NCBI GenBank assembly: GCA_028825475.1 | Contig: JAPKAB010000006.1 | Span: 1-64,000 of the forward strand | DNA from: Ascidiaceihabitans sp. | GTDB taxonomy: Bacteria > Pseudomonadota > Alphaproteobacteria > Rhodobacterales > Rhodobacteraceae | Direction: 5' to 3' | Length of the DNA stretch: 64,000 nt | Shown here: positions 1-64,000 of the stretch, piece by piece | Layout: the number at the start of each line of letters is the position of its first letter | How positions within the stretch are numbered: the stretch's first letter is position 1 | Notes under the pieces: generated by a model | What the model saw: only the letters and a program-made list of their open reading frames with translations | Told to the model about the DNA's origin: nothing | The model's database searches: none | Translations under genes and position numbers: made by a program

Positions 1-249
1 AGTTCACCCGCTTCAGCCTTGGTGTCATCATCGTCGAGGCTGCGGGCATAGGCTTTGATCTTCGCGCTATAGACCTCAGCAAGGGCACGGTGGAGGATGA
101 TTGGCTCGTTCTCGGGCTCGGCGGCCAGTTAGTGTCCAGCTCGGCCTTGCGCGCTTCCAGCGTGTCCATCTTCTCCTTCATTGATGCGTGGAACATGCCG
201 TTGCTGATGGCTTCCAACATTTTGTCGTCTAAACTTTTGTGCCCTTTTC
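1..249 (-). pseudogene. Remnant of a serine site-specific recombinase, C-terminal coiled-coil region
   Basis: Read on the minus strand, about 249 to 130 encodes a stretch beginning KSLDDKMLEAISNGMF, and about 130 to 1 encodes LAAEPENEPIILHRALAEVY in a second frame. Together they match the C-terminal region of large serine recombinases (resolvase/Pin group with a recombinase domain). The two halves are in different frames, so there is an indel near 128-132. A stop codon lies just upstream of the first half, and no catalytic domain or start is visible on that side. It continues past the left edge of the window. I read it as the decayed tail of an integrated element, not a working gene. Confidence 0.6.
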
Positions 250-333
250 AATGAGAAACCATTTTGGGAGAGCATAAGGAAAATCTGTGCTCACACTATA
301 TTGCTGGCTGTGCGACTTGCCAGTCAGAGATTC

Positions 334-1182
334 TTAGTTTTCGCCAGAACCCAAAAGAACCACACCAATTATAGTAAACATGACTGAGACCACCTTGATC
401 ACGTTTAGTCGTTCTTTAAGGAATAGAACGCCGATCAACAGTGCGAATACAATGCTGACTTCGCGGAGCGCTGTGACCAAGGCAATGGGTGCTTTGGTAA
501 AGGCCCAGGTGACTAGCGCGTATGCAAGGAAGGATGCACCGCCGCCGAAGACGAACGCGATTCGTCCCTTGGTTGCTATGTCTCGCAATGTACTGGGGCC
601 TGTTGTGTAAAGGTACAGTGCCATGAGGCTGCAGTTCCCAATTGTTAGGTAGCTGTAATAGCTTAAAGCGCTGCCTGCTAGTCGCGCACCCACTCCGTCT
701 ATAATGGAGTACGCTGCTATGAAGCAGCCAGTTCCAAGCGCCAACATCGCCGCCCTGGAGTTATGTACGCCATTGGCCCGGCGCACCAATCCAAGGCTGA
801 CAATTCCCAACCCGATGCACAGCACCGCTGCCAATTGTACCGACGTCAGCGCGACACCCAGTACAAGGACCGAAAAACTAGTAACAAGCAAAGGAGCAGA
901 GCCGCGCGCAATTGGGTATACTTGGGTCAGGTCCCCAATCTTGTACGACTGCAGCAGAAACAGCTGATATCCCATGTGCAGCACTATGCCTGCGATGATG
1001 TAGGGCCAACTGTCTACTTTTGGAAGCGGAACGAAAATCAATGCTATTAGCGCGATGGGCAGGTGTCCCAGCACCATTGCCCCCATACTTATTCGCTTGT
1101 CTGCGCCGCTTTTGATCAATGCGTTCCATGATGCGTGCAGCAGTGCGGCACCGATTACGGTTAGGAAGACAAGGGTGCTCAT
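334..1182 (-). CDS. EamA/DMT-family membrane transporter
   Basis: A 282-residue integral membrane protein with about ten hydrophobic segments arranged as two halves (roughly residues 5-135 and 145-280), the usual layout of the EamA drug/metabolite transporter superfamily. The N-terminal LHASWNALIKSG stretch is typical of the family. The start ATG at 1182 has an AGGA Shine-Dalgarno sequence about five bases upstream. It is probably an inner-membrane exporter or importer of a small metabolite; the substrate cannot be told. It stands alone between the recombinase remnant and an NmrA-like gene. Confidence 0.85.
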   Translation of the reverse strand: MSTLVFLTVIGAALLHASWNALIKSGADKRISMGAMVLGHLPIALIALIFVPLPKVDSWPYIIAGIVLHMGYQLFLLQSYKIGDLTQVYPIARGSAPLLVTSFSVLVLGVALTSVQLAAVLCIGLGIVSLGLVRRANGVHNSRAAMLALGTGCFIAAYSIIDGVGARLAGSALSYYSYLTIGNCSLMALYLYTTGPSTLRDIATKGRIAFVFGGGASFLAYALVTWAFTKAPIALVTALREVSIVFALLIGVLFLKERLNVIKVVSVMFTIIGVVLLGSGEN

Positions 1183-1297
1183 ACATATCCTGACGGGTTG
1201 CCTGCGCTGAGCCTACGAAATTGTTGCTCAAAGAGAAAGTTGCTGTCTGGGGGGTATCGAGCAACATAAATCTTAAGGTGGCGAGAAACGGTTTTCC

Positions 1298-2272
1298 TTA
1301 AACCTTGGCAGCGTCCTTCATAGCGTCTTCACCTTTTTTCCAAAGGTTGCCTTGCCACAGTTCCTCAAGCCCTGTTTCGCCGCTGGCTCCTTGGGTCGTG
1401 AGATAAGCGTAATAAGAAGTCGGCTTGTGCCCAGTCAGGTTGTAAAAGTCTGGGCTGCAACGGGTGTAGAAACCGTTGGTCAGGTATTCAAAGAATTCTG
1501 CGCGGGTCGCGCCAAAGTCGGTTTCGAAATTGACCATAGATTGAGCGCGGTATTCGATGTCTTTGCCCATTGCGCGGCCAAGGTCACTGGCTATCTCTGC
1601 CATAGATTGTGGGGCTGGACCTGTGATGTCGTAAAACTTGTTAGAGTGGAGGTTGGGGCCTTCTGATAAGACCACAGCGGCTGCTTCGGCGATGTCACGC
1701 GTCGCAACGAAGGAGTTACGCATGTCGCCTAGCGGATTTGAAAACCAACTCTCTGCAACGATATTTTCGCAATCAGTTTTCAGCAGATGGTTCATGAAAA
1801 AATTGTTGCGCAAGGCCGTTACGTTGAGCCCTGCGTCGATCAAAGCCTTCTCGCCCAACCAATAGTGCTGCAGCATCAAAGGAATACCTGCGCGTGCGCG
1901 TGAGGCGTGCTGAGAGGCATCATAGCTGGCGGTGTTGGTGTCCGCCCCCATGCAGCTCACACGCACAACGTGTTTGATCTGTGCGGCACGTTTGCCAAGC
2001 TCTTTGCTGAAGGCGAGGTGTCCTTCCAGCAATGGGTCCAAGGATGCGGAATAGATTACGCTGACGCCATCCAAGGCCGCGTCCCAAGTTTCTGAATCCG
2101 AAAGGTCAAACTTAACCACTTCGTCCGCACCGAGCTTCAATAACCCTTCTGCTTTATCATCACTGAAAAAACAGGCGCGTACAGTAAAGGTGTCATTGGC
2201 TGCAAGGCGCGCGACCAGTTCTTTGCCGATACGGCCTGTAGCGGATGTGATGAGAACAGTTTGCTTGGGCAT
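1298..2272 (-). CDS. NmrA-like NAD(P)-binding protein
   Basis: A 324-residue atypical short-chain dehydrogenase-fold protein. The N-terminal beta strand and glycine-rich loop are clear (VLITSATGRIG, residues 6-16). This pattern is seen in NmrA regulators and NAD(P)H:quinone or isoflavone-reductase-like proteins. The first half is a Rossmann domain. The C-terminal half contains an FTNGFYTRCSPDF-like segment that may form the substrate pocket. It is likely cytosolic and may sense redox state or reduce quinones, but no specific substrate can be inferred. It is monocistronic, with about 170 bp of upstream sequence before the tRNA. Confidence 0.8.
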   Translation of the reverse strand: MPKQTVLITSATGRIGKELVARLAANDTFTVRACFFSDDKAEGLLKLGADEVVKFDLSDSETWDAALDGVSVIYSASLDPLLEGHLAFSKELGKRAAQIKHVVRVSCMGADTNTASYDASQHASRARAGIPLMLQHYWLGEKALIDAGLNVTALRNNFFMNHLLKTDCENIVAESWFSNPLGDMRNSFVATRDIAEAAAVVLSEGPNLHSNKFYDITGPAPQSMAEIASDLGRAMGKDIEYRAQSMVNFETDFGATRAEFFEYLTNGFYTRCSPDFYNLTGHKPTSYYAYLTTQGASGETGLEELWQGNLWKKGEDAMKDAAKV

Positions 2273-2442
2273 AATTTGTGGCTTTCGGTTGAGCGAATTT
2301 CCCTATGTGTGGCGGCAATTGAAGTGGCGATCAATCCCTTATTGGTTGAGCGAAGTGCGCAAAACGAGCCAGCTAGGTCAATCGTATATAGACATGCTTG
2401 CTGAACAGGTGAGGGAGATTTTACGTTTCTATTGAAAACGCT

Positions 2443-2518
2443 TGGTGGAGCATAGCGGGATCGAACCGCTGACCTCCTGCATGCCATGCAGGCGCTCTCC
2501 CAGCTGAGCTAATGCCCC
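2443..2518 (-). tRNA. tRNA-Ala, anticodon GGC
   Basis: A 76-nt cloverleaf on the minus strand with an encoded CCA end. The acceptor stem GGGGCAT/ATGCTCC contains the G3-U70 wobble pair that specifies alanine. The anticodon stem CCTGC/GCAGG encloses ATGGCAT, giving anticodon GGC. The D arm and T arm are intact, with a TTCGATC T loop. Confidence 0.97.
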
Positions 2519-2630
2519 ATTCAAGGGTTGGGAGGCCATGCAGATCACATGACCAGTCTTGCGCCGTTAGTTAGGCGCTGCGCGGGGCGGGATCAAGTAA
2601 AAAATCCAGCCCCCCACATCGTTTTTTAAA

Positions 2631-2951
2631 TCATTCGTTGTCTTCGTTTGAGACGTCAGCGATTTCGTCTAGTGAAACCGTATCTTCCTCTTCATCTTCG
2701 AGGACATCATCACCCAAATCCACGTCGATATCGTCATCATCATCCAAAACGACATCTTCATCAGTCTCGGCTTCTTTAGCCTTGGCTGTGACGGCATCTT
2801 CGGCGTCTGCGGCGATCATACGTGTTTTTGAATTGTCAATTTCAACAATTTCGCCCGTGTAAGGGCTAACGATTGGATTTTTATTTAGGTCAAAAAAGCG
2901 CTTGCCGGAAGTTGGGCAAAGGCGCTTCGTGCCCCATTCTGCTTTGGGCAT
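2631..2951 (-). CDS. TIGR02300 family protein (FYDLN acid domain)
   Basis: A 106-residue protein. The N-terminus carries the family signature, here KRFFDLNKNPIVSPYTGE (residues 17-34), and the last third is almost entirely Asp/Glu. The start at 2951 has an AAAGGGG Shine-Dalgarno sequence seven bases upstream; a longer frame to 3005 has no such support. Family function is unknown. The short treble-clef-like head (one Cys at residue 12) with a strongly acidic tail suggests a nucleic-acid or protein-binding accessory factor. It is divergent from the metallopeptidase gene that begins at about 3053. Confidence 0.85.
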   Translation of the reverse strand: MPKAEWGTKRLCPTSGKRFFDLNKNPIVSPYTGEIVEIDNSKTRMIAADAEDAVTAKAKEAETDEDVVLDDDDDIDVDLGDDVLEDEEEDTVSLDEIADVSNEDNE

Positions 2952-3052
2952 GAAAATCCCCTTTGAATCAGTGTGTGCGTGTCGACGATTCAGCGCAAGT
3001 GCCATATGGTTGCGGCACTGTCAAAGGCTAATGCCAATAAAGGACCAAACGA

Positions 3053-3745
3053 TTGGTTGATAACGTTCTTCATGGCACACCTGATGTGCCTGTTTTATTG
3101 CGCCGATCCGGGCGTGCACGCCGTATTTCACTGCGTATCTCGCAATTGGACGGTCGTGTGACTTTGACTTTACCCACCGGAGTGGACGAGCGAGAGGCTA
3201 TGGCGTTTGCTCGCGAAAAAGAATCATGGATACGTGATCATCTTGAACGTCGCGAAGAAGATGTGCCGGTGGCGCTAGGTAGTGAGATCCCCGTGCAGGG
3301 CGTCACCCATCGCGTTGTACAGGGGCAAGGTCGTCGCGTTGTGATGGAGGGCGGCGTGATTATGGTGCCAGGACCTGTGGAGCGTATTGGTGCGCGCCTT
3401 AAGGGCCATTTCAAGCAGATGGCGCGTGTGCGCCTTGTTGGAGCCTCTGACGAGTATGCGGCCCGCTTGGGTAGGCCGTATGAACGTATCAGTATTCGAG
3501 ACACGCGTTCAAGGTGGGGATCGTGTTCCAGCAATGGGACGTTGATGTATTCGTGGCGTTTGATCATGGCTCCTGACGTTGTGTTAGATTACGTGGCTGC
3601 CCACGAGGTCGCTCATTTGGCTGAGATGAACCACTCGCCTGCGTATTGGGCGGGTGTTGAGCGTATCTTTGGTGACTACAAACCCGCGCGGCGTTGGCTG
3701 AAAAGTGAGGGCAACATGTTGCATCGTTTCAAATTTGGCGATTGA
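3053..3745 (+). CDS. YgjP-like (DUF45/SprT-type) metallopeptidase
   Basis: About 230 residues. The zinc site is intact: HEVAH (residues 184-188) with a third ligand, H194, in MNHSPAYW. The family-conserved TRSRWGSCSS lies at 151-160. These features place it in the DUF45/M48-related predicted metallohydrolases. The first in-frame start is TTG at 3053, with AGGA nine bases upstream; the ATG at 3072 is out of frame. No signal peptide is seen, so it is probably cytosolic. Its substrate is unknown. Confidence 0.85.
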   Translation: MVDNVLHGTPDVPVLLRRSGRARRISLRISQLDGRVTLTLPTGVDEREAMAFAREKESWIRDHLERREEDVPVALGSEIPVQGVTHRVVQGQGRRVVMEGGVIMVPGPVERIGARLKGHFKQMARVRLVGASDEYAARLGRPYERISIRDTRSRWGSCSSNGTLMYSWRLIMAPDVVLDYVAAHEVAHLAEMNHSPAYWAGVERIFGDYKPARRWLKSEGNMLHRFKFGD

Positions 3746-3758
3746 CCCCTGACCATTA

Positions 3759-3768
3759 TGTGATCACA
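3759..3768. promoter_or_regulatory. Perfect 10-bp palindrome upstream of a GntR regulator
   Basis: TGTGATCACA is a perfect palindrome ending 8 bp before the GntR start codon. Its placement suggests an operator for autoregulation or a Crp/FNR-type half-site pair with no spacer. It is inferred from symmetry and position only. Confidence 0.35.
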
Positions 3769-3776
3769 AAAAGAAT

Positions 3777-4451
3777 ATGGTAATGCCAATCAAACCTTCT
3801 GAGCCTGCTGTTGCGGCTGTGTCTTCTCAACCGGGGGCAGTCCATGATAGGGTTTATCGCACATTGCGATCTCGTATTATGTTTGGTGAGATCATGCCTG
3901 GGGTCTCAATGACATTGCGTGGAATTGGTACTGAATTTGGCGTGTCGATGACCCCCGCACGTGAGGCCGTACGTCGATTGGTGGCTGAGGGCGCTTTGAC
4001 GATGTCGTCGTCAGGCCGGATTACGACCCCGGAATTAACGAACGAGCGGATTGAAGAGCTGGCCGCGCTGCGAGCCTTGATTGAAGTTGAACTGGCAAGC
4101 CGCGCTTTGCCCCGTGCCCACATGGCATTGATCGAACGCTTGCAGGCTATCAACGGTACGGTTGCCGAGGCCGTGGCCCACCGAGATGCAGTGAGTTATA
4201 TCCGCACGAACCTAGAATTTCATCGTACGCTGTATTTGAGAGCACAGGCCCCTGCGATGTTGGCTATGGCCGAAACTGTTTGGTTGCAGATGGGCCCAAC
4301 CATGCGCGCGCTCTATGGCCGTTTGCGCCGTACCGAACCGCCGCATTATCATCGCCTGATTATTGCTGCATTGCGCGCGGGGGATGAGCCGGGGCTACGC
4401 CTTGCCGTGCGGTCTGACGTTACAATGGGTTTGCGGATGCTGGCCACCTAA
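3777..4451 (+). CDS. GntR-family transcriptional regulator (FCD type)
   Basis: 224 residues. An N-terminal winged helix-turn-helix (about residues 20-85; VYRTLRSRIMFGEIMPG, then GVSMTPAREAVRRL) is followed by an all-helical FCD ligand-binding domain (about 95-215). The REAVRRL recognition helix is typical of the FadR subfamily. Two in-frame ATGs lie at 3777 and 3783. It is probably a repressor controlled by a small organic acid. It is not followed by an obvious catabolic operon, so the target is unclear. A perfect palindrome just upstream may be its own operator. Confidence 0.88.
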   Translation: MVMPIKPSEPAVAAVSSQPGAVHDRVYRTLRSRIMFGEIMPGVSMTLRGIGTEFGVSMTPAREAVRRLVAEGALTMSSSGRITTPELTNERIEELAALRALIEVELASRALPRAHMALIERLQAINGTVAEAVAHRDAVSYIRTNLEFHRTLYLRAQAPAMLAMAETVWLQMGPTMRALYGRLRRTEPPHYHRLIIAALRAGDEPGLRLAVRSDVTMGLRMLAT

Positions 4452-4476
4452 GCGATGATTAATGAGGATAAGTGGT

Positions 4477-5022
4477 ATGAGATTTGTGTTTAGTATTGCG
4501 GCAGTTTTGGCTGTTTCAGCCTGTCAGGCCAAGGCCCCAAAAGACATCGAAGTGATCAAAGCCCCAGCGGGCATGTCTGAGGTTGCGTTTGCCAAGACTA
4601 CTTTGAATCGCTTGCAAGGTGTATCATTTTCCAGCAATCGCGAATACTGTGGTTACCTGCTCCGGACACCCGACGGCAGTTTGGCCGCGACTGCGGCAGC
4701 TAAAGGGCGTATTAGCAGTTGTCGTGCGCATAGTCCGCCTGAGGGTCATTTGATTGTGGCCTCATATCACACTCATGGTGCGTTTGAGTACGATACGCCA
4801 GCTGAATTCCCATCGGTTAGTGACTTGGAAGCCGATGAGGCTGAGGGCATAGATGGTTACATCTCGACCCCTGGGGGGCGGTTTTGGTATGTTGATGGAA
4901 CCGAACTGGTCGTTAGCCAAATTTGCGGCGTGGGATGCATGATCCAAGATTCCAATTTTGAGGTTGGATTGGACGGGCGCATCGAAGTCAGTTACTCCCT
5001 CGAAGAATTGCGTGGTTTGTAG
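4477..5022 (+). CDS. Putative lipoprotein with a DUF4329/JAMM-like domain
   Basis: 181 residues from the ATG at 4477, which follows GAGGA; an upstream ATG at 4462 has no ribosome site. The N-terminus is a lipoprotein signal with the lipobox AVSAC (Cys16). The body has a JAB1/MPN-like metal motif: HTH (H98, H100) followed by SVSD (S113, D116), with a possible upstream glutamate in NREYCGY. This matches DUF4329, a JAMM-related domain known from Rhs toxins and stand-alone proteins. It may be a periplasmic metal-dependent peptidase. The substrate is unknown. Confidence 0.7.
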   Translation: MRFVFSIAAVLAVSACQAKAPKDIEVIKAPAGMSEVAFAKTTLNRLQGVSFSSNREYCGYLLRTPDGSLAATAAAKGRISSCRAHSPPEGHLIVASYHTHGAFEYDTPAEFPSVSDLEADEAEGIDGYISTPGGRFWYVDGTELVVSQICGVGCMIQDSNFEVGLDGRIEVSYSLEELRGL

Positions 5023-5090
5023 CTAAGTCAGTCATAGTGATTGTATCTTTAGATAGTTTAGCGCTATCTTCATGTTGAGGCGCTTGTATT

Positions 5091-5105
5091 ACACTTCAGA
5101 AGTGT
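5091..5105. promoter_or_regulatory. Inverted repeat upstream of a GNAT gene
   Basis: ACACTTC-A-GAAGTGT is a perfect 7-bp inverted repeat with a single-base centre, about 75 bp before the GNAT start. It is a plausible operator. No regulator gene is adjacent. Confidence 0.3.
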
Positions 5106-5178
5106 GGCTAATAAATTCAAGCCTTGGTTGTAATGCCGGTAGGTTGAATTGGACCATAGCCCTACTGGAGGATGCAAC

Positions 5179-5631
5179 ATGGCATCAACAGAAGTATTTA
5201 CGCGCATTGCAGAAAAAACGGATCTGCCGTTTGTCTTGAAAATGGTTCACGGTCTCGCCGACCATCACGGTGATGACAGTACCGTCACATTGGAGCAACT
5301 AGAGGTAGAGGCGCATGACTGGCATCATTTGCTAGTTGCTATTCTCGACGAAAAGGTCGTCGCCTACGCCTCACTCATGCCAGTTGGCCAGTTGCAATTT
5401 GGGGTGCGCGGCATGGATATGCATCACTTGTTCGTCGACAAAAAGCATCGCGGTATAGGTGTCGGCCGTGCCTTGATCAATGCATCGCTTGAGTTGTCCA
5501 AGCAGTTGTCGTGCAAGTACATGACAGTGGGCACCCATCCCGACAACACTGCTGCAGGAGAAGTTTATCTGGCAGCGGGTTTTGAACGGTTGCCCAATGC
5601 GCCACGTTTTCGGATAGGCATTGATGGATAA
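5179..5631 (+). CDS. GNAT-family N-acetyltransferase
   Basis: 150 residues from the ATG at 5179, which is preceded by a strong GGAGGA Shine-Dalgarno sequence. The acetyl-CoA-binding motif A is clear (VDKKHRGIGVGRALINAS, with the R/Q-x-x-G-x-G/A pattern) and is followed by a C-terminal GFER element. It transfers acetyl from acetyl-CoA to an amine, but the acceptor cannot be predicted. It is a single gene with its own promoter region, and faces accA tail to tail with only 12 bp between the genes. Confidence 0.85.
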   Translation: MASTEVFTRIAEKTDLPFVLKMVHGLADHHGDDSTVTLEQLEVEAHDWHHLLVAILDEKVVAYASLMPVGQLQFGVRGMDMHHLFVDKKHRGIGVGRALINASLELSKQLSCKYMTVGTHPDNTAAGEVYLAAGFERLPNAPRFRIGIDG

Positions 5632-5643
5632 GGGTAGAGTGGC

Positions 5644-6612
5644 TTAAGCAGCCAGCCCTTTTGAACCTAGATCAAGGAACTTTTGACGGCGATCCTTTAT
5701 CAACGCTTTGGCGTCTTTACCGCTTAGTTCTTTAAGCATGCTTGAGATTTCAGCGCTCACAGCTTCGATCGTTGCGGACCAATCGCGATGCGCGCCGCCC
5801 AATGGTTCTGGAATGATGCGATCTGTCACGCCCAATTGCTTGAGGTCCTGAGCCGTCAAGCGCAGCGCTTCTGCAGCTTCGCGCATTTTCTCGGCGTCTT
5901 TCCACAAAATCGAGGCACAGCCTTCTGGGCTGATGACAGAGTAGATAGAGTGTTCGAGCATCGCAACGCGGTTGGCTGTTGCAAATGCGACCGCTCCGCC
6001 GGAACCGCCTTCACCGATGATCACGCTGATCAAAGGGACGCCGATTTGCAGGCATTTTTCTGTTGCGCGGGCGATGGCTTCGGATTGGCCACGTTCTTCT
6101 GCGCCTTTGCCCGGATAGGCACCAGCCGTGTCGACCAATGTGATGACAGGCAATTTGAAACGATCCGCAAGGTCCAGCAGTCGCGCCGCTTTGCGGTACC
6201 CTTCAGGACGGGCCATGCCAAAATTGCGTTCGATCCGTGATTTGGTGTCGTTGCCTTTTTCGTGACCGATCACCATCACTGGTTGATCGTTGAAACGGGC
6301 AAGGCCGCCGATAACTGCGTGGTCGTCCGCAAAGTTGCGATCACCTGCAAGTGGCGTGAAATCTGTGAACATTGCTTTGACGTAGTCTTGGCAATGTGGG
6401 CGCTCTGGGTGACGCGCCACTTGGCATTTGCGCCATGGTGTCAGGCTTTTGTACAGGTCTTTCAACATAACAGCAGCTTTTGCATCCAAGGCCGCAGCCT
6501 CTGCGCTGATGTCCATATCCTGGTCTTCGCTTTCACGCGCCATTGCGCGTAATTCTTCGGCCTTACCCTCAAGTTCAGCCAAAGGTTTTTCGAATTCCAT
6601 GTATTGTGTCAT
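5644..6612 (-). CDS. accA: Acetyl-CoA carboxylase carboxyltransferase, alpha subunit
   Basis: 322 residues, a normal full length. AccA pairs with AccD to transfer carboxyl from biotin-BCCP to acetyl-CoA, the first step of fatty acid synthesis. The sequence is unmistakable: the N-terminal [12 protein letters not shown], the central [17 protein letters not shown], and the crotonase-fold oxyanion region with [11 protein letters not shown] and [15 protein letters not shown]. An AGCAGG Shine-Dalgarno-like sequence precedes the ATG. It is transcribed alone, as is common for accA. Confidence 0.97.
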
Positions 6613-6704
6613 GCCTGCTCCGCAGTCTTAATTCTGTGATGTGTTACTTGATATATGGCGGGTACTTGGAATGTTTGCAACGCTACGTCAATAACATTGC
6701 GCGT

Positions 6705-7298
6705 TCAGGGCCATAGGACGGGATAAAGTGAGCTGACCAATAGCGCCGCCATCGACCAGTTGAATAAGCTCAAACGAGTGGGGTTTGTCAAAATACGCGC
6801 CATTTGTTGGCCCAAAACCACCCATAGGCTGATGGAAGGTAAATTGACCAATCCAAACATGGCAGAGACGATCAGGATGGATGCTAAGTTGGTGTCGGGC
6901 GCATAAACGGTGACGGCTGTGACCGCCATAGTCCATGCCTTTGGGTTCACCCATTGAAAGGCTGCCGCCTGTAGGAACGTCATCGGAGTGCCATGACTGT
7001 CGGTTGCATTGATTGGTGCCGCGTTGGCGATTTTCCATGCGAGGTATAAAAGGTAACCAACGCTGACCGCCTTTAGGATGGTGTGTGCGATTGGATAAGT
7101 GTCGAACAATTGCGCCAACCCGATGCCCACAAGGAACACCATCAGCATAAACCCAATGCCGACCCCGAACATATGCGGTGTGGTTCGCAAGAACCCAAAA
7201 TTGGCACCCGAGGCCATCAGCATCAGGTTATTTGGCCCCGGTGTGATGGAGCTGACCAAGCAAAAGCTGGCGAGTGCGGTGAAGAGTTCTATTGTCAT
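6705..7298 (-). CDS. LysE-family amino-acid exporter
   Basis: About 197 residues with five to six predicted transmembrane helices. The hallmark N-terminal motif SSITPGPNNLMLMASG is present, and the C-terminal half has FQWVNPKAWTMAV, both diagnostic of LysE/RhtB translocators. It exports an amino acid or derivative across the inner membrane; the substrate is undetermined. The ATG at 7298 is preferred over a TTG two codons upstream; neither has a strong ribosome site. Confidence 0.88.
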   Translation of the reverse strand: MTIELFTALASFCLVSSITPGPNNLMLMASGANFGFLRTTPHMFGVGIGFMLMVFLVGIGLAQLFDTYPIAHTILKAVSVGYLLYLAWKIANAAPINATDSHGTPMTFLQAAAFQWVNPKAWTMAVTAVTVYAPDTNLASILIVSAMFGLVNLPSISLWVVLGQQMARILTNPTRLSLFNWSMAALLVSSLYPVLWP

Positions 7299-7347
7299 AG
7301 GCAAATGGATCGCCTGAATTTCACGGGCCTACAAGCTGCTTTGTGTT

Positions 7348-7821
7348 TTAGGAGCCTGCAGTTTTTGAGATGTGTCGAAAAATTTGATCGAGTTCAGCTG
7401 CGATTGAAATCAGAGGTGCGCCGCCCTCAGCGATATAGGGGGCGAAGACTGTTGTGGGGGTTTTGTAAGAGAGGGTTGCAGTGCCGTCCGAGTTTTCTGT
7501 GACGTAGAGGCGAATGGGGGCTTCGATCATTGCGGCAGTGGAGGTTTCAAGAACCCTGACCGCGAAGTCATTGTTGAACACGCCAATCACGCGGTTGCCC
7601 GGAATGGTGATTCCGCGTTTCTGCGCGGCTACGGTTGGACCTGCTTGGGTTACAACGATCAAACCCTGTGCTTTGACGGCGGTGCGGGTGTCTTTGACCA
7701 GCGTTTGAAAATCCTTGTCGGTGTTGATGACAGCCCATCCTTCGCGCGGCGCTAGGTTTTCGCCCGCGTGGACAGCGAAGCTGACGAGGACAGTGGCAAG
7801 CAGGGGGATAAGAAAACGCAT
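7348..7821 (-). CDS. Secreted DUF302-domain protein
   Basis: 157 residues with a clear signal peptide (hydrophobic residues 3-17, cleavage after VHA, about residue 19). The remainder matches DUF302 proteins, small periplasmic domains that sometimes accompany redox systems. The VIGVFNNDFAVRVLE and APIRLYVTEN segments fit the family fold. No enzymatic residues can be assigned. It lies upstream of, and in the same direction as, the LysE gene, 50 bp away, but the two need not share a function. Confidence 0.8.
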   Translation of the reverse strand: MRFLIPLLATVLVSFAVHAGENLAPREGWAVINTDKDFQTLVKDTRTAVKAQGLIVVTQAGPTVAAQKRGITIPGNRVIGVFNNDFAVRVLETSTAAMIEAPIRLYVTENSDGTATLSYKTPTTVFAPYIAEGGAPLISIAAELDQIFRHISKTAGS

Positions 7822-7890
7822 GAGGGCCTCAACAATATGTGAAGCCCCCAGTCTGTCAGATGTTATCTGTTTTGAACAATCACGTCGGCG

Positions 7891-8847
7891 TTAGCCGTTG
7901 AACATTTCCGATTGGCGCACGATTACTTCAGCCTGTTTGATGGACGCAATGTCCACAAGACGGCCCTTGTAAACAGTTGCGCCTTCGCCGTTTTCGGTTG
8001 CTGTTTGCATTGCGGCTAGGATTTCGCGTGCCTCTGCAACGGCTGCGGCGGAGGGGGTGAAGACTTCGTTCGCAAGGCCGATTTGTTTTGGGTGGATCGC
8101 CCATTTTCCAACCATGCCTAATGTAGCGGAACGACGTGCTTGGGCGCGGAACCCTTCGTCATCAGAGAAGTCGCCAAAGGGGCCGTCGACGGGCAGGATG
8201 CCGTGGGTGCGACAGGCAGCAACAATGGCGGCTTGGGCCCAGTGCCACGGGTCTGACCAATGTTTTTGTTCGCCTTGCAGCATGTAATAGTTGTCTTGGG
8301 TGCCTCCGATGCCCGTTGTTTGCATGCCCATGGAGGCGGCAAAGTCTGCGGCTCCAAGGCTCATCGCTTGCAGGCGTGGTGAAGAGGCTGCGATTTCTTC
8401 GACGTGGGTCAGTCCCGCGGCGGATTCGATGATCACTTCAAAGGCAATGCGTTTGGTGCGCCCCTTTGCGGCCTCAATCGCTGTGACCAATGCATCGACT
8501 GCATAAACATCTGCAGCGCACCCTACCTTGGGGATCATGATTTGATCAAGGCGCTCGCCCGCTTGTTCCAGCAGGTCAACCACATCGCGATACCAATAAG
8601 GGGTGTCGAGGCTGTTGATGCGTACGGACAGTGTTTTGGTGCCCCAATCGATTGTGTTTATCGCCTCAATGACATTTTGACGGGCGATGTCTTTGTCTGA
8701 GGGGGCAACTGAGTCCTCGAGGTCAAGATTAATCACATCCGCAGCAGAGGCTGCCATTTTCGCGAACAGTTTGGTGTTTGAGCCAGGGCCAAACAACTGG
8801 CAACGGTTCGGGCGTGCGGGAGCTGAGGGTTGAATGCGGAAGCTCAT
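7891..8847 (-). CDS. mcl1: L-malyl-CoA/beta-methylmalyl-CoA lyase
   Basis: 318 residues, matching the length of Rhodobacter Mcl1. The N-terminus MSFRIQPSAPARPNRCQLF and the NLDLEDSV motif, with acidic residues binding Mg2+, are characteristic of the CitE-like lyase family; GKWAIHPKQI near the C-terminus is also conserved. The enzyme cleaves malyl-CoA to acetyl-CoA and glyoxylate and acts on methylmalyl-CoA in the ethylmalonyl-CoA pathway. The start at 8847 has GAAAGGTG upstream; an in-frame start at 8880 is less likely. It is divergent from the dgcN cluster. Confidence 0.93.
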   Translation of the reverse strand: MSFRIQPSAPARPNRCQLFGPGSNTKLFAKMAASAADVINLDLEDSVAPSDKDIARQNVIEAINTIDWGTKTLSVRINSLDTPYWYRDVVDLLEQAGERLDQIMIPKVGCAADVYAVDALVTAIEAAKGRTKRIAFEVIIESAAGLTHVEEIAASSPRLQAMSLGAADFAASMGMQTTGIGGTQDNYYMLQGEQKHWSDPWHWAQAAIVAACRTHGILPVDGPFGDFSDDEGFRAQARRSATLGMVGKWAIHPKQIGLANEVFTPSAAAVAEAREILAAMQTATENGEGATVYKGRLVDIASIKQAEVIVRQSEMFNG

Positions 8848-8931
8848 GACGGGCACCTTTCGGAGAGGGTTTTGCAACAATGTTACGAATATGGATGATT
8901 GTTAGTTATTAAATTACCTTGTGGGTCGCAA

Positions 8932-9005
8932 GGTGGAATTTTCGCCTGCTCAAAATCGGGCGGGAGGTGGAATGAGTCGCCGTGGATTGAATTGGGCGGT
9001 GGAAT
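8932..9005. repeat. Three direct copies of GGTGGAAT between mcl1 and dgcN
   Basis: GGTGGAAT occurs at 8932, 8966 and 8998, spaced 34 and 32 bp apart, about three helical turns. Each copy is followed within six to eight bases by a C/G-rich GCC or GGC. They lie in the 285-bp intergenic space between the divergent genes mcl1 and dgcN. They could be sites for a regulator shared by both genes; this is inferred from the pattern only. Confidence 0.4.
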
Positions 9006-9076
9006 CTTTGGCATTTTTACCAAACGACGCTCGATTATTCGACATTAAGTGCGAATGAAGGGCTGAAAGAAATGGA

Positions 9077-9094
9077 ATTTCGCTAGATTTCGCT
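9077..9094 (+). repeat. Short tandem repeat upstream of dgcN
   Basis: ATTTCGCT occurs at 9077 and again at 9087, a 10-bp period, followed by GAAATT, which mirrors the preceding AATTTC. It lies about 40 bp upstream of the dgcN start and may overlap the promoter. Confidence 0.3.
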
Positions 9095-9132
9095 GAAATT
9101 ACTATGGAAACGTATTCTTGGGAGCATCTGCA

Positions 9133-10134
9133 ATGATCAAAACACCTTATCTTCTGTTCTTGGGCGACGCGCCTGACCAATTGGCTGCAAAAGTTGCGCA
9201 AGGCATTAAAGACTGGCGCCCTGACAACGCTGTCGCACAATTCCGTATGGAAGGCTGTGGCGCTGACGTTGGTTTGAGCGACATGACTTTGGCCGAGGCG
9301 CAAGCTGCTGGCGCAAAGACGCTTGTTATTGGCGTTGCAAACCGTGGCGGCATTATCTCTGCTGCGTGGAAAGAAATCCTGATTGAAGCATTGAACATGG
9401 GCTACGACCTTGCGTCTGGCCTGCACAACCTTCTGACTGACGAAGCTGATCTGGTTGCAGCCGCTGAAGCGAATGGCCGCGAATTGCACGACGTGCGTAT
9501 TGCATCGGTTGATTATCCAATCGCATCCGGCAAGAAGCGCTCTGGTAAGCGCGTCTTGGCTGTGGGCACAGATTGTTCTGTTGGTAAGATGTACACCGCT
9601 TTGGCATTGGACAAAGCGATGCAGGCCAAGGGCATGAAGTCTACATTCCGTGCAACGGGTCAGACGGGTATCTTGATCACTGGCGACGGTGTGCCGCTCG
9701 ATGCAGTTGTTGCGGATTTTATGGCGGGTTCGGTTGAGTATTTGACCCCACCAAATGATGATGATCACTGGGACGTCATTGAGGGCCAAGGGTCTTTGTT
9801 CCACGTTTCATATTCTGGTGTGACGTTGGCGTTGATCCACGGTGGTCAGCCTGATGCGTTGATCCTGTGCCACGAACCAACGCGCGAGCACATGCGCGGT
9901 TTGCCGGATTACACCCCGCCAACAATGCAGCAAGTTGCCGACCTTGCGTTGCCTTTGGCGCGTGTTGGCAATCCTGAGTGTCAGGTTGTTGGCATTGCTG
10001 TTAACACGCAGCATATGTCTGAGGATGAGGCGCTTGCTTATTTGGCGGCGGCTGAAGCCGAGATGGGTCTGCCAGCGGTTGATCCATATCGTTTTGGCGC
10101 TGAGCGTTTGGCGGATGCTTTGGCTGCACTTTAA
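9133..10134 (+). CDS. dgcN: D-glutamate N-acetyltransferase-type protein DgcN (DUF1611)
   Basis: 333 residues from the ATG at 9133, which has GGAG eight bases upstream. DUF1611 proteins have an N-terminal Rossmann-like domain and a C-terminal P-loop NTPase-like domain; here the P-loop-like segment is VGTDCSVGKMYTALAL (about residues 142-157). Members of this family were renamed DgcN after being shown to acetylate D-glutamate as the first step of its catabolism. The immediate downstream neighbour is the racemase partner DgcA, which supports the assignment. No export signal is present, so it is cytosolic. Confidence 0.88.
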   Translation: MIKTPYLLFLGDAPDQLAAKVAQGIKDWRPDNAVAQFRMEGCGADVGLSDMTLAEAQAAGAKTLVIGVANRGGIISAAWKEILIEALNMGYDLASGLHNLLTDEADLVAAAEANGRELHDVRIASVDYPIASGKKRSGKRVLAVGTDCSVGKMYTALALDKAMQAKGMKSTFRATGQTGILITGDGVPLDAVVADFMAGSVEYLTPPNDDDHWDVIEGQGSLFHVSYSGVTLALIHGGQPDALILCHEPTREHMRGLPDYTPPTMQQVADLALPLARVGNPECQVVGIAVNTQHMSEDEALAYLAAAEAEMGLPAVDPYRFGAERLADALAAL

Positions 10135-10149
10135 GCTAATATACTTTTG

Positions 10150-10182
10150 CTCCTTCCGGACCCTCCGGGGGGAGTTTATTTT
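10150..10182 (+). terminator. Terminator-like hairpin between dgcN and dgcA
   Basis: An 11-bp stem (10150-10160 with 10164-10174, two G-U pairs) closed by a CCC loop, followed by TTTATTTT. It looks like an intrinsic terminator, yet it sits between two genes expected to be co-expressed. It may act as a partial terminator or mRNA-stabilising 3' end. Confidence 0.65.
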
Positions 10183-10203
10183 GTAAGATGAACGGGTGGG
10201 CTC

Positions 10204-11169
10204 ATGCAGATTGATGTGACGCGAGACGTGTTTAAGTTGGCGCAGGTTTTTACCATTGCGCGTGGATCGCGTACCGAAGCGCAAGTTTTGACCGTTAAGT
10301 TAAATGATGGACAGCATGTTGGCTGGGGCGAATGTGTACCCTATGCCCGATACGGTGAGAGCCTTCAGTCTGTCACCGATGAAATCTTGGGTTTGCCCGA
10401 TGCATTTTCGCGGTTCGATTTGTATGATCTTTTGCCTGCAGGAGCTGCGCGCAACGCTGTGGATTGTGCGTTGTGGGATTTGGAAGCCAAGCGTGCAGGG
10501 AAACCTGTTTGGGAGTTGGCGGGCCTTGAGGCCCCGGGCCCTGAGATCACGGCCTATACGTTGTCTTTGGACACCCCAGAGGCGATGAAAGCGCAGGCAG
10601 CCCTTCATGCGTATCGCCCCTTGTTGAAGATTAAGTTGGGTACGCCTGATGACATGCCCCGCCTTGAAGCCGTGCGTGCGGGGGCCCCTAAGTCAACAAT
10701 TATTGTAGATGCGAATGAGGGATGGTCTGCTGAGGTTTATGCTGACCTTGCGCCGCATTTGGTGCGCTTGGGCGTTGAGTTAGTGGAGCAACCGTTGCCT
10801 GCAGGTGAAGATCATGCCCTTTTGGGGATGCAGCGTCCTGTGCCTGTTTGTGCGGACGAGTCATGCCATGACCGTTCAAGCCTTGCGGATTTGAAGGGCA
10901 AATATGATGTCGTGAACATTAAGCTGGATAAAACTGGCGGGTTAACTGAGGCGCTTGCGTTGCGCGATGCAGCCATCGCGCAGGGCTATGAAGTTATGGT
11001 TGGTTGCATGGTTGGCAGCTCACTTGCGATGGCCCCGGCGACCCTTGTTGCCCAAGGTGCGTCGGTTGTTGACCTTGACGGCCCGCTCTTGTTGGCCGAA
11101 GACCGCGATGAACCTTTGATTTTTGACAACGCTGGTGTGCACCCGCCATCAGCAACACTTTGGGGATGA
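10204..11169 (+). CDS. dgcA: N-acetyl-D-glutamate racemase-type enolase-superfamily enzyme DgcA
   Basis: 321 residues of the muconate-lactonising/dipeptide-epimerase branch of the enolase superfamily. The capping domain (about 1-110) precedes a TIM barrel with LKIKLG (first catalytic Lys of the KxK pair, about residue 140), IIVDANEGW (Mg2+ Asp), ELVEQPLP (Mg2+ Glu), CADESCHD (Mg2+ Asp) and NIKLDKTGG (second Lys). Next to dgcN, it is best read as the racemase turning N-acetyl-D-Glu into N-acetyl-L-Glu. An L-Ala-D/L-Glu epimerase activity is the alternative. Confidence 0.88.
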   Translation: MQIDVTRDVFKLAQVFTIARGSRTEAQVLTVKLNDGQHVGWGECVPYARYGESLQSVTDEILGLPDAFSRFDLYDLLPAGAARNAVDCALWDLEAKRAGKPVWELAGLEAPGPEITAYTLSLDTPEAMKAQAALHAYRPLLKIKLGTPDDMPRLEAVRAGAPKSTIIVDANEGWSAEVYADLAPHLVRLGVELVEQPLPAGEDHALLGMQRPVPVCADESCHDRSSLADLKGKYDVVNIKLDKTGGLTEALALRDAAIAQGYEVMVGCMVGSSLAMAPATLVAQGASVVDLDGPLLLAEDRDEPLIFDNAGVHPPSATLWG

Positions 11170-11174
11170 GACAG

Positions 11175-12035
11175 ATGCGGACTGTATACTTGAACGGCGA
11201 ATACCTACCGGAAAACGAAGCCAAGGTTTCGATCTTTGACCGTGGGTTCCTTATGGCCGATGGCGTTTACGAAGTGACCTCTGTTCTGGACGGCAAGCTG
11301 GTGGACTTTGATGGCCATGCGGTGCGTTTGGAACGTTCTTTGACTGAGTTGGGTATGAAGAACCCGATTTCCAAAGAAGACCTGTTGGCAGTGCACCGTG
11401 AGTTGGTGTCATTGAACGATGTTGTTGAAGGCGGCGTATATCTGCAAATCACCCGCGGCGCGCCTGCGGATCGTGATTTTGTATTTCCTGATCCAGAGAC
11501 GACCCCATGCACCGTTGTGTTGTTCACCCAATCCAAGCCGGGCGTGACCGAGAGTGCCGCGTCAAAGAATGGTATCAAAGTGATTTCAATCGCGGACGAG
11601 CGGTGGGGCCGTCGTGACATCAAAACCGTTCAGCTGCTTTACCCGTCGATGGGTAAGATGATGGCAAAGGCTGCGGGTTGTGACGACGCATGGTTGGTTG
11701 AGGATGGTCAGGTGACTGAAGGCACATCCAACAACGCCTATATCGTTAAAGGTAATCGGATCATTACGCGCGCATTGTCGAACGACATCTTGCACGGGAT
11801 CACCCGCGCAGCTGTTTTGCGTTTTGCCAAAGAGGCGCAGATGGAAGTGGAAGAGCGCAACTTTACCATCGAAGAAGCGCAGGGTGCGGATGAAGCATTT
11901 ATCACCTCAGCAACCATGTTCGTGAATGGTGTGGTCGAGATTGACGGCGCAATGATTGGTGATGGAACGCCGGGCAATGTGTCGAAACGTCTGCGCGAAA
12001 TCTATCTTGATGAGAGCATGAAAAAAGCGATCTGA
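11175..12035 (+). CDS. dat: D-amino-acid aminotransferase (class IV PLP enzyme)
   Basis: 286 residues of the fold-type IV PLP aminotransferase family. Typical elements are SIFDRGFLMADGVYEV near the N-terminus, a lysine candidate for the Schiff base in RRDIKTVQLLYPSMGKM, and EGTSNNAYIV and TRAAVLRFA in the cofactor-phosphate region. It would interconvert D-amino acids and 2-oxo acids, fitting the D-glutamate genes just upstream. An ATG at 11166 overlaps the dgcA stop (ATGA); I prefer 11175 because the family usually begins MRTVYxNGxYL and GGGA lies upstream. Translational coupling to dgcA is likely either way. Confidence 0.88.
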   Translation: MRTVYLNGEYLPENEAKVSIFDRGFLMADGVYEVTSVLDGKLVDFDGHAVRLERSLTELGMKNPISKEDLLAVHRELVSLNDVVEGGVYLQITRGAPADRDFVFPDPETTPCTVVLFTQSKPGVTESAASKNGIKVISIADERWGRRDIKTVQLLYPSMGKMMAKAAGCDDAWLVEDGQVTEGTSNNAYIVKGNRIITRALSNDILHGITRAAVLRFAKEAQMEVEERNFTIEEAQGADEAFITSATMFVNGVVEIDGAMIGDGTPGNVSKRLREIYLDESMKKAI

Positions 12036-12042
12036 TCGTGGC

Positions 12043-12060
12043 GGCGGGGTGAACCCCGCC
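12043..12060. terminator. GC-rich hairpin between convergent genes
   Basis: GGCGGGGT-GA-ACCCCGCC forms a perfect 8-bp stem in the 25-bp gap between two convergent stop codons. No U tract follows. It may end or protect both transcripts. Confidence 0.45.
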
Positions 12061-12549
12061 CTACGCTTTGCCGTTTGAGGGTAGTGTGCTGAAAAAATTG
12101 ATTAACGCTCTCGGAGTGAGCGTTTTCGGATCGGAATACGGGATGGCGCTACAAGTGCTGTCAGAGCCATCAAGATTAAAGTGCCTCGTAACTCTGGAAT
12201 CGAGATCCATGTAAATGTCATCTGGGTGAAACTTTAAGGTCTTGAGTAAGTCATCACCTGGGTGCAGCGGAAAGTCTTCCGTACCGCAGTCCAGACGTAA
12301 GGCATCTTGCAGTTCCTCCCAAATGAGCTTCGCGATATCAACGCGGACATCCTTTGGGCCCAGCAGAGTCAGGAAATCATCGAATGGCACGGGCGCACGC
12401 TTTGAGATCAGCGTTTGGCGACCCCTCTTTGTGTACCATAAATCTAAAGCCAAAACGCCCGCAACACCTGCGAATAAATAGCCGTAGAAAGGATCGTACC
12501 ACCAGCCGGCACAGCAAAATGTGGCCCATGCAACCCAACCCCAATGCAT
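12061..12549 (-). CDS. Hypothetical membrane-anchored protein
   Basis: 162 residues starting at MHWGWVAWATFCC; its ATG begins one base after the stop codon of the DUF1244 gene upstream, so it is probably translated by coupling. There are two short hydrophobic segments at about residues 3-30, then a soluble portion with acidic and aromatic residues (DDIYMDLDSRVTRHF). I do not recognise the family. No catalytic motif is evident. Confidence 0.6.
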   Translation of the reverse strand: MHWGWVAWATFCCAGWWYDPFYGYLFAGVAGVLALDLWYTKRGRQTLISKRAPVPFDDFLTLLGPKDVRVDIAKLIWEELQDALRLDCGTEDFPLHPGDDLLKTLKFHPDDIYMDLDSRVTRHFNLDGSDSTCSAIPYSDPKTLTPRALINFFSTLPSNGKA

Positions 12550-12550
12550 G

Positions 12551-12862
12551 CTATTTTCCCGAGACGTTTTCGTCGAATGCGGTTTTGAAATTTTCCTGCT
12601 GCTCACCTGTCGCCTCGGTCTGATAGTTGGCTTTCCACTCATCCATGGTCATGCCGTAGAACGCCTCGCGGCCTTCGTCTTTGTTCATCTCGATGCCGCG
12701 TTCGTTTGCGGCATCTTGATACCAACGTGACAGGCAGTTGCGGCAAAAGCCTGACAAGTTCATCATGTCGATGTTTTGCACATCGGTGCGGTCTTGCATC
12801 AGGTGTTGGCGCATCCGGCGGAAAGCGGCGGCTTCGATTTCGAGCTGTGTTTGAGCGTCCAT
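12551..12862 (-). CDS. DUF1244 family protein
   Basis: 103 residues. The conserved SGFCRNCLSRWYQDAA motif with a CxxC pair (about residues 41-44) and the GREAFYGMTMDEWK segment identify DUF1244, small helical proteins common in proteobacteria. The start at 12862 has AAAGGAT upstream. Biochemical function is unknown; the CxxC pair could bind a metal or be redox active. It forms a two-gene operon with the membrane protein downstream and is divergent from pyk. Confidence 0.88.
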   Translation of the reverse strand: MDAQTQLEIEAAAFRRMRQHLMQDRTDVQNIDMMNLSGFCRNCLSRWYQDAANERGIEMNKDEGREAFYGMTMDEWKANYQTEATGEQQENFKTAFDENVSGK

Positions 12863-12960
12863 ATGATTTGATCCTTTTGCGATTCTGTTCAGGTGTTGGG
12901 TGATCTTATGTCTAAATGAATAGCCCATGGGGCCCTTACATTGAATTGGTCATAGAAGTT

Positions 12961-12990
12961 TCACCTAATTTCATCATAGGTTTTAGGTGA
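12961..12990. promoter_or_regulatory. Inverted repeat upstream of pyk
   Basis: TCACCTAA (12961-12968) and TTAGGTGA (12983-12990) are perfect 8-bp arms; a nested CCTA/TAGG pair lies inside. It sits about 80 bp before pyk and 100 bp from the divergent DUF1244 start, a good place for an operator. Confidence 0.4.
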
Positions 12991-13069
12991 GTTGCTTCCG
13001 AAAGGGAATTGGGTGATAAGCCTCCAAATGATAGCGTTAACATAAGTTAAAAACGAGGAATCCCCCAGC

Positions 13070-14518
13070 ATGAGACGTCTGCGCAATGTGAAAGTCGTGG
13101 CCACTTTAGGTCCAGCATCCGAAACATATGAAACAATTCGGGCGCTTCACGAGGCGGGCGCGGATGTGTTCCGTTTGAATATGTCCCACGGTAGCCACCC
13201 TGAGATTGCTGAAAAGCACGCGATTATTCGCAAGGTTGAAGCGGATTTGAACAGCACAATTGGCATCCTCGCCGACCTTCAAGGACCGAAGTTGCGTGTT
13301 GGTGTGTTTGCTGCTGAAGAAGGCGAAATGCTGGTAAACGGCGAAAAGTTCCGTCTCGATCTTGACCCAGCTGAGGGCGACATCAACCGCGTTTGCCTAC
13401 CGCACCCTGAGATTTTCCAAGCGCTTGAGGCGGGCGCAAGCCTGTTGGTCAACGACGGCAAGATCCGTTTGAAGGTTGAAGAATGTGGCAAAGACTTTGC
13501 TGATTGCGTTGTCATCAATGGCGGCCAAATTTCAAACCGTAAGGGCGTGAACGTTCCCGACGTTGAGCTTCCGTTGGCCGCGTTGTCGGGCAAAGACCGT
13601 GCTGATTTAGAATTTGTTTGTGAGTTGGGGGTGGACTGGTTGGCGTTGTCTTTCGTTCAGCGCGCTGCTGACGTTGAAGAAGCCCGCGGGATGGTTCAGG
13701 GCCGTGCTGCGATCTTGTCCAAGATTGAAAAACCAAATGCAGTCGATCGCTTTGAAGACATCCTAGCTGTCAGTGATGGCATCATGGTTGCTCGTGGCGA
13801 TTTGGGTGTTGAGCTGCCGGTACAGAACGTACCGCCAATTCAAAAACGTCTGATCCGCATGTGTCGCGCGGCCGCTAAGCCAGTGATCGTTGCAACCCAG
13901 ATGTTGGAAAGCATGATCGAAAGCCCAATGCCAACACGCGCAGAGGTCTCTGATGTTGCGACTGCGATTTATGAAGGTGCTGACGCTGTGATGTTAAGCG
14001 CTGAAAGTGCTGCCGGCGATTTCCCAATCGAGGCTGTGCAAACAATGGACAACGTGGCGCGCGAAGTTGAACAAGATCCAACATACCGCGAGATCATTGA
14101 AGCCAGCCGTGTAGTCGAGCATCGCTCGGTTGCTGTTGGTATCGTATCTGCAGCCCGTGAAATTGCGGAAACAACAGATATCAAAGCGATTTGCTGCTTT
14201 ACCCAAAGCGGAACGACTGCGTTGTTGACGGCACGTGAACGCCCACGTGTTCCAATCATCGCGATGACGCCGCTTGTGAACACTGCACGTCGTCTGGCAC
14301 TGACTTGGGGCACAAACTGTGTGCTAACAGGAAAGATGGACCGCTTTAAAGGTGCTGTTGTTAGTGCTGCTAGTGCTGCACGCGCTGAAGGCTTGGCGAC
14401 CGAGAAGGATCAAATTGTTGTGACTGCGGGTGTTCCATTCAACGTCCCGGGTAGCACAAACATTTTGCGTGTTGCACCATGCGACGAGCGTTTGATCTTT
14501 AACACCGATCCAGACTAA
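13070..14518 (+). CDS. pyk: Pyruvate kinase
   Basis: 482 residues, normal length. It converts phosphoenolpyruvate and ADP to pyruvate and ATP in glycolysis. Conserved blocks are the N-terminal KVVATLGPAS, FRLNMSHG, ILADLQGPKLRVG, the catalytic LSKIEKPNAVDRF, MVARGDLGVE and the signature EVSDVATAIYEGADAVMLS. A C-terminal regulatory domain is present (about 350-475). The start ATG has GAGGAAT upstream. A perfect inverted repeat in its promoter region suggests transcriptional control. Confidence 0.97.
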   Translation: MRRLRNVKVVATLGPASETYETIRALHEAGADVFRLNMSHGSHPEIAEKHAIIRKVEADLNSTIGILADLQGPKLRVGVFAAEEGEMLVNGEKFRLDLDPAEGDINRVCLPHPEIFQALEAGASLLVNDGKIRLKVEECGKDFADCVVINGGQISNRKGVNVPDVELPLAALSGKDRADLEFVCELGVDWLALSFVQRAADVEEARGMVQGRAAILSKIEKPNAVDRFEDILAVSDGIMVARGDLGVELPVQNVPPIQKRLIRMCRAAAKPVIVATQMLESMIESPMPTRAEVSDVATAIYEGADAVMLSAESAAGDFPIEAVQTMDNVAREVEQDPTYREIIEASRVVEHRSVAVGIVSAAREIAETTDIKAICCFTQSGTTALLTARERPRVPIIAMTPLVNTARRLALTWGTNCVLTGKMDRFKGAVVSAASAARAEGLATEKDQIVVTAGVPFNVPGSTNILRVAPCDERLIFNTDPD

Positions 14519-14546
14519 GCTGCCCACTAGTTTAGGAGTAAGTGTT

Positions 14547-14771
14547 ATGGATGCAGATACGGTATTGATTATGGGATTGGTTACCGTTGGTTTTTCCATT
14601 CCTTCGATGGTTTCAGCAATAAGTGATAGCCGCGCGCCGCGTGCGGCTATTGTTGCTATTCTTGTTGGTGGCGGTTTGATTTTTTATGCATTCAAAACAC
14701 ATCCTGATGGGTATGCGTTGGAAGGCCTTCCCAACGTGTTTTTCAACGTGATTGCCAAATTTATACCGTAG
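14547..14771 (+). CDS. Small conserved membrane protein
   Basis: 74 residues with two hydrophobic segments (about 6-24 and 33-50) around a charged SDSRAPR turn, so probably a two-helix inner-membrane protein. TAGGAG lies six bases upstream of the ATG, which supports real translation. It follows pyk by 28 bp and is probably co-transcribed with it. No function is known to me. Confidence 0.7.
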   Translation: MDADTVLIMGLVTVGFSIPSMVSAISDSRAPRAAIVAILVGGGLIFYAFKTHPDGYALEGLPNVFFNVIAKFIP

Positions 14772-14953
14772 GTTTTCAGTTTTGGCCTGTTTAGGCCGCT
14801 AGATGTTGTGTTTTGGTTGTTTTTTAACTGTCACTACGTATTTACGCTTGCCCTGCTCTGCTAGCCCGCCTAAACACCAAATTCGTTCCGCGCGTCCGGC
14901 TAAATGGCATGCCGAGTCGCGCAACTACCGAACTCAATATTAAGGAGACGGAA

Positions 14954-15154
14954 ATGCCTAAGATGAAGACGAAATCAAGCTGCAAAAAGCGCTTTAAGGT
15001 TTCAGCGACCGGTAAGGTCATTGGAGGCCAAGCTGGCAAGCAGCACGGTATGATCAAACGCTCGAACAAGTTCCTGCGTAACGCACGTGGCACGACAGAA
15101 TTGTCTGCGCCAGACGCCAAGATCATCAAGGGCTTTATGCCCTACGCCCGCTGA
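14954..15154 (+). CDS. rpmI: 50S ribosomal protein L35
   Basis: 66 residues beginning [20 protein letters not shown], the canonical L35 start, rich in Lys/Arg. AAGGAGA precedes the ATG. It is followed after 17 bp by rplT, the usual pair, but infC is not upstream here. About 180 bp of leader separates it from the preceding small membrane-protein gene and contains a short GGCCT/AGGCC hairpin at 14784-14797. Confidence 0.97.
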
Positions 15155-15171
15155 GCCAGAAGGAATAAGAT

Positions 15172-15537
15172 ATGTCCAGAGTTAAAGGTGGCGTAGTAAC
15201 CCACGCCCGTCACAAAAAAGTAATCAAAGCAGCCAAAGGTTATTATGGCCGCCGTAAGAGTACTTTTAAAGTCGCACGTCAAGCGGTCGACAAAGCAAAC
15301 CAATATGCAACCCGTGACCGTCATAACCGCAAGCGCAACTTCCGCGCATTGTGGATTCAACGGATCAACGCGGCAGTTCGCTCCCACGACGCAGCGCTTA
15401 CATATTCGCGCTTCATCAACGGTCTGACACTTGCAGGCATCGAAGTTGACCGTAAGGTTTTGGCTGACTTGGCTGTACACGAACCAGAAGCGTTCGGTAC
15501 AATTGTTGCACAAGCACAGGCAGCATTGGCAGCGTAA
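15172..15537 (+). CDS. rplT: 50S ribosomal protein L20
   Basis: 121 residues, full length. The start [19 protein letters not shown] and the [13 protein letters not shown] and [15 protein letters not shown] blocks are diagnostic. It is essential for early 50S assembly. It is translated with rpmI (AAGGA before the ATG) and the unit ends at a strong terminator 29 bp downstream. Confidence 0.98.
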
Positions 15538-15565
15538 GCGCCACTGTCACTGAAGAGATTTAGAA

Positions 15566-15592
15566 AGCCCTGCCTTATTGGCGGGGCTTTTT
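15566..15592 (+). terminator. Intrinsic terminator of rpmI-rplT
   Basis: A 9-bp stem AGCCCTGCC/GGCGGGGCT with a TTATT loop runs straight into a T tract. Confidence 0.9.
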
Positions 15593-15684
15593 GCGTTTCT
15601 TAGGGCGCTCGTCCACTGGAATACGCTTGTGCAAAGCACTGACTGGGCAGAGGGTGAAATTCGAAACTATAATCGGCCTCACGC

Positions 15685-16869
15685 ATGTCCCGCACCCTAA
15701 CCTTTGTTCTTTTTTTTATCGCTACATTTATGCAAGCAGGCGCTTATGGCCTAACGTTCATGATGCCCCGCTTGTTCGATAGCTTTGGGGCCAGTGAAAA
15801 GGTCGTTGGGACGATGTTGATGGTGACAACGGTTGTGACTGTCATAACCGTCTATTTTTCAGGGCACCTGTCAGATTTGTTTGGACGGCTTCGCACACTT
15901 GGTGCCGCGTGTTTGGCTATTGCGGCATCGTTGTATCTATACGGGACAATAGCAGCGGTCGGTCCTTGGATGGTCCTTGCAAGTGTTCTGCTTGGTTTTG
16001 GGTGGGGTCTAACCTATTCCCTTGGACCAATTGTTTTGACTCGGCTGGTCAGGCCCAATGAACGGGTTCAATTTTTCACGCTTCTATCCGTTTTTGTCAT
16101 GGCAGGGTTTGGACTGTCTCCGGTTTTCGCTTCGATGCTTGAAGCCGCTGGTTTTTCAATCCGCGGTGCGTTTTTGGCAACCGCCGTGATGTGTATCGTT
16201 AGCGCGATACTTTTCTTTCTTCTAAGTGAGCCAATAAAAGTCCATGCGCTTAATCCAGCGCCTGAGGTTTCCTCGCGTATTACAATCGCATCGTTGGTCG
16301 CTGTTCTAAAATCACGCGCAGTTATTCCTGTGATCATGGTTTGTCTAGGCGCCAGTGTTTTTGCAGGACTCAATAATTTTCAGACCGTTTTCGCGGATGA
16401 TCGAGGCCTGAATTATGCCAGTTTCTTTCTGATTTATACGTTGACTGTGATCATTTTTCGGTTGGTGTTGGTAAAGTTTAAGGGTGGCAAAAATCCGTAC
16501 ATGATGATCGCGGCCCTGCAATACGTCATGTGCGCCAGCGTTGTTTTGTTCATCTTTAGCGGCGGAAATGCGTTGCTTTACGGTCTGGTCGCAGTTTTGT
16601 TTGGGCTGGGGTACGGTGTTTCATATCCAATCCTTGTTGCGATGGCAGCCAACGATGCACAAGAAGAGTTGGGGCCGCAAACCCTTCAGTTATTTGCGCT
16701 GACGTATTTTGTTGGAATTTTCGGGTTTCCCTTCATTGCAGGTTGGATCATCGTTGAAATTGGCACTACGCCTTTGTTGGTATTGGTCGCGGTAATAGCA
16801 GCGTTTGAGGCCAGTATGGCGCTGCGGCGCGCAATGACATTGGCGAGCGTAGAATCGTCAAGTCCCTAG
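15685..16869 (+). CDS. MFS transporter
   Basis: 394 residues with about twelve transmembrane helices. The cytosolic motif A between helices 2 and 3 is GHLSDLFGRLRTLG, the classic major facilitator signature. Two six-helix halves are joined by a loop at about residues 185-205. It has no dedicated ribosome-binding site that I can see and no neighbouring regulator. Substrate is unknown; the family includes sugar, drug and metabolite carriers. Confidence 0.85.
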   Translation: MSRTLTFVLFFIATFMQAGAYGLTFMMPRLFDSFGASEKVVGTMLMVTTVVTVITVYFSGHLSDLFGRLRTLGAACLAIAASLYLYGTIAAVGPWMVLASVLLGFGWGLTYSLGPIVLTRLVRPNERVQFFTLLSVFVMAGFGLSPVFASMLEAAGFSIRGAFLATAVMCIVSAILFFLLSEPIKVHALNPAPEVSSRITIASLVAVLKSRAVIPVIMVCLGASVFAGLNNFQTVFADDRGLNYASFFLIYTLTVIIFRLVLVKFKGGKNPYMMIAALQYVMCASVVLFIFSGGNALLYGLVAVLFGLGYGVSYPILVAMAANDAQEELGPQTLQLFALTYFVGIFGFPFIAGWIIVEIGTTPLLVLVAVIAAFEASMALRRAMTLASVESSSP

Positions 16870-16982
16870 AGGGATGATCACCTCAGTTTCCCTGCAGGTG
16901 GATTGTCCCAAGTTTTCCCCCGTTTTAAGCTGCGAGCATAACGTTACGGTTCCCAAATAATAATCAAAACGAGGGACTACCC

Positions 16983-17666
16983 ATGAACAAACAAGTCGCA
17001 GAATTTATCGGAACATTCACACTGGTCTTGCTGGGCTGTGGATCAGCCGTATTGGCCGGCGCTGACATTGGACTGACAGGCATCAGTTTTGCTTTCGGTC
17101 TTGCATTGATCGGCATGGCATATGGTATCGGCCCCGTTTCGGGCTGCCATATCAACCCTGCTGTTTCACTGGGCATGGTTGCTGCAGGTCGCATGAGCAT
17201 GCCTGAAGCTGTGAAATACATCATCACACAAGTCGCAGGCGCAATCGTTGCTGCAGCTGTTCTTTGGGCCATCGCAACTGGCAAAGCGGGTTACACATTG
17301 GCGGAAAACGGTTTGGGTCAAAACGGTTGGGGCGCAGGTTATTTGGGCGAATACTCAATGGCTGCGGCGCTCGTGTTTGAAATTGTCGCAACGTTCTTGT
17401 TCATGGTTGTGATCTTAGGTGCGACAGGCAAGGGCGCACCAGCAGCAATGGCTGGCTTGGCGATTGGTCTGGCGCTGGTTGTGATCCACTTGGTTGGCAT
17501 TAACGTCACTGGCGTTTCAGTGAACCCAGCGCGTTCCGTTGGTCCGGCACTGTTTGTCGGCGGTACAGCGATTGCGCAACTTTGGTTGTTCATCGTGGCA
17601 CCAATCGTGGGCGCAGTCGCAGCTGGCTTGTTGTTCAAAACAGGCACACTCGACGCAGCTGAATAA
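16983..17666 (+). CDS. aqpZ: Aquaporin Z
   Basis: 227 residues, six transmembrane helices and two half-helices with the NPA motifs: HINPAVSLG (about residues 57-65) and SVNPARSVGPALF (about 178-190). The second NPA is followed by Arg, the selectivity-filter residue, and the overall form matches the water-selective AqpZ branch rather than GlpF. It conducts water across the inner membrane. GAGGGA lies upstream of the ATG and a strong terminator follows. Confidence 0.95.
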   Translation: MNKQVAEFIGTFTLVLLGCGSAVLAGADIGLTGISFAFGLALIGMAYGIGPVSGCHINPAVSLGMVAAGRMSMPEAVKYIITQVAGAIVAAAVLWAIATGKAGYTLAENGLGQNGWGAGYLGEYSMAAALVFEIVATFLFMVVILGATGKGAPAAMAGLAIGLALVVIHLVGINVTGVSVNPARSVGPALFVGGTAIAQLWLFIVAPIVGAVAAGLLFKTGTLDAAE

Positions 17667-17690
17667 CCCCGTCTGCTAGGTAAAAATAGG

Positions 17691-17724
17691 ATGCAGCGGT
17701 GTAAAAGCGCCGCTGCATTTTTTT
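17691..17724 (+). terminator. Terminator between aqpZ and rsgA
   Basis: A perfect 9-bp stem ATGCAGCGG/CCGCTGCAT with a 10-nt loop and seven T residues. An A-rich stretch on its left side means it could also slow transcription from the convergent rsgA gene. Confidence 0.88.
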
Positions 17725-18790
17725 ATCTCTTCTTCTTTTTCGGCGGTTTGATGGTTTTGCCCATCTTTTTTTCTTTGAACTTGCGCCGTGCCAACGACTC
17801 TGAGTTGGCTTGTTCTTCGGTCGCCAACTTGTTCCACCGCGCCAAACGATCCGTATCGATTTCGCCCGCCTTAATCGCCGCGAGTATGGCGCAGCCCGGT
17901 TCAACCTGATGACTGCAATCTGAGAATTTACACTCAAGTGATAAGTTGTGCAGATCAGGAAACAGATCGCTGATCCCTGACGCCGCATCGGTCACCTGCA
18001 ACTCGCGCATCCCTGGTGTGTCAAGGACCGCGCAGCTGTCGTGGGTGATGTGAAGGTGACGGCTGGTCGTCGTGTGACGTCCCCGAGCATCCGCTTCACG
18101 TACGCCTTGGGTATCAACGTCTGACCCTGTCAGCGCATTCACCAATGTGGACTTCCCAACACCGGACGACCCAAGGAAGGCAACGGTTCGCCCCACCTTG
18201 CACCATTGCGCCAACTCGCGCTTTGGCGCATCGCTTAGCGCGTTCAGTACCACGACGGGTACTTTGTTCGAGATGGCAGTCGCTGCCGTTACAAAAGGTT
18301 CCACGTCATCGCACAGATCGGCCTTTGTCAGGACGATCACGGGATCAACGCCTGCTTCAAATGCTAAGGCGATATAGCGTTCGATACGCGCCACGTTAAA
18401 ATCACGATTACACGAGGAAACTATGAACGATGTATCAAGGTTCGCCGCAATCATTTGAACATGGCGGTCATGACCCGCGCCGCGCCGTTTGATCAGACTT
18501 TGACGATCTAGAACCCGCTCTGGTTTGGTCTGTGCCTCGTTGATCAGGATCCAGTCGCCGACTGTGATTTCCGTGTCCGGGTAAACAATAGTTGTGTCGA
18601 CAGTTTCACCAACCACATGCAGCGAGTTGCGGTGCACTTGGGTCACGCGGGCAGGGGGCGTCAACGCCATCTCACCTTCATCCAATTGATCTGCAAAAAA
18701 TGGCTGCCAACCCAGCAACTCAAGGAGTGTTGGTGCGGTATCGGTGTTGATATCCGTCTGGGGCTGATTTTGGGAAGTGTCCCGTGTCAT
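17723..18790 (-). CDS. rsgA: Ribosome small-subunit maturation GTPase RsgA
   Basis: 355 residues. An N-terminal OB-fold (about 45-110) is followed by a circularly permuted GTPase with motif order G4 (VLTKADL), G1 (GSSGVGKSTLVNAL), G3 (DTPGMREL), then a zinc finger with conserved Cys/His (CKFSDCSHQVEPGC). The C-terminus is a basic Lys-rich tail. RsgA acts late in 30S assembly, stimulated by the ribosome. It is divergent from pheS. Confidence 0.96.
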   Translation of the reverse strand: MTRDTSQNQPQTDINTDTAPTLLELLGWQPFFADQLDEGEMALTPPARVTQVHRNSLHVVGETVDTTIVYPDTEITVGDWILINEAQTKPERVLDRQSLIKRRGAGHDRHVQMIAANLDTSFIVSSCNRDFNVARIERYIALAFEAGVDPVIVLTKADLCDDVEPFVTAATAISNKVPVVVLNALSDAPKRELAQWCKVGRTVAFLGSSGVGKSTLVNALTGSDVDTQGVREADARGRHTTTSRHLHITHDSCAVLDTPGMRELQVTDAASGISDLFPDLHNLSLECKFSDCSHQVEPGCAILAAIKAGEIDTDRLARWNKLATEEQANSESLARRKFKEKKMGKTIKPPKKKKR

Positions 18791-18924
18791 TCATGCGCTT
18801 TCACTTAGGTTGCTCAGGGAATAGCGGACAAACCGTCCCAGCGTAAGGGGGCAAGGTTGCGCGTGTGACTTGCAATCAACGCCTCGCAACGCTAGCAGAG
18901 CATAAGCATTTTTCGGAGGCCGTC

Positions 18925-19998
18925 ATGGACGATCTTAAAGCCAAATATCTAGATCAAATCGCAAACGCTGCTGATGAGGCTGTGTTGGAAGACATCCGCC
19001 TTGCTGCCGTTGGCAAAAAAGGTGAAGTCGCGCTGAAAATGCGTGAGCTGGGCAAGATGACCCCAGAAGAGCGTCAGGCTGCAGGTCCTGCCCTGAACGC
19101 GCTTAAGGACGAGATCAACAGCGCCTTGTCAGCAAAGAAATCGGGTCTGGCGGACGCCGCACTGGACGAACGTCTGCGCAACGAATGGCTGGACGTTACT
19201 TTGCCAGCACGCGAACGTCCGATGGGTACGATCCACCCGATTTCTCAGGTCCAAGAAGAGGTGACAGCCATCTTCGCTGAGATGGGGTTTGCCGTCGCTG
19301 AAGGTCCGCGCATTGATACCGATTGGTATAACTTTGACGCGCTGAACATCCCCGGCCACCACCCTGCACGCGCCGAGATGGACACATTCTATATGCACCG
19401 TGCAGAGGGTGATGATCGTCCACCGCATGTTCTGCGCACACACACTTCACCGGTTCAAATCCGTTCGATGGAAAAGACTGGTGCCCCGACACGCATCATC
19501 TGTCCGGGCGGCGTTTACCGAGCGGATTATGACCAAACCCACACACCGATGTTCCATCAGGTTGAAGGTTTGGCGATCGACAAAGACATCTCAATGGCGA
19601 ACCTGAAATGGGTTCTCGAGGAGTTTGTGAAGTCCTACTTTGAAGTTGATAACGTAGATATCCGTTTCCGCGCCTCCCACTTCCCGTTCACTGAACCATC
19701 AGCCGAGGTCGATATTCGCTGCTCATGGGAAGGTGGTACTTTGAAGGTGGGTGAGGGTGACGATTGGCTCGAAATTCTAGGCTCTGGCATGGTGCACCCG
19801 AAGGTGTTGCAGGCTGGCGGCATTGATCCGAATGAATGGCAGGGCTTTGCCTTTGGCATGGGGATCGACCGGATTGCGATGTTGAAATACGGTATCCCAG
19901 ATTTGCGCGCATTCTTTGACAGCGACCTGCGTTGGTTGCGTCACTACGGCTTTGCATCGTTGGATATGCCAACATTGCGTGGCGGTTTGAGTAAGTAA
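18925..19998 (+). CDS. pheS: Phenylalanyl-tRNA synthetase alpha subunit
   Basis: 357 residues from the ATG at 18925, which has CGGAGG upstream. It begins [17 protein letters not shown] with the coiled-coil arm (about 1-85), then the class II catalytic core: motif 1 around [14 protein letters not shown], motif 2 around [18 protein letters not shown], and motif 3 [17 protein letters not shown]. It forms an alpha2beta2 enzyme with PheT. Unusually, pheT does not follow directly: a secreted esterase gene lies between. Confidence 0.97.
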
Positions 19999-20084
19999 TT
20001 GATTGGCGATCCGTTATTCTTTTGAATATGGGTCGCCACGTTATTGTGAGGTGACATTTCTGCGCTGATGTCTAGCGTGTGAAT

Positions 20085-20894
20085 ATGAAATTCATCACCT
20101 TATTGCTCACTCTTTTCTCCACCTCTGCTTTTGCACAGAATTCGCAAAATGCTGATTGTCAGCTTGATATCCCATGCGAACTGGACAGTGGTCGTAGCTA
20201 TCACGTGAAGGTTCCTGACGATTGGGATGGCAAGACGCAACTTCCTGTTTTAATGCACTTTCACGGATGGCAACGCACCGGCGCTTTGCCAGTTCAGCAT
20301 GACCGAATTTCCGGCGCGACACGTCGTCGTGGCGTGTTGTTGGTTGCGCCGAATGGTAATCGTAAGACATGGGATTTCTGGGATAACGAAACTGATGACG
20401 TTCCTTTTGGGGCCGAGGTTTTAGAAGACGTTGCCAAGAATTATCCCATTGATAAGGATCGCATTTATGTCTCCGGATATTCCTTTGGATCTGCAATGGC
20501 GTGGCGGTATGTTTGTGAAAACGGTAATGATGTTGCGGCCTTGCTCGCGATCTCAGGGACTTTAGGCCAAGAGGTTCAATGTCCCCAAGCGCCGCGTGAA
20601 GTGCGCCATGTGCACGGGACCAATGACACCGTGATGGACTTCCCGTTTGGGACGGGTGGGGACACGACATACCCCGTGAAATTATGGCGTGATAAGTTTG
20701 ACTGCGGGGTGGGCCAAGATGGTGGCGCGTGGAATGTTGTGGATTTCCTGACCTTCCAACGCACCACATGGAAAGACTGCGGGAGCGGTCAAAATGTGAC
20801 CCTTGATATACACCCCGGTGGGCATTTTATTCCGCATGGTTGGATTGGGCGACAGTTGGATGAACTGCTGGGACGGGCACCCACCTATCCCTGA
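20085..20894 (+). CDS. Secreted alpha/beta-hydrolase esterase (PHB depolymerase/feruloyl-esterase-like)
   Basis: About 269 residues with a signal peptide (cleavage after AFA). The nucleophile elbow is GYSFGSAM, with the acid in HGTNDTVMDF and the His in PGGHFIPHGW, giving a full Ser-Asp-His triad. An early HFHGW strand supplies the oxyanion hole. Such proteins (LpqC-like) are annotated as polyhydroxybutyrate depolymerases or CE1 esterases. The ATG at 20085 is chosen over a GTG two codons upstream; neither has a clear Shine-Dalgarno sequence. It separates pheS from pheT, probably without a functional link. Confidence 0.82.
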   Translation: MKFITLLLTLFSTSAFAQNSQNADCQLDIPCELDSGRSYHVKVPDDWDGKTQLPVLMHFHGWQRTGALPVQHDRISGATRRRGVLLVAPNGNRKTWDFWDNETDDVPFGAEVLEDVAKNYPIDKDRIYVSGYSFGSAMAWRYVCENGNDVAALLAISGTLGQEVQCPQAPREVRHVHGTNDTVMDFPFGTGGDTTYPVKLWRDKFDCGVGQDGGAWNVVDFLTFQRTTWKDCGSGQNVTLDIHPGGHFIPHGWIGRQLDELLGRAPTYP

Positions 20895-20913
20895 GAAAAG
20901 TGCCAAAAGCTAA

Positions 20914-20943
20914 CGTATGTTTCACGTCGGTATAACGTCGGTG
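20914..20943. repeat. 11-bp-period tandem motif upstream of pheT
   Basis: Units CGTATGTT (20914), CGTCGGTA (20925) and CGTCGGTG (20936) recur at exactly 11 bp, about 110 bp before the pheT start. The same motif and period occur at 62053-62093 upstream of the chorismate mutase gene. The spacing of one helical turn suggests a protein binding one face of the DNA. Regulation is inferred. Confidence 0.5.
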
Positions 20944-21052
20944 CATCTGACCGATACCAACAGCTGCCACTTGCACTTTTGCCCATTCTTTGCCATTGCC
21001 GTAGGCAATTCATAACACGGCCCGACAGTCGGGCATCCAAAGGTGCAGTCTC

Positions 21053-23452
21053 ATGAAATTCACGTTGTCCTGGCTCAAAGATCATCTGGAAACAGAAGCT
21101 CCGATTGATGACATCCTATACGCTTTGACCGACCTTGGTCTTGAAGTGGAAGGTGTCGAGGATCGCGGCGCGAAGCTGGCCGATTTTACAATCGGTAAGA
21201 TCATGAGTGCAGAAAAGCACCCAGACGCGGATCGCTTGCGCGTCTGTCAAGTGGACACCGATGAGGGCATGAAGCAGATTATCTGTGGTGCGCCGAATGC
21301 CCGTGAGGGGATCACAGTGGTTGTGGCCAAACCGGGCGTGTACGTGCCGGGCCTTGATATCACAATTGGCGTTGGCAAAATCCGTGGGATTGAAAGCTTT
21401 GGCATGATGGCGTCTGAGTCCGAGATGGAGCTGTCTGACGAACATGACGGTATCATCGAATTGGACAACGGTGAAGTTGGTCAATCTTTTGTGGATTGGT
21501 TGGCGGCGAACGACCCCGCCAAAGTCGATCCAGTGATCGAAATCGCAATCACCCCGAACCGTCCTGACGCATTAGGCGTACGTGGCATCGCGCGTGATTT
21601 GGCAGCCCGTGGTTTGGGTAAGTTGAAGCCTGCGCAAGAAGTACACTTTGACGGCACGTTTTCTTGCCCTGTCAGTGTCAGCATTGACGACGACACACTG
21701 GATCAATGCCCCGTCTTCTTTGGTCGCGTTATCCGTGGCGTCAAAAACGGACCAAGCCCAGAATGGTTGCAAGATCGCTTGCGCGCCATTGGTCTGCGTC
21801 CGATTTCATTCTTGGTCGATGTGACTAACTTTTTCACCTTCGATCAAAACCGTCCATTGCACGTGTTTGATGCTGATAAGATTGCAGGCAATGCATTGCG
21901 CATTCACAAAGCAAAGGGTGGCGAAACCATCACGGCGCTGGATGATAAAGAGTACAAAATGGTCGAAGGCATGACCGTTATTTCTGACGACAACGGTGTT
22001 GAAAGCATCGGCGGCATCATGGGTGGTGCGGCGTCTGGTTGTACCGAAGAAACGGTAAACGTATTTGTTGAGGCCGCATATTTTGATCCGGTCCGCACTG
22101 CCTACACTGGTCGCGCGCTCAAGATTAATTCAGATGCGCGCTATCGCTTTGAGCGTGGCATTGACCCGGCATTCACGCCGCAAGGTGTAGAGCTGGCAAC
22201 GCAGATGATCATGGAACACGCAGGCGGCGAAGCCTCTGACGTGGTGATTGCGGGGGCGATCCCAAATGTGGAACGCGCTTACAAGTTGGATGCGGCACGT
22301 ATCCAATCATTGGTCGGAATGGAAATTCCTGAATCAACACAGCGTCAAACATTGACAGCTCTTGGTTTCAAACTTGAAGGCGATATGGCGCATGTTCCTA
22401 GCTGGCGCCCCGATGTGCAGGGTGAAGCGGATTTGGTTGAAGAAGTTGCACGTATTGCCTCCCTTACCAAATTGCAGGGTCGTCCATTGTCACGCCTGAC
22501 TGATGGTGTGCCAAAGCCGGTGATGACCCCAATTCAGCGTCGTCTCGTTGCTGCGCGTCGCACTGCAGCGGCGCTGGGTTACAACGAATGTGTGAGCTAT
22601 AGCTTTATCGATCAGGCCAGCGCCAAATTGTTTGGTGGTGGCACGGATGTGACGATGTTGGAAAACCCGATCAGTGCGGATATGAGTCACATGCGTCCCG
22701 CATTGTTGCCAGCGCTTTTGCAAGCTGCGGCACGTAATCAGGCACGTGGTTTTGCCGACATGGCATTGTTCGAAGTGGGCACTGTTTTTGACGGCGGCGA
22801 GCCGGGCGAAGAGCATTTGCAGGTTTCTGGTTTGTTAATCGGTCGCACAGGTCCAAAGGATGTGCACGGTGCGTCCCGTGACGTTGATGTGTTTGATGCC
22901 AAGGCGGACGCCGAAGCGGTGTTGGCAGCCATTGGTGCGCCTGCGAAGGTACAAATCAATCGTGGTGCGCCAGAGTGGTGGCACCCTGGTCGCCACGGTA
23001 TGATCTGCCTTGGTCCGAAAAAGGTTATGGGCGTGTTTGGTGAAGTGCACCCACGTATCTTGGCGGCGATGAATGTGAAGGGCCCCGCGATGGCCTTTAC
23101 AATCTATCCAGAGCAAATTCCGTTGCCACGCAAATCGGGCGCAAGCCGCGGTGCGATGGACATTAGTGATCTACAGGCGGTCGAACGTGACTTTGCCTTT
23201 GTAGTGGATTCAGGCGTTGATGCGTTGGCATTGGTCAATGCGGCGGCGGGTGCTGACAAGGCATTGATTGACGGTGTGCGTGTGTTTGATGAATTCATCG
23301 GCGGCTCACTGGGTGAGGGCAAGAAGTCCCTTGCGATCACAGTGCGTTTGCAGCCGCGCGACGGCAACTTGAAAGACAAAGATATCGAAGCGCTCAGCGC
23401 CAAAGTTATTGAGAAAGTCACCAAAGCCACAGGCGGCGTATTGCGCGGTTAA
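21053..23452 (+). CDS. pheT: Phenylalanyl-tRNA synthetase beta subunit
   Basis: 799 residues, full length. The domain order is normal: N-terminal MKFTLSWLKDHLETEAPID, EMAP/OB-type tRNA-binding domain (about 40-150), B3/B4 editing domain (about 200-400), B5 domain, catalytic-like core, and a C-terminal anticodon-binding FDX-ACB domain (about 705-798). It pairs with PheS. AAAGGTG precedes the ATG. It is followed by ytoQ after 18 bp. A periodic DNA motif lies in its upstream region. Confidence 0.97.
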   Translation: MKFTLSWLKDHLETEAPIDDILYALTDLGLEVEGVEDRGAKLADFTIGKIMSAEKHPDADRLRVCQVDTDEGMKQIICGAPNAREGITVVVAKPGVYVPGLDITIGVGKIRGIESFGMMASESEMELSDEHDGIIELDNGEVGQSFVDWLAANDPAKVDPVIEIAITPNRPDALGVRGIARDLAARGLGKLKPAQEVHFDGTFSCPVSVSIDDDTLDQCPVFFGRVIRGVKNGPSPEWLQDRLRAIGLRPISFLVDVTNFFTFDQNRPLHVFDADKIAGNALRIHKAKGGETITALDDKEYKMVEGMTVISDDNGVESIGGIMGGAASGCTEETVNVFVEAAYFDPVRTAYTGRALKINSDARYRFERGIDPAFTPQGVELATQMIMEHAGGEASDVVIAGAIPNVERAYKLDAARIQSLVGMEIPESTQRQTLTALGFKLEGDMAHVPSWRPDVQGEADLVEEVARIASLTKLQGRPLSRLTDGVPKPVMTPIQRRLVAARRTAAALGYNECVSYSFIDQASAKLFGGGTDVTMLENPISADMSHMRPALLPALLQAAARNQARGFADMALFEVGTVFDGGEPGEEHLQVSGLLIGRTGPKDVHGASRDVDVFDAKADAEAVLAAIGAPAKVQINRGAPEWWHPGRHGMICLGPKKVMGVFGEVHPRILAAMNVKGPAMAFTIYPEQIPLPRKSGASRGAMDISDLQAVERDFAFVVDSGVDALALVNAAAGADKALIDGVRVFDEFIGGSLGEGKKSLAITVRLQPRDGNLKDKDIEALSAKVIEKVTKATGGVLRG

Positions 23453-23470
23453 GCGTTAAGGATTGAACAG

Positions 23471-23917
23471 ATGTTGAATGTATATTTGTCAGGCGAAATT
23501 CACACCGACTGGCGTGAGCAAATCATTGAAGGCGCGGCTGAGTTGGCCGTGTCCTTTAGCGCACCGGTGACCGACCATGCCTCAAGCGATGATTGCGGTG
23601 TTGCGATTATGGGGGCTGAGGCGGACAAATTTTGGCATGACAACAAGGGTGCAAAGCTGAACGCCATTCGTACGCGCAAAGGTATCGAAGAAGCCGATGT
23701 TGTGGTTGTGCGTTTTGGCGACAAGTACAAACAGTGGAACGCGGCCTTTGATGCGGGTTATGCCGCCGCGCTGGGCAAGTCGTTGATCATCTTGCATCAG
23801 GACGAGCACCAGCATGCGTTAAAAGAAGTGGATGCGGCGGCGTTGGCCGTGGTCAAAGCGCCGGCGCAAGTGGTCCAGATCCTGAATTATGTTTTGACGG
23901 GTACGATTCCCGCCTAA
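23471..23917 (+). CDS. ytoQ: YtoQ family protein
   Basis: 148 residues. It begins MLNVYLSGEIHTDWR and contains HASSDDCG, FRxGDKYKQWNAAFDAG-like and LIILHQDEH segments, matching YtoQ, a small family related in fold to nucleoside 2-deoxyribosyltransferases. Activity of the family is not established. It follows pheT by 18 bp and is probably in the same transcript, ending at the hairpin near 23960. Confidence 0.88.
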   Translation: MLNVYLSGEIHTDWREQIIEGAAELAVSFSAPVTDHASSDDCGVAIMGAEADKFWHDNKGAKLNAIRTRKGIEEADVVVVRFGDKYKQWNAAFDAGYAAALGKSLIILHQDEHQHALKEVDAAALAVVKAPAQVVQILNYVLTGTIPA

Positions 23918-23959
23918 GTCGTGCGGCGCACTTCTTTTGGTTGAAAGGTAGCGACCACT

Positions 23960-23990
23960 CAATATCCATTGGGTATTGTGTATCTTTTTT
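23960..23990 (+). terminator. Probable terminator after pheT-ytoQ
   Basis: An 8-bp stem CAATATCC/GGGTATTG (one wobble) with an ATT loop; a run of six T follows after six bases. It is weaker than the other terminators in the window. Confidence 0.45.
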
Positions 23991-24034
23991 CCCCCCGAAA
24001 AAACTTTCGCGTCGATTCGAAATTGTGTTAGCAA

Positions 24035-24096
24035 GTCCCTCATAGACGAACGCCAAGTAAAGGCGACGGTCATAAAATTGTATGAGGGACACTCAA
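24035..24096 (+). promoter_or_regulatory. Predicted leader hairpin that covers the mscL ribosome-binding site
   Basis: GTCCCTCATA (24035-24044) is perfectly complementary to TATGAGGGAC (24081-24090), a 10-bp stem whose 3' arm contains the GAGGG Shine-Dalgarno sequence of mscL. Inside are two nested helices, GAC/GTC (45-47 with 69-71) and CGCC/GGCG (51-54 with 62-65), separated by a 3x3 internal loop and closed by AAGTAAA. A 9-nt A/U-rich bulge (72-80) completes it. The fold would hide the site until it is opened. A start upstream of 24035 is assumed. Confidence 0.6.
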
Positions 24097-24468
24097 ATGC
24101 TTAAAGAATTCAAAGACTTCATTAACAAAGGCAACGTCATGGATATGGCCGTTGGTATCATCATTGGTGCTGCGTTCACTGCGATCGTTGGTTCTTTGGT
24201 TGCTGACCTGATAAACCCGATCATCGGCATCTTCATGGGCGGCATAGATTTTGCTGGTTTGTCAGCAACAGTTGGCGAAGCTGAATTGACATATGGTAAC
24301 TTCATCATGGCGATCATCAACTTCTTGGTCATCGCGTTTGTAGTATTCATGTTGGTTCGTTCATTGAACAAAATGAAAAAAGCAGAAGAAGCAGCTCCAG
24401 CACCAGCGCCAGCTGGTCCAACACAAGAAGAGCTTTTGGCTGATATCTTGGCTGCTTTGAAGAAATAA
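24097..24468 (+). CDS. mscL: Large-conductance mechanosensitive channel
   Basis: 123 residues. The N-terminal amphipathic helix [22 protein letters not shown]1 with [11 protein letters not shown], a periplasmic loop, TM2 (about 68-90) and a C-terminal helix [13 protein letters not shown] are all typical of MscL. The homopentamer opens under membrane tension to release solutes in osmotic downshock. The start at 24097 is chosen for GAGGG eight bases upstream; an in-frame ATG at 24082 lies inside a predicted stem. An APAPAPAG linker precedes the C-terminal helix. Confidence 0.96.
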
Positions 24469-24517
24469 GCCTTAACGGTTTAAACTAATAATATCTGGCC
24501 GAAATCGGTCGACCTTG

Positions 24518-24549
24518 GGTCCGCAGTTTAATCGCTGCGGACCTTTTTT
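24518..24549 (+). terminator. Intrinsic terminator of mscL
   Basis: A perfect 9-bp stem GGTCCGCAG/CTGCGGACC with an 8-nt loop, followed by six T residues. Confidence 0.92.
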
Positions 24550-24569
24550 ATTTTGAACACAATAAAAGG

Positions 24570-24666
24570 GTTGATGCACCTGCGCTGAGTAAAGCTTCGA
24601 CAATGCGCATCAACACACATTGGTTTTGATGAGTATCTTCGGATAACTTGCGGTCTGTTCGAAGAT
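24570..24666. promoter_or_regulatory. Two inverted repeats in the Lrp-family gene promoter region
   Basis: GTTGATGC (24570) pairs with GCATCAAC (24607), and ATCTTCG (24635) pairs with CGAAGAT (24660). A further TTCTTCG lies at about 24699, next to the ribosome site of the Lrp-family gene. Repeated dyads ahead of an Lrp-type gene fit autoregulation, but the assignment is inferred. Confidence 0.35.
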
Positions 24667-24707
24667 TCTGCTACGGACTTCGGTATTAATTAAAGGATTC
24701 TTCGTAT

Positions 24708-25169
24708 ATGCAACTCGACGCGACAGATAAACGCATCCTTACTGCTTTGCAGCGCAAAGGGCGTATTTCGAATGCTGACCTTTCTGAGGTGGTGAACCTG
24801 TCGCCTTCTGCCTGTCACCGTCGTGTGCAGCGTTTGGAAGAAGAGGGATACATCCGCGATTATGTGGCGTTGTTAAACCCTCGAAAAATGGGCGTTCCAA
24901 CAACTGTGTTCGTTGAGATTACGTTGCAAGGGCAGGCTGATGAGGTGCTGGACGCCTTTGAAAAAGCCGTAGGCCGCGTGCCAGATGTTTTGGAGTGCCA
25001 TTTGATGGCGGGTTCCGCCGACTATCTGTTGAAGGTCGTTGCCTCAGACACTGAGGATTTTGCCCGTATCCACCGCCAGTATTTGGCGCGCCTTCCTGGT
25101 GTTGGGCAGATGCAATCCAGCTTTGCATTGCGCACAGTGTTTAAGACGACGGCGCTACCCGTCGTTTAA
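24708..25169 (+). CDS. Lrp/AsnC-family transcriptional regulator
   Basis: 153 residues. An N-terminal helix-turn-helix (about 4-55: DKRILTALQRKGRISNADL, then SPSACHRRVQRLEEEG) is followed by a RAM/Lrp ligand-binding domain (about 65-145), with GSADYLLKVVA and LPGVGQMQSSFALRTV typical of the family. It is a DNA-binding regulator probably responsive to an amino acid. AAGGA precedes the ATG. Its last 29 bp overlap the end of the convergent gene. Confidence 0.93.
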   Translation: MQLDATDKRILTALQRKGRISNADLSEVVNLSPSACHRRVQRLEEEGYIRDYVALLNPRKMGVPTTVFVEITLQGQADEVLDAFEKAVGRVPDVLECHLMAGSADYLLKVVASDTEDFARIHRQYLARLPGVGQMQSSFALRTVFKTTALPVV

Positions 25170-25788
25170 GCGGTTTCTCGCGCTCCCTGACGGGTTGGCG
25201 CAAGACTGTTCGCAATTTCTCAGGCGCGGTTTTGCGCGGGTCACCTATATAGATTTCGTGGTGCAGGCCGTTTTCGATCAACCCATGATCCGGAATGAAC
25301 TGGTTGTGAATCTTGGCAATTGTTGGTCCCTCGTCTTTGTAGGAACCAATGTGCATGATCTGGGCGCACTGCCCCTCGTGCAGCGTTTCAAGCCGTAGCG
25401 TTGTGGGTGAATTTCCTAGTTTGATTGCAGCCTTGGTCACACAGGCGTCGAAGATTGTCTGGTCTATCCAGTCGGGTACGCGGATCATCATCGTCCACAG
25501 CCATTCATCGCGCCGATCTGATGTATATGCAGAATAATCTTCCGCCCACCAAAGCCCCTCCAGCGGGGGGACAACATAGTCTTGTTTCAGTTCAAGTTTG
25601 GAACGAATTTTGATCCCATAGCTGACGGGGTATAGCCACTCAAGGGTTGCGATATAGGTGTCGTTGCCGGGGGGACCTTTGCCGTCGATCATCGCGTATT
25701 GCATCGGTGGCACATCGATTAGTTCGATGGTTTTGGCGGACGGTAGGTACAGCGCTTTCTGCGTTTTTTTGAAATCGATCTTTGTCAT
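25141..25788 (-). CDS. GyrI-like domain protein
   Basis: 215 residues from the ATG at 25788. The sequence resembles the stand-alone GyrI/SOUL-like small-molecule-binding proteins: IDVPPMQYAMIDGKGPPGN, LKQDYVVPPLEGLWW, and GQCAQIMHIGSYKDEGPTIAKIH. These usually bind lipophilic cations or act as esterase-like sensors. No DNA-binding domain is attached. The 3' end overlaps the convergent Lrp gene by 29 bp, which is unusual but may be real. Confidence 0.78.
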   Translation of the reverse strand: MTKIDFKKTQKALYLPSAKTIELIDVPPMQYAMIDGKGPPGNDTYIATLEWLYPVSYGIKIRSKLELKQDYVVPPLEGLWWAEDYSAYTSDRRDEWLWTMMIRVPDWIDQTIFDACVTKAAIKLGNSPTTLRLETLHEGQCAQIMHIGSYKDEGPTIAKIHNQFIPDHGLIENGLHHEIYIGDPRKTAPEKLRTVLRQPVREREKPLKRRVAPSS

Positions 25789-25844
25789 CAATGGTTCCAA
25801 ACGTTCCTACGCCTCGCGGTGGCCCTTGAAAAAGAGGATAGCGA

Positions 25845-25904
25845 ATGTCAGACCAAACTCTATGGAAAACACGCCCAACAGCCTCATTGAAGATCGATTT
25901 CTGA
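25845..25904 (+). CDS. Possible 19-codon leader ORF before the pentapeptide gene
   Basis: ATG at 25845 has an AGAGGA Shine-Dalgarno sequence six bases upstream, the only strong ribosome site here. It encodes MSDQTLWKTRPTASLKIDF and stops at 25902-25904. It overlaps the start of the pentapeptide-repeat gene (25862) in another frame. It may be a translational-coupling leader, or it may mark a frameshift near the gene start. Confidence 0.3.
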   Translation: MSDQTLWKTRPTASLKIDF

Positions 25905-26551
25905 CAGAAGCTGACATGAGAGATCTGTCTGAGGTGGATGAGCTAACTGTTTTGCGCAACTGCGATCTGCATGGTTTGAACCTATCGCAATTAGAGATGC
26001 CAAATTGGCGGTTCGAGAAATGCAATTTGGCAGGTACCTCGTTCAATGGTGCGATGTTGGAAGGTGCAGTTTTTGAAGGGTGCCGCGCGGCGGGTGCCAG
26101 CTTTGTTAGCGCGGTTTTGACTGAGGCGGAAATTGCCAGTGGTGACTTTAGCAATACATCCTTTCGTGGGGCCACATTGGCGGCGATGAAGATCGCGCAT
26201 TGTAAAATGACGGGTGCCGATTTTAGCGAGGCGCGGGCCAGCGGGATGGAGTTAGAGGACATTCTGTTCGTCTTTGCCTTGCTGCCCAAGATGTCGTTTC
26301 ACAAGATGACTTTGAAGCAGATTGATTTTACCGAGGCCGATTTGCGGTCCTGTGATTTTCGAGACGTTGTGTTTGAGGATTGCTTGCTGCGTGATGCAAA
26401 CCTTTCGGATTGTCGTTTTGAACATGCGGATCTGCGCGGTGCCGATTTGGGTGGTGTTACGTTGACGGACGCCAAAAGGTTCAAAGGTGCGGTGATTTCC
26501 AAACATCAGGCGGGTGATCTTTTGGGCCAGCTGGGCCTGTTGGTGCGCTGA
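25862..26551 (+). CDS. Pentapeptide-repeat protein
   Basis: 229 residues from MENTPNSLIED. Most of the protein (about 40-215) is repeats of the A(D/N)LxX type, such as CNLAGTSFNGAMLEGAVFEG, FRGATLAAMKIAH, and DLRSCDFRDVVFEDCLLRDANLSDC, expected to fold as a right-handed quadrilateral beta-helix. The family includes gyrase-protecting Qnr-like proteins and many with unknown roles; no Qnr-specific loop is evident. This start lacks its own strong ribosome site. Confidence 0.85.
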   Translation: MENTPNSLIEDRFLTEADMRDLSEVDELTVLRNCDLHGLNLSQLEMPNWRFEKCNLAGTSFNGAMLEGAVFEGCRAAGASFVSAVLTEAEIASGDFSNTSFRGATLAAMKIAHCKMTGADFSEARASGMELEDILFVFALLPKMSFHKMTLKQIDFTEADLRSCDFRDVVFEDCLLRDANLSDCRFEHADLRGADLGGVTLTDAKRFKGAVISKHQAGDLLGQLGLLVR

Positions 26552-26600
26552 TATGGTGACCGAGTTTTGATGCAGATACACGAACGGAATAGGCCCAAAA

Positions 26601-27203
26601 ATGGCACAGCCTGAAACTGAACTGCGGGTCGATTTTGTTGGCGGTGCTGTCGGGCATCGTCTGCGATTTGGTGGTGGGCGCGGTCAGGATTTGGCCAAGG
26701 CTATGGGACTGCGTGCGGGTAAAACACCTACTGTGATTGATGCCACTGCGGGTTTGGGACGTGACTCGTTTCTGTTGGCCTCACTGGGTGCACAGGTCAC
26801 GATGATTGAGCGCTCTCCTAAGATGTATGCTTTGTTGCAAGACGGCCTTGAGCGCGCTGCAAGTGAAGGTGGTGACGTGGCTGAGATCATCAACCGGATG
26901 ACCCTGCTGCACGGCGACGCCAAGGACCTGCTACCCACCTTGGACGGTGAAGCGATATTGATTGACCCGATGCATCCACCTCGCAACAAGTCAGCACTTG
27001 TGAAACGGGAGTTGCGCCAGGTGCGCGAGATTGTAGGCACAGATGATGATGCGGCTGATCTGGTGCGTGCAGCGCTTGACGCGGCCAAGCAACGTGTGGT
27101 TTTGAAATGGCCAGCAAAGGCCGATCCGATCAATGGCGTGCGGGCCTGTTCGCATCAGATATTGGGTAAGTCCACGCGCTATGACGTTTTCATGATCGGC
27201 TAG
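26601..27203 (+). CDS. rsmJ: 16S rRNA (guanine-N2) methyltransferase RsmJ
   Basis: 200 residues. SAM-binding motif I is VIDATAGLGRDSFLLASLGA (about 45-64), with MIERSP after it, and the catalytic-site motif is LIDPMHPPRN, both characteristic of RsmJ, which methylates G1516 of 16S rRNA. It is shorter than the E. coli enzyme (about 250 residues), lacking part of the N-terminal extension. A GGAATAGG sequence lies upstream of the ATG. It is the last gene before a bidirectional-looking terminator. Confidence 0.88.
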   Translation: MAQPETELRVDFVGGAVGHRLRFGGGRGQDLAKAMGLRAGKTPTVIDATAGLGRDSFLLASLGAQVTMIERSPKMYALLQDGLERAASEGGDVAEIINRMTLLHGDAKDLLPTLDGEAILIDPMHPPRNKSALVKRELRQVREIVGTDDDAADLVRAALDAAKQRVVLKWPAKADPINGVRACSHQILGKSTRYDVFMIG

Positions 27204-27212
27204 TGGGCAAGG

Positions 27213-27241
27213 AAAAACCCCCGCCGATTGCTCGACGGGGG
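27213..27241 (-). terminator. Terminator of rpsU
   Basis: Reading on the minus strand, CCCCCG (with one mismatch and an inner CG) pairs across an 8-10-nt loop and is followed by five T residues. It lies 33 bp after the rpsU stop and also faces the end of rsmJ. Confidence 0.8.
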
Positions 27242-27273
27242 CTTAGTTGTTTCAAACGTTAAGGTGAATTAAT

Positions 27274-27474
27274 TCACCCTTCCCGTTCTAGCTTCTTACG
27301 CGCCAATTTACGGGCACGGCGGATCGCTTCAGCTTTATTACGCGCTTTTTTCTCTGACGGTTTCTCGAAATGTTGCTTAAGCTTCATTTCACGAAAAACG
27401 CCTTCACGCTGTAGCTTTTTCTTCAGGGCACGAAGCGCCTGATCGACATTGTTGTCACGAACACTAACCTGCAT
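27274..27474 (-). CDS. rpsU: 30S ribosomal protein S21
   Basis: 66 residues with the canonical [20 protein letters not shown] start and a Lys/Arg-rich helix. S21 functions in translation initiation near the 16S 3' end. An AAAGGTGGTG Shine-Dalgarno-rich leader precedes the start on the minus strand. Monocistronic. Confidence 0.97.
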
Positions 27475-27585
27475 GTGGTTTTCACCACCTTTCTAGATAA
27501 GAGTTGCAAGGATTTGCAGGAATTTGTCGCATAGCAAAGAAGCTTCATTTTGTCTAGTGTGATGGTAAGCAATGCGGAGAGTGCC

Positions 27586-28284
27586 ATGACTGCTTCATAT
27601 TTACAGATAAAAGACCAATTATTGGACGCTGCGGCGGGACACGTGCCATTTGACGGCTGGTCCGAAGCAACGTTTCAGGCGGCTGTGCGCGATACTGGCA
27701 TTGATTCGACGATGGCAGCAGCTGTTTGCCCACGTGGCGCGGTGGATTTGGCGATTGCTTACCACCACCGTGGTGATGCGCTGATGTTGGAACGCCTCAA
27801 GGCTGCAGACCTAAGTGAGATGCGGTTTCGTGACCGTATTGCAGCGGCTGTTCGGTTTCGCCTTGAAGCAGTTGAAGACAAAGAGGCCGTGCGCCGTGGT
27901 ACGACGCTGTTTGCATTGCCCACCCATGCAGGTGATGGGGCCAAGCTGATTTGGGGTACGGTTGACGCGATCTGGTCTGCCTTGGGCGACACGTCTGAGG
28001 ATGTGAATTGGTACACCAAACGCGCAACCCTTGGCACGGTTTACAGTGCGACGGTTCTATATTGGTTGGGTGACAACGACCCTGATAACGCCGCCACGTG
28101 GGAATTTTTGGATCGCCGCATCGATAACGTGATGCAGATCGAAAAGCTAAAAGCCCAAGTTAAGGACAGTCCAACATTATCCAAGTTGATGGCAGGGCCA
28201 AATTGGTTACTTGGTCAGATCAAAGCGCCACAAAAAATGCCAGAGGTGAATTTGCCCGGCAGTTGGACGACGCCACGTCGCTAG
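27586..28284 (+). CDS. COQ9 family ubiquinone-biosynthesis protein
   Basis: 232 residues. A TetR-like all-helical fold with the typical COQ9 segments GWSEATFQAAVRDTGID, DLAIAYHHRGD, RFRDRIAAAVRFRLE and DNDPDNAATWEFLDRRIDNVMQIEK. COQ9 proteins bind lipids and help the Coq7-type hydroxylation in ubiquinone synthesis. The ATG at 27586 is chosen for GGAG upstream over earlier starts at 27550 and 27562. A quinone oxidoreductase gene follows. Confidence 0.9.
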   Translation: MTASYLQIKDQLLDAAAGHVPFDGWSEATFQAAVRDTGIDSTMAAAVCPRGAVDLAIAYHHRGDALMLERLKAADLSEMRFRDRIAAAVRFRLEAVEDKEAVRRGTTLFALPTHAGDGAKLIWGTVDAIWSALGDTSEDVNWYTKRATLGTVYSATVLYWLGDNDPDNAATWEFLDRRIDNVMQIEKLKAQVKDSPTLSKLMAGPNWLLGQIKAPQKMPEVNLPGSWTTPRR

Positions 28285-28341
28285 CATTGCGCGTTGGCGT
28301 TTGATCGGTGATTGTGGGTTCAAATCAAAAGGACTTTGAAC

Positions 28342-29331
28342 ATGACCGATATGATGCGCGCTGTTGAAATTACAAAAGCCGGTGGACCAGAGGTGCTGCA
28401 ACTGACGCAGCGCCCTGTACCTGTGGCCGCGCATGGTCAGGTTGTTCTAAAGGTCGCATATGCGGGCGTGAACCGTCCAGACGCGTTGCAGCGCGCTGGG
28501 TTATACGCTCCGCCGGCAACGGCAAGCGATCTACCAGGATTGGAAGCTTCGGGTACGGTCGTCGCGGTAGGTGACGGTGTTGCGGGGCTTAGCGTTGGTG
28601 ATCAGGTTTGCGCGTTGTTGCCCGGCGGTGGCTACGCGGAATACGTTGCGACCCCTGCAGCGCATTGTTTGCCTGTGCCCAAGGGGTTGTCCCTGAAAGA
28701 GGCGGCGTGTTTGCCCGAAACCTTCTTTACCGTGTGGTCGAATGTGTTCACCCGCGGTGGGTTGAAAGCGGGCGAGCGGTTCCTGATCCACGGTGGCTCT
28801 AGTGGGATAGGCACGACGGCGATCCAGCTTGCCAATGCGTTCGGAGCTAGGGTTTTTGTGACCGCAGGCTCAGACGACAAATGCGCGGCGTGTATCGCGT
28901 TAGGGGCCGAGAAGGCGATCAATTACAAAGACGAAGATTTCGTCGCCGTGATGAAGAACGAGGGGGGCGCTGACCTGATCCTAGATATGGTTGGTGGCGA
29001 TTACATCCCGCGCAATATCAAGACGCTGGCCAATGACGGACGCCTTGTGCAAATCGCGTTCTTGCAAGGTGCTGTGACCGAGCTGAATTTTGCGTTGATG
29101 ATGATGAAACGTCTGACGATCACAGGCAGCACATTGCGTCCACAAAGCGATCTGGCAAAGGCGCGGATTGCGCAAGATCTGCGCGAACAGGTGTGGCCTT
29201 TGATCGAGGTTGGCATGGTTGCGCCAGTCATGGACAGCACATTTGAATTGGCCGATGCGATGGGCGCACACACCCGTATGGAAAGCAGCGGGCACATTGG
29301 AAAGATCGTGTTGACGGTTGCTGGGGGCTAG
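28342..29331 (+). CDS. NAD(P)H:quinone oxidoreductase (zinc-free MDR family)
   Basis: 329 residues of the medium-chain dehydrogenase superfamily. The N-terminal GroES-like domain (about 1-120, GVNRPDALQRAGLYAPP) is followed by a Rossmann domain with the AdoHcy-like motif HGGSSGIGTTAIQLA. The catalytic-zinc ligands are absent, as expected for quinone reductases such as the PIG3 type. The start at 28342 has AAGGA upstream. It may work with COQ9-dependent quinone pools, but a generic enoyl/quinone reductase role is equally likely. Confidence 0.88.
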   Translation: MTDMMRAVEITKAGGPEVLQLTQRPVPVAAHGQVVLKVAYAGVNRPDALQRAGLYAPPATASDLPGLEASGTVVAVGDGVAGLSVGDQVCALLPGGGYAEYVATPAAHCLPVPKGLSLKEAACLPETFFTVWSNVFTRGGLKAGERFLIHGGSSGIGTTAIQLANAFGARVFVTAGSDDKCAACIALGAEKAINYKDEDFVAVMKNEGGADLILDMVGGDYIPRNIKTLANDGRLVQIAFLQGAVTELNFALMMMKRLTITGSTLRPQSDLAKARIAQDLREQVWPLIEVGMVAPVMDSTFELADAMGAHTRMESSGHIGKIVLTVAGG

Positions 29332-29337
29332 GCAGGG

Positions 29338-30027
29338 TCAAAGCCCTTGTATCAGACGGCCCTGTAACCACATTATTGATGGATACGCGGCGATCCAAAA
29401 CCAGACAAAACGGTTTAATCCGAACAAGCACGCATTGGCCAAATGAAAGGCGGATGCGATCATCAGTACGGCAATCAGGCTGTTGGTGTTTAGCAGGCTG
29501 AGGGGGAATAGAACCTCAAAACTCATGACGCTCCATGATGCGAACCACAGCAGGTAGGGGCGGTTTGCGAAGGCGCGTAGATTTTCGGAGACAGGGTAGG
29601 CGGAGAAGCTGAAAACTTCGCGTAACGCCTGTCCGCTGCGCCAATCTGGGCTAACGATTTTGACCTGCCTTGAGATAAAATATGACAGGACGACTTGTAG
29701 GGCGAGGTAGGCAAAAGCGGCATGTGATAAGATGCCGCTTGGCAACCATTGCGACAAGGCGAGGCAATAGAGTATCAGCAGACCCATACGGTCACTGCCA
29801 CCGTTATAGGGCCCGTTATGGCGATGCAGGACGATTAAACTGTGTGCGCTGAGCCCTAGTAATATCCAATGACTTTGCAGTCCGAGCAATAGCGCGATGC
29901 TTAGTACAGCGCGCGTGGTGTAAAGCTGGCGGGTGTCGCGGGTTCCAAAAATGTGTTCGGCGCTTTGCTGTAGAAACGCGAGGGCCAGCAAGATTTCTGT
30001 GACGCGATGGGCTATTTCGAAGGTCAC
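29338..30027 (-). CDS. HTTM-like multipass membrane protein
   Basis: 229 residues with about six to seven hydrophobic segments. The C-terminal FHLANACLFGLNRFVWFWIAAYPS segment resembles the HTTM/vitamin-K-dependent carboxylase-like membrane domain. The GTG start at 30027 overlaps the stop of the upstream gene (GTGA), so the pair is translationally coupled. No catalytic Lys/His set is obvious to me. Function is unknown. Confidence 0.65.
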   Translation of the reverse strand: MTFEIAHRVTEILLALAFLQQSAEHIFGTRDTRQLYTTRAVLSIALLLGLQSHWILLGLSAHSLIVLHRHNGPYNGGSDRMGLLILYCLALSQWLPSGILSHAAFAYLALQVVLSYFISRQVKIVSPDWRSGQALREVFSFSAYPVSENLRAFANRPYLLWFASWSVMSFEVLFPLSLLNTNSLIAVLMIASAFHLANACLFGLNRFVWFWIAAYPSIMWLQGRLIQGL

Positions 30028-30464
30028 TTTAGCGGTGCGTCGTTAAGGGGTATTTTTTGCGAAATAAACAAAATGTCTTGTGATTGGCCTGTGTCATTTT
30101 CGTGAATGAACACTAGTCGGAATTGCATTGATTGGGCCGTTTGAGGGGGTGGCATCTGACTAATGTCGGACAAAATGCGTTTGTTGATTTCATGTATGCT
30201 GTGCTGGGTCGGGTTTTCTTCGATCCGTTCCGCACAGCTAAGAACGAAGAGCGCCTCGTTCCATTCCGGGTTCCAGAACAAGCGTTTTAACATTTGGAAC
30301 GGTGTTACACGTTGCGGGCGGGGCCTGAATTCATGCCAATTGTTGATTATCGTGTTGTCGTCAGAGAACAATACCCACTGGACCCTTGGCGATGGTTCAA
30401 TCGTTTTGAAAAATCGCCAAGATGGGATGAGAACTGGTAAGACTAATGACATAGTTTTCATCAT
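30024..30464 (-). CDS. Hypothetical protein coupled to the HTTM-like gene
   Basis: About 146 residues. I recognise the arrangement from Rhodobacteraceae: a small soluble protein with LVLPVLIPSWRFF, EFRPRPQRVTPFQMLKRLFW and NEALFVLSCAERI directly before an HTTM-like gene. Nothing in it matches a known catalytic site. The start is placed at 30464 (MMKTMSLV); a TTG at 30521 would add 19 residues. It overlaps the next gene by four bases and probably works with it at the membrane. Confidence 0.6.
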   Translation of the reverse strand: MMKTMSLVLPVLIPSWRFFKTIEPSPRVQWVLFSDDNTIINNWHEFRPRPQRVTPFQMLKRLFWNPEWNEALFVLSCAERIEENPTQHSIHEINKRILSDISQMPPPQTAQSMQFRLVFIHENDTGQSQDILFISQKIPLNDAPLK

Positions 30465-30672
30465 CTCTGGAGTTAACGGGATGATTGTTAAGGTGGGATG
30501 AATGGTGAATGGTTCAGTCAAATTTGAATGGCAGTTTGCAATCCAAATTATGAGTTAAGCTTGAACCCGTCGTTCAGTCTTTGGGGGGGTAAAGGCAACT
30601 TACTACACTAAATCTTGCTTAATTATTCCACTCTGGCTAGTGGGTTGTATGTTTGATCAAAAGGAATTTTTC

Positions 30673-31119
30673 ATGCGCGGCTTGATTACTGGAGTGTTCG
30701 TTTTCACAACTCTGATTTGTTCACGGCCAGTTCATGCGGAACCTTTGAAGTTTGGGACAAACAAATCAGAGTATTCTAACGATGGCGAATGTGATGACAG
30801 ACGGTTCTTTGGCAAAGGTATGGCAACTGATTTAGACCGCGATGATATTGGTATGGATGCAAGGGACTGCAAAAAACTATACCTTGCGGAGAAAATCCAG
30901 TTGTGGGTTCTGGCAGAAGCACAAGCGGCAACAAAGTTTTCCAATTTGGAATTAGGCAACAATTCGTCAGAGTGGGCTAACGACGGTGAGTGCGATGATA
31001 TTCGCTTCGAAGGCCCAGGCACCGCATCAATGACGTCAGATAATGATACTAAAAAAGACGCAAACGATTGCCGAAACGCCTTAAAATTTGGGCAGGCTTT
31101 TCTAAGAAATTACAAATAA
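30673..31119 (+). CDS. Secreted protein with two Cys/Asp-rich NDGECDD repeats
   Basis: 148 residues with a signal peptide (cleavage after VHA, about residue 22). Two 40-residue copies follow, residues 27-66 and 94-133: G-x-N-x-S-E-(Y/W)-x-NDGECDD-x-RF-x-G-x-G-x-A ... DA-x-DC. Each has two Cys exactly 26 residues apart (40/66, 107/133), so each may close by a disulfide, and its Asp/Glu residues could bind Ca2+. The linker is a likely helix. Similar motifs occur beside secreted peptidases in marine bacteria. AAAGGA precedes the ATG. Confidence 0.75.
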   Translation: MRGLITGVFVFTTLICSRPVHAEPLKFGTNKSEYSNDGECDDRRFFGKGMATDLDRDDIGMDARDCKKLYLAEKIQLWVLAEAQAATKFSNLELGNNSSEWANDGECDDIRFEGPGTASMTSDNDTKKDANDCRNALKFGQAFLRNYK

Positions 31120-31121
31120 TT

Positions 31122-31177
31122 ATGTAGAGTGCGGTTTGTCCTGCTGTTCTTTTGTCAGTATAAACCCCGCTCTACAT
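31122..31177. terminator. Long hairpin between convergent genes
   Basis: ATGTAGAGTGCGGTTT (31122-31137) pairs with AAACCCCGCTCTACAT (31162-31177): 16 positions with one mismatch and one G-U pair, loop 24 nt. It fills the gap between the two stop codons. With no T tract, it may act as a 3' stabiliser or as a bidirectional terminator. Confidence 0.55.
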
Positions 31178-31182
31178 GTCTC

Positions 31183-31812
31183 TTACCGAACCGGCGTGAA
31201 AACGGCGTCTTTCATATTGCAATCGCGCACCACGTCTTGCCCACAAGGAACTGGTGTTAAATCGCGGCTTAAGCAAACTCGTGCTTCTTGGATGTGCCCT
31301 TGTTTACAGGTGATGGTTAACCCGTCTTTCTCAAGTAGCGGATTGGCCTTCATCCATGCATCCTCGGCCACCGAAGCGGGCAGCTTGATGTCTTTGTTGA
31401 TTTTGCGAAATATCTCGGGACGTTTGACTGAAGCATATGCTTCACGTGACAAATCGTAATACGCAGACGCGCTTAACCCCGTGCACACGCCATGCTTTTT
31501 CCACTGGTGCCATGCCAATCCACCTGTGCCCATGATGTCAGCCATCGCGTTTGTTTGGCTGCGTGAAGGGGACCGTTCGGGTGTGTTGCAATAAGACGGA
31601 AAGCCACGGTGATATTGCGGCCAAAGACCGTGCAAGATCCATCCGTGATCATGGCGCGCGTCGCATTGGTCTGAATTCTTGGAATCGCCTTCAATTTCGC
31701 ACCAGTTTGGTGACCATGACAGGGCCATGACGTAGTAATCAAAGTCACCCGCTTTGTCGTTTTCTGCCAAAGCGGGGAGGGCTGTCATTGCCCAGATCAG
31801 AAGCCAGCGCAT
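31183..31812 (-). CDS. Secreted ribonuclease T2 family protein
   Basis: 209 residues with a signal peptide (cleavage after ALA). CAS1 is WILHGLWPQY, with the catalytic His; CAS2 is GLAWHQWKKHGVC. Cysteines elsewhere would form the usual disulfides. In CAS2 the family Glu (HEWxKHG) is Gln here, while both His and the Lys remain. RNase T2 cleaves single-stranded RNA through a 2',3'-cyclic intermediate, probably for phosphate or nucleoside scavenging in the periplasm. It is divergent from trcR. Confidence 0.88.
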   Translation of the reverse strand: MRWLLIWAMTALPALAENDKAGDFDYYVMALSWSPNWCEIEGDSKNSDQCDARHDHGWILHGLWPQYHRGFPSYCNTPERSPSRSQTNAMADIMGTGGLAWHQWKKHGVCTGLSASAYYDLSREAYASVKRPEIFRKINKDIKLPASVAEDAWMKANPLLEKDGLTITCKQGHIQEARVCLSRDLTPVPCGQDVVRDCNMKDAVFTPVR

Positions 31813-31955
31813 AATGGTCTTTCCTTATTCGTGTGTCGCGACTATATACGTCTCAAGTTCCCCCACAATGGTAACCTACCTTGGTCCCCAAGGTCGCCTA
31901 TTTAAGGCATCTGAGAAGACGTGGGGAAAAGAGATAAGCGTAAGGAGCGTAGACA

Positions 31956-32699
31956 ATGGCAAGACCAATTATGGCAAAAGCCACAGCCGTTTGGCTGGTG
32001 GACAACACAACAATCAGCTTCAAGCAGATTGCTGATTTTGTAGAGATGCACGAGCTTGAAGTTCAGGGCATTGCAGATGGCGATGTCGCTGCGGGCGTCA
32101 AGGGCTTTGACCCAATCACGAACAATCAGCTGACCCTGGACGAAATTGATGCGGCGCAAGGCGATATCATGCACCGCATCAAGCTGAAGTTTAACGCGGC
32201 AGCCGAAGGCGAAGAAAAACGTCGTGGTCCACGTTACACTCCATTGTCCAAACGTCAGGATCGCCCTGCGTCCATCTATTGGTTGGTTAAGTTCCACCCA
32301 GAATTGACCGACGGTCAGGTGTCTAAATTGGTCGGCACAACAAAGCCAACGATCCAAGCGATTCGTGAACGCACGCATTGGAACATCTCAAACATCCAGC
32401 CAATCGATCCGGTTGCATTGGGTCTGTGTAAGCAATCTGAGTTGGACGCTGCTGTTCAAAAAGCAGCTGCCAAGAAAGCTGCAAGCGGCGAAGTCATGAA
32501 CGATGATGAACGTCGTAAATTGGTTTCCACTGAACAGTCCCTTGGCGGTGAGACTAAGATCCCAACAGCGATTGAAGGTCTTGAAACATTCACATTGGGC
32601 GATGCTCCGGTGGAGGAAGATGAAGATTCGAATAAGAACTTCGGCGATGCCGATAGCTTCTTTGACCTTCCAGCAGGCGACGGCACAGAACAGCCGTAA
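31956..32699 (+). CDS. trcR: DUF1013 protein, cell cycle transcriptional regulator TrcR type
   Basis: 247 residues. The N-terminus MARPIMAKATAVWLVDNTT and the block PASIYWLVKFHPELTDGQVSKLVG, with a helix-turn-helix look (about 105-135), are the DUF1013 signature, a family restricted to alphaproteobacteria and annotated as TrcR. It is predicted to bind DNA and tune cell-cycle genes. The C-terminal 60 residues are acidic and low-complexity. AAGGAG precedes the ATG and a strong terminator follows. Confidence 0.88.
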   Translation: MARPIMAKATAVWLVDNTTISFKQIADFVEMHELEVQGIADGDVAAGVKGFDPITNNQLTLDEIDAAQGDIMHRIKLKFNAAAEGEEKRRGPRYTPLSKRQDRPASIYWLVKFHPELTDGQVSKLVGTTKPTIQAIRERTHWNISNIQPIDPVALGLCKQSELDAAVQKAAAKKAASGEVMNDDERRKLVSTEQSLGGETKIPTAIEGLETFTLGDAPVEEDEDSNKNFGDADSFFDLPAGDGTEQP

Positions 32700-32726
32700 C
32701 TTCGGTTTCATTGCGAATTTGAAAGG

Positions 32727-32756
32727 CGCGTGTCAGGAAACTGACGCGCGTTTTTT
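32727..32756 (+). terminator. Intrinsic terminator of trcR
   Basis: A 10-bp stem CGCGTGTCAG/CTGACGCGCG (one wobble) with a GAAA tetraloop, followed by six T residues. Confidence 0.93.
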
Positions 32757-32865
32757 GTTTGCAACGGGGTGATTGTGTCAGTTCATAACAAGTAGGTGAG
32801 TGATCTAGCGGGATAATTTGTGATGGTCTAAGTTCATTTTAACCAGATCCGACAGGAGACGACCC

Positions 32866-33327
32866 ATGACTATGAACCGCCGTACACTTCTAGCCCTTGG
32901 CGCGAGCTTGCCCGTTCTTGCAATGACCGCCAACGCGGGTTTTGCTCAAAGCCTACCAAAGTTCTATGCCGAAGATGGCATCGCGATTGATGGCACAGAC
33001 CCTGTTGCCTACTTCACTGAAGGTGCCCCGGTTGCGGGTGATCCAGCGATTACGCATGATTGGATGGGTGCGACATGGCGCTTTGCTTCTGCGGCCAACA
33101 AGGATGCGTTTGTGGTTGATCCTGAAGCTTACGCGCCGCAATTTGGCGGCTACTGTGCGTGGGCGGTTTCTGAGGGTTACACAGCCTCCACAACGCCAGA
33201 GGCGTGGAGCATCGTGGATGGTAAGCTGTATCTAAACTACTCGCGCCGCATCCAGCGCCGTTGGGAAAAAGACATCCCTGGTAATATCAGTCGTGCCACA
33301 GCGAATTGGCCAAAAATTTTAGGTTAA
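32866..33327 (+). CDS. Exported YHS-domain protein
   Basis: 153 residues. A twin-arginine-like signal (NRRTLLALGASLPVL) with cleavage after GFA (about residue 27) precedes a YHS-type domain: GTDPVAYFTEG and a central FGGYCAWAVSEGY with the single Cys. YHS domains often bind metal in metal-trafficking proteins. A GAG-rich Shine-Dalgarno sequence (ACAGGAGACG) precedes the start. The function of such secreted single-domain proteins is not known. Confidence 0.82.
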   Translation: MTMNRRTLLALGASLPVLAMTANAGFAQSLPKFYAEDGIAIDGTDPVAYFTEGAPVAGDPAITHDWMGATWRFASAANKDAFVVDPEAYAPQFGGYCAWAVSEGYTASTTPEAWSIVDGKLYLNYSRRIQRRWEKDIPGNISRATANWPKILG

Positions 33328-33476
33328 CCCAATTTGATAGAATTCACCGTAAGCCAATACGTCTCAGCTTCAAACAGATGAAGCCGGAAGCTGACGATGC
33401 ATTCCACAAACCACATAAAAACCCTCATCTGCTCCGCAAAGGATTGTAAGGTAACTGCCTAAGTCCCCGACAAAGC

Positions 33477-33522
33477 GGGATCAGTCACGCCTTTGCAGTA
33501 TGAATAGATAAGGGCTGATCCC
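33477..33522. repeat. Inverted repeat between the YHS and mgtC genes
   Basis: GGGATCAG (33477-33484) and CTGATCCC (33515-33522) form an 8-bp dyad with a 30-nt loop, 13 bp from the mgtC stop on the minus strand. It lacks a U tract, so terminator function is uncertain. Confidence 0.35.
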
Positions 33523-33534
33523 AATGGATGAACG

Positions 33535-34254
33535 TCAGATGATCATTTCATCCAGCGCGCACCAAAATGTGCGAGTGATGCGTGGCTCGATCGCGATTTG
33601 ACTGACGGAGCGCTCAATATTGCGTTCGATTGGCCCTTCGCCGTGAATGTTGGCGATGATCATCACTTCGGTTTCGTCACCATTCACTTCAGTGCCGTAA
33701 AGATGCAAATTGTTGGCCTCGAGAATTTGCACAAGGAAGGCCCGCATTTCGCGTTCATCGGCGCGTGCGCAGCGTAATCGCATTTGGAATAGGCGATCTT
33801 TGGAGGCGGGCGAACTGCTGAATTTATTCAATAATTTCACGATTGGTCGAAGTGCTAGGTTAATGAAGACGATCATCCCTGTCATTAGAGCGGCGTAATG
33901 TAAGTGGCTACTACCAGCCATCATCCCAACAGCGGCGGAGCACCAAAGGGTCGCTGCTGTATTAAGGCCATGCACGTTGAACCCGTCACGAAATATAATA
34001 CCTGCGCCTAGGAAACCAATGCCAGAAACGACCTGTGCTGCAACCCGTGTCGGGTTGATGTCGTTAGGGAAAAGGGCCGCAAAGGTGACGAAACCCGCTG
34101 CCCCAAGTGAGACCAATGCATTGGTGCGCAAGCCCGCCATGCGTTGCCGCATTTGACGCTCGGACCCAACAATAGCACCTAAAAGCAATGCGACTGCCAT
34201 GTTGAGTGCCGCCTGAAACAGTGAGAGATCTATTTGAGTAATAATATCAGGCAA
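33535..34254 (-). CDS. MgtC/SapB family membrane protein
   Basis: 239 residues. The first 140 residues carry the MgtC core: LLGAIVGSERQMRQRMAGLRTNALVSLGAAGF and QVVSGIGFLGAGIIFRDG with three to four helices; the C-terminal about 80 residues form an ACT-like soluble domain. Family members influence Mg2+ homeostasis or ATP synthase activity. The first codon here is TTG (34254), and no strong ribosome site is seen, so the start is uncertain; the conserved core begins near residue 20. Confidence 0.85.
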   Translation of the reverse strand: MPDIITQIDLSLFQAALNMAVALLLGAIVGSERQMRQRMAGLRTNALVSLGAAGFVTFAALFPNDINPTRVAAQVVSGIGFLGAGIIFRDGFNVHGLNTAATLWCSAAVGMMAGSSHLHYAALMTGMIVFINLALRPIVKLLNKFSSSPASKDRLFQMRLRCARADEREMRAFLVQILEANNLHLYGTEVNGDETEVMIIANIHGEGPIERNIERSVSQIAIEPRITRTFWCALDEMII

Positions 34255-34384
34255 AGTGGTCTGCTTTCGTTCTCAGTTGGAAATTCAAGCTCAGCGTGAA
34301 CGTTGCTCTGGTGAGAGATGAAAGGCAAGGGGGGCTTGATGGTGGGTGCGTAGAGGTAAAATAATACGCCACGTGTCTTCGGGG

Positions 34385-34978
34385 CTATAGGGACTTACGT
34401 GCCCGCAACGCCGCGCTGATCGTCCCGTCATCCAGATAATCCAATTCTCCGCCAATCGGGACCCCTTGGGCAAGTGATGTTAGCAACACCCGTCCCTCCA
34501 ATTGATCTGCGATGTAGTGCGCTGTCGTTTGCCCGTCGATGGTAGCGTTGAGCGCCAGAATGACTTCGGTCACTTCTTCTGTCTCAACCCGATCTAACAG
34601 ACGGGGGATGCGTAGTTCTTGAGGCCCTACAGCATCCAGCGCGGATAAAGTTCCGCCCAAGACATGGTAGCGCCCTTTGAAGACGTTGGATCGTTCCATT
34701 GCCCACAAATCGGCGACACTTTCAACCACACAGATTTCGCCGTTGGCCCGTTCATTAGAGGTGCATAGATCGCATACATCTGTGGTGCCAACATTGCCGC
34801 AGTTCAGACATTCGCGCGCCGTTTCAGCCACAACCTGCATTATGTCTGCAAGGGGCGTTAACAGCAAAGCCCGCTTGCGGATCAGGTGCAACACTGCGCG
34901 CCGTGCGGAACGCGGGCCAAGACCCGGCATTTTTGCCATCAGATCGATCAGCGCATCAATGTCTTTGGTTGAGGACAT
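34385..34978 (-). CDS. recR: Recombination protein RecR
   Basis: 197 residues, normal length. An N-terminal helix-hairpin-helix ([20 protein letters not shown]) precedes a C4 zinc finger ([16 protein letters not shown], about 55-70), then a Toprim domain ([13 protein letters not shown]) and a Walker-B-like tail. RecR works with RecO/RecF to load RecA at single-strand gaps. It is the last gene of dnaX-ybaB-recR, nine bp after ybaB. Confidence 0.96.
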
Positions 34979-34987
34979 ATGTTTAAA

Positions 34988-35332
34988 CTAGAACGGCAGT
35001 TTCATGCCAGCAGGCAGACCCAACCCTTCGGTCAGTTTTGACATTTCTTCTTCAGACTTCGCCGCTGCCTTGGCTTGGGCGTCTTTGATTGCGGCAAGGA
35101 TCAGGTCCTCGACCACTTCTTTTTCTTCTGGATTGAAGATGGACGGGTCAATGTCCAAAGCCGTCAGGTTTCCCTTGGCTGTTGCAGTGGCTTTAACCAA
35201 GCCAGCACCAGATTCACCAACAACCATGACGGAGTGCAGGTCTTGTTGGATCTGCTCCATTTGTGATTGCATCTCTTTGGCTTTTTTCATCATGCCGGCC
35301 ATATCGCCTAGCCCGCCTAGTCCTTTAAGCAT
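34988..35332 (-). CDS. YbaB/EbfC nucleoid-associated protein
   Basis: 114 residues. The start MLKGLGGLGDMAGMMKKAKEMQ, then the DNA-binding tweezers sequences VKATATAKGNLTALDIDPSIF, are typical of YbaB/EbfC. It forms dimers that bind DNA and is conserved between dnaX and recR. The start has a GGAGAC-like ribosome site. Confidence 0.95.
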   Translation of the reverse strand: MLKGLGGLGDMAGMMKKAKEMQSQMEQIQQDLHSVMVVGESGAGLVKATATAKGNLTALDIDPSIFNPEEKEVVEDLILAAIKDAQAKAAAKSEEEMSKLTEGLGLPAGMKLPF

Positions 35333-35383
35333 CGGTGTCTCCTATTTTATACTGTCTTTTATCTAATCATTGGAACAGGCGTT

Positions 35384-37144
35384 TCAATCGTCCTCAAACG
35401 GATCCCATTCATCTTCGACTTCTGGCAATGCATCCTGAACCGCCTCAGCAGCGATCTGTTCTGGGGTGCGGATGGATTTGATTTTGGCCTTTGGAAATTG
35501 GGCCAGAACGGCTTGAACCAAGGGGTGATTAGCAGCTTTGGCTTGCAATGCATTGTCTGCTGCGTCGCGCACCTCGGCGATGGTTTCTGCACCCCCTTCG
35601 TTCACAACGATAACAGCCCAGCGGTTGCCAGTCAGTTGTTGCAGTTTTGCGCCCAAACATTGTGCCATGTCACGCGGTGCGCGGTCAGTTGGCACAAATT
35701 CGATACGCCCCGGTTGGTATGCTGCCAGCTGTAATGTGGTCTCTAGGTCGACCAGCAATTTCACATCTCGGCTGCTGCGGATCAACTCGATGACGTGTTC
35801 GAATGTTGGGTAGCGTGCGAGCGATTGATCCGCATTTACGGCCAAAGCCATTGTAGCTCCGCCACTGCTGCCTCCGGACATCGCAGGCGTAGATGCATAG
35901 GCGGTCGTGCCGCCACCAGATTGCGCTGGGGCCATGCCGCCACCATTGCCACCACCGTTTGGAGGTGCGGGCGGCGGGGTCGCGTTGTTGAGTTTGCGCA
36001 CCAGTTCTTCGGGGCTGGGCAAGTCTGCCACGTGGGTCAGGCGAATGATTGCCATTTCAGCGGCCATCATGGCGTTGGGTGCTGCTGCGACCTCGTCCAA
36101 GCTTTTGAGTAGCATCTGCCATAGGCGCGTCAGCACCCGCATGGGTAGATTTTCGGCCATTGCCAGACCACGTGCGCGTTCATCTGGTGACACGGTTGGG
36201 TCTTCGGCGGCTTCGGGTGTGATCTTAACAACAGACACCCAGTGCGTAATTTCAGCCAGATCGCGGATCACAGCCATTGGATCCGCTCCATCAGCATATT
36301 GGCTGCTAAGTTCTGTGAGGGCACCTGCCGCGTCGCCGCGCAGCACCATGTCGATCAGGTCAAGAACGCGGCCACGATCGGCAAGGCCAAGCATTGCGCG
36401 CACTTGGTCTGCGGATGTTTCACCAGCGCCGTGGCTGATGGCCTGATCCAAAAGGGAGGTCGCATCGCGCGCAGACCCTTCGGCCGCGCGGGCGATGAGG
36501 GCCAATGCGTCATCCGCGATCTGGGCGTTTTCAGAGCCTGCGATTTTTTGCATCAATGCAATCATCACTTCAGGTTCAATGCGGCGCAGATCAAAACGCT
36601 GGCAACGCGACAGGACCGTTACAGGGACCTTGCGAATTTCTGTGGTCGCGAAGATAAATTTAACGTGGGCGGGTGGTTCTTCGAGTGTCTTCAGCAGGGC
36701 GTTGAACGCGCCTGTGGACAGCATGTGAACCTCATCGATGATATAGACTTTGTAACGGGCAGAAGCCGCGCGATAATGAACAGAGTCGATGATCTCGCGA
36801 ATGTTGGCGACGCCTGTGTTGGATGCGGCATCCATTTCCATAACGTCAACGTGGCGACCTTCCATGATGGCCGTGCAATGTTCGCACTGACCACATGGTT
36901 CAGTTGTTGGTTTGCCAGCGCCGTCTGGCCCGATGCAGTTCATGCCTTTGGCGATAATCCGTGCTGTGGTAGTTTTACCCGTCCCACGAATACCAGTCAT
37001 CATGAACGCTTGGGCGATGCGATCTGCCTCAAACGCATTCTTAAGTGTGCGCACCATCGCCTCTTGGCCGACAAGGTCGACAAAGGTTTCTGGCCGATAT
37101 TTACGGGCCAATACTTGATAGGCAGTTTCGGGCGTTTCAGACAT
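35384..37144 (-). CDS. dnaX: DNA polymerase III subunit tau/gamma
   Basis: 586 residues. Walker A is MTGIRGTGKTTTARII, the zinc ligands fall in the CGQCEHC segment, Walker B is VYIIDEVHMLS, and the SRC sensor is VLSRCQRFDLRR. The clamp-loader core spans about 1-370, followed by a Gly/Pro-rich linker (about 395-425) and the tau C-terminal domain ending EWDPFEDD. The ATG at 37144 is preferred to the TTG one codon upstream. I see no clear slippery site for a programmed gamma frameshift. Confidence 0.96.
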   Translation of the reverse strand: MSETPETAYQVLARKYRPETFVDLVGQEAMVRTLKNAFEADRIAQAFMMTGIRGTGKTTTARIIAKGMNCIGPDGAGKPTTEPCGQCEHCTAIMEGRHVDVMEMDAASNTGVANIREIIDSVHYRAASARYKVYIIDEVHMLSTGAFNALLKTLEEPPAHVKFIFATTEIRKVPVTVLSRCQRFDLRRIEPEVMIALMQKIAGSENAQIADDALALIARAAEGSARDATSLLDQAISHGAGETSADQVRAMLGLADRGRVLDLIDMVLRGDAAGALTELSSQYADGADPMAVIRDLAEITHWVSVVKITPEAAEDPTVSPDERARGLAMAENLPMRVLTRLWQMLLKSLDEVAAAPNAMMAAEMAIIRLTHVADLPSPEELVRKLNNATPPPAPPNGGGNGGGMAPAQSGGGTTAYASTPAMSGGSSGGATMALAVNADQSLARYPTFEHVIELIRSSRDVKLLVDLETTLQLAAYQPGRIEFVPTDRAPRDMAQCLGAKLQQLTGNRWAVIVVNEGGAETIAEVRDAADNALQAKAANHPLVQAVLAQFPKAKIKSIRTPEQIAAEAVQDALPEVEDEWDPFEDD

Positions 37145-37307
37145 CAAAAGGCTTTCATCAGATTCGTCTTCGTCAGAAAGTAGAGCGCCAGCCTGTTAAG
37201 GTCCACAGCCAGCTGTGCAGCCCGCAGATAAAGATCAGTTTTGTGGCGTTTGTCATGGTTCTTTTGTGCAGGTATAGGTTGTGAAAATTTTGGGGTAGGA
37301 GTTTGCT

Positions 37308-38133
37308 ATGCGTTTGCGTGGTATCAAAGGAAGTCGAAACATCGAAGATCGTCGCGGTGGTGGTGGCAAACGCCGTGCTGCGGGTGGCATTGGTGGTGTT
37401 GGCCGTTGGGTATTTCACAGGTGTTGATGTGACGCCGCTTTTGGATGGCGCACAACAACCCCAACAAACGCAATCTCGGCAGGTGAGTGCCGAAGACGAA
37501 CGCGCGGGTCAATTCACATCCGCCGTTTTGGCCACAACTGAACAGGTCTGGACCAAGGTTTTTCGTGAGCAATTGGACCTTCCTTACAATGCCCCCGTGT
37601 TGGTTTTGTATTCTGGTGTGACCCAAAGCCCCTGTGGGGGTGCGTCTGGCGCGACAGGCCCGTTTTACTGCCCTGCGGATAAAAAAGCATATTTGGACAC
37701 CTCGTTTTTCACAATAATGTCTCAACAATTGGGCGCAGGTGGTGATTTTGCGGCGGCTTACGTAATTGCGCATGAAGTGGCCCACCACGTTCAAAACGAG
37801 TTGGGCATTTTGCCAAAGGTTGATCAAGCCCGTCGTGCGTCTAGCACCACAGAGGCGAATGCGCTGACTGTGCGGCTTGAGTTGATGGCGGATTGTTTGT
37901 CGGGTGTTTGGGCGCGCAATGTTGAAGGATTGCTTGAACGTGGCGATCTAGAAGAAGCATTGAATGCAGCGCGGATGATCGGTGACGACCATCTGCAGCG
38001 ACAAGCAGGGCGCGTGCCCAATCCGCACACCTTTACGCATGGCACGTCGGCTCAACGGGCGCGTTGGTTCGATGTGGGTTTTGATACAGGCAACATAGGG
38101 CGTTGTGATACGTTTGCAGCGGAGCGGTTGTAA
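37308..38133 (+). pseudogene. ypfJ: Neutral zinc metallopeptidase gene (ypfJ type) with a frame break near its start
   Basis: The ATG at 37308 has AGGAG six bases upstream and encodes MRLRGIKGSRNIEDRRGGGG, the normal YpfJ/KPN_02809-family N-terminus, but that frame stops at 37425-37427. The rest of the protein, VLAVGYFTGVDVTPLL onward, is in the +1 frame to the stop at 38131-38133 and is intact, with the zinc motif HEVAHH (encoded near 37770). A net +1 shift near 37395-37405 is needed to join them. Either a sequencing/assembly error, a recent pseudogene, or translation from an internal start is possible. Confidence 0.75.
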
Positions 38134-38218
38134 GGTGGGAATGTTTGCCCTCTCGTCGCATTCTACGAAAACAACTGGCGGGTCTCGCCTATAGCACTGT
38201 GTGCTTAAGGCTTGAGGT

Positions 38219-38313
38219 GAGAGATTGACAACGACCCAAACGGGACTCGTTACGGCTGCTTCCTTCCGGATCTGACCGGGTTGGCGAGGCGCTTGCCCGC
38301 GCCAACCTCTCGG
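38219..38313 (-). ncRNA. ffs: Signal recognition particle 4.5S RNA
   Basis: On the minus strand the conserved apical helix reads GGTCAGATCCGGAAGGAAGCAGCC, with a GGAA tetraloop and the asymmetric internal loop that binds Ffh. Flanking helices pair (CCTCG/CGAG, CGGG/CCCG, and the closing GAGAGGTTG/CAATCTCTC), giving about 95 nt. Ends are estimated from pairing. It lies next to dnaX and ypfJ; the Ffh protein gene is in the same window. Confidence 0.9.
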
Positions 38314-38449
38314 GGGTGATATAGCCCCGCCTATGTGTTGGTGCAAGAGGGTCGTTAAAAATGCTTGTGACCTACCGTTGTCGGTCAGGGGATTGTACCT
38401 GAAGACCCTGCATGGCAAGCCTTGGGTACAGCAGCTGAGGAGCCAGAAA

Positions 38450-39418
38450 ATGAAAAATGCAGAACACGTCACCTTTGGTGGTTCAGCACTGGATCGTGCG
38501 GGCGAAGTTCGTAATAACCCTGACGTCATTAAATCTATGAAGCAGGCGTCTGAATCTACGGTTGTTGTATTTTGGCGCGGTAAGCCGTTGATAGATAAAA
38601 CAAGACCCGCAGGTTTGATGCGTCTTGGGCTGGATCATCCGATTCTTGAAGGCGCTGCAGATCACTTGATTTTACTGGGTCGTGAAAACGGCGTTGCAGT
38701 TTTTGCGCATGACCTGTCTGCTTGGGAACCTGATGAACTAGACGCTGATGCGCTGGGCGGCTTTCTTGATCCAAGCGAACAGCAGCATCCAAGCCTGCCA
38801 GAAGATCAAGTATTCGCCGAATTACGCCGTGTCATGACGTGGTTGAACCCGCGCGATGCGGAATTGGCTGCCTCTGGGCGTGCAATTTTTAGTTGGCACG
38901 AAAGCCATGGATTTTGCGCAAAATGTGGTGTGCAGTCAGTTGTTTCTAACGCAGGTTGGCAGCGGGATTGCCCTGCTTGTCATGCTCACCACTTTCCGCG
39001 CACTGACCCTGTGGTGATCATGCTTATAACGAATGGTGATAATGTTTTGATGGGGCGTTCGCCCGGCTGGCCTGAGGGAATGTATTCTCTGCTAGCGGGG
39101 TTTGTTGAGCCTGGCGAGACACTAGAGGCCGCGGTGCGGCGCGAAGTTTTTGAGGAGTCCGGAGTGCGTGTTGGTGATGTAAGCTATTTGTCCAGCCAAC
39201 CATGGCCATTCCCTGCATCCTTGATGTTTGGCTGCGCGGGCGTTGCATTGTCTGACGAAATTAACATCGATCCTGTCGAGATCGAGGACGCAATGTGGGT
39301 CAGCCGTGATGAGATGATGCGCATCTTTGCTGGGCAACACCCAAAGATTCTGCCTGCACGCAAAGGTGCTATTGCACACTTCTTATTAGAAAATTGGCTT
39401 GCAGATTCACTGGATTAA
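38450..39418 (+). CDS. nudC: NADH pyrophosphatase NudC
   Basis: 322 residues from the ATG at 38450, preceded by GAGGAG. A zinc ribbon with four Cys (CAKCG, then CPACH, about 165-190) and the Nudix box GFVEPGETLEAAVRREVFEESG (about residues 217-238) identify it, with the SQPWPFPASLM segment specific to NudC. It hydrolyses NADH to NMNH and AMP and can remove NAD caps from RNA. It begins just after the SRP RNA region. Confidence 0.93.
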   Translation: MKNAEHVTFGGSALDRAGEVRNNPDVIKSMKQASESTVVVFWRGKPLIDKTRPAGLMRLGLDHPILEGAADHLILLGRENGVAVFAHDLSAWEPDELDADALGGFLDPSEQQHPSLPEDQVFAELRRVMTWLNPRDAELAASGRAIFSWHESHGFCAKCGVQSVVSNAGWQRDCPACHAHHFPRTDPVVIMLITNGDNVLMGRSPGWPEGMYSLLAGFVEPGETLEAAVRREVFEESGVRVGDVSYLSSQPWPFPASLMFGCAGVALSDEINIDPVEIEDAMWVSRDEMMRIFAGQHPKILPARKGAIAHFLLENWLADSLD

Positions 39419-39452
39419 GGGGAAACTGGCGCAAAATAGATGAGGCCAAATC

Positions 39453-39914
39453 ATGAAGTTTAGCACGCGCGAAGATGTGGAAGTCCCAATTGATCAAGCT
39501 TTTGCTTTGATCTGTGATTTCGACGCCTATGAACGCAGTGCAATGCGCCGCGGAGCTGAAGTTCGCCGCATGGACGACATGACGAAGCCAGGCGTAGGCA
39601 TGAAATGGGCTGCTTCATTCAAGATGCGTGGCAAAAAGCGTGATCTGGAAATGGAAATGATCCGCTTTGAAAGGCCAAACGAGATTTGCGTGCTATCTTC
39701 CACCAGCGGCATCGACGGCACTGGTCAGATCGAATTGCTGGCTTTGTCACGCAATCGGACACGTGTTTCTGTCGTGTTTGAATTGAAACCCACAAACTTG
39801 TCCGCGCGACTGTTGGTCCAATCACTTAAGCTGGCAAAGAATTCACTCACGAAGCGTTATAAGCTTCGCGTCGCTGAGTATGCTAAAAGTATCGAAGATC
39901 GTCACCAAAGCTGA
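39453..39914 (+). CDS. SRPBCC-fold protein
   Basis: 153 residues with the START/Bet v1-like alternation: VEVPIDQAFALICDFDAYERSAM near the N-terminus, several beta strands (GMKWAASFKMRGKKRDLEM), and a long C-terminal helix. These small proteins bind hydrophobic ligands or act as coenzyme-Q-binding or polyketide cyclase-like factors. No catalytic residues can be assigned. GAGG lies upstream of the ATG. It is 34 bp after nudC and probably co-transcribed. Confidence 0.82.
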   Translation: MKFSTREDVEVPIDQAFALICDFDAYERSAMRRGAEVRRMDDMTKPGVGMKWAASFKMRGKKRDLEMEMIRFERPNEICVLSSTSGIDGTGQIELLALSRNRTRVSVVFELKPTNLSARLLVQSLKLAKNSLTKRYKLRVAEYAKSIEDRHQS

Positions 39915-39939
39915 ATATAGTCAGTTTTGGCAGAAGGCG

Positions 39940-40770
39940 TTAGTTACGGCCTTGGGCGGCTGGGTAGACACCCAACACTTCCATCATGTTCGTGAAGTAA
40001 CTCATTTCCTCTAGGGCGCGTGCCACAGCAGCGTCTTCGGGGTGCCCTTCGATGTCCGCATAAAAGCGCGTCGCGGTGAATGCACCGCCGACCATATAAC
40101 TTTCCAGCTTGGTCATGTTGATGCCATTGGTCGCGAAGCCACCCATTACTTTATACAGCGCTGCTGGAATGTTTCGGACTTCAAAGACGAAGGTCGTCAG
40201 CATTTTTTCAGCGCGGCGTGTCGAATCGGGTTCTGGGGACATCAAAAGAAAGCGGGTTGTATTGTGCCCTTGGTCCTCGATGTCTTCGGCCAATATATCC
40301 ATGTCATAGATGTCGGCGGCTACAGATGATGCCAATGCGCCAACACCGGTTTCGCCCGTCTGTGAGATTTCGGCGGCTGCGCCAGCGCTGTCGACCGCAG
40401 TTTCCGAGGTGATTCCATTTGCATCCAGAAATGCGCGTGCTTGAGGAATAAGGACCATGTGGGCACGGACATGTTCGATTTGTTCCAGGGTCTGACCGCG
40501 ATTTGCCATTAAGCTGATACGCACACGGACAAATTCTTCGTCGATAATGTGCAAGCCGCTTTCTGGTAAAAGGCGGTGGATATCAGCGACACGGCCATAG
40601 GTCGTATTTTCGACTGGTAACATGGCCAAATCAGCCTGACCGTTACGTACAGCGTTCAAAACATCCTCGAATCCCAAGCATGGGACCGGTTGGGCATTTG
40701 GCCGCGCCTTTAGGCAGGCTTCGTGGCTGTAGGCGCCTAAGGCCCCTTGAAAGGCGATACGTTGTGTCAT
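39940..40770 (-). CDS. pheA: Prephenate dehydratase
   Basis: 276 residues. The PDT domain (about 1-180) has the GHNTTRFLLMS motif with the essential Thr-Arg-Phe; the ACT domain (about 195-270) follows, with MTKLESYMVGGAF in place of the usual ESRP. It converts prephenate to phenylpyruvate in phenylalanine synthesis and is likely inhibited by Phe through the ACT domain. It carries no chorismate mutase domain; a separate AroQ gene lies at 61.7 kb. Start at 40770 with AAGGA upstream. Confidence 0.93.
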   Translation of the reverse strand: MTQRIAFQGALGAYSHEACLKARPNAQPVPCLGFEDVLNAVRNGQADLAMLPVENTTYGRVADIHRLLPESGLHIIDEEFVRVRISLMANRGQTLEQIEHVRAHMVLIPQARAFLDANGITSETAVDSAGAAAEISQTGETGVGALASSVAADIYDMDILAEDIEDQGHNTTRFLLMSPEPDSTRRAEKMLTTFVFEVRNIPAALYKVMGGFATNGINMTKLESYMVGGAFTATRFYADIEGHPEDAAVARALEEMSYFTNMMEVLGVYPAAQGRN

Positions 40771-40901
40771 TTCGTGGTCCTTCAACGTCAGATTGGCCCA
40801 ATTTTATGTATCAGGGCGATTGGTCGCGGTAACTACACCTAGACAGAGCCAAATGGAACCAATAGATACGCGCCAAACCTACAGATATGGGCGCGTTACT
40901 T

Positions 40902-41408
40902 ATGTTCGATACAATGACACTTACTAAAATTGGCGGCGGTCTCTTTGGCGCGCTGCTTATTCTGCTTCTTGGCAAATGGGTCGCAGAAGAAATTTATCAT
41001 ATGGATAGCCATGGCGAAGCTGCATACGTCATCGAAGTTGAAGACGCACCTGCAAGCGGCGACGAAGTCGCTGAGGTAAGCATCGAAGAGCTGTTGGCAT
41101 CCGCTGACATCGCAAAAGGTGCCAAAGTATTTAAGAAATGTGGCGCTTGCCACAAACTTGAAGCTGGCGCGAACGGCACAGGCCCATACCTTTACGGTGT
41201 TGTGAACCGCGACATCGCTGCAGCAGAAGGCTTTTCCTACTCTGGTGTTCTTGCTTCATTGGAAGGCAACTGGGATGCAGAAGCTTTGAACGGTTTCTTG
41301 ACCAAACCAAAGACATACGCACCGGGCACAACAATGGGATTTGCTGGTTTGAAAAAGCCACAAGATCGCGCTGATGTGATCGCCTATTTGGACAGCCTTG
41401 ACGACTGA
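40902..41408 (+). CDS. cycM: Membrane-anchored cytochrome c (CycM/cytochrome cy type)
   Basis: 168 residues. An N-terminal hydrophobic anchor (about 10-30; KIGGGLFGALLILLLG) with no cleavage site precedes an acidic linker and a class I c-type heme domain: CGACH (about residues 84-88) and axial Met in TTMGFAG. It carries electrons between the bc1 complex and oxidase while tethered to the membrane. Starts MFDTMTLTKIGG as in Rhodobacter relatives; an earlier in-frame start at 40887 is less likely. A terminator follows. Confidence 0.93.
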   Translation: MFDTMTLTKIGGGLFGALLILLLGKWVAEEIYHMDSHGEAAYVIEVEDAPASGDEVAEVSIEELLASADIAKGAKVFKKCGACHKLEAGANGTGPYLYGVVNRDIAAAEGFSYSGVLASLEGNWDAEALNGFLTKPKTYAPGTTMGFAGLKKPQDRADVIAYLDSLDD

Positions 41409-41433
41409 TCCAAGATCAAATTTTAGAAATTAG

Positions 41434-41465
41434 GACCGTATGTATATTGCATGCGGTCTTTTTTT
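41434..41465 (+). terminator. Intrinsic terminator of cycM
   Basis: A 9-bp stem GACCGTATG/CATGCGGTC with one wobble and a 7-nt loop, followed by seven T residues. Confidence 0.88.
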
Positions 41466-41617
41466 GTTTGGGGCGTTTTAAAAACTGATCTAATTTGGCC
41501 TAAATGGTGGATTAAGGGCCTGTTCACGAATTCTCAACTTGATTGTAACGTTGCTGGCCCTTTAGCGTAGCTGAGATATATCTGTGTAAACATTGATGAA
41601 TATAGAGGATCTGCCAC

Positions 41618-43549
41618 ATGTCCCAGTCCCGCATGAACGCCAAAACCAAATCTGTCGATTTGCGACCCGTTTTATGGAGCATTGGAATATTAGCACTTAT
41701 CACGGCCAGCCTGTTTGCGAGCGCATTGCGTGCACAAGAGAAGACAATCGTTTCGCACGGTTATTCATTCTACGGTAATTTGGATTATCCGGCTGATTAC
41801 GCTCACTTCAGCTATGTGAACCCTGACGCGCCAAAAGGTGGTGAGATTTCTATCGGCACCGTTGGTACATTTGACTCGATGAACCCTTATTCACGCAAAG
41901 GCCGCAGCGGCGCCTTGGGCAGCGTGATGTACGAAAGCTTGTTAGGTGAAGGTGTGAACCAAACGCCTGCACCAGCAGATGTTTACAGCCAAGGGTATGG
42001 ATTGCTGGCCGAAAGCCTTGAGTACGACGAGGGTCGCAATTGGGTGATCTTTAACATGCGTCCGGAAGCTAAATTTTCTGATGGCACGCCTTTGACGGCT
42101 CACGATATCAGGTTCAGCCATAATCTATTGCTTGATGAGGGTTTGAAATCTTACGCTGATGCGGTTCGTAAAATGATCCCCAAAGTCGAGATTTTGAACG
42201 ATCACAAGATTAAGTTCTATTTTGCCGAAGATATTTCACGGCGCAGCCTGATCGAATTGGTCGGTGGCATCCCAGCGTGGTCCAAAAAATGGTACGAAGA
42301 AACTGGCCTTGGCTTGAACGAAAGCCGGATGGAGGTGTCTCCAGGTTCTGGCGCTTACATGATCGAAACGGTCGATGTGAATCGCCGTATCGTTTACAAA
42401 CGCAATCCTGATTATTGGGGCTATGATTTGCCGTTCAACAAAGGCCGCAACAATTTCGATTCAATTCGCATTGAATATTTCGGTGATGATACCGCCGCGT
42501 TTGAGGCATTCAAAGCTGGCGAATACACATTCCGTCAGGGACGTAATTCTAAGAAGTGGGCGACAGCCTATGAGTTTGAAAAAGTCCAGAACGGTCAGAT
42601 CGTTAAGAAAAGCCTTCCCAATGGATCACCTCCGTCGCCAAGCGGGTTTGTGTTCAACCTAGGTTCTGAAGTTCTAAAAGACAGTCGCGTGCGCCGTGCA
42701 ATTGCATTGGCTTATAACTTTGAATGGACGAATGAATCTCTTCAACATGGCTTGTTCAAACAACGCGCCTCTTTCACTCAAGATACGCCTCTAATGGCAA
42801 CCGGCGTTCCTGAGGGCAAAGAGTTGGAGATATTGAAATCTCTTGGTGATCTGGTTCCTGATGAAATCTTGAACGAACCTATCAAGATGCCACACACTTC
42901 TAGTGCAAATCGTTTGTTGGATCGGCGTAATATTCGTGCCGCGAGTAAACTTTTGGATGAGGCCGGTTGGGCCGTTGATGCGAGCGGCGTTCGCCGTAAT
43001 GCAGCAGGCGAGGCGCTGGAACTTAGCTTCTTATATAATTCAAGTTCTTCTGACACGCTGAACGGTATTGTTGAGAACTTTATTAGCAACGTTGATGCAC
43101 TGGGTGCTAAGCTTAAACTAGAAAGCGTGGATTCATCACAATTCACGTCCCGTCGGCGCGATCGCGACTACGATATGATCTTTAGTGGTTATAGCGCATT
43201 CTTGGGGACGGGGACTTCATTGCCCCAACAGTTTGGGTCTGAAGATGCTGCATACTCACTGTTCAATCCGGCTGGCTTAGCCAGCCCATTGGTAGATGCC
43301 GTGATCGATGCGTCGTTACAAGTTCTGACACGTGAGGATGAAGTCGCATCATTGATGGCGCTGGATCGTGTCCTTCGTCATGAATTCATCATGATTCCGG
43401 TGTGGTACAATGCAGATCACTGGGTGGCGTATTATGACCAGTACGGTCATCCTGAAACGATCCCTGCCTATGGTTTGGGATACCTCGATTTTTGGTGGTT
43501 TGAAGAAGATAAAGCAGCCAAACTTCGTGACGCTGGCGCGCTGAGATAA
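41618..43549 (+). CDS. yejA: Oligopeptide/microcin C-type ABC transporter, substrate-binding protein
   Basis: 643 residues with a long signal-anchor (cleavage probably after LRA, residue 39). It is a family 5 solute-binding protein: [29 protein letters not shown] at the N-terminus is diagnostic of YejA, and it continues with [12 protein letters not shown] and the HNLLLDEG region. It binds peptides in the periplasm for the YejBEF permease. GAGGATC precedes the ATG. First gene of yejABEF; an AAGGGCC/GGCCCTT dyad lies in the 5' region (41514-41562). Confidence 0.93.
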
Positions 43550-43556
43550 TCCGCGC

Positions 43557-44648
43557 GTGAGTTCATATATATTAAGACGACTTTTGCTGATAATTCCAAC
43601 GCTGTTGGGTATTCTGCTGGTGAATTTCACCTTGGTGCAATTTGTGCCCGGTGGCCCTGTTGAGCAGGCGATTGCGCGTGCGCAGGGGCAAGGCGATGTG
43701 TTGGAGGGCATAACAGGTGCTGGCAGTGATGCGGGTGTTGATGACCTTAGTACGGGATCAGACAGCCAATATATTGGCGCGCGCGGATTGCCGCCTGAGT
43801 ACATCAAAGAATTGGAGGCAGAGTTTGGTTTTGACAAACCACCAGTTCAGCGTTTCGTGAATATGGTTTGGAACTATGTCCGATTTGATTTTGGTGAAAG
43901 CTATTTCAGATCGATCTCGGTTATCGACTTGGTGAAAGAAAAACTGCCCGTCTCTATCACACTTGGCCTTTGGTCGACGTTGATTGCCTACGCGATTTCG
44001 ATACCTCTGGGCATTCGCAAAGCGATCAAAGATGGGTCGCGTTTTGATACGTGGACAAGCGCGTTTATCATTGGGGCCTATGCGATCCCCAGCTTTCTTT
44101 TCGCAATTATGCTTTTGGTACTGTTTGCAGGTGGTAGTTATTATCAATGGTTCCCGCTGCGTGGTCTGACCTCTGACAATTTCGATGATCTGACAGCGAT
44201 GGGTAAGGTGCTTGATTATTTTTGGCACATCACACTGCCTGTGCTGGCGGGTACGATTGGTGGCTTTGCGACCCTGACTTTGCTGACCAAAAACAGCTTT
44301 TTGGATGAGATCAAGAAGCTGTACGTGGTGACGGCCAAGGCCAAAGGCCTAAGCGAACGCCAAGTTCTGTATGGTCACGTTTTTCGCAACGCGATGTTGA
44401 TTGTGATCGCTGGTTTTCCAAGCCTGTTCATCTCTGTTTTCTTTGGTGGCTCATTAATCATCGAAACCATCTTTTCCCTCGACGGCCTTGGACGCTTAGG
44501 ATTTGAGGCGGCGGTTGCACGCGATTATCCGATTGTATTTGGCACGCTGTACATCTTTGGTTTGATGGGTTTGCTCGTCGCGATCCTGTCGGACTTGATG
44601 TATGTGCTTGTCGATCCGCGCATCGATTTTGAAAAAAGGGAAGGCTGA
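43557..44648 (+). CDS. yejB: Oligopeptide ABC transporter permease YejB
   Basis: 363 residues beginning at a GTG 7 bp after yejA ([18 protein letters not shown]). Six membrane helices; the EAA-type loop lies in the segment [20 protein letters not shown] long periplasmic insert (about 45-90), rich in Gly/Asp, is usual for YejB. It pairs with YejE to form the membrane channel. It overlaps the next gene by one base. Confidence 0.95.
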
Positions 44649-45754
44649 TGGCTATGTCGCCCCTAAACCAACGTCGCTGGCGCAATTTTCGCCGCAACAA
44701 GCGGGCGTACTGGTCGCTTGTGTTGTTCTCGATCCTTTTCGGGCTAAGCCTGTGCGCTGAGCTGTTGGCCTATGATAAGCCAATCCTTGTTCGCTATCAG
44801 GACAGTTATTACACCCCGATTTTGAATTTTTATCCTGAGACCGAATTTGGTGGCGACTTTGAAACCGAAGCGGTTTACCGCGATCCAGAAGTGGAATGCC
44901 TGATTGTTTCAGGAGGATTGGACATCTGTTTTGATGACCCTGATGGTGTCATTGAAGACAGCGCTGATGGCGTTGTGAACGGCGACGCTATCAACAAAGG
45001 TTGGACGATTTGGCCACTGATCCCTTATTCTTTTGATACTGCCGTTGAACGTCCGGGTGCAGCACCATTGCCGCCCAATGCGCAAAACTGGTTGGGCACA
45101 GATGGGACCAAACGTGATGTGTTGGCACGAGTTATCCATGGCTTCCGTTTGTCAGTATTCTTCACGTTGATGGTGACCGGCGCTGCAACGCTGATTGGTG
45201 TCGTCGCAGGTGCGGTGCAGGGGTTCTTTGGTGGGCTGACAGATTTGATTTTCCAGCGCGTGATTGAAGTATGGTCCGCGATTCCTGTGATTTATGTCAT
45301 CATCATTATGTTCGCTATTTTAGGGCGTAGCTTCTGGCTTTTGGTGTTCTTGTTGGTGCTGTTCTCTTGGACCAGTCTGGTCGGGGTTGTGCGTGCCGAA
45401 TTCCTGCGTGCACGCAATCTGGAATACGTACGTGCCGCCCGTGCTTTGGGTGTTGGTAACGTCACCATCATGTTCCGCCATATGTTACCAAACGCTATGG
45501 TGGCGACATTGACCATGCTGCCATTCTTGATCACGGGGACAATTTCGACCTTAGCGATCTTAGATTACCTTGGCTTTGGTTTACCGTCTTCTGCCCCCTC
45601 ATTGGGGGAATTGACATTGCAGGCCAAACAAAACCTTCAGGCCCCTTGGTTGGCATTCACAGCTTTTGGTACATTCGCTGTTATGCTGTCGCTTTTGGTG
45701 TTCATTTTTGAAGGTGTCCGCGATGCCTTTGACCCACGAAAGACATTCCAATGA
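44648..45754 (+). CDS. yejE: Oligopeptide ABC transporter permease YejE
   Basis: 368 residues. It starts at the base shared with the yejB stop. N-terminal RRWRNFRRNKRAYWSL precedes helix 1, then a large periplasmic loop (about 40-150) and five helices with the EAA-type motif RAARALGVGNVTIMFRHMLPNA. It is the second permease half. Four-base overlap with yejF (ATGA) implies coupled translation. Confidence 0.95.
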   Translation: MAMSPLNQRRWRNFRRNKRAYWSLVLFSILFGLSLCAELLAYDKPILVRYQDSYYTPILNFYPETEFGGDFETEAVYRDPEVECLIVSGGLDICFDDPDGVIEDSADGVVNGDAINKGWTIWPLIPYSFDTAVERPGAAPLPPNAQNWLGTDGTKRDVLARVIHGFRLSVFFTLMVTGAATLIGVVAGAVQGFFGGLTDLIFQRVIEVWSAIPVIYVIIIMFAILGRSFWLLVFLLVLFSWTSLVGVVRAEFLRARNLEYVRAARALGVGNVTIMFRHMLPNAMVATLTMLPFLITGTISTLAILDYLGFGLPSSAPSLGELTLQAKQNLQAPWLAFTAFGTFAVMLSLLVFIFEGVRDAFDPRKTFQ

Positions 45755-47331
45755 CCGCCCTATTAGACGTGCAAAGTTTGAATGTTGGCTTTCGCCAAGA
45801 CGGCGTAGTGACACCTGCAGTGCGCGGCGTCAGCTTTACGGTGAACCGCGGTGAAGTCGTGGCCTTAGTTGGTGAGTCTGGATCAGGGAAATCTGTATCT
45901 GCGTTGTCCACTGTATCATTGTTGGGTGACAGCGCGCAGGTGACGGGCTCTGTCAAATATGATGGTCAGGAATTGATTGGTGCGGATGAACGACGCCTGC
46001 GCCAAGTACGCGGCAATGACATTAGTTTTATTTTCCAAGAACCAATGTCATCGTTAAACCCATTGCACACGATTGAAAAACAGCTGACCGAAAGCCTCGC
46101 GCTGCATCAAGGGATCATTGGTGCACAGGCCCGTGGTCGTGTGTTGGAGTTGTTGGAAAAGGTTGGAATACGAGACGCGGAAACACGGCTATCCAGCTAT
46201 GCACACCAATTGTCAGGCGGGCAACGCCAGCGTGTGATGATTGCAATGGCATTGGCAAACAAGCCTGACATCCTGATTGCGGATGAGCCAACAACGGCTT
46301 TGGATGTTACCATTCAGGCGCAAATTCTTGATCTGTTGAAAGAACTGAAAGACGCCGAGGGCATGGGCCTTTTGTTCATCACACACGACCTTGCAATTGT
46401 GCGCCGCATCGCGGACCGCGTGTTTGTAATGCAGCAAGGTGAAGTGGTTGAGAGTGGGCCAACAGCGGAATTGTTCGCCAATCCGCAACATCCCTACACG
46501 ATCAAATTGCTCAGCGCTGAACCAAGCGGGCAACCAGAACCAGTCGCAGAAAATGCGCCCGTTGTCGTTGAAACAGATAAGCTCAAGATTTGGTTCCCAA
46601 TCCATGGTGGGATGCTGCGCAGAACGATTGGTCACATCAAGGCGGTTAATGCCTCTTCATTGTCAGTGAGGGCAGGGGAGACGTTGGGTATCGTCGGCGA
46701 AAGTGGCTCAGGCAAGACGACGATGGCTTTGGCCATTATGCGCCTGATCGCGTCTGAGGGCGGTATCACCTACAAAGGTCAGGACATCCGCAGCTGGTCT
46801 ACCAAGCAGTTGCGCTATCTGCGCAAAGACATGCAGATCGTGTTTCAGGACCCGTACGGCAGCTTAAGCCCACGTATGACATGTGCCCAGATTATTTCTG
46901 AGGGTTTGAAAATCCACAACGTTGATCCTGATCGTAATCAACGCGACCTTGTCGCTGAAGTGATGTTGGAAACGGGGCTCGATCCTGCAACGATGGATCG
47001 CTATCCGCATGAATTTTCTGGCGGACAACGCCAACGCATTGCGATTGCGCGGGCGATGGTTCTGCGACCAAAACTTTTGGTTCTGGATGAACCCACTTCG
47101 GCGTTGGACATGACTGTTCAGGTTCAGATCGTCGAATTGTTGCGTGAGTTGCAGAAGAAATATGGATTGGCCTACTTGTTCATCAGCCACGACCTAAAGG
47201 TCATCCGCGCGATGTCACACAAGGTGATCGTGATGAAACAGGGTGACGTTGTCGAACAGGGCACGGCTGAAGATTTGTTTAAAAATCCGCAGACCGAATA
47301 CACACGCCAACTGCTACAAGCGACGCACTAA
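45751..47331 (+). CDS. yejF: Oligopeptide ABC transporter dual ATPase YejF
   Basis: 526 residues with two fused nucleotide-binding domains. NBD1: Walker [12 protein letters not shown] (about 36-46), signature LSGGQRQRV, Walker [16 protein letters not shown]2 (from about 280): Walker [12 protein letters not shown], signature [14 protein letters not shown], Walker [13 protein letters not shown]. It drives uptake by YejABE. Last gene of the operon. Confidence 0.95.
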
Positions 47332-47339
47332 CTGTATAT

Positions 47340-47372
47340 CCAGACTTTACGCAGGTCTGGGCGTGATTTTAT
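47340..47372 (+). terminator. Weak hairpin after yejF
   Basis: CCAGAC (47340-47345) pairs with GTCTGG (47355-47360); a short ATTTTA run follows after a few bases. It is poor as an intrinsic terminator but is well placed nine bases after the stop. Confidence 0.3.
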
Positions 47373-48793
47373 GGACCGACCATAAAGCAGGTAACATTGC
47401 GCGCTTTCAGGCGGCGACACGCAAGGTCAGCGGTTTCACGGGTTAGCCCCATGAAGTTCGCATCAAACCCACGGCTGCTACGTACAACTTTGCGCAGTGA
47501 TCCATCAAGCGTCGCCATTTCGGCAAGGGCCGTTTTCAAAAGAACGCGCTCAGCTTTGTAACGGCTGGTGTAGCGCCCAACATTAACGCCCCAATGACGG
47601 CCACCAGAGGTCGAGATGCGCGTTACAATTTCAGTTTTAGGCGCCGCACGGGCAAGGACCAGATTTTTTGGCCTTGCCGCTGGTCGCGTCGATACGGCTG
47701 CGACCGTTTGAATGTTTTTGATTTTAGCAACCACTGCGTCTTCTTGGGCAGCAGCGAGGGCAACATTGATGTCTGCGGGCAAAACGCTGGTTTCTGTCTT
47801 AGGCGCTTCAGCCAATAACAACGGTGCTTCAGGTGTTTTCGTGCGGGCCTTTGGACGAAGGCTGGTTTTGACAGCGACGTTTAGGCGAATGGTTTTACCT
47901 GCAGTATTTTCACGTGGCGAATTGTCAGCAACGTACGCAGGGGCGTTTGGTTTGCGCACTGGCGCGCGATTGGGCGCACGACGGAATCCAAGGTCGAGAA
48001 GTTCAGCAACCTTTGCGTTACGAGAAGCGGATGATTTGCCACCAAAGACAGTTGCGATAATGCGTTTGTTGCCGCGCTCGGCGGATGCCACCAGATTTGA
48101 ACCAGCTGCGCGGGTGTAGCCCGTCTTGATGCCATCGGCCCCTTTATAAGATGCCAGAAGGCGACGATTGGTGTTTGCAACTTCGCGGATGCCTGCGTCC
48201 GTGGTGCGGCGCGAGAAAAGGTTGTAATACTGCGGGTAGTCGTACAAAACATGGCGACCCAATATCGTCATATCATGTGCTGTTGACATATGGCCCTTTT
48301 CTGTAAGGCCGTGTGCGTTCTTAAATGTGGTACGTGACATACCTAAAGCTCTGGCCGTGCGGGTCATGCGACGGGCAAACCTTGCTTCAGATCCAGACAG
48401 CGCCTCACCAATAGCGGTAGCCGCGTCGTTTGCAGACTTCACAGCAGCGGCGCGAACCAGATAACGCATTGCAATCTTCTGACCGCTTTTGAGGCCCAGC
48501 TTTGAAGGTGGCTCTGAAGCGGCATGTTTGGAAATTGTAACCATTGTGTCGAGTGAAATTTCACCCTTCTCGATGGCTTCAAAAGCAATGTAGAGGGTCA
48601 TCATTTTTGTGAGCGATGCTGGATGCAAACGAGTGTCGGCATTGCGTGCGTGCAAAACCTCACCTGAACGTGCATCGACAACATACGCCGCATACGGAGC
48701 TGCAGCGACGCTCAGTGGTAAAACCACAAGCATCCACAACGCCGCGATGATCAACAGCCCACAACGGACTGGCTGAATACGCCAAACCTTCAC
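47369..48793 (-). CDS. D-alanyl-D-alanine carboxypeptidase (DacF/PBP5-type) with C-terminal SPOR-like region
   Basis: 474 residues, GTG start. A signal peptide (cleavage near AAA, residue 32) is followed by the serine penicillin-binding domain: SLTK (about residues 60-63) with catalytic Ser, SAN (about 119-121) and KTGYT (about 221-225). A long Pro/Ala/Lys-rich linker leads to a C-terminal domain (about 400-474) resembling a SPOR peptidoglycan-binding domain (HWGVNVGRYTSRYKAE). It trims the terminal D-Ala from peptidoglycan stems, probably at the septum. Confidence 0.92.
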   Translation of the reverse strand: MKVWRIQPVRCGLLIIAALWMLVVLPLSVAAAPYAAYVVDARSGEVLHARNADTRLHPASLTKMMTLYIAFEAIEKGEISLDTMVTISKHAASEPPSKLGLKSGQKIAMRYLVRAAAVKSANDAATAIGEALSGSEARFARRMTRTARALGMSRTTFKNAHGLTEKGHMSTAHDMTILGRHVLYDYPQYYNLFSRRTTDAGIREVANTNRRLLASYKGADGIKTGYTRAAGSNLVASAERGNKRIIATVFGGKSSASRNAKVAELLDLGFRRAPNRAPVRKPNAPAYVADNSPRENTAGKTIRLNVAVKTSLRPKARTKTPEAPLLLAEAPKTETSVLPADINVALAAAQEDAVVAKIKNIQTVAAVSTRPAARPKNLVLARAAPKTEIVTRISTSGGRHWGVNVGRYTSRYKAERVLLKTALAEMATLDGSLRKVVRSSRGFDANFMGLTRETADLACRRLKARNVTCFMVGP

Positions 48794-49013
48794 AATAATA
48801 TGCCTTTTTCTGCCTCGATAGCCGCCAATTTTTTGGCTGACCGTTTTTATTGCGTTTTTTGTAACATAAATTGTGTTTTCGTTAAACCCATAGAATCAAC
48901 GATCTAGGGAAGGATGCCGCTTTTTGAAATCGCATATGTAGTGGTTTATGGTCAGTGAGGCTCTAGCAGTGCTAATGTGTCAGCAATGTGGCCAAAATTG
49001 CGGTAAAAGTTGT

Positions 49014-49340
49014 CTAGGGTTCGAACCGGTTGATTACGTAATTTTCGGAAGAAAATGAAATCATCAATGAAAAGAAACAAGGGTGGGACAATTGCGCTTT
49101 GATTGCCTCCTCGAGGTCCACCGAAAGGGCCGCCATGAATGCTTTGTCACGGTGCGCTTTTGGCAGCATAGATATTTCAACAATCACGTGCGTATGGTGA
49201 AATTCGAACGCCGGATATGCCCGACCTTTGCAACCCCCAGAGCCAGAATCGTGATTTTGAATGACGGCCTCGATACTGGCAAGAATTGCGGGGGCATCTA
49301 AAGTTAGGTCGTTCGAGTATTTTAATTCGGCGTGTGGCAT
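49014..49340 (-). CDS. 5-carboxymethyl-2-hydroxymuconate isomerase-like tautomerase
   Basis: 108 residues. The N-terminal Pro after Met (MPHAELKYSNDL) is the catalytic base of the CHMI branch of tautomerases, and the FHHTHVIVEISML and RDKAFMAALSVDLEEAI segments fit the family length. It might act in homoprotocatechuate degradation, but no companion hpa genes are nearby, so a general tautomerase role is equally likely. It ends next to a HAD phosphatase gene (three bp away). Confidence 0.8.
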   Translation of the reverse strand: MPHAELKYSNDLTLDAPAILASIEAVIQNHDSGSGGCKGRAYPAFEFHHTHVIVEISMLPKAHRDKAFMAALSVDLEEAIKAQLSHPCFFSLMISFSSENYVINRFEP

Positions 49341-49343
49341 CGG

Positions 49344-50051
49344 TTATTCCTTCAGTATGCTATTTAGTAGGTCAGGGAGTGCTGCGAGGCTTTCTATCTC
49401 ACGGTAACGCGGGTGGTCCAAAAACGGATCGGCGTGTTCGATTTCCCAGTGAAGCCCGTGGGGAACGTAAATACCCCAACCACCTGCTTCAATCATCGGG
49501 TTCACGTCTGATTTCATCGAATTGCCGATCATAATACCTGTCGCGGGACCAGTGCCATGTCGCTCAAAGATCTGGGCGTAGATATCTGGCACTTTGCTTG
49601 AGATTATTTCAACACCATCAAACAAATGCCCCAAACCTGATTGGGCCAGTTTGCGTTCTTGGTCTATTAGATCGCCTTTGGTGATCAGTATTACTTTGCA
49701 CTGTGCCTTAGCTGCCTCAACAGCTTTGCGCGCGTGTGGCAGCAACTCAATGGGATGCGCCAGCATGTCTTTACCTGCCTCAATCAATTCTGCGATCACG
49801 CCCCCTGAAACTTCATTGTGTGTGACTTCTAATGCGGTCTCTATCATCGACAGCACAAAGCCTTTGATGCCAAAGCCGTATTTTATGATATTCCGCTTTT
49901 CCGCTTGAAGTAGTTTCTCCATCAAATCGGTTGCTTCGCAGAATTCAGAAAGCAAACCAGCAAAACGCGCCTGTGTTAGCTGAAAGAATCGTTCGTTGTG
50001 CCAAAGCGTATCGTCGGCATCAAAGCCGATAGTTGTGACGTTTAGTGACAT
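49344..50051 (-). CDS. HAD-family phosphatase
   Basis: 235 residues. The nucleophile motif I is [12 protein letters not shown] (about residues 9-20), motif II ILITKGD, and motif [22 protein letters not shown], which fits a class I HAD hydrolase with an alpha-helical cap (about 25-90). It should dephosphorylate a small metabolite. The start at 50051 lies downstream of a GAGG; an ATG at 50075 would add eight residues. Three bases separate it from the tautomerase gene that follows it. Confidence 0.88.
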
Positions 50052-50138
50052 CTTGTCCGCTGCCTCTTTTCTCAAACCGCACTCACGTTATATAGAGCAG
50101 TTGAATGCCTACCATTGGATTCTATAGCCGGAGTGGCA

Positions 50139-50480
50139 ATGAACAAAGATCTACACATGATGTCGGACAAATTCGACGATGATGGTGACACCGCTGTCAT
50201 CACGGACGTTAAGCCCAAAACCAAGCGCCCGCCGCTTTATAAGGTTATGTTGTTGAACGATGATTTCACGCCAATGGAATTTGTTGTTATGGTTTTGGAA
50301 CGGTTTTTTGGCAAAAATCACGCCCAGGCGTTTGAGATTATGCTGGCTGTTCACGAAAAAGGTTTGGCTGTTGTTGGCGTATACAACCACGAAATAGCTG
50401 AGACTAAAGTCGCCCAAGTCATGGATTCGGCGCGTCAAAATCAGCACCCACTGCAATGCACTATGGAAAAAGAAGAATAA
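50139..50480 (+). CDS. clpS: ClpS, adaptor of the ClpAP protease
   Basis: 113 residues from the ATG at 50139 (GGAG upstream); ATGs at 50154 and 50157 are alternatives. The core [20 protein letters not shown] (about 48-67) and [19 protein letters not shown] are the N-degron-binding site and ClpA contact region. It delivers N-end-rule substrates to ClpAP; clpA is not within the window. An rsmC-like gene follows immediately. Confidence 0.93.
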
Positions 50481-50484
50481 TATT

Positions 50485-51465
50485 ATGATTGGTGCACGCT
50501 TGCCCCTTGCTCTGGAAACGGGCGGATTGACTGCGCCCACGGGCCGTATCGCTGTCTTTCATCCTACGCCGGAGGCAAACTTACGAAGTTTGCCCATGGA
50601 ACAATGCGAGATTATCCAGCCGTTTCGGCCTGCTTATGACGTTTTCAAATCCGCAGGTTATAACTGTGCGGTAGAGCCTACAGAGCGATATGCAATGTCT
50701 ATCATCTGTTTGCCACGCGCTAAAGCGGAGGCTCGTTCAATCATTGCGAAAGCCGCCGCTTGTACTGATGGTCCGATTATCATTGATGGGCAAAAGACTG
50801 AAGGCGTCGACAGCATTTTTAAAGACCTTCGCAAACGTGGTGATGTGTCGGCTACTATCTCTAAAGCACACGGGAAACTATTTTGGATCAATAGCCATGA
50901 TGGTCTGAAAGATTGGGCACAGACTCCAACATTGACTGAAGGTGGTTTTTGGACTGGCCCAGGTGTCTTTTCTGCCGATGGCGTGGACCCAGCATCAGAA
51001 TTATTGGTGCAAGCGTTGCCTGAAAAGTTGGGCAAGAATGTTGCGGACCTTGGTGCTGGTTGGGGCTATCTGTCTGCCCATGCTCTATCGCGTAGTATCG
51101 ACGAAATCCATTTGGTCGAAGCAGGGCATTTGGCGTTGGAGTGTGCGAAACGCAATGTCACAGATGAGCGTGCCCAATACCATTGGGCTGACGCGACAAA
51201 ATGGGCCCCTAAGAGCCGCATTGATACCGTTATTATGAACCCACCCTTTCATGTTGGTCGCGCAGCAGAGCCTTCGTTGGGCCAAGCGTTTGTGGCAACA
51301 GCTGCTCGTATATTGGCCAACTCTGGTCAGCTTTGGATGGTTGCAAACCGGCACCTTCCTTATGAAGACGCGTTGAACGCCAACTTTGGTAAGGTGACGG
51401 ACCTTGGCGGTGATACGCGGTTCAAATTATTCCACGCTGCGCGGCCTTTGCGCAAACGCGCCTAA
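50485..51465 (+). CDS. RsmC-like class I methyltransferase
   Basis: 326 residues with duplicated methyltransferase-like halves as in RsmC/RlmG. The C-terminal half has SAM motif I (VADLGAGWGYLSAHAL) and the catalytic IMNPPFH motif used for exocyclic-amine methylation of guanine. The family modifies G1207 of 16S rRNA (RsmC) or a 23S site (RlmG); I cannot tell which. Its start lies 4 bp after the clpS stop; the two are probably co-transcribed. Confidence 0.86.
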   Translation: MIGARLPLALETGGLTAPTGRIAVFHPTPEANLRSLPMEQCEIIQPFRPAYDVFKSAGYNCAVEPTERYAMSIICLPRAKAEARSIIAKAAACTDGPIIIDGQKTEGVDSIFKDLRKRGDVSATISKAHGKLFWINSHDGLKDWAQTPTLTEGGFWTGPGVFSADGVDPASELLVQALPEKLGKNVADLGAGWGYLSAHALSRSIDEIHLVEAGHLALECAKRNVTDERAQYHWADATKWAPKSRIDTVIMNPPFHVGRAAEPSLGQAFVATAARILANSGQLWMVANRHLPYEDALNANFGKVTDLGGDTRFKLFHAARPLRKRA

Positions 51466-51491
51466 ATAATATTTCTGCAAGGACCATCGCC

Positions 51492-52292
51492 ATGGCATTT
51501 TCCGTTTCAGGTAAGACAATCATCGTCACAGGCGCGGCTAATGGCATTGGTTTGGCAATCGCCCGCAGCTTTGCGGATCGCGGCGCAAACGTGATGTGCG
51601 CAGATATGGACGAGGCGCGCCTAAAGGACGAGTTGGGCTCTCAACTTGATGAAGGCAAGATGCGGTACTTCGCGGGTGACTTGCGTCAGCGTTTGACGAT
51701 TGCAAACCTTATTTCTGCAACGATTGACGCCTTTGATCAGGTTGATGTTTTGGTAAACGCCTCCCGTCAGGTTATGACTACGGATGTGATGGATGTTGAA
51801 GACACTTCAGTTGAAGTACTGCTTGAGCAGAACATGATGACGAGTCTGCGCTTAACGCAACAGGTCGCCAAGCGTATGATCAAACAGGCGGGTGAACAGA
51901 CTGAAGGCACGGTAGGCACTATCGTTAATCTTAGTTCGATCGCTGCACGCAGTTCGCGCCCTGAGTTGATGGGCTATTCGATTGCGTCCGCCGCTATGGA
52001 GCAAATGACCCGCTCGATGGCACTGGCTCTTGCGCCAAACCGTATCCGCGTCAATGCGGTTGCTTTTGGATCGGTCATGTCCGCATCGCTTCAAGCTGCG
52101 ATGATTGAGCACAGTGACTGGCGTGACGAAATCGAAGAAAAAACACCACTTGGCCGCGTTGCCGGCCCAGGTGAGTTGGTGGATGCGGTGCAATTTCTTG
52201 CTTCAGATGCATCGGCCTTTATGACGGGCGAAGTTGTGACAGTTGATGGTGGGCGCAGCTTACTTGATCCAATTTCAGCGCCAGCCCACTAA
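51492..52292 (+). CDS. Short-chain dehydrogenase/reductase lacking the catalytic lysine
   Basis: 266 residues with the SDR Rossmann fold: cofactor motif VTGAANGIGLAIA (residues 12-24), but the usual NNAG is replaced by VNASRQ, and the YxxxK motif reads YSIAS (Tyr162, Ser at 166 where Lys is expected). The catalytic Ser is present in VNLSSIAARS. The missing Lys suggests a pseudo-enzyme or altered chemistry. hemF starts 16 bp downstream, so it may be co-transcribed with heme genes. Confidence 0.82.
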   Translation: MAFSVSGKTIIVTGAANGIGLAIARSFADRGANVMCADMDEARLKDELGSQLDEGKMRYFAGDLRQRLTIANLISATIDAFDQVDVLVNASRQVMTTDVMDVEDTSVEVLLEQNMMTSLRLTQQVAKRMIKQAGEQTEGTVGTIVNLSSIAARSSRPELMGYSIASAAMEQMTRSMALALAPNRIRVNAVAFGSVMSASLQAAMIEHSDWRDEIEEKTPLGRVAGPGELVDAVQFLASDASAFMTGEVVTVDGGRSLLDPISAPAH

Positions 52293-52308
52293 CTTAAGGA
52301 CCAGCGAT

Positions 52309-53214
52309 ATGGCCAGTGATCAAACCAACGCTTTCGACGCCGAAAAAACACGTGCATCGGCATGGTTTCGTGAATTGCGTGATCAGATCGTTACTGCCTT
52401 TGAAGGGATTGAAGGCGAACACACAAGAGGCCCAATGTCGGACACCCCAGTAGGCGCGTTTGAATTGACGGAAACCACCCGTACGTGTGATGACGGATCA
52501 GACGCAGGTGGTGGCTTGATGAGTGTGATGCGTGGTGGTCGCGTGTTCGAAAAAGTTGGTGTGAATATCTCAACCGTCTACGGCACTTTGGGTGAACGCG
52601 CGCAAAACGCTATGGCCGCGCGCAAGGGCATTCCGGGGATGAAAGACGATCCGCGGTTTTGGGCTGCTGGTATCAGCCTTGTTGCCCACATGCAGAACCC
52701 ACATGCCCCTGCGGTTCACATGAACACACGTATGTTTTGGACCCCACATGCGTGGTGGTTTGGTGGCGGGTCAGACCTGAACCCGTGCATCGAATATGAC
52801 GAGGACACGGCGCATTTCCACGATCAGCAAAAGCAGCATCTCGATCCGCATGGGGCCGATTTGTATCCTAAGCTAAAGGAATGGGCCGATACCTATTTCT
52901 ATATCCCGCACCGTCACCGTGCGCGGGGCGTTGGTGGCATCTTTATGGATGATCGTTGCACTGGGGATTGGGAGGCTGATTTCGCCCTGACCCAAGACAT
53001 TGGCCGTGCGTTTTTACCCGCCTACCTACCGCTTGTGGAAAAGCGCAAAGCCCAAGATTGGGATGAAGCAGCCAAGGAAGCGCAGCTTGTCCATCGCGGT
53101 CTCTACGCGGAATATAATCTGGTCTATGATCGTGGGACTAAGTTTGGCCTTGAGACGGGTCATGATGCGAATGCAGTTTTGATGAGCCTGCCGCCAATGG
53201 CGAAATGGACCTGA
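52309..53214 (+). CDS. hemF: Oxygen-dependent coproporphyrinogen III oxidase
   Basis: 301 residues from the ATG at 52309 (AAGGA upstream). Signature blocks include HMNTRMFWTPHAWWFGGGSDLNP and RHRARGVGGIFMDD, typical of HemF. It oxidatively decarboxylates coproporphyrinogen III to protoporphyrinogen IX in heme synthesis. It converges on hemC, with only eight bp between stops. Confidence 0.96.
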   Translation: MASDQTNAFDAEKTRASAWFRELRDQIVTAFEGIEGEHTRGPMSDTPVGAFELTETTRTCDDGSDAGGGLMSVMRGGRVFEKVGVNISTVYGTLGERAQNAMAARKGIPGMKDDPRFWAAGISLVAHMQNPHAPAVHMNTRMFWTPHAWWFGGGSDLNPCIEYDEDTAHFHDQQKQHLDPHGADLYPKLKEWADTYFYIPHRHRARGVGGIFMDDRCTGDWEADFALTQDIGRAFLPAYLPLVEKRKAQDWDEAAKEAQLVHRGLYAEYNLVYDRGTKFGLETGHDANAVLMSLPPMAKWT

Positions 53215-53222
53215 GCTAACGT

Positions 53223-54173
53223 TTAGTGTGCGTGCCAGTCAAAGAAGCCTTCGCCAGCACGTTCTAAAAGCTCTTTTGCAAGCTCAACGCCCATTGCAGC
53301 GCCGGTTTTAATCGGACCACGGCGTTCACCGCTAAGAGACTGTGACCCGTCTGGACGCAGCACTTCACCGCGTAAATGCAACTCGTCTCCATCCAAGGTC
53401 GCCAAGCCAGCAATTGGCGTCTCACATGATCCGTCTAGCGCCTGAAGAAACGCACGCTCTGCGGCAAGGCGCTGACCGGTTGGGGTATCGTGTACGGCAG
53501 CCAACATCTCTTGCATCCGTGCGTCATCTGCGCGACGTTCGATTCCGATAGCACCTTGGGCAACTGCAGGCAGCATATCTTCTGGATCAACCGGTGTTGC
53601 GGGTACATCGTCACGGCCAAGGCGTTTCAAGCCAGCGGTCGCAAGAAAAGTACATTCTGCGACACCATCATCTAGCTTTTTCAAGCGGGTTTGCACGTTA
53701 CCGCGAAATTCGACGACATTCAGGTCTGGGCGACGGTTCAGCAATTGCGCACGGCGTCGTAGGCTGGACGTGCCGACGACGGCACCACTTGCCAGTTCTG
53801 CGATAGAACCCAAGTTTGGTGAAATGAACGCATCGCGCACGTCTTCACGTGGTAGATAAACGTCCAGCAGCAAACCATTTGGTTGGATTGTTGGCATGTC
53901 CTTCATCGAATGAACTGCGATGTCGATCTTACCTGACAGAAGATCCTCTTCAATTTCGCGTGTGAATAGACCTTTGCCGCCAATGTCTTTGAGTGGGCGA
54001 TCTTGGATCATGTCCCCTGTCACCTTGATAACGACAACCTCAAAGGCATCCTCAACCAACCCAAAGGCAGCCATAAGGCGGGCCCTTGTTTCATAGGCTT
54101 GGGCCAAGGCCAAAGGCGATCCACGGGTGCCGATTTTGAGAGGCTGTGCGGGGGAGGGGAGATCAAAATTCAT
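53223..54173 (-). CDS. hemC: Porphobilinogen deaminase
   Basis: 316 residues. The N-terminal IGTRGSPLALAQA and the dipyrromethane-cofactor Cys in LDGSCETPIAGLA (about residue 246) are diagnostic. It polymerises four porphobilinogens to hydroxymethylbilane. The start at 54173 (MNFDLPSPAQ) has AAAAGG nearby; an ATG at 54194 would add seven residues. It is divergent from hemE and shares its promoter region. Confidence 0.96.
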   Translation of the reverse strand: MNFDLPSPAQPLKIGTRGSPLALAQAYETRARLMAAFGLVEDAFEVVVIKVTGDMIQDRPLKDIGGKGLFTREIEEDLLSGKIDIAVHSMKDMPTIQPNGLLLDVYLPREDVRDAFISPNLGSIAELASGAVVGTSSLRRRAQLLNRRPDLNVVEFRGNVQTRLKKLDDGVAECTFLATAGLKRLGRDDVPATPVDPEDMLPAVAQGAIGIERRADDARMQEMLAAVHDTPTGQRLAAERAFLQALDGSCETPIAGLATLDGDELHLRGEVLRPDGSQSLSGERRGPIKTGAAMGVELAKELLERAGEGFFDWHAH

Positions 54174-54274
54174 AAGCCTTTTTAGGCGCGTCATATGCGC
54201 CTGACAAGCTACGATCTCTTGACAAAATCGCCGTAGGGCGTGACCAACGGCCAACCGTAAAAAGGATACTCATC

Positions 54275-55309
54275 ATGACCTCATCCAAAACTATTCTGCG
54301 CGCGCTTGCTGGTGAAACACTACCAACACCGCCGATTTGGATGATGCGCCAAGCGGGTCGCTATTTGCCAGAGTACAAAGCGACACGCGCACAGGCCGGT
54401 GATTTCCTGTCGTTGTGCTACAATCCTGATCTTGCGACTGAAGTTACACTACAGCCCATTCGTCGCTATGGTTTCGACGCCGCTATCTTGTTTGCTGACA
54501 TTTTGCTGATCCCGCAAGCACTGGGCGCAGATCTGTGGTTTGTAACCGGTGAGGGCCCGCGTCTGTCCACGATCACGTCACAGGCAGACCTTGATAAGTT
54601 GGGGCCGGTGTCGGACATCCATGAAACGCTGAACCCGATCTATCAGACTGTGCGCAATCTTTCAGGGGCGTTGCCCTCAGATACCACCTTGATCGGCTTT
54701 GCTGGGGCTCCTTGGACCGTTGCGACCTATATGATCGCAGGGCGTGGTACGCCGGATCAAGCACCCGCGCACAAGCTGATGAATGAACAGCCTGAGGTGT
54801 TTGATGCGCTGATGGACAAGATCACTGAAGCAACCATCGATTATCTGCTGATGCAGATTGAAGCGGGTGCTGAAGTTGTTAAAATCTTTGATAGCTGGGC
54901 GGGTTCCTTACCCGGTGCTGCGTTCCAGAAATACTCACTAGAACCAGCGCGCCGCATTACGGCAGCATTGAAAGCGAAATACCCAAATACGCCCATCATT
55001 GGCTTCCCGCGTGAAGCGGGTGACGGGTACATCGGATTCGCAAAAGCGACTGGCGTGGACTGTGTTGCGCTTGATAATTCGGTGACACCTGAATGGGCCG
55101 TGAAAAATGTTCAGGTTGATGGGTGCGTTCAAGGCAACCTGAAATCTTCGCATATGGTGACGGGCGGTCAGGCCTTGGTCGACGAAACACGCGCTATTGT
55201 TAAGGCATTTTCGGGCGGTCCACACATCTTTAACCTTGGTCACGGCATCACGCCAGACGCCGATCCAGACAACGTTCAGCGCATGATTGATGCCGTACGT
55301 GATGTTTAA
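54275..55309 (+). CDS. hemE: Uroporphyrinogen decarboxylase
   Basis: 344 residues, normal length. The signature [15 protein letters not shown] (about 19-33) with the substrate-binding Arg and the [11 protein letters not shown]-like segment are present. It decarboxylates the four acetates of uroporphyrinogen III. AAGGATA precedes the ATG. The 100-bp region shared with hemC contains a TTGACA-like -35 box (54219-54224) and an AGGCGC/GCGCCT dyad. tRNA-Met follows. Confidence 0.97.
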
Positions 55310-55361
55310 TTGATTTCGTGGGTTGACGACTCCGTTCTGGTCTCCTAATTCCCATCCTCAC

Positions 55362-55438
55362 GGCGCGGTAGCTCAGTTGGTTAGAGCGATCGACTCATAA
55401 TCGATAGGTCGGGAGTTCAAGTCTCCCCCACGCCACCA
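55362..55438 (+). tRNA. tRNA-Met (elongator), anticodon CAT
   Basis: A 77-nt cloverleaf with encoded CCA. The anticodon stem ATCGA/TCGAT encloses CTCATAA, giving CAT. The T arm GGGAG-TTCAAGT-CTCCC is perfect. In the acceptor stem GGCGCGG/CCACGCC one pair is C5-A68, a mismatch. An isoleucine (lysidine) CAT tRNA is possible in principle, but the body looks like elongator Met. Confidence 0.9.
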
Positions 55439-55655
55439 CTTTCCTCCCTCTAACTTCTACTCTGATCCAACTAAAGACAATGTCGTCTTGTCCTCAGTTT
55501 GCCGGTTAGACCCTCCCAGAAAATCGATGTCTTTCCAGCTGTTGCCAAAGGTGTACTGACTTCGCTATTTGTCTCTGCGAAACTGGCACTACGTCGTTAT
55601 ATCTTTGAGAAGACGATTGTGGATTTTTGCCGCGAGAGAGATTGAGGAACGACAG

Positions 55656-56585
55656 ATGATTTTATGTTGCGGTGAAGCGCTGATTGATATGGTCCCAGTT
55701 AAGGGTGTTGATGGGCAGAACGCCTTTGCACCTTTGTCAGGTGGTGCAATCTTTAACACTGCAATCGCCTTGGGACGCCTTGAGGTTCCTGTGCAGTTGC
55801 TTTCTGGCGTGTCCAACGATCTGTTCGGAACGCAGCTGGCTGCTGAATTGGAGTCTTCAAATGTTGGAACCGATCTTTTGGTGCGCAGCAAACGCCCAAC
55901 AACACTTGCGTTTGTGAAGCTGACAAATGGCCAAGCGCAATACACATTCTACGATGAGAACTCCGCCGGTCGCATGATGGTGTCTGAGGATCTTCCTGAC
56001 ATTGGTGCAGATGTCTCCGCCCTTTATTTCGGTGGTATCAGCCTATGTGCAGAACCTGCGGCCAGTGCCTATGAAAACCTCGCTGTTGAGGCGTCAGAGC
56101 GTGCTGTGTTGATGATTGACCCGAACATTAGAACCAGCTTCATTGAGGACGAAACAGCATACCGTGCGCGTTTGGATCGTATGTTGGCTGCTGCTGACAT
56201 TGTGAAGGTTTCTGACGAGGATTTGGATTGGATTATCCCAACGGGCGTTTCGTTTGAAGACAAGGTTGAGCAACTTCATCAAAATGGCGCGGACATCGTG
56301 ATCATCACCAAAGGTGGCGATGGTGCTTCTGCATATATGCGTGGACAACCTGTTGTGAATGTTGGCGTACCTAAGGTTACTGTTATCGACACTGTAGGAG
56401 CTGGGGACACGTTCAACGCGGGTTTCCTTGCACAGCTACACACGCTTGGCTATTTGAACAAAGAAGCACTGCGTAATGTGACAGGTGTTGAAATTGAAAA
56501 GGCACTGTCTTACGCAGCACGCGTTGCTGGTGTGACTGTTTCACGCGCAGGCGCGAACCCACCAACTTTGGCTGAACTTAGCTGA
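55656..56585 (+). CDS. PfkB-family carbohydrate kinase (fructokinase-like)
   Basis: 309 residues from the ATG at 55656 (GAGGA upstream). The first PfkB signature GGAIFNTAIALGRLE and the second, DTVGAGDTFNAGFLAQL with the catalytic Asp (about residue 252), are intact. Within the family it resembles fructokinases; ribokinase-like activity is possible. It phosphorylates a sugar with ATP in the cytosol. A 15-bp hairpin follows its stop. Confidence 0.85.
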   Translation: MILCCGEALIDMVPVKGVDGQNAFAPLSGGAIFNTAIALGRLEVPVQLLSGVSNDLFGTQLAAELESSNVGTDLLVRSKRPTTLAFVKLTNGQAQYTFYDENSAGRMMVSEDLPDIGADVSALYFGGISLCAEPAASAYENLAVEASERAVLMIDPNIRTSFIEDETAYRARLDRMLAAADIVKVSDEDLDWIIPTGVSFEDKVEQLHQNGADIVIITKGGDGASAYMRGQPVVNVGVPKVTVIDTVGAGDTFNAGFLAQLHTLGYLNKEALRNVTGVEIEKALSYAARVAGVTVSRAGANPPTLAELS

Positions 56586-56604
56586 TCGCTGGTTTGATTT
56601 AAGA

Positions 56605-56643
56605 ATACCCTTAGCGACAATTTTAAACTGTCGCTAAGGGTAT
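56605..56643. repeat. 15-bp perfect inverted repeat between convergent genes
   Basis: ATACCCTTAGCGACA (56605-56619) is perfectly complementary to TGTCGCTAAGGGTAT (56629-56643), with a 9-nt loop. It lies 20 bp after the kinase stop and 59 bp from the stop of the facing TolC-type gene. It has no U tract, so it may block 3' exonucleases or assist termination in both directions. Confidence 0.55.
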
Positions 56644-56672
56644 GGCGCTTTGGCGTAATCGCCGTCCCTGCA

Positions 56673-56691
56673 GGATCAACAAAGTTGATCC
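56673..56691. repeat. Short palindromic hairpin before the TolC-type stop
   Basis: GGATCAAC-AAA-GTTGATCC is a perfect 8-bp stem, 11 bp beyond the TolC-type stop on the minus strand, without a T run. It is a candidate 3' end or bidirectional barrier. Confidence 0.4.
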
Positions 56692-56701
56692 AGCAAAGGA
56701 C

Positions 56702-58090
56702 TTAGTCCTTTTGCAAAGCCCGCAACACTTTATCCAGCTGTGCGCCTTGCTTGCTTTTCTTTGCAACACCGTCTTTTACCAATTTGTAATAAGCTTCAGG
56801 GTCATATTGCTGAACGTTCAGCCCCAAGTTCTTTGCGGTCAAAGAACCAGTGGCCGATAGGATCGTGTAGGCGGCAATGTACTGTTCTGTTTGGGTCGAA
56901 ATCAGTGCAGCTTCTGCATTCAACAATTCGTTTTCAGCATTCAGCACATCAAGGGTTGTACGTGCGCCCAAGCTGGCTTCTTCACGCACGCCGCGGAAAG
57001 CAACGCGTGATGCACGGATTTGTTGCTGGTTGGCGTTCAGGGCCGCATTTACGCTGCTGTAGAAGGCGTAAGCGTTTGCTACTGATTGTTGCAGGTTGTG
57101 GCGTACCACATGCAGGTTTGCACGCATTGCATCGCGTTGCGCTGTCGCGCGGCGAACGCTGGATGAAATTTTGCCGCCGTTATAGATCGGACCTGAGACG
57201 CCTAAACCGATCGTTGCGTTGTTGACGAAGTCTCCGCTGGAAAAATCGTTTTGCAGGCCCAAGGAACCGGTTGCTTTAACCTTTGGTTTGAACGCTGCTT
57301 CTGCGCTTTTAATAGAGTACTCAACCGATGCTACTTGGTGTTGGGCCGCGATCATATCTGGGTGGTTGCGCACCGCCTGTGATTGGGCGGATGTGACATT
57401 CCCACTGATACGTGGAAGGCGTGGGAGTTGCGCCAAACTTTTGGGCTGATGGCCAATGACGTTTGCATATTCAGCACGGGCGCGAAGTAGTTCGCCCTGC
57501 GCGTTTGCAAGTCCACTGCGGGCTTGTGCCAAACGTGCTTCGGCCAATGCAACATCTGTTCGTGTAACTTCACCTACATCGAAACGGTCTTTTGCCGCGC
57601 GTAATTCTTGGATCAGAAGGCGCAGATTGTTTTGGCGCAGGGCTACAAATTTGGATGTACTACGGACGTTGAAATAGGCAGTTACGGCGCGCAACATGAT
57701 CTGCTGCTCGATCGATAGCAGTTGTGATCGCGTTGCGAATACGCTTTCACGCGCGGCTTCGATTGAGGCCTTTGATCCGCCAAAATCATAAAGTAAAAGT
57801 TCGGCGTTAACCGACACGGACGCATTGCTGCGGCGTGATGTTATTGAGTTGCTGTAAGTGCGCTGCGCTTGTGCCGACCAGTTCACGATCGGCAGCAATG
57901 CTGCGCTGGCAGATGCGACGTCTTCATCAGCGGCCCGCAGCAAGGCGCGATTCTGTTCTAGCAGTCCACTGTGATTGTATGCGCTGACCAATGCATCAGC
58001 CAAAGTTTCAGAGTGGGCTGTCGTTGTCATCAAGCTAAGTGAGACACCAAGGGCGAAAAGTTGAAGTGGCTTTTTGAACAGGGTTTTCAT
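56702..58090 (-). CDS. TolC-family outer-membrane efflux protein
   Basis: 462 residues with a signal peptide (cleavage after AHS, about residue 28). The long coiled-coil helices and duplicated architecture of TolC are visible: ALVSAYNHSGLLEQNRALLRAADEDVASA, GEVTRTDVALAEARLAQARSGL and TLDVLNAENELLNAEAAL. It forms a trimeric outer-membrane channel for type I secretion or RND efflux. The inner-membrane partners are not in the window. GGAG precedes the ATG. Confidence 0.93.
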   Translation of the reverse strand: MKTLFKKPLQLFALGVSLSLMTTTAHSETLADALVSAYNHSGLLEQNRALLRAADEDVASASAALLPIVNWSAQAQRTYSNSITSRRSNASVSVNAELLLYDFGGSKASIEAARESVFATRSQLLSIEQQIMLRAVTAYFNVRSTSKFVALRQNNLRLLIQELRAAKDRFDVGEVTRTDVALAEARLAQARSGLANAQGELLRARAEYANVIGHQPKSLAQLPRLPRISGNVTSAQSQAVRNHPDMIAAQHQVASVEYSIKSAEAAFKPKVKATGSLGLQNDFSSGDFVNNATIGLGVSGPIYNGGKISSSVRRATAQRDAMRANLHVVRHNLQQSVANAYAFYSSVNAALNANQQQIRASRVAFRGVREEASLGARTTLDVLNAENELLNAEAALISTQTEQYIAAYTILSATGSLTAKNLGLNVQQYDPEAYYKLVKDGVAKKSKQGAQLDKVLRALQKD

Positions 58091-58381
58091 CTATTTCTCC
58101 GTCGGCTTTGCGAATTCGGCTGGTGCGTAACGATAGATATAGGAAGTGTTCGCGTTATTACGACTCAGCACGCCATTTACGAAAGGGTACCCTGTATCTT
58201 GTGGTGCCTACAATGTTTACCAACCAGATAGAGGGGAAGATCGCAAAGAATCGGTTAACAAAAACGGATTTTGAGCAGAAAATCGCAACCATCATGACGA
58301 TTTTCAGCGTAAATCGGTGTTTTTTATCGTGAGTTATAAAAACGCAGAACAACTGTGCAGCGGTGCACGAAAAGAACCAAA

Positions 58382-59167
58382 TCAATCGGTGAGTTTTGCC
58401 CACAGATCAGGACGGCGTGCTTTGGTGATCTCACGCGACATTTCGCGACGCCATGCTTCGATTTTTGCGTGATTGCCAGACATCAAGACATCAGGGATTT
58501 TGTGCCCCATCCATTCTGCAGGTTTGGTATATTGAGGGTGCTCAAGCAAACCGTTTGAATGGCTTTCTTCAACAGCACTGTCCGCGTTCCCCAGCACACC
58601 TGGCAGCAAGCGCACTGTGGCATCAATCATTGCTTGGGCTGCAATTTCACCGCCGGTCATCACGAAGTCACCAAGGGACACTTCCATCACGCCGTAGTGT
58701 TGTAATACACGTTCATCGACGCCCTCAAAGCGACCACATAGAACAGTAACGCCATCACACCGTGCCCAGTTGCGTGCCATCTCTTGATCAAAGCGGCGTC
58801 CGCGTGGGGACATATAAACCAGCGGCACATTGCCTTTGCTTTGGCGTTGTACCGCTTCAATCGCAGGGCCAATCACATCGGCGCGCAACACCATGCCAGC
58901 GCCGCCACCCGCAGGGGTGTCATCGACATTGCGGTGCTTGGTTAAACCGTGGCTGCGCAGGTCATGGGTGTGTAGTTGCCATTTACCGTCTTTCAATGCG
59001 CGGCCCGTCAGGCTTTCACCCAATACGCCAGGAAAAGCATTTGGAAACAGTGTCATAATCCGCGCCTGCCAAACGCCTGCCAATTCTTCATCGCCATCCA
59101 TCAAGGACCGTGGTGTCAGTGTTGGGCGAATGGTTTTGCGCCCGTGCGACTTTGGATTATCGGTCAT
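58382..59167 (-). CDS. trmD: tRNA (guanine-37-N1)-methyltransferase
   Basis: 261 residues. The SPOUT trefoil-knot core is evident: YMSPRGRRFDQEMARNWA, LLCGRFEGVDERVL-like and SLGDFVMTGGEIAA. It methylates G37 of tRNAs next to the anticodon and prevents frameshifting. The ATG at 59167 lies inside the last codons of the upstream sulfotransferase gene (11-bp overlap), so translation is coupled. rplS, normally next, is absent here. Confidence 0.95.
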   Translation of the reverse strand: MTDNPKSHGRKTIRPTLTPRSLMDGDEELAGVWQARIMTLFPNAFPGVLGESLTGRALKDGKWQLHTHDLRSHGLTKHRNVDDTPAGGGAGMVLRADVIGPAIEAVQRQSKGNVPLVYMSPRGRRFDQEMARNWARCDGVTVLCGRFEGVDERVLQHYGVMEVSLGDFVMTGGEIAAQAMIDATVRLLPGVLGNADSAVEESHSNGLLEHPQYTKPAEWMGHKIPDVLMSGNHAKIEAWRREMSREITKARRPDLWAKLTD

Positions 59168-59951
59168 TTTTCTGGGCCTCTGCGAGAATGATTTGCTTGG
59201 CTGCTTTGCATTCGTAGTGATCCGCATATGCACGGTTTGCTTCCAGTAAGGCAAGTAAAACAGTCTTATCCAGTCGTTCGTTGTGAATAGGTTGGGGGAC
59301 GACTTTTTCGCGCAGACTTGGTGATATATCACATAGATCAAACACCGGATCAGCAGGGCCCAGCCTTAGGTCGCGGCAGTCCTCAAGGGCGGTATGGTGC
59401 ACTGCAACGTTTACCTGTTTTCGCACCGCTTTGATGATCGGCTCAAATTCCGCTGCTTTCTCGTAGGTCTTTGCAAAGGTGTCATAGTCCAAGGTCATGG
59501 ATGAGGACTTAACGTGTTCCCAATAGGCGCTTTGCAACCAGCTCTCGGATCCTCGTGTTGAGAAGTAGATGACCTGTTCAATATTTGGAAAACGTGCAGT
59601 TATTTCAGCGCAGTATCGTGACAGTAATATGGGGGCAGCGCTGTAGTCTGCCAGATCGCCGCGCCCCGGCATATGGCCTGAGAGTTCTTCGGCGGAGAGT
59701 AATAACGCGCGTTTGGGCATCGCGACCAAATCATCAAGGACGGCACCGAAACGCGTTGTGGCTTTGACCAATGTTAGATCATCACGCCACGTTGAATAGC
59801 CACGGGTTGCATGCATTAAGTCCTGCATTTGCCCTTTAAGGCGCATTGCCAATTCGGGCTGTAGAAGCGGACGATTGGCACGTAAAACCTGTTGAACAGA
59901 GGACGTGCCCGTTTTGTGGAAACCCGCGTGTATGATGATCTTGCGTGGCAT
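59157..59951 (-). CDS. Sulfotransferase-like protein
   Basis: 264 residues. The N-terminus IIIHAGFHKTGTSSVQ (about 6-21) is the 5'-phosphosulfate-binding loop of PAPS-dependent sulfotransferases. The 3'-phosphate-binding element appears in the FSTRGSESWLQSAYWEHVK region. Acceptor substrate is unknown. It is inserted between rimM and trmD in an otherwise translational cluster, overlapping the trmD start. Confidence 0.8.
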   Translation of the reverse strand: MPRKIIIHAGFHKTGTSSVQQVLRANRPLLQPELAMRLKGQMQDLMHATRGYSTWRDDLTLVKATTRFGAVLDDLVAMPKRALLLSAEELSGHMPGRGDLADYSAAPILLSRYCAEITARFPNIEQVIYFSTRGSESWLQSAYWEHVKSSSMTLDYDTFAKTYEKAAEFEPIIKAVRKQVNVAVHHTALEDCRDLRLGPADPVFDLCDISPSLREKVVPQPIHNERLDKTVLLALLEANRAYADHYECKAAKQIILAEAQKNDR

Positions 59952-59994
59952 CAAAGACCTGCGTGCGCAGTAAGGGTTTCACTGCGCCACATGA

Positions 59995-60501
59995 TTAGAA
60001 TAGGCCGTCAGGTGGGTCTGCGATGATGCGGCCCGTGTCCATATCGACAGTTGGAATGACCGCTAAGGTGAAGGGAACCAAAACCGTTGCTGAACTTTTG
60101 GGCAACTGGACTTCCAACAAGTCGCCAGCGCCGTGGTTCTGTACGGATTTCACCGTGCCAAGGGTCGCCCCGCCTGTGTCTAGAACCTGCAGACCTGTGA
60201 GATCGGAATGATAATATTCGTCGTCTGGCAGGCTAGGCAGCTGATCGCGGCGGGCGTAGAGCTGTACACCTTTCATTGCATCAGCTTGTTCCTTTGTTGA
60301 TATCTCGGGCATGCGGATCATAAAGCCACCTTTGACCGCACGCACAATGGCGATGGTGTATGAACCAGTCCCATCTTCACGGGTGAGGGGGCTGTAGGTT
60401 TCAATGTCTTCTGCGATTGCGCAAAAGCTTTTGATGCGTAGCTCCCCGTTGACGCCATAAGAGCCGCCGATGCTACCGACACAGATCAATTCATTGCTCA
60501 T
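59995..60501 (-). CDS. rimM: Ribosome maturation factor RimM
   Basis: 168 residues. The N-terminal RimM beta-barrel ([21 protein letters not shown]) and the C-terminal PRC domain ([25 protein letters not shown]) are present. It assists assembly of the 30S head. The ATG at 60501 overlaps the stop of the small ORF upstream (ATGA), and AAAGGAAT lies before it. Confidence 0.94.
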
Positions 60502-60641
60502 TTTGCTATTCCTTTGCAAAGTCCTGCGTCCATATCTCCGCCTAGTGTGGCACAGCGTTCAGAGGTTTGGCTACGTTCATAAAACTGTCCAGCGACAAAG
60601 GCGAGTAGAACAAAGATTATCAAGCGCATCAATCTGAACAT
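60498..60641 (-). CDS. 47-residue single-pass membrane protein
   Basis: ATG at 60641 with GAGG upstream encodes 47 residues, [20 protein letters not shown] then [24 protein letters not shown]. It has one N-terminal membrane helix and a small periplasmic tail with two Cys. Its TGA overlaps the rimM ATG by four bases, and it lies eight bases from bluB, so it is a real operon member. I know of no function. Confidence 0.65.
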
Positions 60642-60648
60642 TGGGACC

Positions 60649-61278
60649 TCAACGGGTTTCTATGGGCAGGGCCGCGCGGCGGGTTTCCCAGCCAGCGGTT
60701 TCTAATTCGGGTGTGGTAGAGTTGGCTTCGGGCCAACCGATACACAAGTAAGCGATAAGGGACCAATCCTGAGGGATGTCCAGATCGGTGCATAGTTTTG
60801 GGGCATCCAGAATGGAGACCCACCCCATACCTAAACCATGGGAGCGGGCATGTAGCCACATCAGATTGATCGCACCCACAACAGAATAGCGGCGCATTTC
60901 TGGCATGGTCGTCGCGCCAAGGCCGGAGCCTTTGGTGGTGCTATCATCGCAGAAAATGGCAATGTGTTCAGGGGCTTCGGACATGCCTGATAACTTTAGG
61001 CCCGAATACATAGCAGCTTTTTCACCGTCATACCCTTCAAGGGCGGCGGCGTTGGCTGTTTGGTAATTTTCGATAGATTTCTGGCGAAGCTCTGGGGTTG
61101 TGACCCGTACGATGCGCCAAGGTTCCGAAAGGCCCACGGAAGGGGCGAGGCGGAAGGTGTCGAGGCATTGCATCAGCAACGCCTCGTCCACCGGATCGCT
61201 GCGAAAGCGGCGCACGTCGCGCCGCCACCGCATCAGCTGCGATAGATCGGTTCGGAAGCTGTCCGAGAACGCTTCCAT
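60649..61278 (-). CDS. bluB: 5,6-dimethylbenzimidazole synthase
   Basis: 209 residues of the nitroreductase-fold BluB family: LMRWRRDVRRFRSDPVDEA at the N-terminus, LAPSVGLSEPWRIVRV, and GLGMGWVSILDAPKL near the C-terminus. It fragments FMNH2 with O2 to give DMB, the lower ligand of cobalamin. It lies between rpsP and the small ORF upstream of rimM, an unusual place. Confidence 0.93.
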   Translation of the reverse strand: MEAFSDSFRTDLSQLMRWRRDVRRFRSDPVDEALLMQCLDTFRLAPSVGLSEPWRIVRVTTPELRQKSIENYQTANAAALEGYDGEKAAMYSGLKLSGMSEAPEHIAIFCDDSTTKGSGLGATTMPEMRRYSVVGAINLMWLHARSHGLGMGWVSILDAPKLCTDLDIPQDWSLIAYLCIGWPEANSTTPELETAGWETRRAALPIETR

Positions 61279-61286
61279 AACCGGTC

Positions 61287-61709
61287 TTATTCTGCTGCTG
61301 CTTCTTCAGCAGGAGCTTCAGCAGGAGCTTCTGCTGGTGCTTCAACAGGTGCTGCTGCGGCTTCTGCTGCTGCTTCTGCTTTAGCTGCTTTTTCTTCTGC
61401 GCGCTCAACGGCTTTCTTGTGTGGAGCACCCTTCTTAGGGTTGTTGCGCTCAGTTTTTGGAACAACGCCAGCAGCTTCTAGCATACGTGCGATACGGTCA
61501 GTTGGCTGTGCGCCTTGGCCCAACCAGTACTGAACGCGTTCCATGTTCATTTTCACGCGCTCTTCGCTGTCTTTAGCCAAAAGTGGGTTGTATGTGCCCA
61601 ATTTTTCGATGAAGCGACCATCGCGTGGCATGCGGCTGTCAGCAGCTACGATGCGGTAAAATGGACGTTTCTTAGAGCCACCACGGGCCAAACGGATTTT
61701 CATAGACAT
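61287..61709 (-). CDS. rpsP: 30S ribosomal protein S16
   Basis: 140 residues. The S16 core (about 1-85) is canonical: [19 protein letters not shown], then [13 protein letters not shown]. The remaining about 55 residues form a Lys/Ala-rich then Ala/Pro/Glu extension ending in [13 protein letters not shown], longer than the bacterial norm of about 80-90. AAAGGAAA precedes the ATG. Its DNA is trinucleotide-repetitive (61290-61385). Confidence 0.96.
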
Positions 61710-61728
61710 GTTGTTGTTTCCTTTGGGT

Positions 61729-62025
61729 TTATTCTTGATGTGTTTTGTGATGCTGAATGACTTCAGCGATGATGAAGTTGAGTAACTTCTTGGCAAAATC
61801 GGGGTCCAAGTCGGCCCGATTGGCCAAATCTTCTAGTCGTGCGATCTGTGTTGCCTCGCGGGCGGGATCGGACGGGGGAAGGTCGTGTTCAGCTTTGAGC
61901 TTGCCCACAGATTGTGTGTGTTTGAAACGCTCGCCAAGAGTATAGATCATGATCGCATCAAGGCGATCAATGCTTTCGCGGTGGCCCTTTAGGACCTCTG
62001 CTGCACGGGTGACTGTGTCAGACAT
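61729..62025 (-). CDS. aroQ: Chorismate mutase (AroQ class)
   Basis: 98 residues, all-helical. Active-site candidates match the AroQ pattern: R in HRESIDRLD, then ERF and [11 protein letters not shown], and a C-terminal helix with Gln in EVIQHH. It converts chorismate to prephenate. Start at 62025 has GGAGG. It is stand-alone, and prephenate dehydratase is encoded 20 kb away. Four 11-bp repeat units lie 28 bp upstream. Confidence 0.9.
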
Positions 62026-62050
62026 AACGGCCTCCAAATGCTGAAAATAC

Positions 62051-62093
62051 AACGTCGGTATTACGTCGGTATAGTGTCGGTATTGCGTAGGTG
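62051..62093. repeat. Four-unit 11-bp-period repeat upstream of the chorismate mutase gene
   Basis: Units CGTCGGTA (62053), CGTCGGTA (62064), TGTCGGTA (62075) and CGTAGGTG (62086) recur at exactly 11 bp. They sit between the chorismate mutase start and the preceding NIPSNAP gene. The same motif occurs upstream of pheT. A regulator-binding array is inferred. Confidence 0.55.
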
Positions 62094-62112
62094 GGCTGTA
62101 CATATGCAAACA

Positions 62113-62448
62113 TTAGATAAGCCCCAATTCAGCGGGGCTTGCGCCATCCAATAGTGGACGGGTGAAGGTGCGATCATAGGAAAGGATGCACTTTGTCTTC
62201 ACTGCATAAGCATAGGCGGCCTGACATTCAGCGTCAGCGTCCATGCGTGTGCGGTAATCTTCATAGGCCGCAAGCGACGCAAAAGAAAACATGCACCAGG
62301 CTTTGTTGTTCGCGCCTTCATGAGGCAAGAAATAGCCGTGGTGTGTGCCACCCATTTTGTTGACCAAATAGATCCATGCTTTTGAATAGGTTTCAAAAGC
62401 CTCCAGCTGAGCTGGGTCGATCTTATAGGTTAGCGTACAGGTGATCAT
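62113..62448 (-). CDS. NIPSNAP-family protein
   Basis: 111 residues of ferredoxin-like fold: MITCTLTYKIDPAQLEAFETYSKAW and DYRTRMDADAECQAAYAYAVKTKCILSYDRTF. NIPSNAP-type small proteins occur in bacteria with no proven role. Its ATG overlaps the ffh stop (ATGA), so it is translated with ffh. Confidence 0.85.
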   Translation of the reverse strand: MITCTLTYKIDPAQLEAFETYSKAWIYLVNKMGGTHHGYFLPHEGANNKAWCMFSFASLAAYEDYRTRMDADAECQAAYAYAVKTKCILSYDRTFTRPLLDGASPAELGLI

Positions 62449-63971
62449 TTCTTCTTTCCGAAACCAGAAAGACCAGATGGCAGACCCATGCCGCCGCCCA
62501 TTCCGCCAAGACCACCAAGGCTGGGCATCTTGCCGCCAAGTTGCTTGGCCGCTGCTTCAAGTGCTGCGGGGTCCATTTGGGACGGGTCCATGCCAGTCGG
62601 CATTCCGCCACCAGCACCGCCGCCGCCCATCATGCCCTTCATGGCTTGCTTCAGCATGCCACCTTTGCCCATTTTGCCCATCTTCTTCATCATGTCCGAC
62701 ATCTGGCGCTGCATCTTCACAAGTTTGTTCAGATCAGACACCTGCATGCCGGCACCTTTGGCGATCCGCTTTTTGCGGGAGGCCTGAAGAAGGGCAGGGT
62801 TAGCGCGTTCTTTTTTGGTCATGGATTGGATCAAAGCAATTTGCTGTTTCAGCAGCTTGTCGTCAAAACCTGCCGCTTCGACCTGCTTCGCCATTTTTCC
62901 CATGCCGGGCATCATGCCCATCATGCCTTGCATGCCGCCCATTTGGATCATTTGCTCAAGCTGCATCTTAAGGTCGTTCATATTGAACTGACCTTTGGCC
63001 ATGCGCTTCATCATGCGCTCGGCTTGTTCGGCCTCGATCGTGTCTTGGGCTTTTTCAACAAGGGCAACGATATCACCCATGCCAAGGATACGGCCAGCGA
63101 CGCGTTCAGGTTCGAACGTTTCAAGCGCATCCATCTTTTCGCCGAGGCCGACAAATTTGATTGGTTTGCCAGTGACCGCACGCATGGACAATGCAGCACC
63201 ACCGCGACCATCACCGTCCATACGGGTCAGGACCACACCAGAGATGCCGATGCGTTGGTCAAAGTTTTCTGCGGTTTGCACTGCGTCTTGACCTGTTAGG
63301 CCATCGACAACCAGCAATGTCTCGCGGGGGTTTGCAACGTCGCGAACGGCTTCGACCTGTTGCATCAACTCTTCGTCGATGGACAAGCGGCCCGCAGTGT
63401 CGAGCATATAGACGTCGTAGCCACCCATGTTCGCTTGGGTCTTGGCGCGCTTGGCGATGGATACGGGATCTTCGCCTTTGACGATTGGCAATGTGTCCAC
63501 GCCAATTTGAACGCCCAAAATTTGCAGCTGTTCCATCGCAGCCGGACGGTTCACGTCGAGAGAGGCCATAAGGACCTTTTTGCCCTCGCGCTCTTTCAGA
63601 CGTTTCGCCAGCTTTGCAGTTGTTGTTGTCTTACCTGAACCTTGCAGACCTACCATCAAGATTGGGGCAGGTGGGCTATCAATCTTTAGGTGGCCTGGTT
63701 CGCCTTCACCCTTGAGGGTGTCGATCAATGCATCGTGCACAATCTTGACGACCTGTTGGCCCGGCGTCACAGATTTTGTGACCGCTTGGCCTGTGGCCTT
63801 GTCTTGGACAGCTTTTACAAAATTGGTGGCAACAGGAAGGGAAACGTCGGCCTCAAGCAGGGCCACACGCACTTCGCGCAGGGCTGTTTTGACGTCTTCG
63901 TCAGACAGCGCACCTTGTTTTGTTAGTCGGTCAAAGACGCCGGAAAGGCGGTCGGATAGATTTTCAAACAT
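62445..63971 (-). CDS. ffh: Signal recognition particle protein Ffh
   Basis: 508 residues. NG domain: G1 GLQGSGKTTTTAKLAKRL (about 107-124), the DTAGR motif, and the LTRMDGDGRGGAALS region; the M domain (about 325-450) is Met-rich (MGGMQGMMGMMPGMGKM), ending in a Gly/Met-rich tail. It binds 4.5S RNA and targets ribosome-nascent chains to FtsY. AAAGGAG precedes the ATG. The 4.5S RNA gene is at 38.2 kb. It heads a long minus-strand cluster. Confidence 0.97.
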   Translation of the reverse strand: MFENLSDRLSGVFDRLTKQGALSDEDVKTALREVRVALLEADVSLPVATNFVKAVQDKATGQAVTKSVTPGQQVVKIVHDALIDTLKGEGEPGHLKIDSPPAPILMVGLQGSGKTTTTAKLAKRLKEREGKKVLMASLDVNRPAAMEQLQILGVQIGVDTLPIVKGEDPVSIAKRAKTQANMGGYDVYMLDTAGRLSIDEELMQQVEAVRDVANPRETLLVVDGLTGQDAVQTAENFDQRIGISGVVLTRMDGDGRGGAALSMRAVTGKPIKFVGLGEKMDALETFEPERVAGRILGMGDIVALVEKAQDTIEAEQAERMMKRMAKGQFNMNDLKMQLEQMIQMGGMQGMMGMMPGMGKMAKQVEAAGFDDKLLKQQIALIQSMTKKERANPALLQASRKKRIAKGAGMQVSDLNKLVKMQRQMSDMMKKMGKMGKGGMLKQAMKGMMGGGGAGGGMPTGMDPSQMDPAALEAAAKQLGGKMPSLGGLGGMGGGMGLPSGLSGFGKKK

Positions 63972-64000
63972 GCCAAGGCTCCTTTGCCCGATTACTGTTA

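Follow-up and report, generated by a model that had tools for sequence, protein, structure and literature searches.

A putative leader stem-loop of mscL in Rhodobacteraceae and a lineage-specific stem over the Shine-Dalgarno sequence

The amount of MscL, the textbook pressure valve, that a cell produces affects its survival of osmotic downshock. Whether its synthesis is controlled through the leader of its message is a question raised by a stretch of DNA of 64,000 nucleotides from Ascidiaceihabitans sp. (GCA_028825475.1, JAPKAB010000006.1, positions 1-64,000, forward strand), which we refer to in full as the window. An initial annotation, made from the sequence, had proposed that the mscL leader hides its Shine-Dalgarno (SD) sequence in a 10-bp stem, forming a cis-acting switch whose opening might be brought about, for example, through heat, ions, crowding or a ligand. 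Is that stem a functional element, or does another part of the leader carry the signs of selection? The gene and the parts of its leader are:

24097 to 24468, forward strand: mscL coding sequence, 123 amino acids (open reading frame)
24084 to 24088, forward strand: SD sequence GAGGG of mscL, 8 nt before the ATG at 24097
24035 to 24044, forward strand: 5′ arm of the 10-bp SD-covering stem, GTCCCTCATA, the perfect complement of 24081-24090
24081 to 24090, forward strand: 3′ arm of the SD-covering stem, TATGAGGGAC, which includes the SD (sequence and minimum free energy, MFE, fold)
24072 to 24080, forward strand: A/U-rich strand (3′ bulge) joining the inner hairpin to the SD arm, unpaired in the MFE fold
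24045 to 24071, forward strand: inner hairpin (covariation in nine leaders of the genus; RNAalifold)
24045-24047 with 24069-24071, forward strand: P1 of the inner hairpin, GAC/GTC (sequence, MFE)
24051-24054 with 24062-24065, forward strand: P2 of the inner hairpin, CGCC/GGCG (sequence, MFE)
between P1 and P2, forward strand: internal loop of the inner hairpin, GAA/ACG (sequence, MFE)
24055 to 24061, forward strand: apical loop AAGTAAA (sequence, MFE)

The start codon at 24097 is backed by relatives whose proteins align from residue 1. Another in-frame ATG, at 24082-24084 within the SD arm, would extend MscL by five residues; it has no SD of its own, and one congener (G006) reads ACG there. 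Beyond the 3′ end of mscL, a consensus scan found an intrinsic-terminator-like hairpin (24517-24544; 11 pairs, then a T-run), which fits a message ending after mscL. Elsewhere in the window, Rfam places an ordinary gene for bacterial small SRP RNA (38215-38312, reverse strand) and two ordinary tRNAs (2446-2518, reverse strand; 55362-55435, forward strand).

Direct reading of 24035-24044 against 24081-24090 confirmed that the pairing is perfect over 10 bp, with GAGGG in the 3′ arm, and the two nested helices (P1 and P2) and A/U-rich bulge of the initial annotation were likewise borne out by sequence and MFE fold. The MFE structure of the 81 nt from 24030 to 24110 is the 10-bp stem with these helices nested inside it, at -24.6 kcal/mol (z = -5.1), and none of 200 shuffled sequences folded equally well. 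When folding was extended over 241 nt, z was only -1.2, with 26 of 200 shuffles equally good. A perfect SD-covering stem of at least 10 bp arose once in 4000 shuffles of the mscL leader and once among the 158 genes, each having an SD-like site, that served as controls. From this we infer a chance rate of about 2.5e-4 per gene, i.e., roughly one such stem per 3000-gene genome, so that the stem is striking and yet no proof of function.

The supposed opening by heat was not predicted, the SD pairing calculated for the window with ViennaRNA being 1.00 at 4, 15, 25 and 37°C. The 10-bp pairing does depend sharply on where the transcript begins, because predicted SD pairing falls from 1.00 with an assumed start at 24036 to 0.60 with a start at 24040. 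A start at 24038, which leaves 7 bp of the stem, gave 0.81, and starts at 24042 and at 24045 (where the whole 5′ arm is missing) gave 0.60 again.

The mscL gene, or its remains, was found in 10 of the 12 genomes of the genus (two incomplete ones, G002 and G011, yielded none), and the ten leaders were aligned. The 10-bp stem is perfect in two, the window and G003, and in G003 it precedes an mscL broken by a stop at codon 3. It is bulged in G001, where one G of the SD arm is lost; it has two mismatches (G-G and A-C) in G006, whose MscL is identical to that of the window; and it carries mismatches in G005 and G007, both with a broken mscL. In the four more distant congeners (G004, G008, G009 and G010) it is absent, the place of the 5′ arm being occupied by sequences resembling GTGCGCA, GTGTGCA or GTGCATT. 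The SD sequence GAGGG itself is retained in seven of the ten leaders; its place is taken by GAGGAC in G001, and by GAGAGA (G005) and GAGTTA (G007) ahead of the two broken genes. Over the ten leaders, 77.2% of the cells in the 10-bp stem were paired, compared with 75.1% in shuffles. Three of its pairs had changed on both sides, in one cell each, which was matched by 102 of 500 shuffles, and its covariation score was reached by 114 of 500. The stem is thus not conserved in the genus and its compensatory changes are no better than those of shuffled alignments; we reject it as a conserved element, and the claim that it forms a cis-acting switch is unsupported.

The window belongs to a species cluster of six members, in all of which the SD is predicted to be mostly closed (pairing 0.79-1.00 at 37°C). 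When the 5′ arm was left out, predicted pairing at 37°C fell to 0.41-0.60 in five of them, and was 0.86 in the sixth (G007). Because the SD is mostly closed in all six and this depends on the arm in five, a 5′ arm covering the SD at least partly is, on these predictions, a derived feature of the cluster that extends beyond one genome. The full 10-bp stem is found in only a few close genomes, and its distribution looks like that of a recent, lineage-specific quirk rather than a shared switch. Half of the six members carry a broken copy of the gene itself, with a stop at codon 3 (G003; leader L006), an internal deletion (G005; L111) or several stops (G007; L013), and mscL may be in the course of being lost in the lineage of the window.

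The inner hairpin, which does not include the SD and is centered about 39 nt before the mscL ATG, behaved differently from the 10-bp stem. In the alignment of nine genus leaders (A3; G010 lies outside A3, although it is included in another alignment, A5), all 63 cells of its seven pairs formed standard pairs. Three of the seven had changed on both sides, which 18 of 500 shuffles reached, and the covariation score was reached by five of 500; structures slid along the same alignment paired 17-67% of their cells. RNAalifold returned the same seven pairs unprompted. The strands of the internal loop read GAA in eight of the nine rows and ACG in eight of the nine. Two further alignments, A2 and A4, which were misplaced or gappy, were kept out of the counts. 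The initial annotation was right that the leader is structured and its fold real, and part of that fold, the inner hairpin, covaries in the manner of a selected RNA; its view of the SD-hiding stem as the functional element found no support. The hairpin is followed by ATAAAATTG. An intrinsic terminator or attenuator was also considered and rejected, there being no U-run directly 3′ of the hairpin, which was not listed by the terminator scan.

A model built from the inner-hairpin alignment (R1) detected the leader of G010 (L025), which lies outside the model, with 26.5 bits (E = 0.00018) in a search of 99 sources. In that of L043 it gave a weak match (14.1 bits, E = 0.32), and a place off the leader in L057 scored higher (18.9 bits). 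Of the 394 genomes searched with R1, two belong to the genus and scored 76.6 and 52.1 bits; the others gave at most 23.4 bits. Among the 30 loci fetched, mscL adjoined the match in the window, in G004 and in G376 (there on the opposite strand). At E ≤ 1, the only place matched in the window's own genome was the mscL leader.

For the wider family, a training set was formed from 110 first loci by removing L031 (equal to L001), L013 (broken gene) and one leader shorter than 66 nt. The resulting 107 leaders include the window (L003), the broken-gene leader L006 and one from another family (L024); membership of the family was otherwise judged by kinship or by the titles of the records. A held-out set of 120 further leaders, with one genome per genus, was reduced to 110 by dropping 10 near-duplicates (leaders whose last 100 nt were more than 60% identical without gaps). 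The mscL gene was found in 325 of the 394 genomes; only the better MscL matches were listed and the held-out leaders were drawn among them, so that this set comes from closer MscL relatives. In the region from -66 to -15, which leaves out the SD, the mean folding z relative to dinucleotide shuffles was -0.76 in the 107 mscL leaders and -0.18 in 136 control leaders (Mann-Whitney p = 2e-5). The held-out leaders gave -0.89, compared with -0.44 for 45 stricter controls (p = 0.003); since the latter also fold somewhat better than shuffles, leaders in general share part of the effect. A center between -50 and -30 was seen for the best 30-nt hairpin in 58 of 107 training leaders and in 69 of 109 held-out leaders (the test used 90 nt, and L240 is truncated), whereas 46 of 130 controls had it there (Fisher p = 0.004 and 2e-5, respectively). 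Because the leaders are related, these p-values are optimistic, and the family-wide effect is modest in size. In the wider class, outside this family, 24 of 28 leaders were usable, with a mean z of -0.91 and the best hairpin between -50 and -30 in 13 of the 24, so that the trend may be wider than the family.

Six other leaders, from three Loktanella records, one Cognatiyoonia and two others, have a hairpin that is equally far from the ATG. They were picked by eye for having it; within them, all 54 cells were paired and six of nine pairs had changed on both sides, a result that none of 500 shuffles equaled. Covarying stems together with a recurrent 7-nt apical loop, CRNNAGA, were seen in L037, L038, L076, L080, L082 and L089 (CGTAGGA in L089). 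This loop with at least four closing pairs occurred in seven of the 107 training leaders, compared with 0.2 in shuffles. As a family trait it failed in the held-out sample, with none of 110 (one of 110 with a looser loop). Model R2 recovered its six seeds plus weak matches. Beyond the seeds, it placed a hairpin where expected in L076 (E = 3.7) and in one held-out leader, L202 (E = 1.2); these two matches are weak and lie among others off the leader. One of the two R2 searches covered 99 of the 110 held-out leaders, and the other left out L031 and L101-L110.

In the training leaders, the predicted probability that the SD is unpaired averaged 0.512, compared with 0.503 in shuffles, and 11 of 107 were unusually closed and three unusually open, which leans against an open SD. 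In the 110 held-out leaders the mean was 0.574, compared with 0.512 in shuffles, with 16 unusually open and six unusually closed. By these predictions, the SD is not in general hidden in mscL leaders of the family.

The position of the hairpin within the message depends on the promoter, for which the relevant features are:

24024 to 24031, forward strand: -10-like element TGTGTTAG (conservation of T[GA]TG[CT]TA in leaders)
23985 to 24004, forward strand: conserved upstream promoter element TTTTTTCCCCCCGAAAAAAC (conservation of TTTCCC in leaders)
23960 to 23978, forward strand: terminator-like hairpin after the upstream gene (consensus scan)

An E. coli-type consensus scan of the region found no promoter. 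Comparison of 216 leaders was more informative: TTTCCC occurred in 76, compared with 8.9 expected from shuffles, at a median of -104 (23985-23996 in the window), and GGGGAA in 49, at a median of -115. T[GA]TG[CT]TA occurred 33 times, 27 of them in the bin from -75 to -61, and TGTGCG, counted anywhere in the leader, was present in 55, at a median of -64. In many relatives the sequence seen in the window at 23985-24004, TTTTCCCC...AAAAAC (GGGGAA in other leaders), lies about 105-115 nt before mscL, a place where an activator or a -35 region would lie. TGTGCG(CA) stands right at the putative transcript start in, e.g., L080, L082, L089 and L035, and in the cluster of the window its place is taken by other bases, now the 5′ arm of the SD stem. 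These placements point to an mscL transcript start at about 24036-24040. The terminator-like hairpin at 23960-23978 fits the idea that mscL has a promoter of its own, but the evidence for it is weak, because the scan found three sites in the region where 1.0 was the chance mean.

Comparison shows, at the level of sequence, that the inner stem-loop keeps its pairing within the genus while its bases change, and that a stem-loop tends to be similarly placed across the family. The reading that we favor, and think somewhat better than an even bet, is that mscL has its own promoter and a leader stem-loop of a generic kind, which serves the lifetime of the message and an open SD, and to which a lineage-specific SD stem has been added. 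Transcription would start near 24036-24040, and the short leader would carry the stem-loop at 24045-24071. As a transcribed hairpin close to the 5′ end, it would set the lifetime of the mRNA by hindering RNase attack that depends on that end, and, acting as a spacer, it may hold the leader in a fold of its own and thereby leave the gap with the SD open. In the cluster of the window, the first transcribed bases would have drifted into complementarity with the SD, creating an additional stem, at most 10 bp long, that is predicted to lower mscL translation constitutively. Among the observations that run counter to parts of this scheme, the SD is predicted to be mostly closed in all six cluster members, contrary to an open-SD role, and the CRNNAGA loop of one subclade is more what one would expect of a binding site than of a simple stabilizer. 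If the hairpin does set mRNA lifetime or translation, it is a control point on the amount of MscL. The locus also illustrates that an SD stem may catch the eye by its perfection in a single genome and yet be short-lived, beside a smaller helix that is truly selected.

That subclade loop speaks for a reading that we consider unlikely, in which a regulator of mscL, either a protein or a small RNA, recognizes the inner stem-loop and binds to it. Its enrichment in the training leaders on covarying stems, and the retention of GAA and ACG in the internal loop of the genus, would be expected of such a site; the loop sequence, however, was absent from the held-out sample, and the single R1 match in the window's own genome, at the mscL leader, means that no regulon is seen. 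The inverted repeats might instead be DNA elements, an operator or initially transcribed promoter DNA, with the RNA fold incidental. The adjoining promoter sequences (TTTCCC, TGTTA/TGCTA, TGTGCG) are strongly placed, and TGCGCA is itself palindromic. We nevertheless judge this improbable, since the hairpin arms vary in sequence with pairing kept, a kind of change hardly to be expected in a DNA site read by its sequence, and the repeat contains an internal loop.

The SD stem could also be one neutral silencing step in a gene that is decaying in the species cluster, as three broken copies among its six members (the window counted) might suggest. Against such relaxed constraint, which we give little credence, the MscL proteins of the window, G001 and G006 are identical: their genes differ by 18 (window and G001), 19 (window and G006) and 10 (G001 and G006) synonymous codons and by no non-synonymous ones, so that the protein is still selected there. 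The same strong purifying selection, in three genomes where the SD is predicted to be closed, means that mscL must be translated somehow, and this could be held to favor a switch, in which the 10-bp stem blocks ribosome entry until heat, ions, crowding or a ligand opens it. So could the rarity of the stem among shuffles and the dependence of SD pairing on the 5′ arm in five cluster members. The selected mscL of G006 persists, however, without the full stem; the stem is perfect only in the window and G003; its two-sided changes were equaled by about a fifth of the shuffles; and no melting is predicted between 4 and 37°C. A functional switch is possible but without comparative support, and to our minds very unlikely. 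The broader proposal, that mscL mRNAs of Rhodobacteraceae carry a new cis-regulatory stem-loop, covarying and set at a constant distance from the ATG, and that its extension into a tight SD lock in the window's lineage gives translational control that senses a signal, is one on which we would place low odds.

How does this leader compare with known systems? None of the three Rfam matches in the window at gathering score (two tRNAs and the SRP RNA) is on the mscL leader, and 15 loci that contain mscL leaders gave no match. Scanning 23900-24200 by E-value returned three weak matches (E = 2.8-8.8), to unrelated families. Literature searches, with subscription papers mostly outside their reach, showed no title or abstract on an mscL leader RNA among the matches listed. 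ROSE and fourU are RNA thermometers that hide the SD. The window leader resembles them in that its SD is paired in a leader helix (a helix that is absent from G004 and G008-G010), but unlike theirs this helix is not conserved in the genus, is predicted to stay closed at 4-37°C and matches no described family in Rfam, and an RNA thermometer was rejected. With translational riboswitches it shares a leader structure overlapping the SD; unlike them, it has no demonstrated alternative pairing and no Rfam match, occurs at one place in its own genome, and has no sequence core found outside the genus. A riboswitch core across species was likewise rejected, R1 reaching at most 23.4 bits outside the genus and R2 yielding its seeds and weak matches.

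Stabilizing 5′ stem-loops are a further parallel, and the leader RNA is probably an ordinary stem-loop, one not described as far as we searched, with a role in mRNA lifetime or at the ribosome-binding site. According to PMC3997798, messages of Bacillus subtilis can be stabilized by a hairpin located at their 5′ end or close to it, more so than in E. coli, and sequestering the 5′ end leaves stability unchanged for E. coli rpsO and for lacZ messages made by T7; the E. coli cases ompA and papA are named there by title in the reference list. Unlike stabilizing 5′ stem-loops, the mscL hairpin would lie some 5-9 nt inside the putative 5′ end, and in the cluster of the window the SD is predicted to be closed. 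As in ompA and papA, it would be a small hairpin near the 5′ end, and it would be like a stabilizing stem-loop in that its pairing is kept while its sequence varies, with an SD that is usually open, by prediction, in the family.
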